A stretch of 64,000 nt of DNA. Origin: Siphonodentalium dalli. Lineage: Eukaryota > Mollusca > Scaphopoda > Gadilida > Siphonodentaliidae. Of the stretch, positions 1 through 64,000 are shown one piece after another. A program made the position numbers and the translations under genes. Each line of letters starts with the position of its first letter. The first letter of the stretch is position 1. The notes beneath the pieces are model-generated. The model did not search any database, was not told the origin of the DNA, and was given only the letters and a program-made list of their open reading frames with translations. The stretch is from the NCBI GenBank assembly GCA_032622095.1, contig CP136067.1, positions 59,127,899 to 59,191,898 on the forward strand, read 5' to 3'.

Positions 1-217
1 ACCTAAGACACCGACAACATTTATTCGGGTAGATGGGTATGTGATCATCGATATGCGCAATAGACATGCGCAAACGCACACTAATTATAAATTTGGTAAA
101 ATCGTAAAATGTCGACGAAAATGTTCTACTGGGCTACAAAATTTTAGTATACCTTGTTCTCTGTGGAAATATATAAAAACTAACCCAACACGAAACGACC
201 TTATTCTAAAATTATAT

Positions 218-634
218 AGGTCATAATGAATATTAAAATGACGACTTCGATTCTAACACTGAGCGGTGATTGGCTGTTTCTACTATGTCAGTCATGGAAA
301 GGTCAGGTCACAATGAATATTAAAATTAGGAACTGTGTCACTTGACAAATATCTTTTTTAAAGTTGGAATTATCGACAGATTTCTCCTCGATTAGAATTG
401 TTTACTGACAATGCGTTGATTTGTATGAGTAAATAAATTATTATCCGACAGGAAATAACTAAGTTCCAGATATTTAGTTGATCGTTTGACCCATTTTTAA
501 TGATAGTAAACTGTATAGGTGGTGAATTTAGAGACACATGTCCGACATTGCTGTCTGAGCCGGATAAAAAAAAAGCGGCGTATATGGGCAGTGCAAAAGG
601 GGGGCGGACAGCGGAGCGCGTTACAGGCCCCTGT
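218..634. mobile_element. One arm of a foldback element (family of 24344-25662)
   Basis: Matches the right arm of the large palindrome at 24344-25662, from the central loop (ggtcataatgaatattaaaa) to the terminal GCGCGTTACAGGCCCCTGT. It lacks the internal block between the CGGATAAA stretch near 560-572 and GCGGCGTATATGGG, and the left arm is absent. No gene. It contains only shadow reading frames. Confidence 0.8.
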
Positions 635-2285
635 GATATGGTAAATGGTTCTGCTCTTATCTTTTGCCAGATACCAACTCCCTGGTGATCTCTTATGTCG
701 TACATAATACTCTGCTCGAACCGCCAGCAGCAGCAGAAGTTCGTGGATCCAATACGCCGCTGTATGAGGAAGCTATTCCCATAAATTGTGCACACATGAT
801 CTTAAAATCTTGAAACCGTCCTTGCCAACAGTACTTTTTCAAGTTCATAGTAAATGACGTTGGATGTTACATATAGGTCTAGAGAACGTCATCTCCAGGA
901 GATCGTTTTCATGTCAATAATTGGCACATGTATATATTTCAGACCACCATGAAGGTGCCAATTTGATTGTCTAACTCTCTGTAAAAGAACACGTCTTGCC
1001 CATATCACTGATATATACCAGTCCATATTGCCTTATGTACTTTCAAAAATAAGGCTGATGTCTACCGTGGGTTCAATACATTAATGCAACATTGTGATTT
1101 AATAGTAGATTAGTGCTGTGTTCACATTTCTTTAACCGAAATGTTCTTGGTCATCAGATCATGTGGAATTCATATCCAATGAAAAACATGAAATACCAGT
1201 TAATCAAATGGTGGGTTCTGACAGATATTATATTGATGCGGATGATACCGATCATCCTGTTCACCCTTGGTACAACAGATAAGAAAGTATTGCAGATCTT
1301 CATTACCAATCGAAAGAAGGTGCCCAACTCATGTCAGAGTGACTCATAAATCTGAAAAAGGCGTAATCTTTCGCAAGAACTTGGAACAATAGCGTATTCT
1401 CTGGTCTAAAAAGCACTATAGAACAATACAGCAAATATCGTGAATAATATTAGTGTTCAGGCTATATATAGTTATATTTGCTGGAAACGTTAAGAATCGT
1501 AGAAATTGATACTGTGGTTGTAATATAATACAAATGTTTAAGCAATCTGATTTATCTCTGCATAATATGTCGAACATTTTTTCAGTTTTTCACATTTCGG
1601 CCGCATATTCGATTTTGGTGTATATTAGCATAACATATCGAGTTGAAAATAAAACAGGATGTGAAATTTTATTTACTATAATGGCGATCAAAGAGACCTG
1701 TTGCATATAAACCAAAATCACCGCCATGATTGACGCCATCTTGTCTGGAGTCTCTGCGGCCATTAATTTTCTTTTTAACACAGGTTAATAACCGAAAAAT
1801 GTTAGAGGAGACATTAATTAAGGAAGGATATTAGTTGGGTGAAGTTGTGTCCTGTGGGGGAGGGGTACTTATGTTGCAAGGATCGATCAATATCTCATGG
1901 ACTACTATATTCGGCTCAAAGTGCCCAAATCGTTCGAATTAATTCCTGTATAGAACCGTAACAGAGGTGCATATTGGCTATATATTTGGCTTGAAATACA
2001 ACCGTAATACACAAAAGTTATGATTAACAGGCTATACTACTCCAAGTAACAGCCCCTATATATCGTGATATTTTCTCAGCTATTTTACAGAAGAATAACA
2101 CAAAATTTATGCTCAGTGTTTCGTCTTCAGAATGCGTTTGAGAATAGATGTGTGCCTCCGAAAACAAAGTAATTATGTTTGTAAACATGGCTTGATTTTC
2201 AGTGATTAGATGCATGATAATTACACCTTAACTACGTTTCCCTGGATAATTGCGATCTAAAGTTCAGCTTTCTGTTAAATGGCAC
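635..2285. other. AT-rich DNA without recognised feature
   Basis: No exon-like frame with splice sites, RNA gene or clear repeat boundary was seen on either strand. Confidence 0.5.
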
Positions 2286-2286
2286 T

Positions 2287-3869
2287 TATACCGGGGGGGG
2301 GGGTCATCCACTTTTTTCCATACATTAGGCCGGGGTGGGTGGGTGGTTCAGCTGCGAAACAGTAACTTTTTTCCTGAGTGGTCGCAATTTTTTCCTCTTA
2401 CAACATTTCTTCAATATAAATGCCTCAAAGTGTTCAGCATCATTGTTAAGGTGTGTATGACACTTAGGGCAGTGCTTAGGGTGTAGTTAGTGTGGATATA
2501 GGCATGATGCTTCTCAGAAATCCAGATTACGAACCAAATCTCAGGAATTCGCCTTTTACATCCGATCACATTGCCATGTACCAATGCTACTGGTTCCAGA
2601 TGAAAATGGACAGTTATGTAGCACATGAATAAACTTTAATGTAAATAAAATGAAAAAAGCTATTCATTTATAGCATTAATTTTACTCATTATACCTGATC
2701 AGACCAGATAACCCAGTCAAAATTGTATCGGAACTTGGCATGGGACTGTAGACTGCAACAATGCATATCACTGAGACAACAATCTTGAGATGGTGGGACC
2801 CAGATAAAAGATTGGGCGAGCATACATAGAACTTGATTGTGTAGATATGGAGAAGGCTGCTAAGTGGAATAAATAAAATCAGAACAGATGAATGAAAAGA
2901 AGGGAGAGAAAATATAATATAACTTAATATATATGCAAGTCTAAATATAATGTGCTGGTCATCAGCAAAATGATCGAAGTCTGCAGAAGGCGAATTTGGC
3001 GATACTACCCGGTATAGCATCAACACATTCAACCTCTAACAACCTCATTCTATTTTGGTCTCGACCAACCATGGAGAACTAGCTGCAGATGAGGGTCACA
3101 TATGGTGAATTTCGTAATGCTATAGCCCACTATGCTGGGTAGCATCACTAAACTCACCCTCCTTGGAGCTTATTCTGCCGACTGCATATGACCGTCTTAT
3201 TTTCAAGTTTCTATTTACAGGCAGTACATGTATTTGTCTGAGTGTTTGACCTGGGTCTGGCCTTAGCACAGTACCTAGCCCAAGATCTCAGCTCATGGAA
3301 ATGAAAATTAGTTTTGTGATACATAGTGGATTTCAGCTGAATACCTGTATTGTTGGAGAGTTAATTGCCAGGTGGTGTTGCCCTAATAATTTTTTCAAAA
3401 ATCATAATTGACATAAATTCATGTGATACTATGGGACACATCTAAAATTACACTTGCTGAGATGAAAAGAAGGTACACTAATGCTTTTATACTTATTTAC
3501 ATGTATAATGAGCTACCTTAGACAATATTTGGGGAAGAAACAATCAATAATTTACTGATCAGCACATGTATTCTGTGTGTTATTTTGGATTTTTCCAAGT
3601 TTTTTTTTAGAACCTGTTTCGTGTTATTACAAAAGACTGGAATGACTTAGAAGAACCAGAAATGGAAATAGGGTAACTGTAATACTGACCATCAAGCTTA
3701 AATGGTGTGATATTACAGATTTGGAGGTAAAAAGGGGGTGGGTACCCCGCATGAAATTGGAAAAAATATTTTTCCCTTCAAATAGGGGGGTGGTGGGTAC
3801 CCAAGAGCCGGAAAAAAGTTTTTTCAGCCTAATGTCATGGCACTTTTTTTCCGACCCCCCTGCTTATAC
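2287..3869. mobile_element. Possible TIR element with G-rich ends
   Basis: The left end (TTATACC, eleven Gs, TCATCCACTTTTTTCC...ACATTAGGC) and the reverse complement of the right end (TATAAGCAGGGGGGTC, GGAAAAAAAGTGCC, ACATTAGGCTG) correspond with gaps over about 50 bp. The interior is AT-rich with no coding sequence. Target duplication not found; the right boundary is approximate. Confidence 0.35.
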
Positions 3870-4045
3870 AGCCTTTGTTCATTCTGGAAAGATTCCACAC
3901 CAAATAATCAAAAGAAATCATTCCTGAAACATCATCATGTTAGAATGACTTCCGATGTAACCAGTTCCTACACAGTCGTTTAAAAACCGCAGAATGACAA
4001 TTTCAATACAAAACTGCCCGTGCTAGTGCACGTTGAAACCATGGA

Positions 4046-4135
4046 GCTCCGCGTGGTCCAATGGTTATAGCGCGTCGGACTTGTATTTCGGTACACACAG
4101 CGGTATGATCGAGTTCCCAGTGTGTCGCGGGTCAA
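4046..4135 (+). repeat. tRNA-like SINE head
   Basis: A perfect A-box (TGGTCCAATGG, 4054-4064) follows GCTCCGC, with a degenerate B-box (GATCGAGTTCC, 4107-4117) 42 bases on. The acceptor and anticodon arms do not pair cleanly, so a functional tRNA is unlikely. A tRNA-derived SINE head is the best reading. Confidence 0.4.
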
Positions 4136-4531
4136 ACGTGAGTATTCACACATCAGTGCATGGCTTTTTGCTTTTAACGTCGTGCATTTGTCGAATTGTT
4201 CGCTGTTTCAAATCCAGCGCCAAGTTGTGACCCTTGAAGTTCGCTCATAATGTGTCGGCTTCGCACCACTCACGCGTTAAAGGAGTACCAGTCAGCTTGT
4301 CTAATGTTGAGTATCAGAACATGTTCTGATCAAACTAGAACAGCGCCTACAATGGCTGCAGCCGGTCCATTGGTTGGCTTGTACACACGTACTGACTGGG
4401 GGCAATATTGTAATGTTTAAAATCGTGTTAGAGCAAGTAATTAGCTACTCGCTATACAACACTGTCATTACTATTTTAAGCGCCTTGAGCCAACTGGTAT
4501 TTGGCGCTATATATAAGAAACCTGTTTATTA

Positions 4532-4557
4532 TCATTATTATTATTATTATTATTATC
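4532..4557. repeat. (ATT)n microsatellite
   Basis: About eight ATT units in a row. Confidence 0.9.
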
Positions 4558-4679
4558 GACCTACCCCGGTTAGCTATATACTGACAATTTTGTCCAGATA
4601 CACGAATCATACTACGAAAACGCACTCGGGTCATCAGAAAAACACCGCACCCCCAAATATACAACACGCAACTTGTCAT

Positions 4680-4800
4680 AACGAATTGAAAGTCGTTATA
4701 GTTTCTACGTTATAACGACTTGCAAGTCGTTATTACGAGTTGTAAGTCGTTATAACGAGTTGTTGGAAGTCGTTATAATGATTTGCAAGTTGCATAACGG
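4680..4800. repeat. Palindromic minisatellite with CGTTATAACG
   Basis: Repeats of a unit about 20-25 bases long in which AAGTCGTTATAACGA-type palindromes alternate with ACTTGCAAGT. Akin in motif to the array at 62800-63110. No gene. Confidence 0.6.
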
Positions 4801-4912
4801 ATCGTGTATTTGCATATGTGGGGATGCGGTGGTGGTTCGGATGGCCCTTATGCGCTTTCGTACCATGCAGATTACCACTCCCCAACCATTTGCGTGGAAC
4901 ATCAATCCACGC

Positions 4913-4991
4913 TATACAAATGCTGCGAATCGAACCAGCGTCGTCATCGCAGCTACACACCTTGCCAACTAAGCCACCACGACTCCGACCC
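4913..4991 (-). repeat. tRNA-like SINE head, minus strand
   Basis: On the minus strand an A-box-like TGGCTTAGTTGG (4965-4976) and a B-box GGTTCGATTCG (4926-4936, near the GGTTCGANTCC consensus) are spaced 28 bases apart. No clean cloverleaf was built by eye, so this is more likely a SINE head than a working tRNA gene. Confidence 0.4.
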
Positions 4992-5689
4992 TTATACATC
5001 ATGTTGTAAAGACACGTGCATATATCTAGTGAGACAGACATACCTTTCTGTGTAAACGAGACAGATGGGATGTTTTCTTCTTCGTCAGAATCTTCCATCA
5101 TATTATCCACGAGAATATTATCGGGTTGATCGTGCTGATTTGTTGCCATACTCAACACCAAATTCCATGCACCACATCACCGCACCGCAACTCGAATAAA
5201 TTTACCAAATAATACTTCATATTCCTTAAATGTGATTATATATGCTAACTTTTAAAACATGTGTGGTATGATGTTACGAACAGGAAGTTGATGGTTGTGG
5301 TTGAGCAGTTTTATACAAACTTCCCCGAAATAATCTCACTTCCTGGTATACAGCGAGGTGGATGAGTCACCGCAAAGAACCTTATTGTTATCCCTTTTTG
5401 ACAATTAAGACTATATACACAATCTCCATAAATGTTATGTACCCTGCACTCTGCGCGCGATAAAATAGATAGTGATGTCTGTACACATCATGTACTATAC
5501 CAACAGTATTCGATACGATTTTAAAGGTACACAATGTCTTTCGAAACCATTGTTATGTATACATTACTGTTACAGTGCATTATTGTTACAGTACATGGCT
5601 CTCAAAGTCCAATTAATCTAATAAAATAGCAAATTAAGTTTAAAGATATGGTAAGCGTTGTCGGTGGGTATTGCGGTTAAATTCGTCAT

Positions 5690-6200
5690 CCGTTTAAACA
5701 GACATAAACAGAAAAAACATATTATAGACAGACTAATACCAATAACAAATATCGCGTAAATTGCATGTTGTCGTCATGTAAGTACTCTATATGTTATGTA
5801 AACAAACGACATGTTATGTAAACAAACAGTAGGTAACGAGTGTGCGATAAACAAAACACTCGACACCGGGGAGACCCCACTATGGGAACTTTGGTTAGAA
5901 ATGCCATGCACCAAAATGTTTACAACATACCGGTAAAGCGTTTGCTTATTCTCGCCTCTCAAGATTTCGGTGTTGTATAGGTCACGGTGAATCACAATCC
6001 TAAACATGGACATGCAATGTGTTGAGTTTTTTATTTGCTTATCGCTCACTTTATTTACGTGCTGTATATAAACAAACGCTCGACTCACACAAAGTGTGTT
6101 TGGTAGATAATAACGCATTCATATTATCATTATACTATACTATTATTGTATTCTTGAGGAAATTCATAATTTCTAAATTATAACCTATAACGAACGCAAT
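5690..6200 (+). mobile_element. Dispersed MITE-like repeat, copy A
   Basis: Shares long stretches with 10030-10780 and 52950-53430: ACATAAACAGA...ATAGACA, then GTGTGCGATAAACAAAACACTCGACACCGGGG, then ATAACGCATTCATATTATCATTATACT and ATTCTTGAGGAAAT. An internal inverted repeat around the AACACTC motif is visible. No coding capacity. Boundaries approximate. Confidence 0.6.
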
Positions 6201-6539
6201 CCGTGCCTTGAACTTGCTACGCAATAAGCGATGTTTGTTGTCAAATCACTGTAACAGTTCTGTTTTGCATAACAATCGTTTCAGCGCGCGAAATTATATA
6301 TATACTAGTATTAGTGCATCTATTTACCCATGCATGATGTTTTTACATATTTTTATATTTTGCATAAATACCCACTGCGACTGCATATTACATGGGTACC
6401 TTTTATACCATGGCCTTCAATATGCAGGGCAATATTATATATGATATATTTCCAGCAGCGCGAATTCCGTTACTTATTCCTTATTCGAATTAGATCAGGA
6501 TGGTGGCAAATGACGCAAGGATGCGGATCTTCGATTTTG

Positions 6540-6598
6540 AAGATCCCCCGAATATTGCTGAGCCGATTCTGGTATCTCCGGGGGATCTTCAACATCTG
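6540..6598. repeat. Imperfect inverted repeat
   Basis: GAAGATCCCCCG... near 6539 is mirrored by ...CGGGGGATCTTC near 6578-6589, a short hairpin of unknown role. Confidence 0.4.
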
Positions 6599-7038
6599 AG
6601 ATCTAGATGCCAAATACATGATACTATAGCTTTGCTGTTGTTTTTGTTGATGTTGACTGCAGTTGTGTGTTTTATTTGATTTTACAATTTACATTTATTT
6701 ATTCAATATACGATTATACCGTATGTAGGACGAAGACGAATTAACAATTAATTAATTATTGAATTGATAATTAAGGGGGAGGTCAAGTGACCAATTTCGA
6801 ATAGGATTTCCATGCAAATCTGCGGAGCAAATGTTAGAGTTGCGCACGCTTCTGAGTGTGACTTGATGTGGTATTGAGAACAACAGGTATTTGTCTGGCG
6901 GGTCCGAATTTTGGAATATTTATTTTGGAATATTATATTGATTTTTTAAATGTATAGGTCATTGTAATTCCAGAAAATAATTCTTTCGGTGGGACTCGGC
7001 GGATCTTCAAAATTGCGCAAATGACAATGTCTTTGGGA

Positions 7039-7200
7039 GCTGCGATGACTGAGTGGTTAGCGTGTTTGACTACTGGCCTGAGATTTCGCTTGGACCCCGG
7101 ATCGATTCACCTCGATCCTCGAAATAAAAGTGACGGGCAACTTGAACAATCCACGGGTAAATGAAAAAAAATTCCTCCCTTCGGGGCGTAATTTAATATT
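7039..7200 (+). repeat. tRNA-derived SINE
   Basis: A-box-like TGACTGAGTGG (7046-7056) followed by GTTAGCG, and B-box-like GGATCGATTCACC (7099-7111) with tRNA-like spacing. A non-tRNA body with a short A run (AAAAAAAA, near 7163) and CCTTCGGGGCG follows. Composition fits a SINE rather than a tRNA gene. Confidence 0.5.
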
Positions 7201-7404
7201 AAGTTGATAGACATTTCATGATGGTGGTAATAGCGTTATATCTCTCGTCAGTGACCATTCGGTTGAATACACACAGCTGTGGTAAGTATATAGCGTTTGG
7301 TGGTGGTGTTGAATTTTCAAAGTACATTTAAGATATAGATGTGGTGAATGATGGTAATCTTACTCGCAAGAGGTTGGCCAATATGGCCGGATAGACATAT
7401 ATAT

Positions 7405-7990
7405 AAGACTTCGTAAGGTGAGACGAAATCCGGGACAAAAGTTTAAAAAAATCCTCGAAAATAGGCAAAGTCCGAAAATAAACGTAAATTGTCCGAAACA
7501 ACTTTAATGTCATAAATGACATTTATAGTCCATGTAAATGGCCACCCAGGCCAAACTTTAAGGCCGAATTTATTTTGGGTCGAGTCCAATACAGTGGGTA
7601 GAATTTCAGTTTTCGCCCTACTCGATCGGGAAAATTCAGGAAAATATGCCATACGGTCCATATTTGTAAATAGCCACCTGGGCCAAAGTTTTGCGTCGAG
7701 TCCGAAAAGGCAGGTCGAAATGAAGTTCTCGCTCTGCTCGGTCGCAAAAATTTGGGCAAATGACCATGACAAAGTCTTTAGTAAGGTGAGACGAAATTTC
7801 GGGTGAAAAAAAAATCCATGTCAAAATTTCAAACATGTCTCGAAAATAGACAAAGTCGAAAATAAACGGAAATTGTCCCAAACAACTTCAGGGACTTAAT
7901 GGCAACATCGACCAAACTTTTTGGGCCCAAATGTTTTAGGGCCGAGTCCCAACAAGTGGGTCAATTTGGGACCGTTTGCCACATTTTTCA
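7405..7990. repeat. Degenerate tandem repeat
   Basis: GTAAGGTGAGACGAAAT...CTCGAAAATAG.CAAAGTC at 7407 recurs at 7782, about 375 bp on. Between them, TGGCCACC..GGCCAAA and CGAGTCC units recur three times. Overlapping reading frames on both strands here are by-products of the repeat. Confidence 0.6.
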
Positions 7991-8029
7991 AAAAAAAAAT
8001 AAACCCACTTTTATCATAAAATCGAATTA

Positions 8030-8990
8030 TTGATATCACTAAATGCTTACTATTTTGTGATATCATGCTTATATTAGTATTTGTGACCAAAAAGTTAATG
8101 TATACATGATATCTCTAATCTCAATTTGTGATACATTAAAATCTTTTTGTAATATCACTAGTTCTAAACAATTTATGATATCAATAATTTGAATCAAAGA
8201 TAACAATATATCAAATTAAACGCAATAAAATGTAATATTTCTCCGATTTTACTGAAATCCGTCGAATGAGTTATATTATAAAATCGAATATGTGATATTA
8301 TAAAATAATTAGGATTTATTGATATCACAAAATGAATATATGATATCACTAATTCGAAATTGTGATGTCATAAAATGAATTTATGATATCATATAACATC
8401 GAAAATGTGATATCACTAAATGCTTAATATTTTGTGATATCACATTATTCGATGTTGTGATATCATAAATTAATTTTATATCAATAAATGTTTTATGATA
8501 TCACTTAATAGTATAAGAGCATTTAGTTATATCAATAAATAAAATTAATATATGATATCAAAAATTCGAATAATTGATATCACAAAATATTTACATAGCC
8601 CGTTTGTGTTATACTAAATCCTGTTCGGTGATTGGTCACCCGTTTCATACCCCAATAACACAGACCGTAACACGAACACGACTTGACAAATTGTTGACCT
8701 AATAAAATGATGTTTTTATATCACAAAATGTTGAATGAATAGTATTCATTGTTATCAAAAATGAATTAGAGATGTCACAAATTCAAGTTATTATATCACA
8801 CAATGAATTCAAGATATCACAAAACCGAATATGTGATATCATAAAATAGGAAGTATTTAGTGATATCACAAATTCTATTTTATGATATCATAAACTAAAT
8901 CTGTGATATCACTTAAACGAATTCGTGATATCATAAAATATTTAATATTAATATCATAAATTTTTTAGTGAAATCATATAATCGATCCCA
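8030..8990. repeat. AT-rich satellite of TGATATCA palindromes
   Basis: At least 15 GATATCA sites, usually as (T/G)TGATATCA(C/T), separated by 20-60 bases of AT-rich spacer often starting AAAATG, AAAATCGA or ATAAAAT. The motif is self-complementary, so the array looks alike on both strands. No coding frame. Confidence 0.75.
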
Positions 8991-8999
8991 TATAATCGA

Positions 9000-9870
9000 C
9001 ATTCTCAAGATAAATCGGTATGTTTACATATACTGCTAAATAATGCACAAATATGTCAGTTTGTCAAACTAAAATCGAGACCAGATACGAGGAACATGCA
9101 GTATTTCTTTCAGACTCTTTGTTGTCAGATGTATGACCCCTTTCGGAAGGATTATGCGTGTTTGTAGCAGAATTTGTTTGATGTGCTCTCACGTGGTTAA
9201 GCTTTTCGAGAATGTCCATCGAGAATAATCGTTCTTTCACTTAATTTGTTCACTATTCTGTTATCCCCATAAGGTTGTCGTTTTAAATTTCATTGTCGCA
9301 CAAATTCCCAAAGCCAAGTAACCACTCTGTTATTAACAGCATCAAATTAAAAATGTCTCCTCTCACGAATATAACAGTTCCAGAATTTTTACATTGAGAA
9401 ATGATATATGTCTCGAGATATGATGACACTAACTTCCACAAGACTAGCACCCTACTTTTAAGTTTTGAAATAATTATGCTTGAAAATGTCTGCACATCAG
9501 AATGTTTTTCTATTACTGCTTTGTCAGCTGGACAACTACCTTGTCATTAGTACCTACTATTGCCACGTTGTGAACGATTTTTAGTTAAAAACTGTTGATA
9601 CTATATATGGGACAATAACATGATAAGAGATTCCTTCCAATTAGCATTTCATCAGACTTTTAAAATTTTCAATCAAGAAATTCATTTCTTACCAGGTTAA
9701 AGGAAACCTGCGCATACCTGCTAATTTATGTGGAGATATCCGATTAATGGGACACACCAGTTGAAAGTCAAGAGGCCATACCTACTCAAATGAATGTTGT
9801 AACCACAATTATTTCACGGTTGTGGATTGTGTAACATTTTTTAGCACAATCGTGCAAAAATCTATGTCGA
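9000..9870. other. No recognised feature
   Basis: Unremarkable AT-rich DNA; no exon, RNA gene or repeat end identified. Confidence 0.5.
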
Positions 9871-10029
9871 GATGGAGCGTCAACACAAGACACCCGGTGA
9901 TAATAAAATTAATACATTTATGCGACAAGCAGCTGGGACAAGAAACATTTTAACATTTAATTTGATACAATTTCCTGAAATTTGTACCAGGATATCTCGA
10001 TGGCGAGATTTCTATTCATTGCATTCCGG

Positions 10030-10780
10030 TTTTTCTGCCACCCGTAAAATGTTTTGCTTCGGACATAAACAGACAGAATATTATATAATAGACATATATA
10101 TGTTGTTCTTATATCAATCATATAAATATCGCATGCATTGCATTTTATTGACATGTTTGTAAGCTTTTTTATGTAAACAAACATAAAAAAAAGGTTACCA
10201 ATCCATTTATTTATAGACAAACACTCGATCAGAACTAGCTGATCGTCCAATCAAAATGTTCCGTAATTGCGCCGTGGAAGACCAAGATGAAATTATTGGC
10301 GCCTTCAACAATCGCATTCAAATCACACCAAATTTAATTTTATATCAAGTGCTACCCACTGTCAGTTAAAAATCCAGCTAATTAACTTACTTCATGATTG
10401 GGAAATGATCAGACAGAAAACGTGTACATAATATAATTATTCTTCCAAAGAGATGAATATATTTCAATCCAGTTAGTATTTTCTCATAACCTATGTATAT
10501 GGTAATACATATATACTAAATAAGAAATTTACTATGATAGTAAGTTGTAGACGTACCAAATTAGGGTTTTACAGCCGACGTATATAAACTTATAAACAAT
10601 TCAATGCGCTTTTGCGAGAAACTGAACAACACTCGACCTGCATTTCTCTGACCCAAAGCGTGTTTTGTGAATAATATCGCATTCATATCATCATTATGCT
10701 ATTCTATTAGTATATTCTTAAGGTAATTATCATAATTTGGTAAATGTTATTTCTAAATAATAACCTACAACGAAGCCCCC
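10030..10780 (+). mobile_element. Dispersed MITE-like repeat, copy B
   Basis: Second copy of the 5690-6200 family (ACATAAACAGACAGAATATTATATAATAGACAT... and AATATCGCATTCATATCATCATTATGC), with extra sequence in the middle. Ends near a run of Cs at 10777-10789. Confidence 0.55.
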
Positions 10781-10905
10781 CCCCCCCCCGTCCCTTTAAA
10801 GGATGTTTTATTCCAGAGTGATGTCCATACTCAAACTTGGCGTATTTTGTAAAGTGCTTGTTATAACAAATATTGGAAATTTGAGTACTGAACATTTCCC
10901 TTTAA

Positions 10906-11297
10906 CCCTTTACCCAACAAACCGGCCAAAACCGGCCAAATAAAGCTTCAACAGCCTAAAATATTTTCGGTCTGTCTCAATAGAACCATACAAATATGGA
11001 TATCATTGGAACCGGCTCCTTGACCACATTGTGATAGTTACAGTTATGCCCTGTGCCAATGCATTCTCTTATATATGCGAGTCGACCATAGGTCGCCTCG
11101 CATATATAAGAGAATGCATTGGCCTAAACAAAATCTTTTTTTAACACTTTTTACCATTTTTTCTTACATTCTTTAACAATTTTATAATTTTTAATGTGTT
11201 AAGCCAATGCATTCTCTTATATATGCGAGGCGACCTATGGTCGACTCGCATATATAAGAGAATGCATTGGCACAGGGCCGTTCTGTTGGGTAAAGGT
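10906..11297. mobile_element. piggyBac-like MITE with nested palindromes
   Basis: Bounded by TTAA at 10902-10905 and 11298-11301. The left end CCCTTTACCCAACA is mirrored by TGTTGGGTAAAGG at the right. TTAA duplications and CCCT-type ends are typical of piggyBac-superfamily elements. Inside are two complementary palindromes, each with arms GCCAATGCATTCTCTTATAT and continuing (about 11056-11123 and 11201-11271), which are also reverse complements of each other around an A/T-rich spacer. 392 bp, no coding sequence. Confidence 0.8.
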
Positions 11298-11301
11298 TTA
11301 A

Positions 11302-12271
11302 AATCACACTCTGTAATCACTTGAATGCGGTTTGGTGTCACGTTCTCGGTAGTTATATGTCCAGTTCTCGATGTGCATTATAACACAACACAGTCTATCA
11401 ATTAAGAAATTCTAAGAGCCCTGAAAATGCATGCAATGCTCTTTGTGACATCTTTCTCATCGCATCAGCACCTGGACTATCAGAACAGATGTAGAGAAAA
11501 TCGGGCACCTCAAAATGCCCCGTATTATGCACTACCCCACCAGACTCTGTCGCAGTCGGACATGATGGCATGATGATATTCTTTATCGAGACAGGTCAAT
11601 CCAATATTGTACAAAAAAATAATAGCACACGGTAGGAGAACGAACATCTCTCGACCTTTTCGAAAACCTAGCGCCCAATCCACCCCAGCACCGGACATGT
11701 ATATAGCGGTGTGCATATATATAGCGGTGGAAATGTCTGTAGCAGTGGGAAGGCGACTGCTCCTGGTTGGTTACCAATTAGTCTGGAGGAAATAGGGCAG
11801 TGGTGGTCACGTCAACGCAATCTGAATGGACGATAATTTGTTAATATGTACATAGATTATCTTTGAACTTGAGAGTAGACAAGTGTTAGTTTTAGTGAAA
11901 ACTATAGCAATAATTGCTGATAAAAGTAATGTTATTTTAGAGATCAGGATTTGTTGTGGTAACTCTCCAGATAGGGGCATAGGGCACTCTTGTGATACTT
12001 AGCTGGATGAGCGTGTATCCCATTTATATAATGACACCTTTCCCAGCACTTACATACAGTTTAGATAAAAAAAAACTTAAGCAAATGTGTAGGTCATAAC
12101 AGGAAATAATGGTATTCCTGTAGCATTTTATGAATGTCTATATAACACCAAGATTTTTTGTTATGACATGTCTATAGAATTTTTTCGTTTGAACATTTTC
12201 AGCCACTTCTTTTCCCCAATTTTGATTATACAAAAAATATAGGTGATCGTAACCATGCCAAGGCTACACAA
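11302..12271. other. No recognised feature
   Basis: AT-rich DNA. Short ATAGCGGTG repeats near 11703-11730 only. Confidence 0.45.
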
Positions 12272-12829
12272 TCTCATATATATTTTGAAGACCTCTGTCT
12301 GTATGTATGTTTGTTTGTTTGTTTGTTTGTCTGTCTGTCTGTCTGTCATTTATACAAATCTACGATTCTCGACCGATCGGGACGAAACTTGGTACGTGTG
12401 TGTAGTTTGACCAGGCGGTGAACGTTGTCGTATTGGCGAGCCCGTGCGGCGCCCGCTTCGCGCATGCGCAGACGAGATCTCGGAAACGGGTGGAGCTATC
12501 GACTTGAAATTTGCTATGTGAATGTATCTTGCCCCGGATACGAATTTTATCGGGTCGCCGAGCCCGTGCGACACCAGCTTCGCGCATGCGCAGACGAGAT
12601 CTCGGAAACGGGTGGAGCTATCGACTTGAAATTTGCTATGTGAATGTATCTTGCCCCGGATACGAATTTTATCGGGTCGCCGAGCCCGTGCGACGCCAGC
12701 TTCGCGCATGCGCAGACCAGATCTCGGAAACGGGTAGAGCTATCGACTTGAAATCGTCGGGCTGGGTAGAGCTATCGACTTGAAATTTGGTTTTTGAATA
12801 GCCCGGACAACGTCGGGCTCATCGGCTAG
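12272..12829 (+). mobile_element. Non-autonomous Helitron, array copy 1
   Basis: Starts TCTCATATATATTTTGAAG right after a host A (12271) and ends with the hairpin CCCGGACAACGTCGGG followed by CTCATCGG and CTAG (12826-12829). 5' TC, a 3' hairpin and CTRR, and A/T insertion are Helitron hallmarks. It holds a GTTT/CTGT simple repeat (12308-12346) and three copies of a 122-bp unit (cores at 12459, 12581, 12703). No Rep/helicase gene. Confidence 0.85.
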
Positions 12830-13376
12830 TCTCATATATATTTTGAAGACCTCTGTCTGTATGTATGTTTGTTTGTTTGTTTGTCTGTCATTAATACAAA
12901 TCTTCGATTCTCGACCGATCGGGACGAAACTTGGTACGTGTGTGTAGTTTGACCAGGCGGTGGACGTTGTCGTATCGGCGAGCCCGTGCGGCGCCCGCTT
13001 CGCGCATGCGCAGACGAGATCTCGGGAACGGGTGGAGCTATCGACTTGAAATTTGCTATGTGAATGTATCTTGCGCCGGGTACAATTTGTATCGGGTCGC
13101 CGACTCCGTGCGACGCCAGCTTCGCGCATGCGCAGACCAGATCTCGAAAACGGGTGGAGCTATCGACTTGAAATTTGGGGTGTGAATGTATCTTGCCCCG
13201 GATACGAATTTTATCGGGTCGCCGAGCCCGTGCGACGCCAGCTTCGCGCATGCGCGGGCGAGATCTCGGAAACGGGTGGAGCTATCGACTTGAAATTTGG
13301 TATGTGAATGTATCTTGCCCCGGATACGAATTTTATCGGGTCGAATAGCCCGGACAACGTCGGGCTCATCGGCTAG
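12830..13376 (+). mobile_element. Non-autonomous Helitron, array copy 2
   Basis: Begins with the same TCTCATATATATTTTGAAG directly after the CTAG of copy 1 and ends with the same hairpin and CTAG at 13373-13376. Three 122-bp units (cores at 13001, 13123, 13245). Close in length and sequence to copy 1. Confidence 0.85.
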
Positions 13377-14093
13377 TCTATTATATATTTTGAAAGATCT
13401 GTGTGTGTGTGTGTACCTGTCTGTGTGTAATCGATGGACTCGAAAATGGCCCAGCCGATTTCGATGAAACTTGGTATGTGGGGGTATTTTCGGGTCAGGA
13501 GTAACATAGGCCTATTGATTTTCAGATCCGAGGTCAACTTTTCACGTGCCGAGGTCAAATCTGTTTTTACGCCGTTTTGCGCTAATATATTTCAGTTCGG
13601 TGCTCACAAATCGATTCGATATAGCGCGAATAATAAATTGCCAGTCATATAATTTGCACGGTTAGAATCTGTGGCGCTTCATCTTTCCAATGATGCATCA
13701 CACGCCTGTGTACATTTAAAGTTTCTACCTTAATTATCGGGAAGAACGCAGGACCATGCTTCGCTCATCGAAAATCATTGCGTAAATATATTACGCCATC
13801 AACATATCGTGACGTGATCGCGTTAACTCTTAACCGGCCGATGTCACGTTAACTCATAACCGGCCGAGGTATCCGCAAATGACATTGGGCTATATATCTC
13901 GGAAACGGGTGGAGCTATCGACTTGAAATTTGGTATGTGAATGTATCTTGCCCCGGATACGAATTTTATCGGGTCGCCGAGCCCGTGCGACGCCAGCTTC
14001 GCGCATGCGCAGACCAGATCTCGGAAACGGGTGGAGCAATCGACTTGAAATTTGGTTTTTGAATAGCCCGGACGAAGTCGGGTCACCTTCTAG
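13377..14093 (+). mobile_element. Non-autonomous Helitron, array copy 3
   Basis: Starts TCTATTATATATTTTGAAAG directly after copy 2 and ends with hairpin CCCGGACGAAGTCGGG, then TCACCTT and CTAG (14090-14093). The 5' part (TGTGTGTG, ATCGATGGACTCGAAAA, GATGAAACTTGGTATGTG) differs from copies 1-2; the 3' part holds one complete 122-bp unit core (near 14000). Confidence 0.85.
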
Positions 14094-14831
14094 TCTATTA
14101 TATATTTTGGAAGATCTGTGTGTGTGTCTGTGTGTGTGTCTGTAATCGATGGACTCGAAAACGGCCTAGCCGATTTCGATGAAACTTGGTATGTGGGTGT
14201 ATTTTCGGCCAGGGGTGACATGGGCCTATTAATTTGCCCGTGCGACGTGACCTTGACCTTGAAATCGGGTAATTTCAAGGTCAAACACCCGAATATCACG
14301 GGATTTCGATGAAACTTGGTATGTGGGGGTATCTTCGGCCGGGGAGTGGCATAAACCTATTAATTTGCCCGTGCGACGTGGCCTTGACCTTGAAATCGGT
14401 CATTTCAAGGTCAAACGCCCGAATATCACGGGATTTCGATGAAACTTGGTATGTGGGGATACGTTCGTATGGGGAGTCTCATAAGCATATTCATTTGCCT
14501 GTGCGACGTGACCTTGACCTTGAAATAGGGTCAATTCAAGGTCAAATCGCCAATTTTGATGGTATTTCGACGAAATTTTATACATAGGGTTACTTTTGTC
14601 CACTGGGTGTTTTGGACGGGTCAAATCGTGACCCCGACCTGACCTTGACCTTCAAAATGATCAATTCAAGGTCAAATCGGGTGAAACCGGATGGATTTAG
14701 ACGGGTACTTTTGTCGGGTACTTTTGTTCGGGCAGTGTTTTGGACGGGTCAAATCGTGACCCCACTTGACCTTGGCCTTCAAAATAGACAATTCAAGGTC
14801 AAAGCCCGGACGAAGTCGGGTCACCTTCTAG
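14094..14831 (+). mobile_element. Non-autonomous Helitron, array copy 4
   Basis: Starts TCTATTATATATTTTGGAAG after copy 3 and ends with the same hairpin and CTAG (14828-14831), followed by host T. The interior is a tandem array of about 126 bp: GATGAAACTTGGTATGTGGG..., GCCCGTGCGACGTGACCTTGACCTTGAA..., ATTTCAAGGTCAA. Five such TGACCTTGACCTT/TCAAGGTCA blocks occur. No coding sequence. Confidence 0.85.
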
Positions 14832-15770
14832 TATTATATATAATGCATAACAACGTGTTCAGATGCCATGTAGAGTTGTGGGGAATACAGGAGGACTTTG
14901 GTAAAATGTTTTTCTGTTTAAACTTTATGTTCATCACACATGTGATCAATTCTATTTTTTAATGGCGTTTTTGGTTGCGTGTGTCGACCCTTTGTATAGC
15001 TAAAATATGATTGCTAACACGTAGTCGGGTGAACATGTCTCTTGCCGCTGACGATCGAACGTGTCTGATGTACGGTTCTACATCATAATTGTCTTTGAAA
15101 GTTCTGTAAGTTCGAAGTTTATTAGCACTATCTGGTTTGTCGTCATCGAAAATGTCTTTTTTGAACTTATTAATGTTCTGATTTTAACCTTTCATTTATT
15201 ATGTGATCTCTTGTGATAACTATCCAGTTTTCAATGACTGATTATTTGCACATTGAGTCATTCTATAATATGCCTTCATATATACCCATTTTATGACAAC
15301 GATAATCACTGGTAATCAGTTTAAAATGGCAGATCGCATTAATTGTTCATACAAGACGAGAACGTCCATAATGATTTGGATATTGAAGATAACGACCACT
15401 ATATAATTCGTTAGATGGCCAAACGTGTCTTTATTTCGTCAGTAACAGCATGTTTAAACAATTTAAAACTGATGAATTGCGAAACATTCATTGGATTTTG
15501 GTGTGCATAGTTTTCGAAGAGGAGGAAGCCACTTCGCCTCGTGGCCAATATTCGTTGTCGTCCAAAAAGATATACACATAAACATAAAAAACACTTCGCG
15601 TTTAAATGTCCTATCGTCTTCTTGTGACCAGCTACTCACGAATTATAGTTATATATAGCTAGGCGGCACCGTATTGGCAAATACGTCGTGTATTATCATG
15701 TTTGGCCGTGATGTGCCCCTGGAGTAGAATTTTTCACACAAAGGAAAGGCCACATATCTCACAGTTAAAT
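14832..15770. other. No recognised feature
   Basis: AT-rich DNA with no exon-like frame or repeat end identified. Confidence 0.45.
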
Positions 15771-15774
15771 CGCA

Positions 15775-16180
15775 CATTATCAAATCAAATCAAATTTAAT
15801 ATCGGAACGAGTCTGACCAACTCTTAGTTCCAGTCGCTCATGTACATATAATATATATTTCAAACTTATACAATGTCAGAAACATATTTTCTGTCAGCTG
15901 GGTGTAATATATCTTTATATCAGATTCTTGAAAGTCGCTAAATCCCGTGGTCGGTGAAACGCTGCGTGAGAGTGGCGTCCGACCACCATGCACATGCCCA
16001 TGTACAACGAGGCTAGACTGGATGCCAATACGTCACCGAAAGTGGAAGTTGGACCCACTAGAAGTTCAAAATGTTTGATTGTTTTACCGTGCGTGTTTAT
16101 GAAATGATTTGTTTTGTGGTGTGAATATATCTCTATGCATGTACCACATGGTTTACTTACAACCCCCACAACCATTTCCT
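15775..16180 (-). mobile_element. LINE 3' end remnant (minus)
   Basis: On the minus strand ...GGTCAGACTCGTTCCGATATTAAATTTGATTTGATTTGAT ends at about 15780, a (TTTGA)n-type tail typical of CR1/L2-like LINE 3' ends. The 86-codon frame upstream (15915-16175) is not recognisable and may be 3' UTR. Confidence 0.35.
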
Positions 16181-17199
16181 ATGCGTGCTGCAAAATAGCC
16201 TGTCAGTCTCGAGGCTGATCTTATGTCAAAATGTCATAAAACAATGTGTTTCCGACTGATAACTTGGTAATTATTGTCATGATACGAGCACATCCATTTT
16301 GCTATAGCCATGTCATAACAATTTTCAAGAATGCTATAACCATCCCACAAAACCGGTTGAGTACATCGAAGCAAATTGAGTTTTCGAACACTTATGCTAA
16401 AACTATATCGTGTAAGTTTGACTGCGGTTGTGTAGTTTTGATATTATATTTCGCTCCAAAATGTCTAGTGCTAATATATACAGATACTAATTAATTTGAT
16501 TTAAATTGGGAATAATTCAGCATTTTACATTGACATGTTCTTCAAACTGAATAACATAATAACTGCTTTTTTTGTCTGAGCTTAATTATCGGTGTTAACT
16601 TAGAAAGTCACTACATGTGTTCATTGGAAAAGACTTACCATAAATCCACATGCTTTGAAACCACTGCTATAGACATGTCAACCACTATAGACATGCCCAA
16701 CGCTATAGTCATGTTCGGATGCCGGGGGGATATACTTCACAATTCCACAGAAACATCGGTGTTAATTAGACTTCCATGATGTGCACATCGTATATAACTA
16801 CATCAATAATGTCTGAAACTTTCTTTCCACAAATGTTTTCAACGTTCACAAGACCAATGGTGCATGTTTATATAACCTGTTTAAAATACATTTTGGAGAC
16901 ATAATGTATCTTAATCAATATCAAGGGTATCACTTTGTGTGATATAAAATTACTTTGGTGAATTGAACTGTAAGCCGTCAGCATCACATGTGTGTACACA
17001 CATCGTCATCTATCATGAATCGCAATTAAACCACCCGGCGACTTTCTCGATACACCGGATTTAACTTTGCTAAATATATATCCCAGGTAAAACGCTCTGT
17101 TAATTCACCGTGCTAATTCTTTATTTGGGTCGGTAAGCATGTTGGTATTTAAAACGACTGATTACCTATATACTCTTTTCAATAGTACAGGACTGCGGC

Positions 17200-17611
17200 G
17201 CTTTTGATATATGCGTTTGCATGCATGGCTGTCGGATCGTTTGATGTTTACCTGCGTCAATCGATTTTTACCTATATTCCTCCTCACGCGCGGGATTCTT
17301 CGATCGATTTGTATGTAAACTGACGAATCGAGCGCGGTGTTGGTCGGTTTTCCAGGGAGCGAACCACCTGTTGCACGCTCTGGAATTCTCGTGTATTCAC
17401 CTAGACGGCAGGGAAGCGCTGTCTCACTCCTCTTAATTAGGTGAAGTTACCTGGATTGTCAATCTGAATGAGCGGTGTTAATTTATCTCAGTAATATTAG
17501 TCGAGAACATATGCACTTTCCTGGAACGGGACATTTGCCCGACTGAACACCTCATACAGGATACTTAGCTGCCATTATCTCAGGACGCCAGGTGGATAAA
17601 TTCTCACCACG
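17200..17611 (+). other. Candidate non-coding first exon with strong splice donor
   Basis: A stretch less AT-rich than its surroundings, with several CpG steps, ending CACCACG/gtaagt at 17611-17617, a full-consensus donor. Stops occur in all plus frames, so it would be 5' UTR. It could be a far upstream alternative start of the RASEF-like gene or of an unseen gene, or chance. No core promoter motif is clear. Confidence 0.25.
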
Positions 17612-18323
17612 GTAAGTTCTCACGGGAATGTATTTATTGTCTCAGTCGTGACACTATGATTATACATCTATATATGCAGGGATGTGACGATCAGGGTGTC
17701 TTTATACACCCACTATAATTGTAGCCGAAATGGTAAAAAGTTAGAAATTTTATGTCTAAAAGTGAAACTGAAAAAAATAGACTAAAACAAATTATGTAGG
17801 GAAAACAGATTAAAATCGATTTACATTTAAGCCTAATTTAAGAAACTATCAATAATAAGTTGGAATGGTATTTCTATCAAATCAACATCCACGGTAGATC
17901 ATGCCACGAATCTCTACTCTGGCATGACCTACATCCATGGTTAAATACCTTGGATCGCTTTAGATCAAAGTCTCAATGGAGAAGCAATGGACAAAACATG
18001 CACTGAAAAAGTGGTCTCTCGAATTAAATTTCTGTATCGTAAATCAGATTTCCTAAATGCCCATGCACTTTGGTGTTTCAATTTTACAGCAACTCATGCT
18101 GCTATTGTTCCAATACACCAAAAATTAAACCCTATCTAGTAAACATTATTGAAGAATAGAACATGGAAATCAAAGAAAAGATGTATCTGAGAATAAGGAA
18201 GGAGAAGAAAATATTTATGTATTATTATTATATTTTATTATATAAATAATTGGTTTAAACACAAATTAATCACACTATATCAGAGCTGTATAATATCTCT
18301 CATGTCATCAGGTTGTACGGAGG

Positions 18324-18470
18324 GGGGGGGGGCAATGGAAATAAGCTGATCCCTATAGGGCTAATTGTGCATTCCTCCCGATGTCACATGATCGCATGAT
18401 AGACCAGGATCAACTTATTTTATTATTCTAACCTCTGAACTTTAACAACAGCTAACTTGGGGGGGGGGGG
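18324..18470. repeat. Two poly-G tracts
   Basis: Runs of about ten to twelve Gs near 18321-18332 and 18460-18471, both read on the plus strand, in otherwise AT-rich sequence. Confidence 0.6.
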
Positions 18471-18683
18471 GCATTGGCATCTGATACATGCATTTGCCAT
18501 TTCTAGGTAACGCCTATAGTCAGCATGGGCTTATTCGAGCTAAACTGCCATAATTGATGGGGGTGGTGGGGACTGCATGGATGAGTCGAGGAATCCACCG
18601 ACACCCCTATATGATACATAAACTTGAATCCACATGCAAGCTCATCAATATAAACTCATTGATAATGTTTATGTACCATGAGT

Positions 18684-19359
18684 ATAAAAACTTTCTTTCA
18701 CTGTCGTTCAATTTGGTGAACATTTAAATGTAAGTCACCCTGCGTCCTTGCCTTGGGGCTGATTGAAATGCTACATCGATGAGTCATTTAAGCATGCCGA
18801 TGATAGTATACATATAGAATATACGCATAGTGTTTCTGAATAACAAATTTAATCCACCCGTGGGATTGGCGATTTACATCACGAGCTTCAGCGAGTGGTG
18901 TAAATCGCCAATCTCACGAGTGGATTAAAGTTATTATTCAGAAACACTATGCGTATATTTTGTTTATACCACGATCTTTACAATGCGATGGATAAACACT
19001 TTTCCGTTCAAATTGTATGGAGAAAGTTTAATCCACTCTGCGAAGTTTATGCCACGATTTTTATGGAGAAAGTTTAATCCACTCTGCGAAGTTTAATCAA
19101 CAGTAGGCACGTTTAATCAACAGGTGTTGATTAAATGTAAAATTTAAACAGATGGCTTTATTTATATAGTAAGATATGTGGTATAAATATATGTATACAT
19201 ACTGTAGCAATTGTAATACACCCTGTATTAATCAAACTATCATCGGTATGCTTAAATGACTCCTCGGCGTAGCATTTCAATCAGCCCCAAGGCAAGGACG
19301 CAGGGGTGACTTACATTTAATGTTCACCAAATTGAACGACAGTGAAAGAAAGTTTTTAT
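18684..19359. mobile_element. Nested foldback element
   Basis: Terminal inverted repeats of about 125 bp (ATAAAAACTTTCTTTCACTG at the left; reverse complement at the right end), including CCTTGCCTTGGGGCTGATTG. Inside sits a second palindrome (about 18817-18965: TATACGCATAGTGTTTCTGA ... with centre near ACGAGCTTCAGCGAGTGG). Two GAGAAAGTTTAATCCACTCT repeats follow. No coding sequence. Related ends recur at 19645-19775 and 47770-47905. Confidence 0.8.
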
Positions 19360-19644
19360 TTTAAACCTTTCGAACGTCGAATCGATTTAAGAGAGATGTC
19401 TGACAACTAATTATCCGCATAATATAACGTATAACGTTTTACAAGGTTTTTCTATTTGGTGCATGGTGTTTTGGCTCGGATTGTCAGTGGCTTCAAAGCA
19501 CAGTGTATGGAGTTATGGAACTGTGCAGATAGCGTATACTGTCAATTAGGCTCAGAACATGAGAAAACACTTTACCACCTTTTTGAAAGAAATATGTTTG
19601 TTTAACCTTTGTTTATTTATTTAATGGCAATTTCTTTAATTTAT

Positions 19645-19775
19645 TTACCAGCATCGGTATGCTTAAATGACTCCCCTTCGTAGCATTTCAATCAGCCCTC
19701 AAGGCAAGCACGCAGGGGTGACTCACAATTAATGTTCATCAACTTGAAGGGCAGTGAAAGAAAGAAGTGATTTAT
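19645..19775. mobile_element. Solo end of the 18684-19359 foldback family
   Basis: GCATCGGTATGCTTAAATGA... through CAAGCACGCAGGGGTGACTC... to AGTGAAAGAAAGAAGTGATT matches the right end of the foldback. Confidence 0.7.
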
Positions 19776-20189
19776 TCCACTGAGCCCGCGCCACATACCT
19801 TTAAATATACAAATATACTGGCTTGTATTTTGTCCTGTAACATTCATGGTTCATGCATTCTGGTTCGAAAATAGGTCAGAGTTATTATAATAGAATCGAC
19901 TATGATGATTGACCCTTCGAATTTTTCTCCAGTTATAACTCGAGGGTTTCTTATTATCACAAATCTCTAAACGTCTAAGGGTTGTCCGAAATCAGATTTA
20001 CGGAATGTTCCCTACACGCTAATAACTGTTTACGTTCTCTCGTATTCACGGTCGCTTTTGTATATGGTGCCATTTATAGTATACCTTAGTCGCTACAAGT
20101 CATAATTTACAAGCAGATCCTCTCCATTATCGCGTTGTGCACACCGTCGCAGACTAATTGGAGGTGTGAAACACACATGATGGTGTTCG

Positions 20190-21640
20190 TGCACATATTA
20201 TACAAGAAAACCATAATCAGAAATGGTAACGCCCTCAAGATCATATTATTAGCCATAAATATAAATTATAATATAAAATATATTGGTTACATGAATGCAC
20301 CGCCTCAGAATTCCGTTAAAACAACTAATCCTTCAAATTATTACAAAAAACTACCGCTTATTACTGCAGGTTTCTCATTCACCACACCAGAAAGCTTCTA
20401 AATGCGGATCAAAAATCGGAGGCATTGTGTTCCCGCCAAGAGTGCATGGCCCAGCCATTGTTCATACCTAAACATCGAAAGCAATTAACGCGGTCATAAT
20501 AGAAAACATACTGCAACTATAAGACATCCAGCGAATACACACCCCACGAAAACCAGAAATTTGTTGTCCTGCGAGAAATCCCATCGCTATAGCTCAATTT
20601 GACACGGCCAGATTAGCCTTCCTACAATATCCTAAAACAATAAAGCTTCTCAAATCATCGGCATATTCAACAGATCTTTCACGAACTTGGACATCGACAC
20701 TTTCTAATCGCTCCACATAAGCATTGTCAGACCTATCATCGAATATTGTAACTCTGCATGGAGCCCACATCACAAATATCAAAGCATTGTGTTAGAGAAA
20801 TACAAAGAAAAGCAACGAAACTAGTTCGTAAAATCAAAACTCTATGCCCCCGAGACTGAATGATAAGACTCAATCTGATGTCTTTAAAATATCGAATATT
20901 TAGAGGAGATCTACTCGAGGTATATAAACGGTTGAATGGTCATTACAATATCAATGCCTGTGACCTATTAGAAAGACATTCATCAGGAAAATCAAGAGGA
21001 CATAATAAAAAGCTGCAGATGCTCATTGTTAACAAGGCCATAGGAAAATATTTCTTCACCCAGAGGGTGGTAAATAGCTGGAACTCTCTGCCAGACTTCG
21101 CTATTGAGGCTCCAACACTCGATCAATTCAAAATATACATGGTCTCATTCTTCTATTATATAAAATATGAGTTCGACAACAAGTAATATGTTCAAGTGAC
21201 TCACAAGTAAATATCGAATGACGATACATATATTTGTAAACAAGCATTGCAAATAATGTTATTGGGACGATAAGTCGACTTGTTCCGTATTATGATGATG
21301 ATGATGAGGAGGAGGAGGAGGAGGACGATTATGATATGATTGATAGAACAAACCACTATTATGATGATCGTGTCGCTATTTGTTTAAAATACGTATCAAT
21401 TGACATATACGCACCCGTTCCCTAATTAAAATCAACATATTTCGACAATTTTAGGGGAGCTCCGCGAATTCGGGGACCTCCGTAAATAGACGTCCGTAAA
21501 TAGCGACCTACTACGAATTGTCACAACCGGAAAACCCCATTATATATTTATAAAATGCCCAGCGAACCACAGCTTTCTCAAATATGTACCACAGTATACA
21601 CCAGAGGGGCGTTACCAACCCGGCCGGACAGCAAATTCCA
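20190..21640 (+). mobile_element. CR1-like LINE segment, copy 1
   Basis: Shares nearly its whole length with 35850-38460: AGAAAACCATAATCAGAAATGG at the left, the reverse transcriptase C-terminal remnant, an ATG/GAG trinucleotide tail at 21293-21325, and GGGGAGCTCCGCGAATTCGG beyond. It preserves the uninterrupted site into which a MULE-like element inserted in copy 2 (CAAAAAACTACCGC near 20345). Confidence 0.7.
20860..21186 (+). pseudogene. CR1-like LINE ORF2 C-terminus, broken
   Basis: Codes for the C-terminal tail of a non-LTR retrotransposon reverse transcriptase: FRGDLLEVYKRLNG, then FFTQRVVNSWNSLPDF, a signature ending of CR1/jockey-like ORF2. The upstream frame (SNIVTLHGAH region, EKIQRKATKLVR in copy 2) is frameshifted here, and a TGA replaces the CGA of copy 2 just before the Met. 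Non-functional fragment. Confidence 0.8.
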
Positions 21641-22368
21641 TCGCCATTTTTTTTCAAAATTCCTACATTAGGAACTATTTGCAAAATGCTGTCAAACGTT
21701 TTACATTTTCCAACAAACCCAAGAACATATATATAAACACACATATATATATATGTGTGTCTACGTGGTGGCAGTGGTCATACAAGCGTAGCGAAGGGAC
21801 TGAACTCTGCCTTGCATTTTGGTCAGTATATAATGTTCACATAAACTACAAAGTCCGTCCGTTTATATTTCGTCTCCGGATGAAATGTAATGAGATTTGG
21901 TTCGTAGGTTCACTACCACAGAATACAGGTTTTGTTCGATATTGGGGTCCTTGTCGCCCATCTTTACCAGAGTTACGACAATTTGTTGATATTTGGGCTC
22001 AATATTTTGTTACCGGAAGATAACTTTAATTGATGTTAAACGGGGACTGCATGTACTCATATTTCCAGTATTTGAGGGATTTGTATAGCCTGAAGTAATA
22101 ATAACAAAAACTTTACCAATATGCCAAGTGTCAGCTACCAACGAAAATGGACATCGTTCTGGAATAACATATGTTAGTCGACCACAATCTACAAACGTTC
22201 ACTGTCTAATGAGTCCGAACCGACGGGGAATAAAACTATAATACGGATAGAAGAAAAACCGGAATTCAATTATTAGAACGCTCGTCATCGAGATCTTCTC
22301 GTACATGTTCAGTCAAATGTATCAAATACATGTTACATTATATGTATACTCGAATAGGCTGGTTATAT

Positions 22369-22370
<2 letters not shown>

Positions 22371-22403
<33 letters not shown>
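22371..22403. repeat. (CAA)n microsatellite
   Basis: About eleven CAA units. Confidence 0.9.
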
Positions 22404-22404
<1 letters not shown>

Positions 22405-22937
22405 CATATGTAACAACATAGACAGTTGGAGGCAAAGTTTGATTCAATAATTGTTTCCTGAATAAATATTTTCATTTCTCAAAAAGTCACCGGTCAAATA
22501 AAGCCACCTTATTGAAGACATATATTCTGGGGAGTTTATCGATTTTATTATTGAAGACATATATTCTGGAGAGGTTATCGATTTTGTTTGTGTTTTCTTG
22601 GTTTCCGGATGATAACTGCAGTTAATGTGGACTTAATTGGCATGAAATGTGTTATGCAGGTTTAAAATCATAAAGTGCAGATAAATTCGAATAATTCCTG
22701 TTTCCTATATTGTTAACAGTTTCTGCAGTTAGAGTTTGTTGATCACCACAAAACTTGGTATATTGCGGAATTGGCTCAACATTCAATCTGTGGTTGAATC
22801 AGGGATTGCCCAAAGATTATCACCAGGCTTATTTGGTAAGACCAATTGGATTGTTTTTAATTGTATCGGTTTTCGACTGATAACTCTCAAGTTATATGAT
22901 ATCTTTCTGAAATGTAAGAAGAAACAATCCAACGGGC

Positions 22938-23239
22938 TTATATATATGCCACAGTCGCATGCTCTAATTGATATGTTATACAAAATGGTCACTCCAAACA
23001 TTCATTGATTTATATATATGCCACAGTCGCAGTGCTATAATTGATATGTTATACAAAATGGTCACTCCAAACATTCATTGATTTATATATATGCCACAGT
23101 CGCAGTGCTCTAATTGATATGTTATACAAAATGGTCACTCCAAACATTCATTGATTTATATATATGCCACAGTCGCAGTGCTCTTATTGATATGTTATAC
23201 AAAATGGTCACTCCAAACATTCATTGATTTATATATATC
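22938..23239. repeat. Tandem repeat, period about 71 bp, four copies
   Basis: Unit TTATATATATGCCACAGTCG..., TTGATATGTTATACAAAATG, GTCACTCCAAACATTCATTG, repeated four times with a few differences. No other feature in the flanks. Confidence 0.9.
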
Positions 23240-23249
23240 CAGGATATAG

Positions 23250-24335
23250 CGATATATATTTACTCAACACCGTTTCTCGGTTCTAAAGCAAGTAATCTCA
23301 AAAAGATTCATGAATTAAACATTGATATAGTGAACTGTTAAACATGGCTGCACCTACACTTAAAATATGATTGTATGTGGTGTTGCGAATATCATAAGTT
23401 TCATTTTCTTCTGAATACAGTATATACTTATATATACCTGAGTTCAATTATGTGGAGGGATGTGCTCCTTCTATTTTAGATTAATCAGGAGGTTTTTAAT
23501 GTTCCTAGCGTAATGTTTTGGCGGACGCATAAGCACTGCATGCGGCTAACCTTGTTTGCAACGAAGAACAATTCTGTATTCGATTTATCTGCGAATTATG
23601 CACAACTTGATTATTCTCCGGAAGACAGCTAATGTCACTTTGTGAGGCAACTTACCATTCTCTCACACTATCGTTATACTTTAAATTCCTTCAAGAGCAT
23701 GAAGAGTTACAAACATAAGTATGTATACAGACTAAACGTATATATAAAGGTTTTGGATGCAGATACACAAATAACAAATTTTCTATATACACGTACATAC
23801 ACATCCTACAAATATCGTGCATGCATCTAAAAACAAAAAATATATGATTTAAGAAATTAAGATATCATGCATTTACGCGACGGGTTATTCTTGCGAAAGG
23901 AAGATTAATTACGGCGTTAATTCTGTGTCTCCTTGCCGACGTGATCACCCGGATAGACCGACTTTTAAAATAACTGCATTAAAGGGTATACTGTACACCA
24001 AATCCGGCCATCCATGGGACCATCATCAATCACACCCAACAAAATACATGCAACAAATGAACGAACCCGAGCCAAGGAAACAGCGCAAGACACGCTCCCC
24101 GAACGATGCAAACATCATGTCAACTACAACGAAAATGAGTTTTTGACTCGAGTCATAAACCCAAACTCACCATGCCGTCTGCACCACCCATCGAGCCCAC
24201 GAGCGCACCCCACACCAATCTCTGGCCCAAACCCATTCACCCACTGCACACATCCTGCCCAGTATAAAAAGGTAACGGTCCCACAAATGGTCAGATCTAG
24301 AATGCAGCTCCATTTAAGAAGTGTATTCTGAGCGA
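23250..24335. other. No recognised feature
   Basis: AT-rich, then a more C-rich stretch (24000-24260) with short open frames but no splice-supported exon. Confidence 0.4.
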
Positions 24336-24343
24336 GGCTAGAG

Positions 24344-25662
24344 CACAGGGGCCTGTAACGCGCTCCGCTGCCCCCCCTTTTGCACTGCCCATATACGCCG
24401 CTCTATATACGCGCCTTCTTCGCGTTAATGGAACATTATATAGACAAGGGGCTCTGTAGAAATTCAACGTTTCACCATCGCTCGGGAGTCGAACAAATTT
24501 AGCCCATTCACCCCAGTAATGATAACGATATATACACGGATGGATCGGCAAAGAATTCATCTTTCAATAAATACCACAAACTCCCATCAGAAACATTCAT
24601 ACACGTTGCATTTGATAAAATTTTAACCACCTAATATTGTCTCCGGAGAGCGTATTTTTTCGATTTGATCCGGCTCAGACAGCAATGGACGCATGTGTAT
24701 CGAAATTCACCACCCATGCAGTTTACTATCATTAAAAATCGTTCAAATGATCAACTAAATATCTGGAACTTAGTGATTTATTGTCGGCTAATAATTTATT
24801 TACTCATACAAATCAACACATTGTCAGTAAACAATTCTAATAGAGGAGAAATCAGTCGATAATTCCAACTTTAAAAAAGAAATTTGTCAAGTGACACAGT
24901 TCCTAAGTTTAATATTCATTGTGACCTGACCTTTCCATGACTGACAGAGTAGAAACAGCCAATCACCGCTCAGTGTTATAATCGAGGTCAGGTCATAATG
25001 AATATTAAAATGAGGACCTCGATTCTAACACTGAGCGGTGATTGGCTGTTTCTACTCTGTCAGTCATGGAAAGGTCAGGTCACAATGAATATTAAACTTA
25101 GGAACTGTGTCACTTGACAAATTTCTTTTTTAAAGTTGGAATTATCGACAGATTTCTCCTCTATTAGAATTGTTTACTGACAATGTGTTGATTTGTATGA
25201 GTAAATAAATTATTAGCCGACAATAAATCACTAAGTTCCAGATATTTAGTTGATCATTTGAACGATTTTTAATGATAGTAAACTGCATGGGTGGTGAATT
25301 TCGATACACATGCGTCCATTGCTGTCTGAGCCGGATCAAATCGAAAAAATACGCTCTCCGGAGACAATATTCGGTGGTTAAAATTTTATCAAATGCAACG
25401 TGTATGAATGTTTCTGATGGGAGTTTGTGGTATTTATTGAAAGATGAATTCTTTGCCGATCCATCCGTGTATATATCGTTATCATTACTGGGGTGAATGG
25501 GCTAAATTTGTTCGACTCCCGAGCGATTGTGAAACGTTGAATTTCTACAGAGCCCCTTGTCTATATAATGTTCCATTAACGCGAAGAAGGCGCGTATATA
25601 GAGCGGCGTATATGGGCAGTGCAAAATGGGGGCGGACAGCGGAGCGCGTTACAGGCCCCTGT
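24344..25662. mobile_element. 1.3-kb palindromic (foldback) transposon, hAT-like ends
   Basis: Arms 24344-24989 and 25015-25662 are near-perfect inverted complements around a 25-bp loop. The ends read CACAGGGGCCTGTAACGCGC and its complement. The 8-bp direct repeat GGCTAGAG flanks both sides (24336-24343 and 25663-25670), with the central CTAG common in hAT targets. No transposase is coded; mirrored reading frames on the two arms are shadows. A single arm lies at 218-634. Confidence 0.88.
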
Positions 25663-25670
25663 GGCTAGAG

Positions 25671-26690
25671 TGTTTGAAATAGCTTATACACGGCAGGTGA
25701 ACGAGGGGAAAATAATTGAATAACTTCCTGATTTAGGGTACGTGCATACACTGGCACGTGTGCACGCTATGGTTTGCGGGCATTTCGTCGTAGAAAACGA
25801 TATGGTGCCAGAATATGAACGGAAACATGCATATAAAATGCATATATACTAAAGCAAACTACGTGCGAAGTAAAATCTCTGTAGGTCCCCATGTAGGGGG
25901 TGCTAACGGAATTTGCCTGCAAATAGCGTGCAATTATATCGCGAGAATCAATCATACGGGTATTTGAAGGCAAATGCCAGTAGCACCGTTACAAATGGAA
26001 CTATGGGAGTTTTACTTCTGATGTCGTTCGCTTTGGTAAAGATGCATGTTAAATGCATGTTTCCGTTCAAATGATGGCATCATGTGGTTTTCTATGACGA
26101 AATGCCTGCCAAACATACCGTGCAAACTTGCCAGCGTATGAACGTACCCTTAGAGCGACCATGTATAACAGTGGTTCACATCCACGATCGGTTCACACTT
26201 CCACGCAATGGGGACCTCTGTCCTGTTGGCCTTCTTGCGTTATCGTTCGGAGGTAACTCGAAGTTGCATATCTAGATATGCATGCATGCATGCTATACCT
26301 AATCCATACCTGGTTAAGCATGCATTATTCTCATTTGTGCTCTTGGGTCAACATGAATTGAGTTCCATAACAAAAGCCACCTTGAACTCTTATATACTAC
26401 CAAAGTAATCGATTTCTGTATATAACGAAACAATCCGTTTATTTGACCATTGTGTAATTCCATTAAGCACTTATTAAGAGTATATAGGAAAGAACAACGG
26501 GTATGCTATAAAGTGTACTCGGTGCATGGGATATGCAATACCGATTGGTGGAAATGCATTGATAGCCAAGGCATTGGTTGAATTACCATAATTATATCGA
26601 GTTCGATTTAGATATATACGAACGAACTAACGCGTCAGATTATGGCCAATACATTTATATCGTTTCGTTCACTCCGTACTGCCCCCCAAC
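25671..26690. other. No recognised feature
   Basis: Short GCATGCATGC-type palindromes near 26280-26292 only. Confidence 0.45.
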
Positions 26691-26694
26691 CGGA

Positions 26695-26862
26695 TAGAGA
26701 GAGAGAGAGAGAGAGAGAAAGAGAGGGGGGAGAGAGAGAGGGTGATAGAGAGAGAGAGAGAGAGGGGGTGGAGATATATAGACAGAGAGATGGTGAGACA
26801 GAGAGAGAGAGAGAGAGAGTGCGAGAGAGAGAGAAAGGGAGAGATAGAGAGAGCGAGACAAT
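26695..26862. repeat. (GA)n-rich microsatellite
   Basis: About 165 bp of imperfect GA repeats. The Arg/Glu-rich and Leu/Ser-rich frames across it are artefacts. Confidence 0.95.
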
Positions 26863-26869
26863 TTTTCGT

Positions 26870-28090
26870 TACTATTTATAGAACAGATGGCGAGCTCAGA
26901 TATAGAAAGAGTTTCCTCGCCTGATACGCTCCGCGAGCCGTAAAATGTCTCAAATTGATCGTATGTATTATACCAGAACATTTGAAATAAAATCAATCAG
27001 GGGTCTTCGATTCATATTTTTTTTTTATACACAGCAAACCATATAAAAACTAGATATAGGAAGAGATAGACCATTTTAACCATTGAATAACGTGCATGTC
27101 GTCGACCCGGTGTACTTAAATGAATTTATATGCATAATAATACCAGGACATATTGAGGAAAATTGCTCTAATTAATTTGCCTATATACCAGAACTATTAC
27201 ACGTGCTGTAGTTGCCACCATAACTAATATATATAAGCCATGTGCTCACATACAACCGATACATTAGCGCGACTGGGTGAGGGGGTGATGCTCAGACGAA
27301 TCCTATTAACATGCACACATGAAAACATGCAATTGTTTCTAAAAAAAATGTAATGTATCTATATATTAATTGATATAACACCATCAGTTGAATATCATGG
27401 CACCACGGAGTCGCCTGGATATGGATGGTTCAAACTTCCAGGCAGTTGGACTTTATCAAGCGCATGGGACTCACCTTTCCAAATTATATAACGTAGCTAC
27501 ACAAATGATGTCAGTCATTCGTAACGATTGGGCGCTGAATTAATTGTCGTCAATGTCGTGTATATATATCAATACAATAATTAGTACTGGACTCAAATTA
27601 GGAACGACATACACAACTTCAGCTGAATAGCTTTGTACACTAAAATACCAACAATGGCGAACACTCTACTAATACATGTTATACCTACATGGACGATTTC
27701 TTCACCAATGGGACAGTTTGTGTAAATCTACCTTTAATCAAACGTCGATTATACAGTCGTTTTATTGCCTGTATTTGTTCTGTGCACACATTGTTGGAGG
27801 CTTTTCTTTCATTGCAGTCACGAACTTTATTGTTGGTTCACATATCGATCCAACATTACTCATAGAGAGCCATGTATGTAATAAAATACAACCTGTTGAA
27901 TGGTAGTACTTGGCTTATATATTGATGGTCGATGCATGCATGCTATATGGTATATATGTGACGCACACATGTCGTGTAACCTTTATGATGTTATACCACG
28001 TCAGGGCATGATCTGTACAACACATGGAAACTATATGGTTTATTTCATGACCAACATACTATAGATAGCAGTCATGTTGTAAATCCCGGT
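26870..28090. other. No recognised feature
   Basis: AT-rich; a 76-codon frame at 27676-27906 has no family likeness or splice support. Confidence 0.45.
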
Positions 28091-28093
28091 TAA

Positions 28094-29056
28094 GGGTGCA
28101 TTTACATTGCTAAAGAAATGTATACAGATCTGTATGAAGTCACGTGTCGCGCATTACTGTGATCACAACATGATTACTAATAGTGAACGCGCGCTCATCA
28201 GTACTCTGGTAATTGACAATTCACTGCGAGTCGTGTCAGTTTAGGCCAGACATAAAAATGTATCAACTATCAACAGATAACAGCGATTTGGTATGTGCCG
28301 CATGTATTTAAAGTGTATCCTTATACCACTTGATAATGGTTCGAAGAAAGAATGAAAATCATGCAGTTACCCTACAACACCCTTTATTTGACCAAATGTA
28401 GTAAATTTTTCAACTGATGACAATGTTGACCAGTGTAGGACAATATTGTTTTCTTAAATTACATGCAGTTCAATAAATATGATGATAATGACTGGCCACG
28501 GGGGGGGGGGGGGGGACCAGGCCACAATCTTTCCAAGTGTTGGACATTTCCAACATTACACCCGCCCCTATATGATAAGGTTGGAAAATTTCCAGCTGAT
28601 GGCCATTCCAGCTCAAAATTTTGATAAAAAGTAGGAAATTATGCAAATATTGGTCCGAAAACAATACCCCCCCCCCCAAAATAAAATGTTTGAAAATCAA
28701 ACTACAAGATCATTTTCAATCTATTGCTGGTTTGGAAACTACAACTAATGTTGTGTCAGGTATGAAATATCCAACCGTTGAACAAGTTGCCACGTCCCTA
28801 TCCGTGTTCAATATTCGAAATACACGGGTTGAAATGACAACGAAAACTAAAACACATTCGCCAAGCCCGAGTAACAATTAACCAAAACTGATTTGCCTGT
28901 CGCAATGCTTCGGCGTTGATCGTGACGTATAGCGGACACGATTTTTGCTCACACGAACTAATACCGTTTTCTTTCTGTGTGCGTTTCTATATCAACCCGT
29001 TTACACTGGTCTGCGTGTAGATCTGTGTACATTTCTATAGCAATGTAAATGCACCC
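28094..29056. mobile_element. TIR element with G-tract, copy 1
   Basis: Ends GGGTGCATTTACATTGCTAA... and ...TAGCAATGTAAATGCACCC are inverted repeats over about 37 bp, including ACAGATCTG. The interior carries sixteen Gs (28500-28515), a run of Cs (near 28667-28677) and GGAAAATTTCCAGCTGATGG. A second copy in opposite orientation lies at 32068-35395. No coding sequence. Confidence 0.7.
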
Positions 29057-29059
29057 TAA

Positions 29060-31570
29060 GTCGACAATAGAACAAAATAACAGAACCTTGAATGTCATGC
29101 GTAGGGTAGATACGTAGGAGAATCTTGTTTTTAGTTTGTAATTTTAATTTCAAATTTCAGTTGAAATATATTATAAACCCTTCATACGTCACTGACTTCG
29201 GAAATTCATATGTAATTTCCCCTGAACCAATGCAAGAAACACACACACATATAAAAGTCATGGAAATCGTGTTATAAACCTTTGTTGGAGAATTGAATGA
29301 AAAGAATCACGGGCCAACCTTTTCCATTCATGCAGGAGTGTCAAGTTGTTGTCATTACAAACTTGGAAAGTGTAAATTTCGAAATTAATTTTTGCAGGAT
29401 TGGAAAAAATAGACAACTATATATATAACTCCGAGTATTGCATGCGCACGCCCATCCCACAAATGCATGTCGTCATGAGTTCACATTGTCTGCTTTTGAG
29501 CACGGATAATTTACAGCTACGAAATGCACTTTTGTGATAGCTATACACACACACACACCGAAATCGTAATGCAACAGTTTATTTCTCTTAAATCATACAT
29601 CGTATGATATAAAGAAAATACATATATAGACAGACCTACCATACTCGCATTAATTCATACCCCTTTCACACATCCCTCAATTTGTTCTTGTAGAGCTTTT
29701 GTTCCGCCAATATAAAAAGTTCGTCACAGCTGAAATATTATTTCACATGTCCGTCTGAGAGCTCAAACTTGTGATAATAACCTCTTGAACAATAGTTGTT
29801 AAATGTGGCAGGTAGATCTTATCCAATTGTGTTGGATTAAAGTAAATTGAGTGTGAATGGCTTATTAACAAGATTATACATGGGGTTGACACGACGGGTT
29901 ATCCACGGGGTATCTATACAGTCTATATAGCGCCATTATATATAGAGTGCCGGGTACTCGGACATCTTGTAAATCCTTGTATCGTCCCATCCAAACGGTC
30001 ACGGCTTTATATATGGCAGTTTTATAGCCTATGCATTGACTTACACGCAGAGCTCGGGATATACGTCTTAAGTTTGGGATACATATTGTGTTATACCCAC
30101 GATTTCGTGTGTTTGTCTCATCTGTGGACTTAAGACTATATAATAGCAGAAGGGCATACATGCCCCCAGAAGTTGATATTTCTTGGAAATAGTTGCAAGG
30201 TATGTGGATATGAATTTTCGTGATGCTAGGAATGGGTTGAACTAGATATGGTCTAGATCAGTCTCTTTGAATAGCCGACGAAAATCTTCTATCGGAATTA
30301 CGTCCATAATATGATCATACGCTAGCGTAATTAACGAACCAAAGCAAAACCACTCATATGAGGGAAGCTGTGTTTTTTTTGTTTCCTTTTTTGTATTATA
30401 TCAAAATCAGTGTATATATTCTCTGGTATTCCTTCCAAATAAGATTGACATAAGGCTATATTTCCTGGGTTCGTCGAATGAATGGACCCCAATCGTAATT
30501 TCGAGTAAAATTAGGCAAATAAATCGTACTTCCGGGTAGTATTGATCGACAGCTATAGACTATTCATGGTTATAAACTACTAGTACCGTACATCATAGTG
30601 AAAATAGTTATACCTTGCCGAGAGGGGAACGGCAACATCTTTAATGAATTTAACCAATTTATTTCTTTTCTTGTCGTTGGGTGAGCACTGCGGCGGAGAT
30701 ACTCTACCGAGAAGCGTGTCCATTTCATAGCTGTTCATTTCATTCAAAGGAGTCACCGTGTCGATTTCAACGAAAATCGACGAACAACGTCATCGTGTAA
30801 CTTTCCCCATTGACCGAGTTCGCCTGAATGTATCTTCTGCTTTGTTCATAATTATGTGTTTCCTTTCGATTCCAGAAAATAGTATATTTATGATTATCAC
30901 ATGCATGTATGTACTATATAGTCTTATGACAACAATTAATTCCTTCAGGAATTTCGATCACTTTTCACTCGCACTGATGTGTGTAGACTTTAGTTACTAT
31001 AGTGTCGTTATTTATTGTGTCTTATTTTCTCAATAATAGGTAAACTAACGCTACGAATGAACTTACGTTGTAATTCAATGTTCATAATTACCATTTGCAA
31101 TACCAGTAATCGAAAGACACAGTAACAAGATTTTCCGATTACGACATTAATGCTTTAAGCCCACCGATCTACTGTGAGACAAAAGCGCTCGCGAAATTCA
31201 AAACAGCTGAGTCGTATTAGATAATAATTGGTGACGTCACAAAATCAGATATAGTCTATATACGAACCAAAGCGTCCGTCGTTGGTTCGTTAATATTTCT
31301 ACGACGACGCAGCGTTCCAAACATGATGTAATAAACCGTTTCCAAATATGGAGTGCATTCCTGGCGTATAGTACGCCTAAATGTTTGTGAGAATCGTAGT
31401 ATTTAGAAATAGTTATAAATACAACTAGATGCAAAAGAATAATCAGTCACGAATATCGTTGACTGATAAAAAAACCACCTCGAAGATGATGTCTCCTATA
31501 TATTGCGATGTGTAAAATGAATTATGGATATATCGCCTGTATTCAGTTTTACAACAATAGTTGAGTTTGA
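29060..31570. other. Mostly featureless AT-rich DNA
   Basis: Apart from the weak minus-strand frame near 30617-30742, no exon or repeat end was identified. A 92-codon plus frame at 30758 starts with GTG and has no likeness to a known family. Confidence 0.4.
30617..30742 (-). CDS. Possible short first exon (weak)
   Basis: An ATG at 30742 opens about 42 codons of protein-like composition (NSYEMDTLLGRVSPPQCSPN, then a Lys-rich stretch and VPLSAR), followed by AG/gtataa near 30617. An in-frame TGA lies upstream. No family recognised and no following exon found. Listed only because its composition differs from the surrounding AT-rich DNA. Confidence 0.15.
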
Positions 31571-31599
31571 CGATGCGTGGGAAAATGTTTACCTCTGAT

Positions 31600-31840
31600 C
31601 TCTGAATCTGCTATGGCATAAACCAATGAAATCGCGCAGTCTGCGCCACTCTCCAATGAAATTGAGGGAATCCCTTCAACACAGAACCTAATTTTAATAG
31701 GTGAGTTCCAGAGACGTAATTCCAATATAGGATTTTCGTCCGCTTTTCAAAGAGACTGGGTCTATATGTAAATATTGTAAATATAATTATCCTTATATCC
31801 ACTGTTAACGAAATGAGAAATAAATGAATTGAATTGAATT
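31600..31840 (+). mobile_element. LINE 3' end remnant (plus)
   Basis: Ends TAAATGAATTGAATTGAATTG (31822-31841), the (TGAAT)n-type tail common to CR1/L2-like LINEs, preceded by TGTAAATATTGTAAATATAA. No ORF left. Confidence 0.4.
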
Positions 31841-32132
31841 GTCTTGGTTATAGACCCGAAAACAGGTTTTTTTTTTTATTATTACTGAGGTATTTTACTC
31901 CCAAAGTATCAATATTTATCTTTACTGCGAAAGTATTGTCAATTTTAGGGGCTACCTAAATTGAAATAACTTAATTGTGCCCCGATCCCTTTTGTATGTT
32001 TTTTTTTTATAGGAATAGAATATTTAAAGTAAAACAGTATTGCGAAAGTACACACATGGAGTCTTAGGGTGCATTTACATTGCTATAGAAATGTACACAG
32101 ATCTACACGCAGACTAGTGTAAACGGGTTGAT

Positions 32133-32346
32133 ATAAGGATTAACTGTCATGTGGACTGTTTTTATGGAGATGTAACGGTGAGGTAAGTGGACATAACTTG
32201 TGTAAAACCCGAAGGGTATTTTGGGCTGATCTTGAAGGGTTTTACATACAAGTTATGACCCGAAGGGTTTTACATACAAGTTATGTCCACTTACCTCACC
32301 GTTACATCTCCATAAAAATAGTCCACATGACAGTTAATCCTTATAT
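32133..32346. repeat. Palindrome nested in TIR element copy 2
   Basis: ATAAGGATTAACTGTCATGT ... and its complement near 32322-32346 form arms of about 75 bp, with GGGTTTTACATACAAGTTAT repeats between. Absent from copy 1 at the matching place. Confidence 0.8.
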
Positions 32347-33160
32347 TTATATACATTTAGCGAAAAAGCCACGTTTGTAAATATATTTAAATCGAAAAGT
32401 GTATCGTGACAAGATCAGCCCAAAATACCCAATAGCACCCTTGGCAAAAGTTAATAGGAACAATTTATCTTCATGTTGAAACCCGATGATGTATTAAGTC
32501 AATCCTGCGCGAGTCCATATGCGCCCAAAACATTACGCGTTCGTCTTTCCAAACCTAATGACGTATCGATGGTGTTATTAGCTTGGTGTTATGAGGCGTT
32601 ACGCATTCACCGAGAAATAACTGCAACTAGCCACGTGGGAGCCGACCAATCAGAATGCTGGATTTAGTGATGACAACACTTAGTGTGTAAATATATAGAA
32701 ATGCACACAGAAAGAAAACGGTATTAGTTCGTGTGAGCAACAATCGTGTCCGCTATACGTCACGGTCAACGCCGAAGCATTGCGACAGGCAAATCAGTTT
32801 TGATTACTTGTTACTCGGGCTTGGCGAATGTTTTCGTTGTCATTTCAACCCGTGTATTTCGAATATTGAACACGGACAGGGACGTGGCAACTTGTACAAC
32901 GGTTGGAAATTTCATACCTGACACAACATTAGTTGTAATTTCCAAACCAACAATAGATTGAAAATGATCTTGTAGTATGATTTTCAAACATTTTATTTGG
33001 GGGGGGGGGGGGGGGTTATTGTTTTCGGACCAATATTTGCATAATTTCCTACTTTTTATCAAAATTTTGGGCTGGAATGGCCATCAGCTGGAAATTTTCC
33101 AACCTTATCATAGGGACGGGTGTCATGTTGGAAATGTCCAACACTTGGAAAGATTGTGTC

Positions 33161-34973
33161 CAGGGGCCTATACTATAGAATACATTTGTTGTAATAGCAG
33201 GCTTATTTGAGCCGTACAGAAGGTGTCGAGTACTATGGACCACTGTAATCTAGCAGCTAACGCGATTTCTTGTAAATCACAAAAAGACGGCAAATCGAGT
33301 ACTATCGACCACCGTTCGTCAAACGCACATCTAAACATTTGTGATTTTATCAAGGGAAATTACTCTAATGATATATGCGAATGATATGGCAATGCCTATT
33401 TGTGTCAGTTGGTGAGTGATTTAGTTGATGAATAAAGGTACATAATGTGTGACTAGTTTCCGATACTTGGGTTATTTTGACCACAATTGCGCACGATGAA
33501 AAGTAATTCCTTCGGTATCGTATGGAATATTTACCATTTTCAGATGGTTTATGTTACATAAACATGTAACATGAAACATTTGAAATTAACGGTTTTTCGA
33601 AAAGGGTCGGCAAGCACACATATCGGTTGCCCTTCAAATGGCCACATCAACTTTATATAGCAATATTACCAAGGATGGAACCTGATTTGTCTAGCTAGCT
33701 TAGGGCTGGGACAGCGGCTGAAATATTAGAAGTGGAACATCTAGACCTTAATAGTTGAAAAGGTTGAGGTACAATGCATCTGGGAAAATTCAAACCCATG
33801 ATGGGGTGCGATGGCTGTTCTCTGACTTGGTTTTTTCGACCTGTGTCAAGGATGGGTGTTCATTTGGAAATTCCAATGTGGACGAACACTCCCTCGTCCA
33901 GGGTCTCCGGGGACATCCAACCTCGATTTCAAAACATATATATAGCACCATCTACTTAAACTATACCTAATTAATGGTACATTCCATTTATACCCAACTA
34001 AGCGGCTGAATTTAGGTCAACATATGACATTTGGTTTATAACCAACACGCACTACTACATTGGTAAGTTAAGGATCATGAGACCCCGATTTTTTCTAAGA
34101 ATTCACTCATGGAACATTCTGTGCGGCACTATTGGCCAAATTAAATTGTTTAGACCACAAGGTGAATGCAAACTTCTTGAGCACACAAATGCCATGCGGT
34201 TCAAATATGTTTCATAATGTCATGGTAAATATTTGGGGTCCACTGATTCTTAACGCAACTTAGCCTGAAATTATCAGTAACTGTTTCAACACGAAATGCC
34301 ACCACCCCCGATTCACCGCGTATCCGTGTACCTTCGCACAAAGATCGTTTATACGTTTTGAGCCCAAGCCCCACAACTTTAACTCTTTAATTCCGTTCAT
34401 AATTAAAATCTCCTTTCAACTCCATTGAGCGTAAACCACCTCAATGGGTTAACAATTGAGATTCCGTGACTGCATTACAAAGAACATGTACCCAGCTAAT
34501 CGCACTCACAATTATCTGCACGGATCATCGCCGTGGTCACGGCGTGAAAAATCAATTATGTAGCCTATGCCGTTGTAATCTAATACGGAATTTTTACAAA
34601 AATAGTATTATCGCTGTACTATAGAACCCGCTTAGCCCGTACTTTATCATTCCGTATTGCGAATTTTTACATATTACAAAGCCGTAGCGTTCGAGTACTA
34701 TGAAAACATGAACAGATGGAAATTTCAGGCCCCCTTTTTCTCCACCAAATGCAAAGATTTTCCGGTCAAGTGAATCCCGGTATATAGATGGTTCGCCAAA
34801 AAAGATCACATAAGTCATTGCATGTCAATGTATTTTGCATATAAAGAGTTTTGGGCATATGTTGAGTTTCAATCTACAATGAAAGAAATACACTGATAGA
34901 AATACAGTCGAATACTATAGAACACAAAATAACACTGATATTACACAAATTGTATTCTATAGTATAGGCCCCT
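33161..34973. mobile_element. TIR element CAGGGGCC..., nested in copy 2
   Basis: Ends CAGGGGCCTATACTATAGAA and its complement, inverted repeats of about 27 bp. It is missing at the equivalent point of copy 1, so it inserted later. CGAGTACTAT motifs recur near both ends (33228, 33296, 34692). The CAGGGGCCT start resembles the 24344 palindrome, suggesting a related hAT-like group. No transposase seen. Confidence 0.7.
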
Positions 34974-35996
34974 GGTCCCTCCCCGTGGCCAGTCATCATC
35001 ATCATATTTATTGTCTAACAGCTAATTTAAGAAAACAATATTGTCCTACATTGGTCAACATTGGAATTGTCATCAGTTGGAAATTTTACTACATTTGGTC
35101 AAATAAAGGGTGTTGTAGGGTAACTGTATGATTTTCATTCTTTCTTCGAACCATTATGAAGTGGTATAAGGATACACTTTAAATACATGCGGCACATACC
35201 AAATCGCTGTTATCTGCTGATAGTTGATACATTTTTATGTCTGGCCTAAACTGACACGACTCGCAGTGAATTGTCAATTACCAGAGTACTGATCAGCGAG
35301 CGTTCGATATTAGTAATCATGTTGTGATCACAGTAATGCGCGACACGTGACTTCACACAGATCTGTATACATTTCTACAGCAGTGTAAACACAGCCTTAG
35401 CTGTCAGTAATAACCAACGTCCGAACAAATTTTAAAATATGACATAATGTGGTAATATATTTCATGTAATTCCCCCAATCAAAAAATTCCCTGCCCTAAT
35501 ATCCGATTTAAACACCAAATTGAATCAAAACAATTTCAAAATCAAGAGAAATAAAACATACTTACAATCAAAACCATTGGTCACACATATATGCACAGTC
35601 GAGACCCACAATGTCATATAATATAATGCGATCAAAATACGTATATTAACGTCTATTAGTACGCACGCTCTGTAGTATTTAGCTCTACTGAACAACGGCA
35701 GCATAAACGCTCTCTATAACATGATTGCCCAACAAAAAGCAATACAAAACCTGGCGAAATATACCCATTCTAAAATCGACAGCTGACAATCAAAACATAT
35801 CATGAATGAATCTATAAGTCGATCCTATAGCTCATCTACGGTTAGAGACATTATAGACAAGAAAACCATAATCAGAAATGGTAACGCCCTCAAGATCATA
35901 TTATTAGGCATAAATATAAATTATAAAAATAATATAAAATATATTGGTAATTCCGTTAAAACAACTAATCCTTCAAATTATTACCAAAAAAACTAC

Positions 35997-37018
35997 AGGT
36001 GTGTGAAGTTAGTTGGACGTTGGATATTCAACGGACATTCGCGTGAAGTTAGTTGGACGTTGGACTAAATGCCGAATATCCTACGTCCAACGTCCAACTA
36101 ACTTCACACGAATATCCATTGAATGTCCGTTGAATATCCATCGTGAAATAAACTTCGGCTAAAAACAAGTGGAAAATTTGTGAGTTGGAGAGCACGAATT
36201 AGGTCTAGAGAAGTCTCCTGGTGCAATCAGGAAACTTCGATTATTTTTTTTGGATGTGTTAGCCGAAATTTTGAGTGCAGATATGATAATCGATATTTAA
36301 AACGCATGATGCTGACCATGTCTGCTCTTGTAGATTGGTATGTGCAGTTCTCGTATAGGAATGACTATAATTACCAAATTTCAGCTCAATCGGCTCGTCA
36401 ATACAGCCTGCGCCCGAGTAAGTATAATTTTTCGAAGTCCAGCTCTGGTCTGGAAACAGGAAAATCGCGGAATTTCGGACGAAGTTTTAGTGGGAGAGCA
36501 CGAATTAGACTCATGGCGCACCCCTAATGCATAAAACGATTTTTTTTCTTGTTGTTGAAATTTTCTAAATGCCGAATATCCTACGTCCAACGTCCAACTA
36601 ACTTCACGCGAATATCCGTTGAATGTCCGTTGAATATCCATCGTGAAATAAAATTTCGGCTAAAAAAAGTGGAAAATTTGTGAGTTGGAGAGCACGAATT
36701 ATAGGTCCAGAGAAGTCTCTTGGTGCAATCAGGAAACTTCGATTTTGTTGTTGTTGTTGTTGATATGTTAGCCGAAATTTTTAGTGCAGATATGATAATC
36801 GATATTTAAAACGCATGATGCTGACCATGTCTGCTGTTGTAGATTGGTATGTGCTCGTATAGGAATGACTATAATTACAAAATTTCAGCTCTGGTTTGGA
36901 AAACAGGAAAATCGCGGAATTTCGGACGAAGTTTTAGTGGGAGAGCTCATGGCGCACCCCTATTGCATAAAACGAATTTTTTTTTAAATATCCAACGTCC
37001 AACTAACTCCACACACCT
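35997..37018. mobile_element. MULE-like element with 9-bp target duplication
   Basis: Ends AGGTGTGTGAAGTTAGTTGG and ...CCAACTAACTCCACACACCT are inverted repeats. The 9-bp AAAAACTAC stands on both sides (35988-35996, 37019-37027), and the paralogous segment near 20345 shows the empty site. A 9-bp duplication is typical of Mutator-like elements. The interior is a direct duplication of about 500 bp (36066 and 36568 onward). No transposase. Confidence 0.85.
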
Positions 37019-37468
37019 AAAAACTACGGCTTATTACTGCAGGTTTCTCATTCACCACACCAGAAAGCCTCTAAATGCGGATACAAAATCGGAGGCATTG
37101 TGTTCACGCCATAAAATCTTCAAGAGTGGCCCAGCCATTGTTCATATCTAAACATCGAAAGCAATTAACACGATCATAATAGTTACATACTACAACTATC
37201 AATCCAGCGAATACACACCCCGCGAAAGCCCGAAATGTGTTGTCCTTTGAGATATCCCATCGCTATAGCTCAATTTGACACGGCCAGATTAGTCTTCCTA
37301 CAATATTCTAAAACAATAAAGCTTCTCAAATCATCGGCATAGTCGATAGAACTTTCACGAACTTGGACATCGACACTTTCCGATCGCTCTACATAAGCAT
37401 GGTCAGACCTATATATCATCGAATAATGTAATTCTGCATGGAGCCCACATCATAAATGTCAAGGAATT

Positions 37469-37867
37469 GTGTCAGAGAAAATACAAAGAAAAGCAACGAA
37501 ACTAGTTCGTCAAATCAAAACTCTATGCTACCGAGAACGAATGATAAGACTCAATCTGATGTCTTTAAAATATCGAGGATTTAGAGGAGATCTAATCGAG
37601 GTATATAAACTGTTGAATGGTCATTACAATAGCAATGCCTGTGGCATATTAGAAAGAACTTCATCAGGAAGAACAAGCGAACATAATAAAAAGCTACAGA
37701 TGCGCACTGTTAACAATGACATAGGAAAATATTTCTTCACGCAGAGGGTGGTAAATAGCTGGAACTCTTTGCCAGACTTCGCTGTTGAGGCTCCAACACT
37801 CGATCAATTCAAAACATACATGGACTCATTCTTCTATTATATAAAATATGAGTTCGACAACAAGTAA
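37469..37867 (+). pseudogene. CR1-like LINE ORF2 C-terminus
   Basis: Open C-terminal fragment of a non-LTR reverse transcriptase ORF: EKIQRKATKLVRQIKTLCYR, then RGDLIEVYKLLNG, FFTQRVVNSWNSLPDF and LDQFKTYMDSFF, ending at TAA 37865-37867. Upstream sequence (IRPIIEYCNSAWSPHH-type motif) is frameshifted and truncated. Less decayed than the copy at 20860. Confidence 0.85.
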
Positions 37868-37976
37868 CATGTTCAAGTGACTCACAAGTAAATATCGAAT
37901 GACGATACATATATTTGTAAACAAACATTTCAAATAATGTTATTGGGACGATAAGTCGCAAGACTTGTTCCGTATT

Positions 37977-38008
<32 letters not shown>

Positions 38009-38507
38009 ATAAGTGATAGAACAACCACTATTATGATGATCGTGTCGTTATTTGTTTAAAATACGTATCAATTGACATATACGCACCCGTTCACTCATTA
38101 AAATAAACCTATTTGGACCATTTTAGGGGATCTCCGCGAATTCGGGGATCTCCGCAAATGGATCTTCACAAATAGAGACCTATACTGCAAATTGTCACAC
38201 CGATCAGCACCTAATTAACGAACCGGTGGCTGACTCGGCTGTATCCGACTAACCTCTTTAAAATACGTATCAATTGAGATATATTACATTTCCGCAAATG
38301 GACATCCGCAAATAGGGGACCTACTGCAATTTGTCGAAATCGGCGTCGCACTACAACGTTTAGTGTGTACCAAAAATTCCCGTTTCTATAAATAAAACTT
38401 CCATGCACCCATGCGATACAATAATTTCCACACCAGAATACACCCGAGGGCGTAACAACGAGCAGATAGCTATCTGGGGACAAGGCCGTGGCTGTAATGT
38501 CTCCGAT

Positions 38508-38662
38508 TGTGTGTGTGTGTGTGTGTGTGTAGGTGTGTGTGTGTGTGTGTGTGAGGGTGTGCGTGTGTGTGTGTGAGAGGGAGGGTGTGTGAGGGAGTGT
38601 GTGTGTGTGTGAGGGAGGGTGTGTGTGTGTGTGTGTGAGAGAGAGGGTGTGTGTGGGTGTGT
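38508..38662. repeat. (GT)n-rich microsatellite
   Basis: About 155 bp of GT repeats broken by GAGGGAGG. His/Thr-rich frames on the minus strand are artefacts. Confidence 0.95.
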
Positions 38663-38739
38663 CCACCTTGGAATTTCCAACTGCGTCTCCCGTGAACCAG
38701 ACTAAACTCCAACTGTTGACACCCCAACCCCCTGTCCCT

Positions 38740-39765
38740 GTTTAGGGGTGTTATATAAGATGGGACATGTTTAATTGTTTCCTATATTGGATTTTCAACA
38801 AAATTCTTTCATAATAAAGAATATTCGAAATACAAAACACTCGTGATACTTTCGTAATAAAGTATACAAAGAACCCTCTTGATACCTTCGGATCAAAGAA
38901 CCATCGGTAAAGAACGCACAGAAAGAGACCCTAGAAATAAATAACTCTACCCCTGCTATAATGATACGATATTGGCGGGTCCTGTTGAGTTTACTCTGAT
39001 GCCGTTGAAGCAAAATGACAAAGTATTTGGAAAAATCCGGATGTTTTGACGAAAAGTCATTATATTTGGAAAATTAAAAAGCGAAGATAGATATATAGTT
39101 TATTGGCAATTACATCCACACGGGGCCGATGTCAGAACAGAAATAACAATAAATATATATATAACAATAATTTAATCATAAGCTGTCAATCCACGGAATA
39201 CTGTAAAACAATTGGCTGTCACACACTTTGCCATTTAGGTTATTTCTCGCTCACATAAATTTCTTGATAACTTTCCCGCTACAGAAATGACAGCAGCGCC
39301 GAGTGACCACACCTCTTGCCTTACATGCGCGTGTCTAAAATGTATACATGGCAACTGTTCGATGCTTCCTACCATTTAACATGAAATTTCGGTGCTGCAT
39401 CATAATTCCTTCTGGTATGACTGTATTGACAATAACCGTACTAGATGCTAATATCCAGTGCACAAGTAACCAGACAAATCAACAAGATGGAACATTTGCA
39501 AAGAAATGAAACACGGAAATTAAATCTAACACGGGTTTGTGCCACCGCGGTCGAATATAATGGGAACACGTGACACGCAGCTGTCCGATGACTCGCGTTG
39601 CGACAATCCAATAAAAAAACGCTGAATATCCGACGCGGCGTGATCAACGATAATCACAAGTTTTGAGTTACATTTGTCTCTTTCAACTTCATGCGTCTTT
39701 TTAGTCTCAATGTACTTCTAACTTCTACTTTTTGTGGCTCTCTTGTGAAATGACGGATTAAATTA
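38740..39765. other. No recognised feature
   Basis: AT-rich DNA; no exon or repeat end identified. Confidence 0.45.
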
Positions 39766-39769
39766 TTAG

Positions 39770-39915
39770 AAACAACTCTTGTTTCGATTAAGGTTATGAG
39801 TTATAACCGAAAAGTTTGATGATAAATATTCTATAACTGCGCTACGCGCGTTATAGAATTCTTCTTTAAACTTGTCCGTTATAACTGCATAACCTTAATC
39901 GAAACAAGAGTTATT
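39770..39915. mobile_element. Small palindromic MITE
   Basis: AACTCTTGTTTCGATTAAGG at the left is mirrored by CCTTAATCGAAACAAGAGTT at the right; inside, TTCTATAACTGCGC and GCGCGTTATAGAA form a second hairpin. About 145 bp. Confidence 0.8.
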
Positions 39916-40674
39916 TCTTAAATAACTAAACACAATTGTAATCAGAATTAAAAATGTATTAACAGGCAATTGCTTTATGATATTCCACTGGAGAGACAAC
40001 ATCTCGTAACAATTGCATCACGATTATCTGATTCGACAAGTATTGTTTGGTCATAATGTATGCATAAACAATGTAAGAATTTAAGGTAATGTGGAACACC
40101 AATACCGAACAATACCGTATATATATGAAATGCATAAAGCAGACTGATGCTGCTTATATATGTTTAATATAATGTTATGTTATGTTAATTTTATGTAATG
40201 TTAAGATATGTAAACAATATTCAAACAATAGATGCAAGCGTTTGACTCGTTCCGCTATAATTTGCACAGGCGTCGTTAAACTCTTGTTAGATATCTATAT
40301 GTATTTAAGTGTTCCATGTAGATAATTGTGTCGGGCATATATAGATTATACACATATTATAGAAGTCGAAAATGCCAATTTAAACAAATCTGGCACTATT
40401 CTCGAAACAGTGTGGCATTGTCTTACCAATGCCGTATATATGAAATGCATACAGCAGACTGATGCTGCTAATGTTGAATATAATGTAATTGCCCCCTTCA
40501 TAAATATATTATAGTAAACAAAACTTTTAGTGTCATATTTAAAACTTCGAATGTTAAGTTAGGCCAATTTATCACACCGCGCAATCATCCTGGTGTGTAG
40601 CTGGTAGCATGGCAGTTAGCCGATGTGCGCAATATTCATTAGAGTATCGGTATTCCATAAATATTCGTAAACGA
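39916..40674. other. No recognised gene
   Basis: AT-rich; ACAATACCGTATATATGAAA / CCAATGCCGTATATATGAAA with GCATA.AGCAGACTGATGCT recurs at about 40110 and 40426, a short direct duplication. Confidence 0.45.
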
Positions 40675-41019
40675 TTATGTACATTTGAAGCAGTTTTGAT
40701 ATGAGTAGGTTTTTGCTGCTACCAATTTTACCTCTCTCGCTAACATGCGATTATATCTCGTCGTCTCGCCAATGGTGTAGCAGACATGTGTCCAACTGAT
40801 GGAAGCTAATATAAACAGAATATAGCAAAAAAAAAAACATACCTTGAAATTCGCCGCTCCGACCTTTCTCAAAATTGCAATGATAAACGCCGTTGCCACT
40901 ACGATAAACACCATACACATAAACACACGCCATGGTAAGTGTGCGGTGTTATATATTAAACTTCGAAAACAGGGTGGTTCTCCTAACAGATTATCAGTAA
41001 CGTTGTTCAAAATTAACAT
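40675..41019 (-). CDS. Small hydrophobic ORF, divergent from RASEF-like gene
   Basis: Not recognised. The ATG at 41019 has an in-frame TGA nine bases upstream. The 114 codons hold a hydrophobic segment near residues 31-48 (VFMCMVFIVVATAFIIAI), then RKVGAANFK, and a second hydrophobic stretch (VCFFFCYILFILASI). Two readings are possible: a two-span membrane protein, or a first coding exon ending AAG/gtatgt at 40843, a very good donor, leaving 59 residues with one span. It starts 325 bp from the RASEF-like start in opposite orientation. Chance is not excluded: no family match and no second exon were found. Confidence 0.33.
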   Translation of the reverse strand: MLILNNVTDNLLGEPPCFRSLIYNTAHLPWRVFMCMVFIVVATAFIIAILRKVGAANFKVCFFFCYILFILASISWTHVCYTIGETTRYNRMLAREVKLVAAKTYSYQNCFKCT

Positions 41020-41344
41020 TCGTCTTCACGTAACCTTATATGACATGTATGCGCGCTATAGGTTAAGTATACTACCCATTGGTAGTATATATAACCAGAT
41101 ATATGTAAGAATTATAATGCAATCTAATTTATTTGTCACCAAAGTTCTCAGTGAAGAGAAATATTTAGATCATGTATCCATTTTTCCACAGGAATTCTTG
41201 AAGATTTTTCGCCACCTGTGCAACATGTGACAGCTTAGAACACGATAGTCACCACAAAGTGCCTTCATCCGACATCGACGATAGATTCTGATTGGTCTCT
41301 GGAGTTCACTCCCTTAGTTACATGTGCCACTTAGCATCTAGCCG
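41020..41344. promoter_or_regulatory. Candidate bidirectional promoter / 5' UTR
   Basis: The 325-bp gap between the divergent ATGs at 41019 (minus) and 41345 (plus). An inverted CCAAT box (ATTGG, 41291-41295, in GATTGGTC) sits 50 bp before the RASEF-like start codon. No convincing TATA box at a fitting distance. The promoter role is inferred from the arrangement only. Confidence 0.3.
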
Positions 41345-41670
41345 ATGGATGATAACCAAGTTGGACTCTTATTCAAAGCTTGTGACGTAGATGGGTCCGG
41401 ATACATCGACAAAGATGAGCTGTCTGGTATTTGCTCTGAGCTCTCATCTGATGACCTTCAGGACGTGTTCAAGGAATTGGACGTAGACGGTGATGGCCGG
41501 ATCAGCCTCACCGAGTTCGCTAAAGGATTCAAGGAGATCAGCGAGTCTCGAATCGAGGACAACCGAAAGAAACGAAGACAACGTCTAAAAAGCATTGACG
41601 TCCTTAACGATGACGTCAGTGAAGGATACAGCGACACTATTCTCGATGACGGACTGAAGGCATTATCATG
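41345..41670 (+). CDS. RASEF: RASEF-like exon 1: start codon and two EF-hands
   Basis: Calcium-binding N-terminus. The ATG at 41345 is preceded in frame by a TAG at 41339-41341, so this is the first possible in-frame Met. EF loop 1 is residues 14-25 (DVDGSGYIDKDE) and loop 2 is residues 46-57 (DVDGDGRISLTE). Both keep D/D/S-or-D at positions 1, 3 and 5, the Gly at 6, the Ile at 8 and the Glu at 12, so both should bind calcium. A basic segment (about residues 72-85) follows. The exon ends TCATG with donor gtttgt at 41671, leaving phase 2; the open frame continues about 90 bases into the intron, but that part has no family resemblance. Confidence 0.92.
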
Positions 41671-42139
41671 GTTTGTATACATACGTTATCATCCTATAAC
41701 AAAACATGGGTGCAAAGATGCATGCCTGTATGGCGGTGTGGTTGTAACGTATATATAAGAAAAATATTAGGGCCACTTCCTAATGGCGCGCACCGAACGC
41801 GGCAGAAGCGACAAAATGTGCGCCATAGTCGAGCGTCGAAAGCGACAAATTGTGCGACTATCTATATGAATGTCGCATGTTTTGTCGCTTTCGGAGCGCG
41901 CAAAAACATGCAACATTTCGTATGTTTTGGCGCGCACCGAAAGCGACAAAACATTCAACATGCAACATTATGTCGTATATTTTGTCACGACTAATGCCGC
42001 ATAATTTGTCGCTTCTGGTGCTTTCGGCGCGCCAAAACATTATACATTATCGCATGTTTTGGCGGCGCCGAAAGCGACATAAGCGCCAAACATATGCGAT
42101 CTTATGGCGCACATTTTGTCGCTTCTATATATATATATC

Positions 42140-42172
<33 letters not shown>

Positions 42173-45100
42173 CTTTCGGCGCGCCAGAAGCGACATTAGG
42201 AAGTGGCCCTGATAGTATTCCATAGTATGAACAATATGTGTGCGCGTCTAGACATTTGTCGCTTTCGGCGGTTTCCTCGTTTGTTGGCTTCCATATTCCC
42301 CGCACCCATTCTAGGTTGGCCCTAACATTATTCCATATATATAGGACTAGCAGGTTAGCCCGCCACTGGCGGCAATAGTCAGAAACATGACAATTTTTAA
42401 GTTTTAATTAATTTTTTTAATTAATTTAATTTTTTGTTTTTCAATGAGTTAATTTTTTGGTTTTTCAATGAGTTAATTGTGCCTTTTTAATTCGATTTTT
42501 CGGTCGATCCATTAATTAATTAAACCCGTACAGGACCGGGCTACTCAAAAACCAAATTTCAAGTCGATAGCTCCACCCGTTTCCGAGATCTGGTCTGCGC
42601 ATGCGCGAAGCTGGCGTCGCACGGGCTCCGACCGGGCTACTCAAAAACCAAATTTCAAGTCGATAGCTCCACCCGTTTCCGAGATCTGGTCTGCGCATGC
42701 GCGAAGCTGGCGTCGCACGGGCTCGGCGACCCGATAAAATTCGTATTCGGGGCAAGATACATTCACATACCAAATTTCAAGTCGATAGCTCCACCCGTTT
42801 CCGATATCTCGTCTGCGCATGCGCTGCACGGGCGTCGCACGGGCTCGCCAATACGACAGCGACGACCACCTGGTCAAACTACACTCACGTACCAAGTTTC
42901 GTCCCGATCGGTCGAGGTGTTGGTATCTGATGCAAAAGACGAAATTGTGAGTGTTGGTCAATAGTCCCCGTCGTGAACCCCATCATCGCAAAGAGCGGAC
43001 AGTCAATTAATCCCGTCCTGAACCTCCATCACCAACGCGACGTAAACATGTGTTGCGTTCTAAAAATAGGAAAGCACTTTCTCTCTGCATAATAAATTTC
43101 GAGCGATAACGTTTGCGTAAATACGAAATTGTGAGTGTTGGTTTGTAACCGGGATTTCTGAGAAGCATTATGCCTATAACTACCCCCCCCCCCAAGCCCT
43201 GACCTAAGTGTCATACATACTATAACAATGATGTTGTAAGAGTACTATAGCATCCAATAAATCTCCCCGCATAGGAAAGCACTCAATGTTCCCGTATAAC
43301 TCTGCAGATGCTAATAACGTTGAATGGGAAACAGACGCTCTTTATAGAGATGCGTCAAAAACAAACGCTCATTAAATAATCACTTGATTAACCCACGCCG
43401 TGCCTTTGCGGTGATTTGGGAGTGGGTAAAGGGTGCTCAGAGCTTCTCCAAAACGCGACAACTACGGTGTTCGTGGTTTTTTACACTTATATACGAAATT
43501 TGAGCTCGATATGTGCAGTCGTTTTCGATTCTATAAAGTACACACACACATAAATACGGAAGTCTCAAAATATATAGTATAGATGAAGCAGCCAGACATT
43601 CACATATGTAAGCCAACCGTATATGGTAAAATCAAGCTTTCGCACTCAGTCACAAACCTTTAGATGCATACGTACGTGTCAGACATGCTTTTTGTTGGAA
43701 CCAAGACCGAATAGAAACTAATTTGAACACAAGCTGGTTATTTGGTCCCATATTAGTAGAGAGGGTATATAGTGGATTGGGGTGAATATTAATTCTAAAA
43801 ACAAAATCATCACAAACGCGGGGTGGGGGGGGGGGGGGGGGGGGGGCTGAAACATTTTGTCCAATGCCAGTTATTTATAAGTGACATCTGTTTCTAGCCA
43901 GGAGAAGGTTATTGAGTTATACCAGAAGCTACATTCGTCGGAGTATGTTGGTCTTGTTCCACAATTCGAAAACATCATCTATGACATCGTTCGTGACGTT
44001 AAGCAGTATTCACAAGACAACAGCCGGCTAGAAACTTCACTCAACCAGTGAGTATACAAACGGATTAAACTCAAGACGATTGGTTATATATGTGTGCAGG
44101 GATGTGGACATGCACGTAGTTTGGAGGGGATTTGAGTCACAATTTTGGTCACAGGAGCTGGAAATGTCACATCAGACCAACAACAATTAGACATTTAAGA
44201 CCGAAATACGTTCATTTTGTGCTGATAGTTTAATTGTCCAGGCAATTTTTAGTATAAAGTATGCTTCTTATCTAAATAATTCAACATGTTCCTATTTTCA
44301 GTCGAAATTTTAGACCAAAATGACATCAGTTGGAAATTTTCCAACTTTAGGTTGGAATTTTCCTACTAGTTGGATAGTTGGAAACTAAACTATTAGCCTC
44401 TAGCCACGCCTCTGGTTACATGGTAAACTATCATTTTAGTTACATATCTATATATATTCTGATTATATATGATAATTTTCCATCAAAACCAGAGGATTTT
44501 ATTTTTTTATTTCGTTATAACATGTTTATCTATTGCGCATATTCCAAAAACACAAACCGGTTGAACAAAATCATATGCATGTACGATATATTTTGAATAG
44601 TTTTATCATGCATACATGGTACATACACCACCGGATACATGTAACATGATTCCATATGGCCGAAATATGTGTACACCCAAACTTATTATTGCGTTTTTCT
44701 ACCTTGTAATTGATTAGTATTTGTCATTTAATTTAGCTATAAGTGCTTTCACACTTTATTTCTTATTTAGACGCCGTCTGATCCAGATTTTGCTTTCCGC
44801 CTTATTAATTTACCACACAACTAAACGTTTCAGATTAAAAACACGCCATGACAAACATATGCAAAATGTGGAAGAGGAGATGGAAAATGAGGTTCGGAAA
44901 GTAGAAATGAAGATAAGAGAAGAGGTAAGCTCAAATCTGCACCAACGGCGTTGAAATACGTATGTACAAACTGTAACACACAGGATCATGTATAAGATGG
45001 GATGCTGTATAGGTGCGGCGGCATCTCATTTATGAAAGGAAGGAACCGCTGAAGAGTGTGAAGCAGTATGTTTGAGGGAGGACATTTGTTTTTATTTGCG

Positions 45101-48100
45101 TGGTTGCAGAATGTATACATGTATTATCTGAACATGTATGAATTATAGAAATACGCACTTCGCCCACCATGACTCATCTTATTAACGCCACCGGTGTATT
45201 CTGTGCTTGAAAATATAATAACCACTGGTCCAATGGGGGAATAGGTCGATGTAAAAGCTCTAGTGGGACTCCTAATGGGTCTCGTTAAAAGCTGTAGTCT
45301 TACCCCGAATGCGCTATCAATAATGGTTATTTTTGTGTTTTTTGTTATAAGATATGCCAAAAAATAATATGTAAGTCCTATATTTGATTTCAGTATACTT
45401 TATTTTACTTTAGTTTATTTATTTAGTTTAGTAAAAAGGAAATGGTATTCAATTAACTGATAGCCTGAAAATAATTTATAACCCATTGGGAGCCCCTGGG
45501 GTATAGTGAAGTGAATTATGGGTAATTTTAATTGTAGTGCGCATGCCTGTTCTGTTGGAGTAATCGCGATCTTTTTTATTTTCTGGTCATATACACAATG
45601 TGTTTGTACCGATGCATGTATCGTGACTCGACTCGTTTTCGTGGTCACGTAGGCCCTATATAACCTATGATCACGAAAACGAGCAGAGTCGCGAAATAAG
45701 ATAGAATTCCCGGAATCGTACATTCACTTTCAATAGTATACATTCTCTGAATCTGCGGAATTCCCAGAATTGTACTTTCACTTTCAATAGGATTCTCCGA
45801 ATTTGATAGAATTTTCACTTTCACTGTTCATTTTTACCACGCAAAGCGACCTTAGTTGACACATATATATGACACACTGGCTGAGTCCATGACAAATAGT
45901 TTATGTAGCATTGCTTCTTTCATTTAATTAAAGCTCACCTCGTAAAAACGCATGTTAATCGTATTTGTTTACAAATTGCATTTCAGTTTTGACAAACTAT
46001 TTATTGAGGCAGAAGTGAGTTTGTTTGAAGCGAATGTTATCTCACTTGACCCCTGAACTGAAAATTTCCGTAACCGGTTCGTACAAAGATAATTGATAAC
46101 GGCAATATTTAATAAATTATTTACCTTGTTATGTCAAACGTTCTTGATTATTATACATAGATGGCCAATTACTTATAGTATATTAGCCTGCGAATGTGCA
46201 AAACAAAATTGTGTCCTAAAACCAAACAGATATCAGTATAATTATCAATTGCTTTATCGATAAAACCACGTGCGTCTTGTTTCTATTCTCGTAGGATGCC
46301 TTGATCCTGGTAATAAACATTCTGATTCATTGTAGACGGGAGCTATTTATCTCGCAAGATCGCGCGTTTTGTTTACATATTGGAGTGGGGAAAAAACAGG
46401 ATTTGGTTACGGTATATATACAGTTCTGACCGATTTATTCTGAGATTTCTTATTATAAAGCGTTTAGTGGCCAAGTTATGAAATAATTAATCGCACGCAC
46501 AAACTGGCATTTAATGGGGTCTGTTTAAAAATTTGGTGATGATAATTTTGTGCGGAATTAGGGTAGTATCAAAATTGGCAAATTTAAGGACGGAAACGGC
46601 ACATGGACATATTATTTTTTTATTTTTTCTGTTGGTCATATTAGGTCCGAAGAGTCATTCTTCACAATTGACTTGGTTAGATAGTTCCAGCATTCACAAG
46701 GAATCGAGCATAGCCCGGACATTAACACTGTCGCCTGTGCCATGTGGAGAATAATTGGTGTACTGTAATTAACGCCACCGGTGTATACTGTGCTTGAAAA
46801 TATAATATCCACTGGTGTTATGCGGGATTAGGTCGATGTAAAAGCTGCGAATGGGTCGCTTTAAAAGCTGTAGAGTTACCCCGATTCGGTATCCTCAATA
46901 AAATAGTCCGGCACAGATTAGCACATGTGCTGATATTGATAATTACCACACACTTTGGAAAGCATGCGGTTGTGTGGTAATCAGGGATGGATTTCGACGA
47001 CATTTGATACCTAGGGATAGTTTTGTCCGGGGAGTGTTTTGGTGGGCCAAATCGTGACCCCGACCTGACCTTGACCTTCAAAATGGTCAATTCAAGGTCA
47101 AATCTGGTAAAACGTACGGATTGCGACGAAATTTGATACCTAGGGTTACTTTTCTCCGGGGAGTGTTTTGGACGGGTCAAATCATGACCCTGACCTGGCC
47201 TTGACTTTAAAATTAGTCAATTCAAGGTCAAATCGCGCCTTTCGCCGGAAAGAAGATGGGAACAGCCCGGACGAAGTCGGGTCCACCAGAGACAGCTTGA
47301 AGAATGTAATGTATAACACGAGAAACGGGAAAACGTGGTATATGGAAGTATCCAAATTTCCCACATGGAATTTGAAAGCTAGTTTATATTATAATTATAT
47401 TATAATTTATATTTATGGCTAATAATATGATCTTGGTGGCGTTACCATTTCTGACTATGGTTTTCTTGCATATATTTGCGAATGCCTGTATGTCGGTCGG
47501 TCTGTCCGCTATATAAATCCAAGGCGGAACATCTCATTGAGCTATATAGTCCAAAGGAGTCTGGCAGGGGTAACCTATTACGAGGAAGATAATGTTTCCG
47601 GTTAAACATTTCTAAAGTGATGTCACAAAATTACACTAACTTATATATTATATATAGTCAGATCCATGATATATAGAAAATCAAACGTTATTGTTTAAAT
47701 ATATATATAAGTGGCGCCACCGGAGTCAGGGATGGGTTTGAGAGTGGGGTTCCGATTTTTTTTTTTTTTTGAATAAATCACTTCTTTCTTTCACTGTCCT
47801 TCAAGTTTATGAACATTAAATGTGAGCCCTCCTTGCGTATACTTGCCTTGAGGACTGATTGAAAGGCTACGCTGAGGAATCTTTTAAGTATACCAATGCT
47901 GATAAATGAATTAAGAAATAGCCATTAATATAAGTGGCACCTTTCGGGACATGAATGGGGTTCAGGGCGCGAGCACCAAAATTGTAATTTTTAAAAAGTG
48001 TTTGCGGCGATTTTCTTACAAATTAATATATATAAGCTTCTCCACGATCCGATTAATCAAATTGTGTGGTTTAAAGTTTCCAAACTGATGCTGACAGGAA

Positions 48101-51100
48101 GGAAAATCTATTGTGATCTCCACTATATACGACGTATATATTTATAATAAAAAAAACGCTACAGCTTAAATATGCCTATAGGCGACACCGTCCGAGTCAC
48201 CGATTGAGGTCAAAGTTAGAGATACGGGTTAATATTCGATATGATACAGAATGTAGAACTATGCAGCATGTACATTTGTTAACCGATAGACAACCTATCA
48301 AAAGTTTGGTTATTTTTCCACCCGAACGTCGCCGGTCAACCGTGCTAGTATGCTATATAGATATAAGTATAGCAACTTTGCAGACCACAACTATTCGTGC
48401 ATTAACTTTGGAAAACAGTAGTCCAAATTCGTCTAATCGAAAGACACATCTAATATTTCGTTTAACCATCTGCAATGTTTCTTAGCCACAAATCATGTTG
48501 TGAACTTATTTATAACGTTCTGGAACCAATCTGCGAGTTAATTTGACATTTCCTGCACATTTGAATTTGAATTTGAATCCATCTGCCGCGTTGCGAGTTC
48601 CGAGGTGAACATTAATAAACACAGGCACCCCCTAACACGCACACCTCTGTAGGAACATGGGTGTGTTATGTGTGTGTGTGTTGTTATAATTGCTGCTCAA
48701 TGGACAGCGCCCAAGTACCATAACGGCATCATCTTAGAAACGAGTCTTGAAACGATTCAGCCGCGGTTTTACGACCATACATTTTCTTCTTGTGGCAATA
48801 GATTACTGACCAATGTTTACTCGCGCACATGGAACGTGTGAGTTATTTCATTCAATTCATTTCAATTTATTAGTATTCTGATCATCAAGGTAGATATAAC
48901 AGAAACATGGTCATTACAAATATCGATGCAAATATAAATTTGATTTGCATGAATGCACATTTAGATATATAATATAGTTGTGTATACAATAGTGTCTTGA
49001 TCTGTATATAATTATATATATATTTTTTCTGATAGATTATTGTTATTAATTTCGGCGTAATGGTTACGTGTTCGGTCAGTGGATATGGATTTTGAATGGT
49101 TTAAGTGATTCAGCCTCAAGAGGAGTCAGATTGTAGTATATACTCGTGGCGCTTATCAAATAAGCGCATATACAGCGATAAACTATTATATTGGTGTTGG
49201 GGTCCTTCTTTATACAATTTGGTACATGTAAGAAACAAGTATGTTATATCGGTATATTTTGAAGGTGGGTTACTTGTTTGTCTGAAAGTGTAGCCTCAAG
49301 AGTTCCGAAATATATCAATGATCTTTTTTGGTAATTCTTCTGCTGCGGTTATTGAATAGTGCTGCTAACTTGTTAGCGTTTGGTCTCTGGTAATAGTATA
49401 TATGGTCTCAGGTATTGTACGCGTATGTCTTGGAGTTCAATACATTTAAGGATGACATGATACTCATCGCCTATTTCTGAGTTGCAGAGGGTACACAATC
49501 TATCCGAATATGCGGCATTGGTCCACGCGCCATATTCTATTGGGAGTTTATGGTTCCTGGTACGGAAGAGAAGGATGCTTTGCACGACTCGGTGGTTTGT
49601 TATTGATAGGTAACTTTCTCGTTCAAATGAGGTCTTGATAATACGATAAAAGGCGAATTTACTGGATGTTGCTATCGATGCCCACCATTCTTGCAGATAG
49701 AAATCGTGCAGTTTTCGTTCGATAGTTTGCATGAAGTGCTTGGGATTTGTGATATACTGATTATTCCACACGTTACTCATTCCGAAGCCATTAAGCGAGT
49801 CATGAAAACATTTAATCTATGGGTTATTAAAAACAGCGTGAGAATACAATTGGTGCATAATATAATACAGTTTAAGTGGCACTCTGCTTGTAGGCATTGT
49901 GATAAGCTTAGTCCAGTAAGAAAGGAAACGAGTCTTGATTTTCACTGCGATTGGATATATTCCAAGTTCTCCATGATTACGAAACCGGTTGACCGACAAT
50001 TTTAGAATAGTTAATTTTATAACAGAGCGATCACACGAGCTGCGTTTCTGATAGAAATTATTTATAGAATAAAGACTATATTCACTCCAAATGAGTGGTC
50101 GGAAATTTAAGTTTGACAATAATGCTGGCTCATATACAGTTTTATTGTCAAAGGTGAGAGCTTCATATAGTTATTCATTTATACCAACCATCGTATATAT
50201 TTGTGCATATATACCAAAATGAGCGTAAACTAGGAATATATTGAAGTCACATGAATGTGGATGTACACGAATGTGGATGGTTATGTTATTCAGGTAGAAC
50301 ATGGTGTGTATATATTTGAATATTCCCAAATTATTAACTTTCTCTTCGTCAGGAGCGAGCAAAAGCGGAAAGTGACTACAACGCACTGAAAGCCAAGTTC
50401 GACAACGAGTTTTCTATCCTGCAGTTGAATCTTAAGCGGCTGCAACAGGTTAATAAATACTTCATCTTTTTTATGTCTGTTCAAAACGGGGCAACTGAAC
50501 TGCAGTCTATTTGGGTATAAAATGTAATCCTGTCTGAACATGCAACGAGAGAGTTTACATTTCAGTGTGGTGATCATATCGACATTGTACTACAATGTTC
50601 ATGAAATAACAGAGCGTCAACGAAATTCATATTGTTATTTGACCATCTATCATGTAACCTTCAACATTTTTTTCTTCCTGCAAGAGTCGAAGTGCTCGAG
50701 GTTTCCTTCTCCTTCCAAAATGGAGGAGTGTATCAGTCTATATACACGCAACTGCATTGTGCGTCTTTCTATACGTATGAGCCCCCACAATCGGGTCAGT
50801 TTTATTTCTCTGTACATATCGGATGTACTCTAAATGTTGGCGTAGACGAAGTCCAATATATGATTCTCATATCAACAAATTACACCAAGACCTGGGTGCT
50901 AATAATCTGGTCTCCCACCCCGTTGTTCATCTTTTACTGCATATCCTTCAGTCCTTCACTTATAAATATTTATGTAACTTATTAGGAAACTTGATCTATA
51001 ATTTGTCTTGCATTATGAATAGGACGTACATCTAAATATCCAAACACGCCCATATATTCCAGGAACCATCTGACAATAAGAGTAAAGACTTTGATGAACA

Positions 51101-54100
51101 GACGATACTTTGGCGAGTGAAGTTTGACGAGTTGACGGCTGAAAAACGTCAGCTGCACAATGACCTGACCGATGCGCACACTAATGTGGCGTTACTGCGG
51201 AGCGAGATGGCACAGATACGTCAGCAGTATGAACAGAAAAACAGCGAGGTTGAACTGTGAGTTACAGTTTTTAATTTGGGAAACTTTAGAATTGGAGAAT
51301 GACCTGATATAACCGACAGGTTGAAAGTGTTTTGTGTTATCATTCTACTTCTTATTCGTATAGATATATGACATATTTATACTTTTTGTGTGGTCATGTT
51401 TTCTATTTGTATATATGTTAAATGTTCGTGATCTTTTCATTATATGCAGGAAAATAAAGATATATATACATACACCACGTGACCATGATTGCATGGACGT
51501 GACAAATAACGGCTCGTGTGGCTGTTTGAATTTTTACATCATGCAAGATAACAGAATCAAGATGACCCTTCCGATATTCAGTAAATGAGATCTTCTCCGA
51601 ATTCTAGTATTTTTTATTTTTCAGAGAGAGGAAAACAGTTGTTGAATACATAAAAGAGCAAGATAATATTACAAGACAGCTACACCTTCTGCAGTGAGTT
51701 TCATTTACTTAGCTGTGGTTGTTCTTTCTCTTGTACATTATGCTTGTTGTGATACACGTGTCATGCATGCGTATTATTTATAAGCAACTTGAAGATTGAA
51801 GATGTTTTCTCGTACGAACACTATAAGTCTTGCCGCCTTTATTATTGCTAGAAGTATTGATATAATGATGTAGCCTGCATTTACGTATTAAAATCAATCA
51901 AAACTAAGCGCGTATAGCGGTGTCGAATCAGCCGTTAAATCACGACCGCTGTGTTACTATAATATGTAAGTAATAAAAACCGTTTAGGCTTGTTGTTTTA
52001 TCCCCGTTTTGAACACTGTGTTGAATATGTCAATTTGTTTGTATGTGTTGATTATTATGTTCGAAAATAAAATATTGTTTACACTATATGTATGCAAGTC
52101 ATGCATTACCGCACGAATTATCTTCCAACATATTGCGCCGTGATAAATCTTTGTCTGAAAAGCAGTGTCTGGGTCGCAGTACAACGTTATGAATCATCGG
52201 TAAACCGGGCTCCTGTTGCTGCATGGGTGTTTCATTCCCTAGACCGAGGAGGAGGTCCTCGATAGTGTGAAATTTGTTGACTGGACACCATCCCTTTGGT
52301 CACGTACATGCATGTGATGCATGAAATTACTAAAGTATCGAATACCTTGCATACACGCACACCACACGTATATAAATGTACCACGCATGTATTTATTGAA
52401 ACAAGAAATATTTTTCCAACCACAACTTTACCTCCACGCATAACACCATATGGGGTAAGTTTAGTAGTTTAATATTGAAATGAGTTTTGTCGATCGAATT
52501 TTGCAAGAATAACTTTTTGACGGAATAAATAAGATAAATAACGATGAATAATGCAACAAGTATAACAAAACAAATGAGGGAAAAAAAGATAAGAAACAAA
52601 AAATAAGATAATGGTCGTTTTTATCGTTCTTGTGCCGATTCATTAAACATTGGGTGTCCGTGACATGCATATTCGGACCAATGTCCTTTTTGTTAGTGCG
52701 TATTGTTAAAATTATTAAAGCAAGTAGCGCATTGGATGCTTGCATCTTTGTATTATTGGTCCTTTTCAGAGATGCAAATAAAACACTCCACGATACAAAC
52801 GATGACCTCCGTGAGTCAATCGACTCATCCAGCCGAGCTTCACTACAAAAAAGACCACTTACACTGGAGGTGAGAATTATAATATAAATATATGGATGGA
52901 CCTCGCGATGCATGTTTATTGCTGTTAAAATAGTCACATCCGTTAAAACCACCATAAACTGAAAGAATATTAAAATATAGACATATTTTGTTCTTATACC
53001 AATCATAAATATCGCACCAATAGTATTGCCAAGATCGTACGCATTGTTGGTAAACAAAAGCCATGTTATCTTACAGTACATTCCGTAAAGAGTGTGCTAT
53101 AAGCAAAACACTCAACACCGGGGATATCCCACCGGTGAACTTTGGTTAAAACTGTAAGGTGTTGTTTATAATATACCTTTATATAGCGGTCGATAATCCT
53201 CACCACTCAATACTTCGGTGAATCAATCTCCCCAAAAAAAAAATTCGCCACGATGTTGAGTGTTTTGCTTATCGCACACTCTTTATGTGCTGTATATCTA
53301 AATACACGTCGCTCGCACACGTGTGTTTTGTGGATAATATCCTATTCATACTATCAATATACTATACTATTAGTATATTCTTGAGGAAATGTTTATTTCT
53401 AACTCATAGCCTATACAAACAATTGGGCCATCCGCGCCTGAAATTTAACCGTTATCAGGAGCTATATATATCTTTATTTATGCCCGATCCACTCAAACAT
53501 TAGGTTATTGGCTATAAAGTCTGCTATGAGCACATGCGCGTGTTGCATTTGATATCAAAATTAATACATGATTTATATATGGTATAATCTGTTGTTGGCT
53601 TTGATACATTTAATGAAATCTGTTAATTTGAATGATAACTGCAAACACTGACATAATACAAGAACATGGACTACTTAGATCATAGAACTAAATTGCGATG
53701 TTGGTAATACAATATGGTAAGGAATATGAATTCTAAACGCATTTGTTTGGTGTTTATATTTTGTTTTCCATATCAATAGGGACTTATATCATGACAACTA
53801 TTGCCACACACCTATCATACATGAATAATTGGCAGTTCTATATAATTATTTGCCTAAGCCCATCAATTCTGTTTCCCAGCGAAGACTGTCTTCAACAGCC
53901 GTGTTTTCAGACGATGCTTCAATGGCAGTCAATCCGCTAGATGTTGCCAAGAGGTATATTGAGGTACACACTTTGAACCATCTGAGAGTATTGCATAGTT
54001 GATGTTGTACTAACCGCACCTTTAACGTGACACAAGGCACTCGCAGTGGGTAAATGTGCAAAGCATATAACAGTCTGTAAAACATCACCACTAAGAAGAA

Positions 54101-57100
54101 CATGGAGAAATAGACAAGCTTTGTTATTATATTCATTACTGAAAGTTCTACAATATCGAAATTTCACTAATTGTGTAGTATAAAGCTCAGCGGTCAGATG
54201 CTCGTAGCCCGTTTATATATAACCATGGGTATATGCGAGAAATACACAATGAAAACACACTCCACGGTTTGGATCGATAAGCCTTGTCCTGTGTATTTTG
54301 ATGTTGCGTTTTTTTGACATTCGGTCTTCTGTATCATTTCTACAACACAATTATCGTCTTAATTGCAGACGACATTACCGTGTGATCGCCACGGAAGCGT
54401 TTTCGTTCAGAGTATGGTCAATATATTTCCGCCGGAGAAATGTATTCTCGGATATAAAACAAATAGGCCTATGCCGAAAGCAGAAACTAATTCGCGAGGG
54501 GCACCCCTGGTTGAGTCTGGGATATTTGGCACTCGGGACTTGGCTAGAGGGTTTTCGTTGGGGTGGTCTCCACCTTGGAATTTCCAACTGCACCCCACCC
54601 CATTGAATCACACTAAACTCACAAGTTTGCGTAATTCAATTTGTACACCCCCCGGTGCTTTGATTTTTCCCAAATGTTCCCTCACAAACTACTAGATGGT
54701 AGCCTATTCTAAATGGACCAGTAGTCTTGTGGCCACTGGCCATGCAGGCGATGAAAAGGATGGTTCGGCCCAGTATGAGATTTTTAAAATCCTAGCATCT
54801 AGTGATATAACGTCAGTCAAATTTACACCCTGATTTGGTTTTTCGTAAATTAATTAGCAAGTAACTACTGGCAAGGGCACAGAACACACGGATCGGCCGA
54901 TGGTTAGGCCCGTTTCGAGAACATTTTGAAAAACTGAACATGAAAATTTGACAATCCTAGCATCTAGACAGGCCTCAAGCGTTCCAATTCGGGGAAGTTT
55001 TTAACCTGACACTCACCCTTAGGTTTGAAAATTGCCACTGATGGCAATTTCAGTCCAGAATTTTGCAAATGAAAGGGAAATATGCAAATGTTGGTCTAAA
55101 AACAACAAATTCGTCACTAAGAAATTGTTGGAAAATAAAACTATGAGACAATTTCAACCTAATTTTGGTGTGAATTTTCCAATTAATGTTGCATTAGGTT
55201 TGACTACAGTTGGGGGGGGGTAAGACCCCTGCGTGACCACCCCTGTCGACACGTCCCTGCTTGGCACCCAATGCTAAGAGTGCGGTCTTGCATTCACTGA
55301 AGAAGAGAAATCATCGATACTAAACTATGTTGGGTGGCACCCGGGGAGTAGTCACGGGGCTACATCCCCCACCCCCGTCGGGAGGGATAGCCACCCCCGT
55401 CGGTGAGATATGCAATGGTCAACCCGGTAGCTAAAGCCCGTCCCCCTATCGGGGAATCGTTTATGGCCCCTGCGATATCCTGGCGCCACTACTGTTTGAA
55501 AGCATGTAGAAATTTGAAAGGAGAAGACCACATATGGAGCAGATATCAGGGAGAAATGAGCTCTCATAGCCACAAAACTACACTAAAGACATCCCAATTA
55601 ACCCAAATTGGATGCAGTCGCATATAGTATATATGGTATCGTTCTGTTGGCCTCTCTATATCATATAACTACTTTTTCTGAAAACCCTTAAACCAACTCG
55701 ACGTGCGATTTCCCTGCGCTCCTGTTGCGCAAATTATAGTATAAAAAGTGCGTCTCATTTCAGACAAAGTTCAAAGAGTAAATATGACCAGACAAGACAT
55801 GCATAGAAACCGCTAATCTCATTACAAATCTAACAATACAGTCGAACATGATTACCTTTCAAAGCAATAAGACCGGGCACCAGGTTACGGACAACCATAG
55901 GCACACACACACCATGGATAAAATACACGGTCAAAAGAACGGCGGTTTTTGTGTACGGTTATATCTGGCATATACCCATGGTTATATATAAACGGGCTAC
56001 GAGCATCTGACCGCAGATATCTTAGCCTGAATATGATTTTCAGAATATGTTTCACTGCTTTGATGTTTTCCAATGTTTACCGTCACGTTTTAATTAAACG
56101 TTGGTATCTTATTTGGCTAAATTAATTATATCGGTGATTCCACTGTAATAGTAATGTTTACATAACCATGGTTTTGACATGCGAAATCTCATTATTAGAG
56201 AGTTATTAATAACGAAAATATAAACAAGTGAATGTAATTTTTGATGCACTAGTTGATGATGTTGTTATACGACTTTTATGTTATTTCGCATGAACCCACT
56301 TCGAATGCATTGATCCAGCACATTGTTGATTTCATTGATCCAGCACATTGTTGATTTCATTGATCCAGCACATTGTTGATGTGTTTGTCAAATTTGCAGC
56401 ACGTTGTTTGTGACATTAACAATCGTTCGTCATTGATTGGGCATCTGTATATAACTAACGCTTGACACAAGTTTAGTTTAAACATATTTATTCTTAAATC
56501 ATACAATTCACTATGCACAACCAAGAGTATATTAATAAACGAGAATAGGATTTGGCAGCAAGCTAATAGCTTGTTGGCGCTATCCTTTATATCAATACAT
56601 TATATCTCACGTGACTTTATCGCATGCTGATTGGCTGAACACTGCTATTCTATATTACGATAGTACCCCAGTAAGATTCCTACATTATGGTACTATTCTC
56701 TTTCTATTTATAGTAACAAACTCATTTCGCGCAATCAGATTGCCGCCTGAAGATAGGTCACTATCTGAAAATGTATGCATTGTAGTACGACCCGTGTCGC
56801 AATATCAGTATATGATTAGATTTATTAGTGAATTTTAATGATCTTACAAATGTCCGATCATAGCTATCCAATGCATTTAATAGTTTAGTTGGTAAGCGAC
56901 AGTCCTAATTTTGTAATACCACTGAACGTTATTTATAAATTCCTTTTCCGTTTTAATCAAAGTTAAACAAGTTAACTTCTGAAATTTCGCCAAAATGTCT
57001 TTGCTAATGACGCATTTATAGAAATAAATAAATGCATAAATCATGAAGTGGTGCTGATAGATTTAACTAATAACATAGTAATGTTGCCCTGTCACAAGAT

Positions 57101-60100
57101 TGTCGTAAATTGTAAAATCTGAGCCCGATTTCCAAAATTTACAGTAATTGAAAATGTGACAACATCAGGCAGAAATTGTGTGAGAATTGACACCAATGTT
57201 CGATATAATATAATAAATAATGCATGTCTTGTCGTTGACTATGCCAAAATAGTGGCCCTCGATGGGGAATAGTCCACTCGCCTGCGGCTCGTTGATTCCT
57301 CCTCTCTGACCACTATTTTGGCATATATCAACTGCAAGCTTTGCATTATCTATATAATAGATGGAATGATATATGATTTTTTTTTTTTTTTTTTTAATTA
57401 TTTATTCAATTTTTCTATATATTATTTACATGTAGTATTGTATTATTAACACAAAACATTTACTGATATAATACTACGAGATGGGGAGGGGTGGGGTCAC
57501 TGACACTCCAACTTTCTCTCTCTCTATCTCTCTCTCTCTCTCTCATCCCCTCTCTCTCTCTCTCTCTCTCTCGCTTAAATGAAAATATTTATATTCTAAT
57601 TGTTCGGTGCTAGTGATTTTATATTAATTTCTAAATCTATTAGTTTAATAAAGATAAAGTTGAAAAGATTAAATATTCATAAGATATTAAAACTGTCCCG
57701 GGAGACTCTCTTCGTTTTGATTGTATGAATGTTTCTGTTCTTAGCAAGCAGTTATTAAAGGTTTAATGTGTTCCCATTCATTTTGGAATGTTTGCATTTG
57801 ATCGCGCTGAAGTGCTATATATCTGCCTGCGTGGTATCTTCTCTCGATATCCAGGGAAAGCGATTTAATGGTCAATTTATCGGGGTTAAATTTGGTTTTG
57901 TACAGGTAGTACTTAATAATTGTAAGTAAAAGGTATTCAGTTTCGTTATTCGCCTGTGTCTGCGAATGTGTTCCAAGAATTATGTTTTTCTTTGTCAGCT
58001 CGAGGTTTAAATTATGTTTAGACAGCCATTGTTGTGTGTCTATCAGGAAGGAGCGTACAGTGGGGCAATTGTAGAAAATTATGTGATATCGTTTCTTCAT
58101 AGCTATGGCATCTTTGACATAGTCCGTCAGATCTTAGTTTCATATTTTTTTAAAGTTTGTTTGTTCCTAGTATTCTAGTCAAAATTCTGTACTGAAACCA
58201 ACGGTATTTTGTATCCATTAAATGGAAGAATGGCGCGGAGAAGGTCTGTCTCCATGGAATATCTATATTTAATTCGTTTTCCCATTTATTCTTTGCAGAT
58301 GATGTTTGAGTTTTAACCATTGATAATAAAGTGTCATAAAAAAATTTGCCCCCACTTTTATTCCGCAACAAGATTGATATATTCTCTGGAATTATTGGAC
58401 GTTCTACTATTTTTACTTCCTGGTCACTGTTATAGTCAAGTTTAATTATTTGTCTATGTAATCCATGCAATGTGAGAAAATTTGTGGCTATACCTAATTT
58501 GTTTTCCAAATATTCGACTGTCATCAAATTACCTCTCTCGTCATACAGGTCATTGATAAAAACAATTCCTTTCTTTCTCCACTCATTGATGTTCAAGCAC
58601 CTCTCGTTGATTGTGATATTGTCATTGTTCCATAGTGTTTGTGTTTTTATATTTTGTTGCCGATATGCTTTAGCGGAAATAAAGTTGCGCCACGCTTTTA
58701 CCACGTCCCTCCAAAATAAATTTCGAATTGTATGTTCGACCGATTTAAGATATTTTTGTCCATATGTTGAAAATAAAGGATCAGATAATATATTGGTAGG
58801 TGCTAATCCAGTCCAGCTGCTGTCTGACGTTAACATTCTTCGGATCCAACTTATTTTCATTGAGTCAATAAAAAGAGTTACATTGACCATTCGCAACCCG
58901 CCATTCTCATATGGTTGGTAAATTTGACTACGCTTTATTCTGTCACGTTTTCCATTCCAAATGAATTTGAACATGAGGCTGTTTAAGTCAGTAATAAATT
59001 CCCCCCCTGAATTTATGGACGATAACACGAGTACATACAGTGTTGTATGATGTTAAATGTACACAAATGTCGTTTTTATTTTTGTTGCATTTTTGTTGTT
59101 TCTGTTGTGGTGGTGTCTGACACTCATCCACCCCTAAGTTATCACTGTTTTTAACCCCAATATAATTATATAACATACATTTGTTCGATAATTAATCGAC
59201 TAATTACGATTCAGGCCGTTTTATGCAAATTGCTGTAGCCCATATTATATGCAAATTCGTACTACTATAATCGTGCATGGTCTCTCAGTCTGTCCCGATG
59301 TTAAAACTTACTTGAATTCGTTAACGATTAGCTTGCCTTGTCTTTTGTGGTAATTTATTCCATAGCGGACTCACGGCCACATGTATAAGCGTTTTTAATA
59401 AGAGCTTGTATTAAACAAGGAATAATAAGGTCAATTGTTCTGATATCGTAATCGGATTGCATGGGGTCCGGAAATCGAGGGGGTTTATAATTAATAGTAT
59501 ATATGATATTGGAAAGTAAAAATGTTTCACATTCAGAGATGATGAAACCCTAGATAATAAAAACATGAACTGTTCCAGTTATCATCAACCTATATATGCG
59601 ACCATCCAATCGTACGATATATCTAAGGTAAGATATCTTAATCGAACATAGCAGGTTGATTGATGCTTCAGATAGTTTACTATATACATATACATATAAG
59701 CTCGAAATCAGATAAGGTATGCACTTGACTATACTAATGTACAGTGGGTGCCTGTAGATATTTGCAGAACATGTGGTGCCATGGTATGCATTTGGCAGTC
59801 AAACTCATGAATATTGTTAGTAATATAACTCGCGTGTATCGGCACTTTATGCACGATGGCTGGTTAGTTTTCATTTTCAAAATGTGTGCCGCAAATGAAC
59901 GGGCTATTGTTTGTTTTCAGTCATTTGAGAGACAACTTTCTCCAAGGATCTCACCAAGGCTATCAAGAGAGAGCTCGATCGCTGGGGACTTCAATTCGTG
60001 AGTGTTTCTTTAATCACAATAATTCATGTTAAAGCGAGCAACGATTTAAAACCCTGTCTTTGCATTTCCAAGCATTAAACATGTTAACTATGGATGAAGT

Positions 60101-62460
60101 AACCAACATACACTGATAACAAATCAATCCATGTCGGCTGAACCTGGACCCGGATGTTACAATAAAACAAAACAGTCATGCATGTGACGGACTAAAACAG
60201 TCATGCATGTGACGGACTAAACAGTCATGCATGTCACGGACTAAAACAGTCATGCACGTCACGGACTAAAACAGTCATGCATGTCATGGACTAAAACACA
60301 AACAGTCATGCATGTCACGGACTAAAAAACAACTAACATCGGCTAAATGAAGATAACGGTTATAAAACGAGTACCAGTTATAGTAAAGTCACATGGTCTT
60401 GTCTGTAACATATCTTTGCGTTCCCAACTATGAATATTTCCTCGTTTCTCAAAATCAGAACAAAATAACTAAGTTTGTGTGTGACACTTCACTGCAACGG
60501 AGGGAGACAACGCTTGATCTTCGGTTGAAAAACCCAACTAATTACAAGGATAGACTGGTTGTGTTAAAGCTTCCATGGGTGAACTACAAGTACTAATGAT
60601 TGCGCCAGGATATACTGCATGAGACTAAAACTATCCCCAGGAATTCGGGATAATTGCACAATGACATCAACAGACAGAACAGAGATACACATCAATAGGA
60701 CGACAAGATTGGAAGCTGCAGATATATACCCCGTTTCGTCGAAGGTGTACATGCAGGGAAATATATATTTTTCACTCAACGGGTAATTGTGGCATAGTTT
60801 GTCTGCCATTATAGTAAAGCCAACCTATTTGAACATTTGGACATCCATGTACAATGATGTTAACTTCTTCATATTATTCCAGGAGGCACTCGACGACATC
60901 GTCGTTAGCAGATGAGTTATCATTTCACCCGAGAGCACATTCACCAATCGTTGACGCACATACATACCAGAGGCACACGATGCTTAAAAGTGAAAGCTGC
61001 GATGACAGCGTGATCGAAGATCTCGGTGCGTTCTAGAAAAGGAAAATACATTTTCCATATATTATTTGCAATAAATGGGATGTATATATACATGTAGTCT
61101 AATACATTATACTAAATATATTATGTCATATTAAACATTTTTTCTGATTGCATGTAATTTATCAATGTTAAATGCATCTGACCATGAATATTTAATCATC
61201 TTTATGACGTTGTTAATTTATATTGACATCAGGCCTAGTTATAAATGTGAACATTGGCGAAACTGTATGTGCATGCATGTATGTGATATAAAACAGTTTA
61301 AATAAAGAGGATGATACAGGTACAGTTCGCTTTTTATTTGAATTTGTGTTTTTCTCAAAACATATGTAATCGAATATTATTCTCATACTTGATATCGATG
61401 TCATTTCATAAATTTACATACACACCAAGTCTCCAAATAATCCACACAGGCGTGCGCACGTATACCAATGTGAGAGTATATAGATATGAGGAAACCTCAT
61501 TAAGATGATTCACAGCACCCTGTTGGAGAAGTATAAACCCATGATGATTCTAAACATAAAACAGTTATAGCTCTATAACAAATTATGTGTTAACTTTAGC
61601 AGACAGTGGTCATTCAACGATGAGAGAATTAAACGAGGTTGACACAGACTCCGATGACCAAATCCGAGAGGACAGATATCGTCGGCGACGAAAACGTCAA
61701 CAACAACAGCGACCTCAAGTACCAACTCTGAGAGATCTACCGGACATGGAGGTAGGCCTATATATAATCTATATAGAATTATAGTGAAACTGCATGTGCA
61801 TGCATGTATACAAGAGATGGTTGCAAGTCAATGCACGGACATAATATGATTTTTTCATTGCTTCGCTTCTTCAGATTAAGTCTAAAATAACTGTGCCGAT
61901 TATGTTTAAATCAAGCAAATGCATCGTCTATAGTCCCAGACCTGTAATGATGGTATCCGCGGTGAAACCGTCTTGATTATGTTGACATGATAACAAGGAA
62001 GGCCTTTCACTGGCAGCTGCATTTTGTATCAGTCTAAACATGGTGTGGCAGCGAACGGATACACTGTCCTTCAACATAATTAGTTTTGGGCCTGGGGCGG
62101 TGTGTATAGATACCATGCAGGTCATGACATGTCGAAAAGAGAGAATCAGTATCCCCGTATGTGAATACGCTACAGGAAATTAAAAATAGCATTTAATTTG
62201 TCCTTTATCCCTGATACTTATACTTATCTCTGGACACCCAAGTTATCCAATTCAAACCTAATGTCATCACCAGGAAGTGGATCTGGACGATCGTGACCAC
62301 CGGCGACGTGTTCACGCGGAATACTCTCCGGAATCAGGCATTATGATGGATGATGGTCGGAGAATGGGGTCGTCTGCTAGCAGGGAGTCACGTGGCAGTC
62401 AAAAGTCAATCGCAAGCCTCGGTTCAGACGCCAGCGGCAGGTCCATCAAGAAGCAGCCGA
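41345..62460 (+). CDS. RASEF: RASEF/Rab45-like gene, 12 exons seen, 3' part outside window
   Basis: RASEF-type proteins join N-terminal EF-hands, a self-associating coiled coil and a C-terminal Rab GTPase, and act in membrane traffic. Here I see two EF-hands, about 230 residues of heptad-like coiled coil and a Ser/Arg-rich linker, assembled from 12 exons with GT/AG borders and compatible phases. The exon lengths (326,150,91,96,194,69,100,84,77,143,149,187) sum to 1666 bases, that is 555 codons plus 1 base with no internal stop. The order of segments follows human RASEF, for example LHDTNDDLRESI against human LHDSNDGLRSAL, and DSGHSTMRELNE against DSGLSTLRDPNE. The human Rab domain begins near residue 540, so the GTPase exons should lie past position 64000; I found none between 62461 and 64000. 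Related EF-hand Rabs (CRACR2A, Rab44) are the alternatives, but the coiled-coil and linker matches favour RASEF. Coordinates include introns. Confidence 0.9.
41769..42210. mobile_element. CpG-rich TIR element in intron 1
   Basis: Ends AGGGCCACTTCCTAATG and CATTAGGAAGTGGCCCT. The interior repeats GCGCGC.CCGAAAGCGACAAAA-type blocks in both orientations, far richer in CpG than its surroundings, plus a (TA)n run at 42127-42166. A partial copy (TTTGTCGCTTTCGGCG) lies at 42255-42330. No target duplication found. Confidence 0.65.
42347..43583 (-). mobile_element. Helitron-like element in intron 1, minus strand
   Basis: Read on the minus strand it begins A/TCTATACTATATATTTTG at 43583 and ends with the hairpin CCGCCAGTGGCGG, then GCTAACCTG and CTAG (42347-42350), before T. 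Near 42540-42860 it carries three copies of the 122-bp unit core found in the 12.3-14.1 kb array. Runs of Cs lie near 43185. No coding sequence. Confidence 0.75.
43825..43846. repeat. Poly-G tract, 22 bases
   Basis: Twenty-two Gs in intron 1, 51 bases before the exon 2 acceptor. Confidence 0.95.
43898..44047 (+). CDS. RASEF: RASEF-like exon 2: start of the central region
   Basis: Acceptor tttctag ends at 43897 and donor gtgagt starts at 44048. With two bases carried over from exon 1 it reads in one frame, including EKVIELYQKL and PQFENIIYDIVRDVK. This resembles the human RASEF stretch around EQVCTLYQNI and IKNFIREIR that follows the EF-hands. The alternative acceptor three bases downstream would shift the frame and quickly hit a stop, which fixes the choice. 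Phase 2 at the end. Confidence 0.88.
44834..44924 (+). CDS. RASEF: RASEF-like exon 3: coiled coil
   Basis: Acceptor tttcag (44828-44833), donor gtaagc at 44925. Reads LKTRHDKHMQNVEEEMENEV and continues with charged heptads (RKVEMKIREE), matching the human LSELEEEMDQRI region. An upstream AG at 44769-44770 would add 21 in-frame codons of hydrophobic sequence that does not fit a coiled coil, so the downstream site is preferred. Ends in phase 0. Confidence 0.85.
45165..45315. repeat. Dispersed repeat, copy 1 (intron 3)
   Basis: ATTAACGCCACCGGTGTATT..., TAGGTCGATGTAAAAGCT and TTAAAAGCTGTAG recur at 46769-46885. Confidence 0.75.
45625..45700. repeat. Inverted repeat (intron 3)
   Basis: CGACTCGTTTTCGTGGTCAC mirrored by ATGATCACGAAAACGAGCAG around AGGCCCTATATAAC. 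Confidence 0.75.
46769..47285. repeat. Dispersed repeat copy 2 and Helitron-3'-like block (intron 3)
   Basis: The first part matches 45165-45315. From about 46985 on, CCTTGACCTTCAAAATGGTC, ATTCAAGGTCAAA blocks and GCCCGGACGAAGTCGGGT (near 47266) match the 3' half of Helitron copy 4 at 14600-14831, but the terminal CTAG is missing. Confidence 0.65.
47770..47905. mobile_element. Solo end of the 18684-19359 foldback family (intron 3)
   Basis: CTTTCTTTCACTGTCCTTCA... through TTGCCTTGAGGACTGATTGA... matches the foldback terminal repeat. Confidence 0.65.
48845..50119 (-). pseudogene. LINE ORF2 C-terminus and 3' tail, antisense in intron 3
   Basis: Minus-strand remnant of a non-LTR retrotransposon. 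ELGIYPIAVKIKTRFLSYWT and LHDFYLQEWWASIATSSKFA lie in one frame, broken by an in-frame TAG at 49817-49819. A C-x2-C-x8-H-x4-C zinc knuckle (CTLCNSEIGDEYHVILKC, near 49430-49490) closes the protein, as in many LINEs. The 3' end carries the tail TTGAAATGAATTGAATGAAA near 48845. 5'-truncated and not functional. Confidence 0.75.
50353..50448 (+). CDS. RASEF: RASEF-like exon 4: coiled coil
   Basis: Acceptor ttctcttcgtcag ends at 50352; donor CAG/gttaat at 50449. The 32 codons (ERAKAESDYNALKAKF and on to LQLNLKRLQQ) are phase 0 at both ends and continue the coiled coil; human RASEF has a comparable KAEEALSDLRRQYETEV stretch. The preceding intron of 5.4 kb holds an antisense LINE. Confidence 0.88.
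51063..51256 (+). CDS. RASEF: RASEF-like exon 5: coiled coil
   Basis: Acceptor tattccag ends at 51062; donor gtgagt at 51257. Sixty-four codons plus two bases. The segment LTAEKRQLHNDLTDAHTNVA followed by LLRSEMAQIRQQYE aligns with human [20 protein letters not shown] and FLQSELDALKSDY. Strong heptad periodicity. Ends in phase 2. Confidence 0.92.
51625..51693 (+). CDS. RASEF: RASEF-like exon 6: coiled coil
   Basis: Acceptor ttatttttcag ends at 51624; donor gtgagt at 51694. Sixty-nine bases, phase 2 in and out, reading LERKTVVEYIKEQDNITRQL then HLLQ. Human RASEF at this point reads [22 protein letters not shown]. Confidence 0.9.
52770..52869 (+). CDS. RASEF: RASEF-like exon 7: end of coiled coil
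   Basis: Acceptor ggtccttttcag ends at 52769; donor GAG/gtgaga at 52870. Reads DANKTLHDTNDDLRESIDSS and on to LQKRPLTLE. The LHDTNDDLRESI motif is nearly the human LHDSNDGLRSAL, the most recognisable block of the gene here. Ends in phase 0. A long reading frame on the opposite strand over this exon is a shadow. Confidence 0.93.
52950..53430 (+). mobile_element. Dispersed MITE-like repeat, copy C (intron 7)
   Basis: Third copy of the 5690 and 10030 family. Its internal inverted repeat is clear: GAGTGTGCTATAAGCAAAAC at 53091 against GTTTTGCTTATCGCACACTC at 53263. No coding sequence. Confidence 0.65.
53880..53963 (+). CDS. RASEF: RASEF-like exon 8: linker
   Basis: Acceptor ctgtttcccag ends at 53879. 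Two donors are possible: gtatat at 53954 or gtacac at 53964. The second leaves phase 0, which gives a Ser/Arg-rich reading of exon 9; the first would force exon 9 into a frame without resemblance. Reads RRLSSTAVFSDDASMAVNPL then DVAKRYIE. Linker sequence is poorly conserved in the family, so this exon rests mainly on splice sites and phase. Confidence 0.72.
54540..55230. repeat. Degenerate element with TTGGAATTTCCAAC motif (intron 8)
   Basis: Contains CACCTTGGAATTTCCAACTG (also at 38665), the GATGGCAATTTCAGTCC.GAATTTTG block shared with 28580-28620 and 33060-33090, and a run of ten Gs near 55211-55220. Probably a decayed member of the G-tract TIR group. Confidence 0.4.
56309..56385. repeat. 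Tandem repeat, 26 bp, three copies (intron 8)
   Basis: CATTGATCCAGCACATTGTT plus GATTT, three times. Confidence 0.9.
57240..57325. repeat. Palindromic MITE-like hairpin (intron 8)
   Basis: TATGCCAAAATAGTGG at 57240-57255 is exactly complementary to CCACTATTTTGGCATA at 57310-57325; the loop is about 54 bp and partly self-complementary (CTCGCCTGCGGCTCG). Confidence 0.85.
57374..59055 (-). pseudogene. 5'-truncated L1/Tx1-type LINE, antisense in intron 8
   Basis: The minus strand reads LMFKFIWNGKRDRIKR and YQPYENGGLRMVN, a standard L1/Tx1 ORF2 block, then about 250 residues to KYRWFQYRILTRILGTNKL. A TAA (58150) follows, then LRSDGLCQRCHSYEETISH, the start of the C-terminal zinc knuckle, and a frameshift after it; the sequence goes on in another frame to 57741. 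The run of about 20 Ts at 57374-57395 is the poly(A) tail. The frame opens after a stop near 59053, so the element lacks most of ORF2 including the RT catalytic core. A (TC)n tract lies in its 3' UTR. Not functional. Confidence 0.88.
57518..57572. repeat. (TC)n microsatellite
   Basis: About 55 bp of TC repeats inside the 3' region of the L1-type remnant. Confidence 0.9.
59921..59997 (+). CDS. RASEF: RASEF-like exon 9: Ser/Arg-rich linker
   Basis: Acceptor tttgttttcag ends at 59920; donor gtgagt at 59998. Reads SFERQLSPRISPRLSRESSI then AGDFN, with SP/SR dipeptides like the human linker ([20 protein letters not shown]). Phase 0 in, phase 2 out. The intron before it is nearly 6 kb and carries an antisense L1-type LINE. 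Confidence 0.82.
60166..60330. repeat. Tandem repeat, about 26 bp, six copies (intron 9)
   Basis: AACAGTCATGCATGTSACGG plus ACTAA, six times with small changes; each unit holds the palindrome CATGCATG or a variant. No spacers between units, so not a CRISPR array. Confidence 0.92.
60883..61025 (+). CDS. RASEF: RASEF-like exon 10: linker
   Basis: Acceptor tattattccag ends at 60882; donor gtgcgt at 61026. Reads RHSTTSSLADELSFHPRAHS and ends KSESCDDSVIEDL. It resembles human SRSSYVDEDCDSLALCD followed by ESCFDSG. Without splicing, the frame would run into a TAG ten bases after the donor. Phase 1 out. Confidence 0.85.
61603..61751 (+). CDS. RASEF: RASEF-like exon 11: acidic then basic linker
   Basis: Acceptor taactttagcag; donor GAG/gtaggc at 61752. 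Reads DSGHSTMRELNEVDTDSDDQ, then a basic YRRRRKRQQQQR run and PTLRDLPDME. The first block matches human DSGLSTLRDPNEYDSEVEY. The acceptor is a tandem NAGNAG: using the first AG (61598-61599) would add one Ala codon in frame. Phase 0 out. Confidence 0.9.
62274..62460 (+). CDS. RASEF: RASEF-like exon 12: linker before the Rab domain
   Basis: Acceptor gtcatcaccag ends at 62273; donor gtaagg at 62461. Reads EVDLDDRDHRRRVHAEYSPE, then a Ser-rich block with SASRESRGSQKSIASLGSDA and SIKKQPS. Human RASEF has a similar SVSEGSIVSSSRK segment just ahead of its GTPase domain. Ends in phase 1, so the next exon must supply two bases; no such exon is visible before 64000. Confidence 0.85.
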
Positions 62461-62799
62461 GTAAGGATTTCGCGGTTAGTATCTGCCATATTATTTACAA
62501 TCATTGGTATTAGAGAACACAGGATAAGGTCGTCGTCAAAATGATATGGTCACATCGAACCAACTCAGTAAATGGCCCGCGCTTCTATTAATGTATTAAT
62601 GCCATTGCAGACAGATAATATAGATATATATACAGATATATATAACATTTCGCTATCAGCAAATTTCTTTTCCATGTTCATGAATATCACACACATAGAA
62701 AACTAATACAATTTAACCAGTTAGACACTTTGTTCTGAAGTAAAGGGTTTGACATTGTCTATATATATATACGAAGCCCGGGAAGTGAAGATTTCGATA

Positions 62800-63110
62800 T
62801 ATCGAAATAAGATTTCGTTACGAAATAAGATATCGTTATAACGAAATCAGATTTCATTATAACTAAATAAGATTCCGTTATAACGACATTAGATATCGTT
62901 ATAACGAAATAATATTTCATTATAACTAAATAAGATTCCGTTATAACGACATAAGATATCGTTATAACGAAATAAGATTTCGTTATAACGAAATGCGACT
63001 TCGTTATAACTAAATAATATATCGTTATAACGAATTGCGATTTCGATATATCGAAATAATATTTCGTTATAATGTAATAATATTTATATATAACGAAATA
63101 TATAGCGAAG
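62800..63110. repeat. Minisatellite of CGTTATAACG palindromes
   Basis: About fifteen units of roughly 18-20 bp such as GATTTCGTTATAACGAAATA and GATATCGTTATAACGA. Each unit is self-complementary. The 121-codon minus-strand frame across it is an artefact. It lies just after exon 12 of the RASEF-like gene. Confidence 0.85.
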
Positions 63111-64000
63111 TGATACAATACCATGTGTAGTTCATCGCGACTTGGCGCAGGCCTAGTTCCAACTCCTTACATCATAATGGCAGGTCCGCACAACAAAAAT
63201 CGACGTATATGTTACTTAGCCTATCCAATATTGGGATGTTGTCATATTTTTTGGTCTGAGAAATTGTTGATTTATAGTTGTAAAAATCGAGTATATGAGC
63301 TAAAATTAGACAACATCTAGCTCTTGTTCATACTGATTTTTCGTGATTGTTTATTTAAAAAAAAACACAATTGTGGTCGCGATGATGGATTATAAACATA
63401 TAACGAAACAAGAGTTCGATATAATGTGAACGTGAGATATGAAAGCGTGGATTTCGTATAGTCAAATTCACCTATAGTCCATAATAATGGGATATGACTA
63501 TAGTTAGTTGGGATGTGACAGAAATGTCAATTTGAAGTATTTGTGGGGGGGGGGGGGGGGGGCGTCTAGCCTCCTAACTTTGGCCAAAAAGTTAATCATT
63601 TGGAAATCTCAGTCCAAAACTCGATTGAAATTATTCTGGGACTTTGCATTTCCAACAATTATTTAATGTGACATATGTTATTTTGGAAAAAAATTAGTGG
63701 AACAATTTGCTACTTTTAGTCCAATTGTTCTGACTGAAATGTCTATCAGTTGGAAATTTTCCGTAGGGAGTATCATATCGAAAAATATTTAACATTTGGA
63801 AATTTCAAGATCCCATTTGGAAATTCCAACGGTATACAAATGAAACTTCGGGTAGTCGGAATTTCATGGTTCAAGGGTGGATTCCAAGTAGGACAACCCC
63901 CTCCCCAAACGGAAACCCTATGCGAAGAGTAAGCAATGAACGTTCACACTAAGCTATTGCCTGTATTTCTTCATACACATACATACCTATAGTCATCATA
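63111..64000. other. Intron 12, no Rab exon seen
   Basis: I looked for a GTP-binding P-loop (GxxxxGKS) after an AG acceptor in the right phase and saw none. Eighteen Gs lie at 63545-63562, followed by CAGTTGGAAATTTTCC (63746-63761), so 63544-63913 is probably another decayed G-tract element. Confidence 0.5.

Follow-up and report, generated by a model that had tools for sequence, protein, structure and literature searches.

The array and its surroundings

The stretch of Siphonodentalium dalli DNA analysed here (64 kb, located at C7:59127899 in the assembly; hereafter the window) contains four Helitron-like units, U1 to U4, of 558, 547, 717 and 738 bp. In the window sequence the units abut exactly, and each junction reads CTAG/TC (the slash marks the point of joining). 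The features are as follows.

12271..12271, + strand: host A at the left border, which forms an A/T site with the first T of U1
12272..12829, + strand: U1, a-type non-autonomous Helitron, 558 bp, with three 122-bp modules
12830..13376, + strand: U2, a-type non-autonomous Helitron, 547 bp, with three 122-bp modules
13377..14093, + strand: U3, 717 bp, with b-type ends, a unique middle and 122-bp repeat sequence
14094..14831, + strand: U4, b-type non-autonomous Helitron, 738 bp, with 130-bp repeats
14832..14847, + strand: host right flank TATTATATATAATGCA, T side of the original target (judged from the target-matrix score of the held-out flank)
42347..43583, - strand: S, solo Helitron relative, 1,237 bp, A/TCTATACTATATATTTTG...CTAG/T, with 122-bp-type modules
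46986..47290, + strand: fragment without ends, with two U4-like 130-bp-type repeats and b-type 3' hairpin sequence without adjoining CTAG

The array coordinates, unit lengths, three junctions and outer bases (A at 12271 on the left, T at 14832 on the right) given in a first-pass annotation of the window are all exact. Every unit of the array starts with TCT..ATATATTTTG and ends with CTAG. The tetramer CTAG occurs at 83 positions in the 64-kb window, and CTAGTCT is found three times on the plus strand, always at an array junction, and twice on the minus strand, both times without Helitron ends. Host sequence beside the array reads GGCTACACAA on the left and TATTATATATAATG on the right, and GGCTACACAA joined directly to TATTATATATAATG is the empty site expected by the insertion model described below. 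The canonical Helitron1-type ends (TC at the 5' end and CTRR at the 3' end) are present in all four units and in S, and the borders of the array and of S, in this one genome, are those of Helitron1-type A/T insertion without target duplication. The annotation had called the units Helitrons, which is borne out by the TC...CTAG ends, the A/T site, a strong hairpin in two of the four units and a Rep-coding stretch with the same ends elsewhere in the genome.

Two non-autonomous subfamilies are represented in the array, a by U1 and U2 and b by U3 and U4. Head identity is 97.3% (145/149) between U1 and U2 and 90.8% (129/142) between U3 and U4; the last 29 nt are identical in U3 and U4 (b-type ends), and U1 and U2 have another common pair of ends (a-type). 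A hairpin had been annotated before each CTAG. When the 3' ends were folded as single-stranded DNA, it was clear in the a-type units (U1, -6.4 kcal/mol, z = -2.0; U2, -8.8 kcal/mol, z = -2.7) but weak in the b-type units (U3, -3.3 kcal/mol, z = -0.05; U4, -4.7 kcal/mol, z = -1.2). The annotated difference between interiors is likewise right but incomplete, since 122-bp internal repeats are common to U1, U2 and U3 and U4 has 130-bp repeats. The middles of U3 and U4 are unrelated, which rules out a simple tandem duplication of the array units, as the annotation had argued. The first modules of U1 and U2 differ at one position in 70 nt and the last modules of S, U3 and U1 at one or two, while modules within U1 or within U2 differ at three to seven. 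Because the between-unit matches are closer than those within U1 or U2, divergence among the modules preceded the joining of the units.

No Rep domain was found by Pfam in 28 of the 29 window ORFs of at least 120 aa, the only matches being an EF-hand exon and one chance match under the cut-off. NCBIfam gave no match for three window ORFs, Rfam and tRNA scans of the window found nothing, and the prokaryote genomes searched held no match. Public viral contigs yielded only one chance match, in one phage-like contig and cut as two loci.

Several other features of the window were recorded. S contains two 96-bp units that are 100% alike, and its interior holds a hairpin-like 3' end (AGCCCGGTC..CGGGTT) that lacks CTAG. 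New sequence and then a new hairpin, this time with CTAG, come after it, as if a 3' end had been bypassed and replaced. Positions 2433-2556 (+) resemble positions 346-465 of S (nhmmer E = 3.6e-16) and form an interspersed piece outside the recognised units. The ORF at 41342-41758 (+) encodes an EF-hand pair (Pfam E = 8e-15) and is probably a host exon. Tandem arrays lie at 22938-23238 (73 bp, 4.1 copies, 98%) and 62788-63100 (21 bp, 15 copies, 77%).

Copies elsewhere in the genome and their neighbors

The genome (2.227 Gb, nine contigs) was searched with each unit, and 40 candidates were scored per search, out of 428 first-look candidates for U1 (the best 40) and 3371, 2103 and 4908 for the other three units; the samples therefore lean to the closest copies. 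Among those scored for U1, at least 48 full-length copies with more than 95% identity were found at 37 other loci, and their flanks were read. The base to the left of these 48 copies belongs to a CTAG in 20 cases, is A in 27 and is G in one, and the right neighbor begins with TC, as a Helitron head does, in 38 of the 48. Solo copies, for which the annotation had proposed a search, exist for U1 at L014, L024 and L029, and also at L012, where the right flank is head-like. Non-solo copies have neighbors that vary between loci. The same annotation held that the array would be one composite element or satellite if the junctions occurred only inside one fixed longer unit; instead, U1 is found alone and beside many different neighbors, and a similar a-a-b order occurs at two independent loci. 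The array as a whole was rejected as a fixed composite or satellite, since unit order varies across the loci read and the a-a-b order recurs only in part (L018 and its duplicate L035, and L027).

Relatedness was compared among 121 called units (from the 37 loci, the window and three U3 loci), 109 of which have an adjoining called unit. In this sample, which centers on U1 and U3 and so sets a limit on the closeness of the relatives that some units can find, without a bias toward other loci over the neighbor, the best relative of the 109 units was the adjoining one in only four cases, a non-adjoining unit of the same locus in 13 and a unit at another locus in 92. The 13 same-locus cases all come from L016, L025 and L028, which hold duplicated blocks that are local duplications. 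The best relatives of U1, U2, U3 and U4 lie at four different loci. From seven U3 loci, units of L050, L051 and L055 alone entered the relatedness set; L052 is unparsed in the flank count of U3-like copies as well. The outer left base among the 121 units is A (35), G (1) or T (1), and the outer right dinucleotide is TA (26), TT (8) or TC (4).

Three loci have arrangements that a concatemer would not give. At L031 a U1 copy lies within a head: the TCTA before it and the TACTATATATTTTGAGACTTCG after it together make up TCTATACTATATATTTTGAGACTTC, the initial 25 nt of S. TCTA also stands before a second unit immediately to the left, which could mean that two insertions went into one longer head. 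At L011 a U1 copy sits 2 bp before the head of another element, and at L022 another lies 2 bp from an inverted head. Divergent pairs with heads facing were seen at L022 (2 bp apart) and also at C6:27923288-27924730 (6 bp apart). Separately, an apparent b-type head without its first TC follows CTAG at L046, L026 and L116 (TATTATATATTTTGG) and at L043 (seen as TATTAT alone), and such heads are unexplained by A/T insertion.

A near 20-kb run on another contig (C1:182645141-182665255) contains about 21 near-full and three partial U3-like units. Most of them abut, and about 4 kb of the run is an unmatched stretch. An a-type tail precedes the run, another b-type head comes next after it, and the whole looks like a satellite-like tandem amplification. 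Together with the duplicated blocks at L016, L025 and L028, this run indicates that arrays can be amplified after insertion.

Subfamily order along arrays

If elements enter only at the A/T formed by a host A and the TC of a resident copy, newer subfamilies should be bordered by host sequence at their left end and by a Helitron at their right end, and older ones the reverse. Among U1 copies with discordant flanks, 20 have host DNA to their left and a Helitron to their right, and three have a Helitron to their left and no TC to their right (in one of the three, L046, a head without TC comes next on the right); L020, the copy with the G, was left out of this count, as its first TC is missing, which leaves the left side undefined. 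U4-like copies show the opposite distribution, with two in the first arrangement and 14 in the reverse (34 copies at 32 places, 26-base flanks); matches that do not span positions 1-738 and, from the discordant count, L114 (CTGG on the left, a head on the right) were left out, and L116, one of the 14, is followed by a head without TC. The difference between U1 and U4-like copies is significant (P-value = 6.2e-6, Fisher test; 1.9e-5 after removal of one duplicate per side, namely L035 and one of L086/L098).

The same order was found in whole arrays. Among 30 bounded arrays or solos, all found through U1 except L051 and L055, 12 begin with an a-type unit and end with a b-type unit (11 without this window), and none begins with b and ends with a; L013 has an a-type tail and is outside the 12. 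Of the arrays with A on the left and a strictly non-head-like right flank, nine run from a to b and none from b to a. U3-like copies at 13 parsed places are preceded by A (11), T (1) or CTAG (1), six have an exact head on the right, and U3 thus behaves like a younger kind.

Subfamily b would then be the older and the left-hand subfamily, a, the younger, if nearest-copy identity is accepted as a crude proxy of age. Among the scored candidates, the nearest other copies of U1, U2, U3 and U4 are 99.8, 98, 99 and 96% identical, a series that is not monotone along the array; U2 and U3 break the trend, so relative age can fairly be claimed only for U1 and U4, the outer units.

Part of the order recurs. 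Three loci, namely L018, its duplicate L035, and L027, match array positions 1-1976 (U1, U2 and the greater part of U3) at 91-93%. The units there are 98, 88 and 95% (L018) and 98, 87 and 95% (L027) identical to those of the array, and the second unit at both loci is U1-like, not U2. Between L018 and L027 the units are 98.2, 97.5 and 96.0% alike, and the left host flanks differ. Either preferred stacking or block movement could give this recurring order of a, a and U3-like. The whole 2,560-bp array has a full-length match at none of the 37 loci, the longest match being about 2.0 kb.

Target site and junction frequency

To the right of the elements, host DNA starts with T and continues TA-rich. 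When right flanks were first compared with heads, 12 and 11 of 16 positions matched, values reached by 20 and 44 of 2,000 shuffled-head sets. Plain AT-richness of the heads is a weak signal (16% or 7.6% of A/T sites are equally rich), so a matrix was built from host flanks instead. It comprises 25 host right flanks, after exclusion of L044, of four long TA repeats, of flanks within or close to heads and of the L012 flank, which resembles a head, and was scored on 13,117 background A/T sites of the window. Sites that score at least as high as the head number 178 for a and 181 for b (top 1.4%), while the s head lies at 12.7% and thus fits the matrix poorly. The right flank of the array, held out, outscores all 13,117 sites and that of S lies at 0.66%; in a leave-one-out comparison, 17 of the 25 flanks fall in the top 5% and the other eight range down to 53%. 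Among 5,000 shuffled heads, the real score is reached by 59 for a and 274 for b. Heads a and b are thus moderately similar to the host target.

Across the genome, 15,966 exact a-type heads were counted, of which 7,962 (49.9%) directly follow CTAG. The reversed-pattern control gave 0 for both counts.

Rep-coding relatives

A profile search of the genome with PF14214 (457 candidates, the best 150 scored) gave 151 matches, among which at least 17 frames of 1,600-1,700 aa are uninterrupted by stops within the match. Two Rep copies with 1,650-aa frames lie 8,571 bp apart on C2. One 8,571-bp stretch (C2:141790964-141799534) has an a-type head and tail and contains a 1,650-aa Rep frame at C2:141795020; an autonomous copy with the same ends had been proposed as a check of the annotation, and the Rep part of a candidate for it is hereby located in a stretch with U1-like ends. 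Between the two copies (3.9 kb read) there is one junction, from an a-type tail to an a-type head, and a further a-type tail precedes the first copy. Over its first 461 nt the second copy is 94.7% identical to U1, and for the last 33 nt before the junction the identity is 97%; the second copy ends with CTAG/TATTATATATAATG, the 14 nt that also flank the array on its right. A b-type junction lies between two Rep matches on C6 (L139), and no a-type head was found in the 2.4 kb read near the Rep copy at C5:228637272 (L140). Judged from sequence, some Rep-coding elements appear to have the ends of U1 and to stack likewise. The existence of long open Rep frames, two in copies that carry U1-type ends, makes insertion at resident heads an idea that can be tested at the bench.

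A second set of weaker PF14214 matches (about 90-93 bits), lying in very long open frames of about 2,700-2,860 aa, was also seen (e.g., C8:82475387, C8:164614114 and C1:214418025) and may represent another Helitron class.

Origin of the array

The array is, with good confidence, a stack that grew leftward through four independent insertions of non-autonomous Helitrons. U4 would have inserted first, between a host A and T. The host A together with the T of the resident 5'-TC would then constitute a new A/T site followed by a TA-rich stretch, at which the next element could land, joining its own CTAG exactly to the older TC. Repetition would yield A-U1-U2-U3-U4-T with the newest element leftmost, and the array in the window was presumably built by the same route as those at other loci. 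Serial insertion was one of two options in the annotation, and it is supported by the ordering of subfamilies along arrays, the rarity with which neighbors are best relatives and the U1 copy inside another head. Mixed subfamilies, ordered arrays and insertion inside a head argue for repeated and probably targeted insertion. We consider it about as likely as not that the family actively targets its own 5' ends, with recognition of the A/TC at which resident copies are cleaved as a place to insert; the transposase might be guided to the A/TC of resident elements or re-use its own nick there. In HUH enzymes of the IS200/IS605 kind, one recognition serves both donor cleavage and target.

The other annotated option was a rolling-circle concatemer, in which several copies arise at once, through failure to stop at a terminator or through a multimeric circle, and later diverge. 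Helraiser circles do have exact CTAG/TC junctions and the 3' end can be bypassed (PMC4778049), bypass is the explanation given for tandem arrays in Myotis and Bombyx in PMC4067079, and two neighboring pairs in our sample (L023.2/3, 98.4%, and L027.1/2, 99.5% identical) could be rolling-circle dimers. However, the middles of U3 and U4 are unrelated, the adjoining unit is the best relative in just four of 109 cases, array order tracks subfamily, and concatenation would not place a U1 copy within another head at L031, so we regard this route as improbable here and disfavor it as the main one. Still less probable is movement of a composite as a block, starting at the leftmost head, ignoring inner terminators and stopping at a later CTAG. 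The outer A and T borders, the weak b-type hairpins, the block corresponding to array positions 1-1976 at L018/L035 and L027 and the duplicated blocks at L016, L025 and L028 would suit such movement, but none of the 37 loci matches the array in full, the corresponding units at L018 and L027 are unequally similar to it (98, 87-88 and 95%) with a U1-like second unit, left host flanks differ, the four units have their best relatives at four different loci, and U1 also exists as solo copies.

Serial insertion could also proceed without guidance, through a preference for A/T followed by TA-rich sequence that heads merely happen to resemble. The flank matrix places heads a and b in the top 1.4% of A/T sites, and Helraiser prefers AT-rich DNA, most strongly on the 3' side (PMC4778049). 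Scaled from the 178 sites in the window, however, about 6 million equally good A/T sites would be expected in 2.23 Gb, against 15,966 exact a-heads (b-heads are not in this count), and yet 38 of the 48 U1 copies lie directly before a head and 49.9% of the exact a-heads come straight after CTAG. Target resemblance alone appears too weak for this frequency, which suggests that the transposase guides insertion to heads, and we hold unguided insertion to be possible but rather doubtful.

Should insertion be repeated and targeted in this way, arrays would be stacks that show the order of subfamily activity. The 5' end of the element would double as its target, and a rolling-circle transposon could build satellite-like arrays by landing on itself. 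With targeting of own 5' ends, the arrays would record insertions in order, the oldest at the right and the newest at the left, and might become the seeds of satellites. Head-to-tail Helitrons are often read as traces of concatemers, and the junctions in this genome are frequent enough for a test.

Comparison with known systems

In maize, one Helitron pair with CTAG joined to the TC of the next element and with unrelated interiors was described in 2008 (PMC2267711); the A/T of the host A and the next T is named there as one canonical route and the insertion order is left open. The junction is the same as in our arrays, but here two subfamilies and many loci are involved and an order can be proposed. 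The tandem arrays of Myotis and Bombyx mori, as cited in PMC4067079 and PMC5876387, are likewise head to tail. In those citations they are attributed to terminator bypass or rolling-circle copying, whereas most neighbors in our sample have their closest relative elsewhere. In Fusarium and Metarhizium (PMC5148889), insertion 2 bp before another 5' end and three tandem copies were reported, as found here; the cases described are single and of Helitron2 type, in contrast to the TC...CTAG ends and thousands of junctions in S. dalli.

The Helentron-type Cg_HINE of oyster (PMC7492417) is similarly a short, non-autonomous rolling-circle element with satellite-like central repeats. For Cg_HINE, TT sites are suggested and subterminal inverted repeats described, while our elements have an A/T site and CTAG. 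A Helentron/HINE (Helitron2) identity of our elements does not fit their A/T target and CTAG ends.

Helraiser/Helibat1 (PMC4778049 and PMC5876387) has the same TC/CTAG ends and an A/T target with an AT-rich 3' side. It also has a 3' hairpin 11 nt from the end, the counterpart of which is clear in U1 and U2 and weak in U3 and U4. Helraiser/Helibat1 is reported there to be without local hopping, whereas insertion in our family centers on resident 5' ends.

Head-to-tail Helitrons are known from maize, bat, silk-moth and fungi, and both explanations have been discussed in the parts of that literature covered here. Within this coverage, which does not amount to a claim of absence from print, neither subfamily ordering along arrays nor a comparable junction frequency was found. 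The new part of the present analysis is the scale and the ordering of the junctions.
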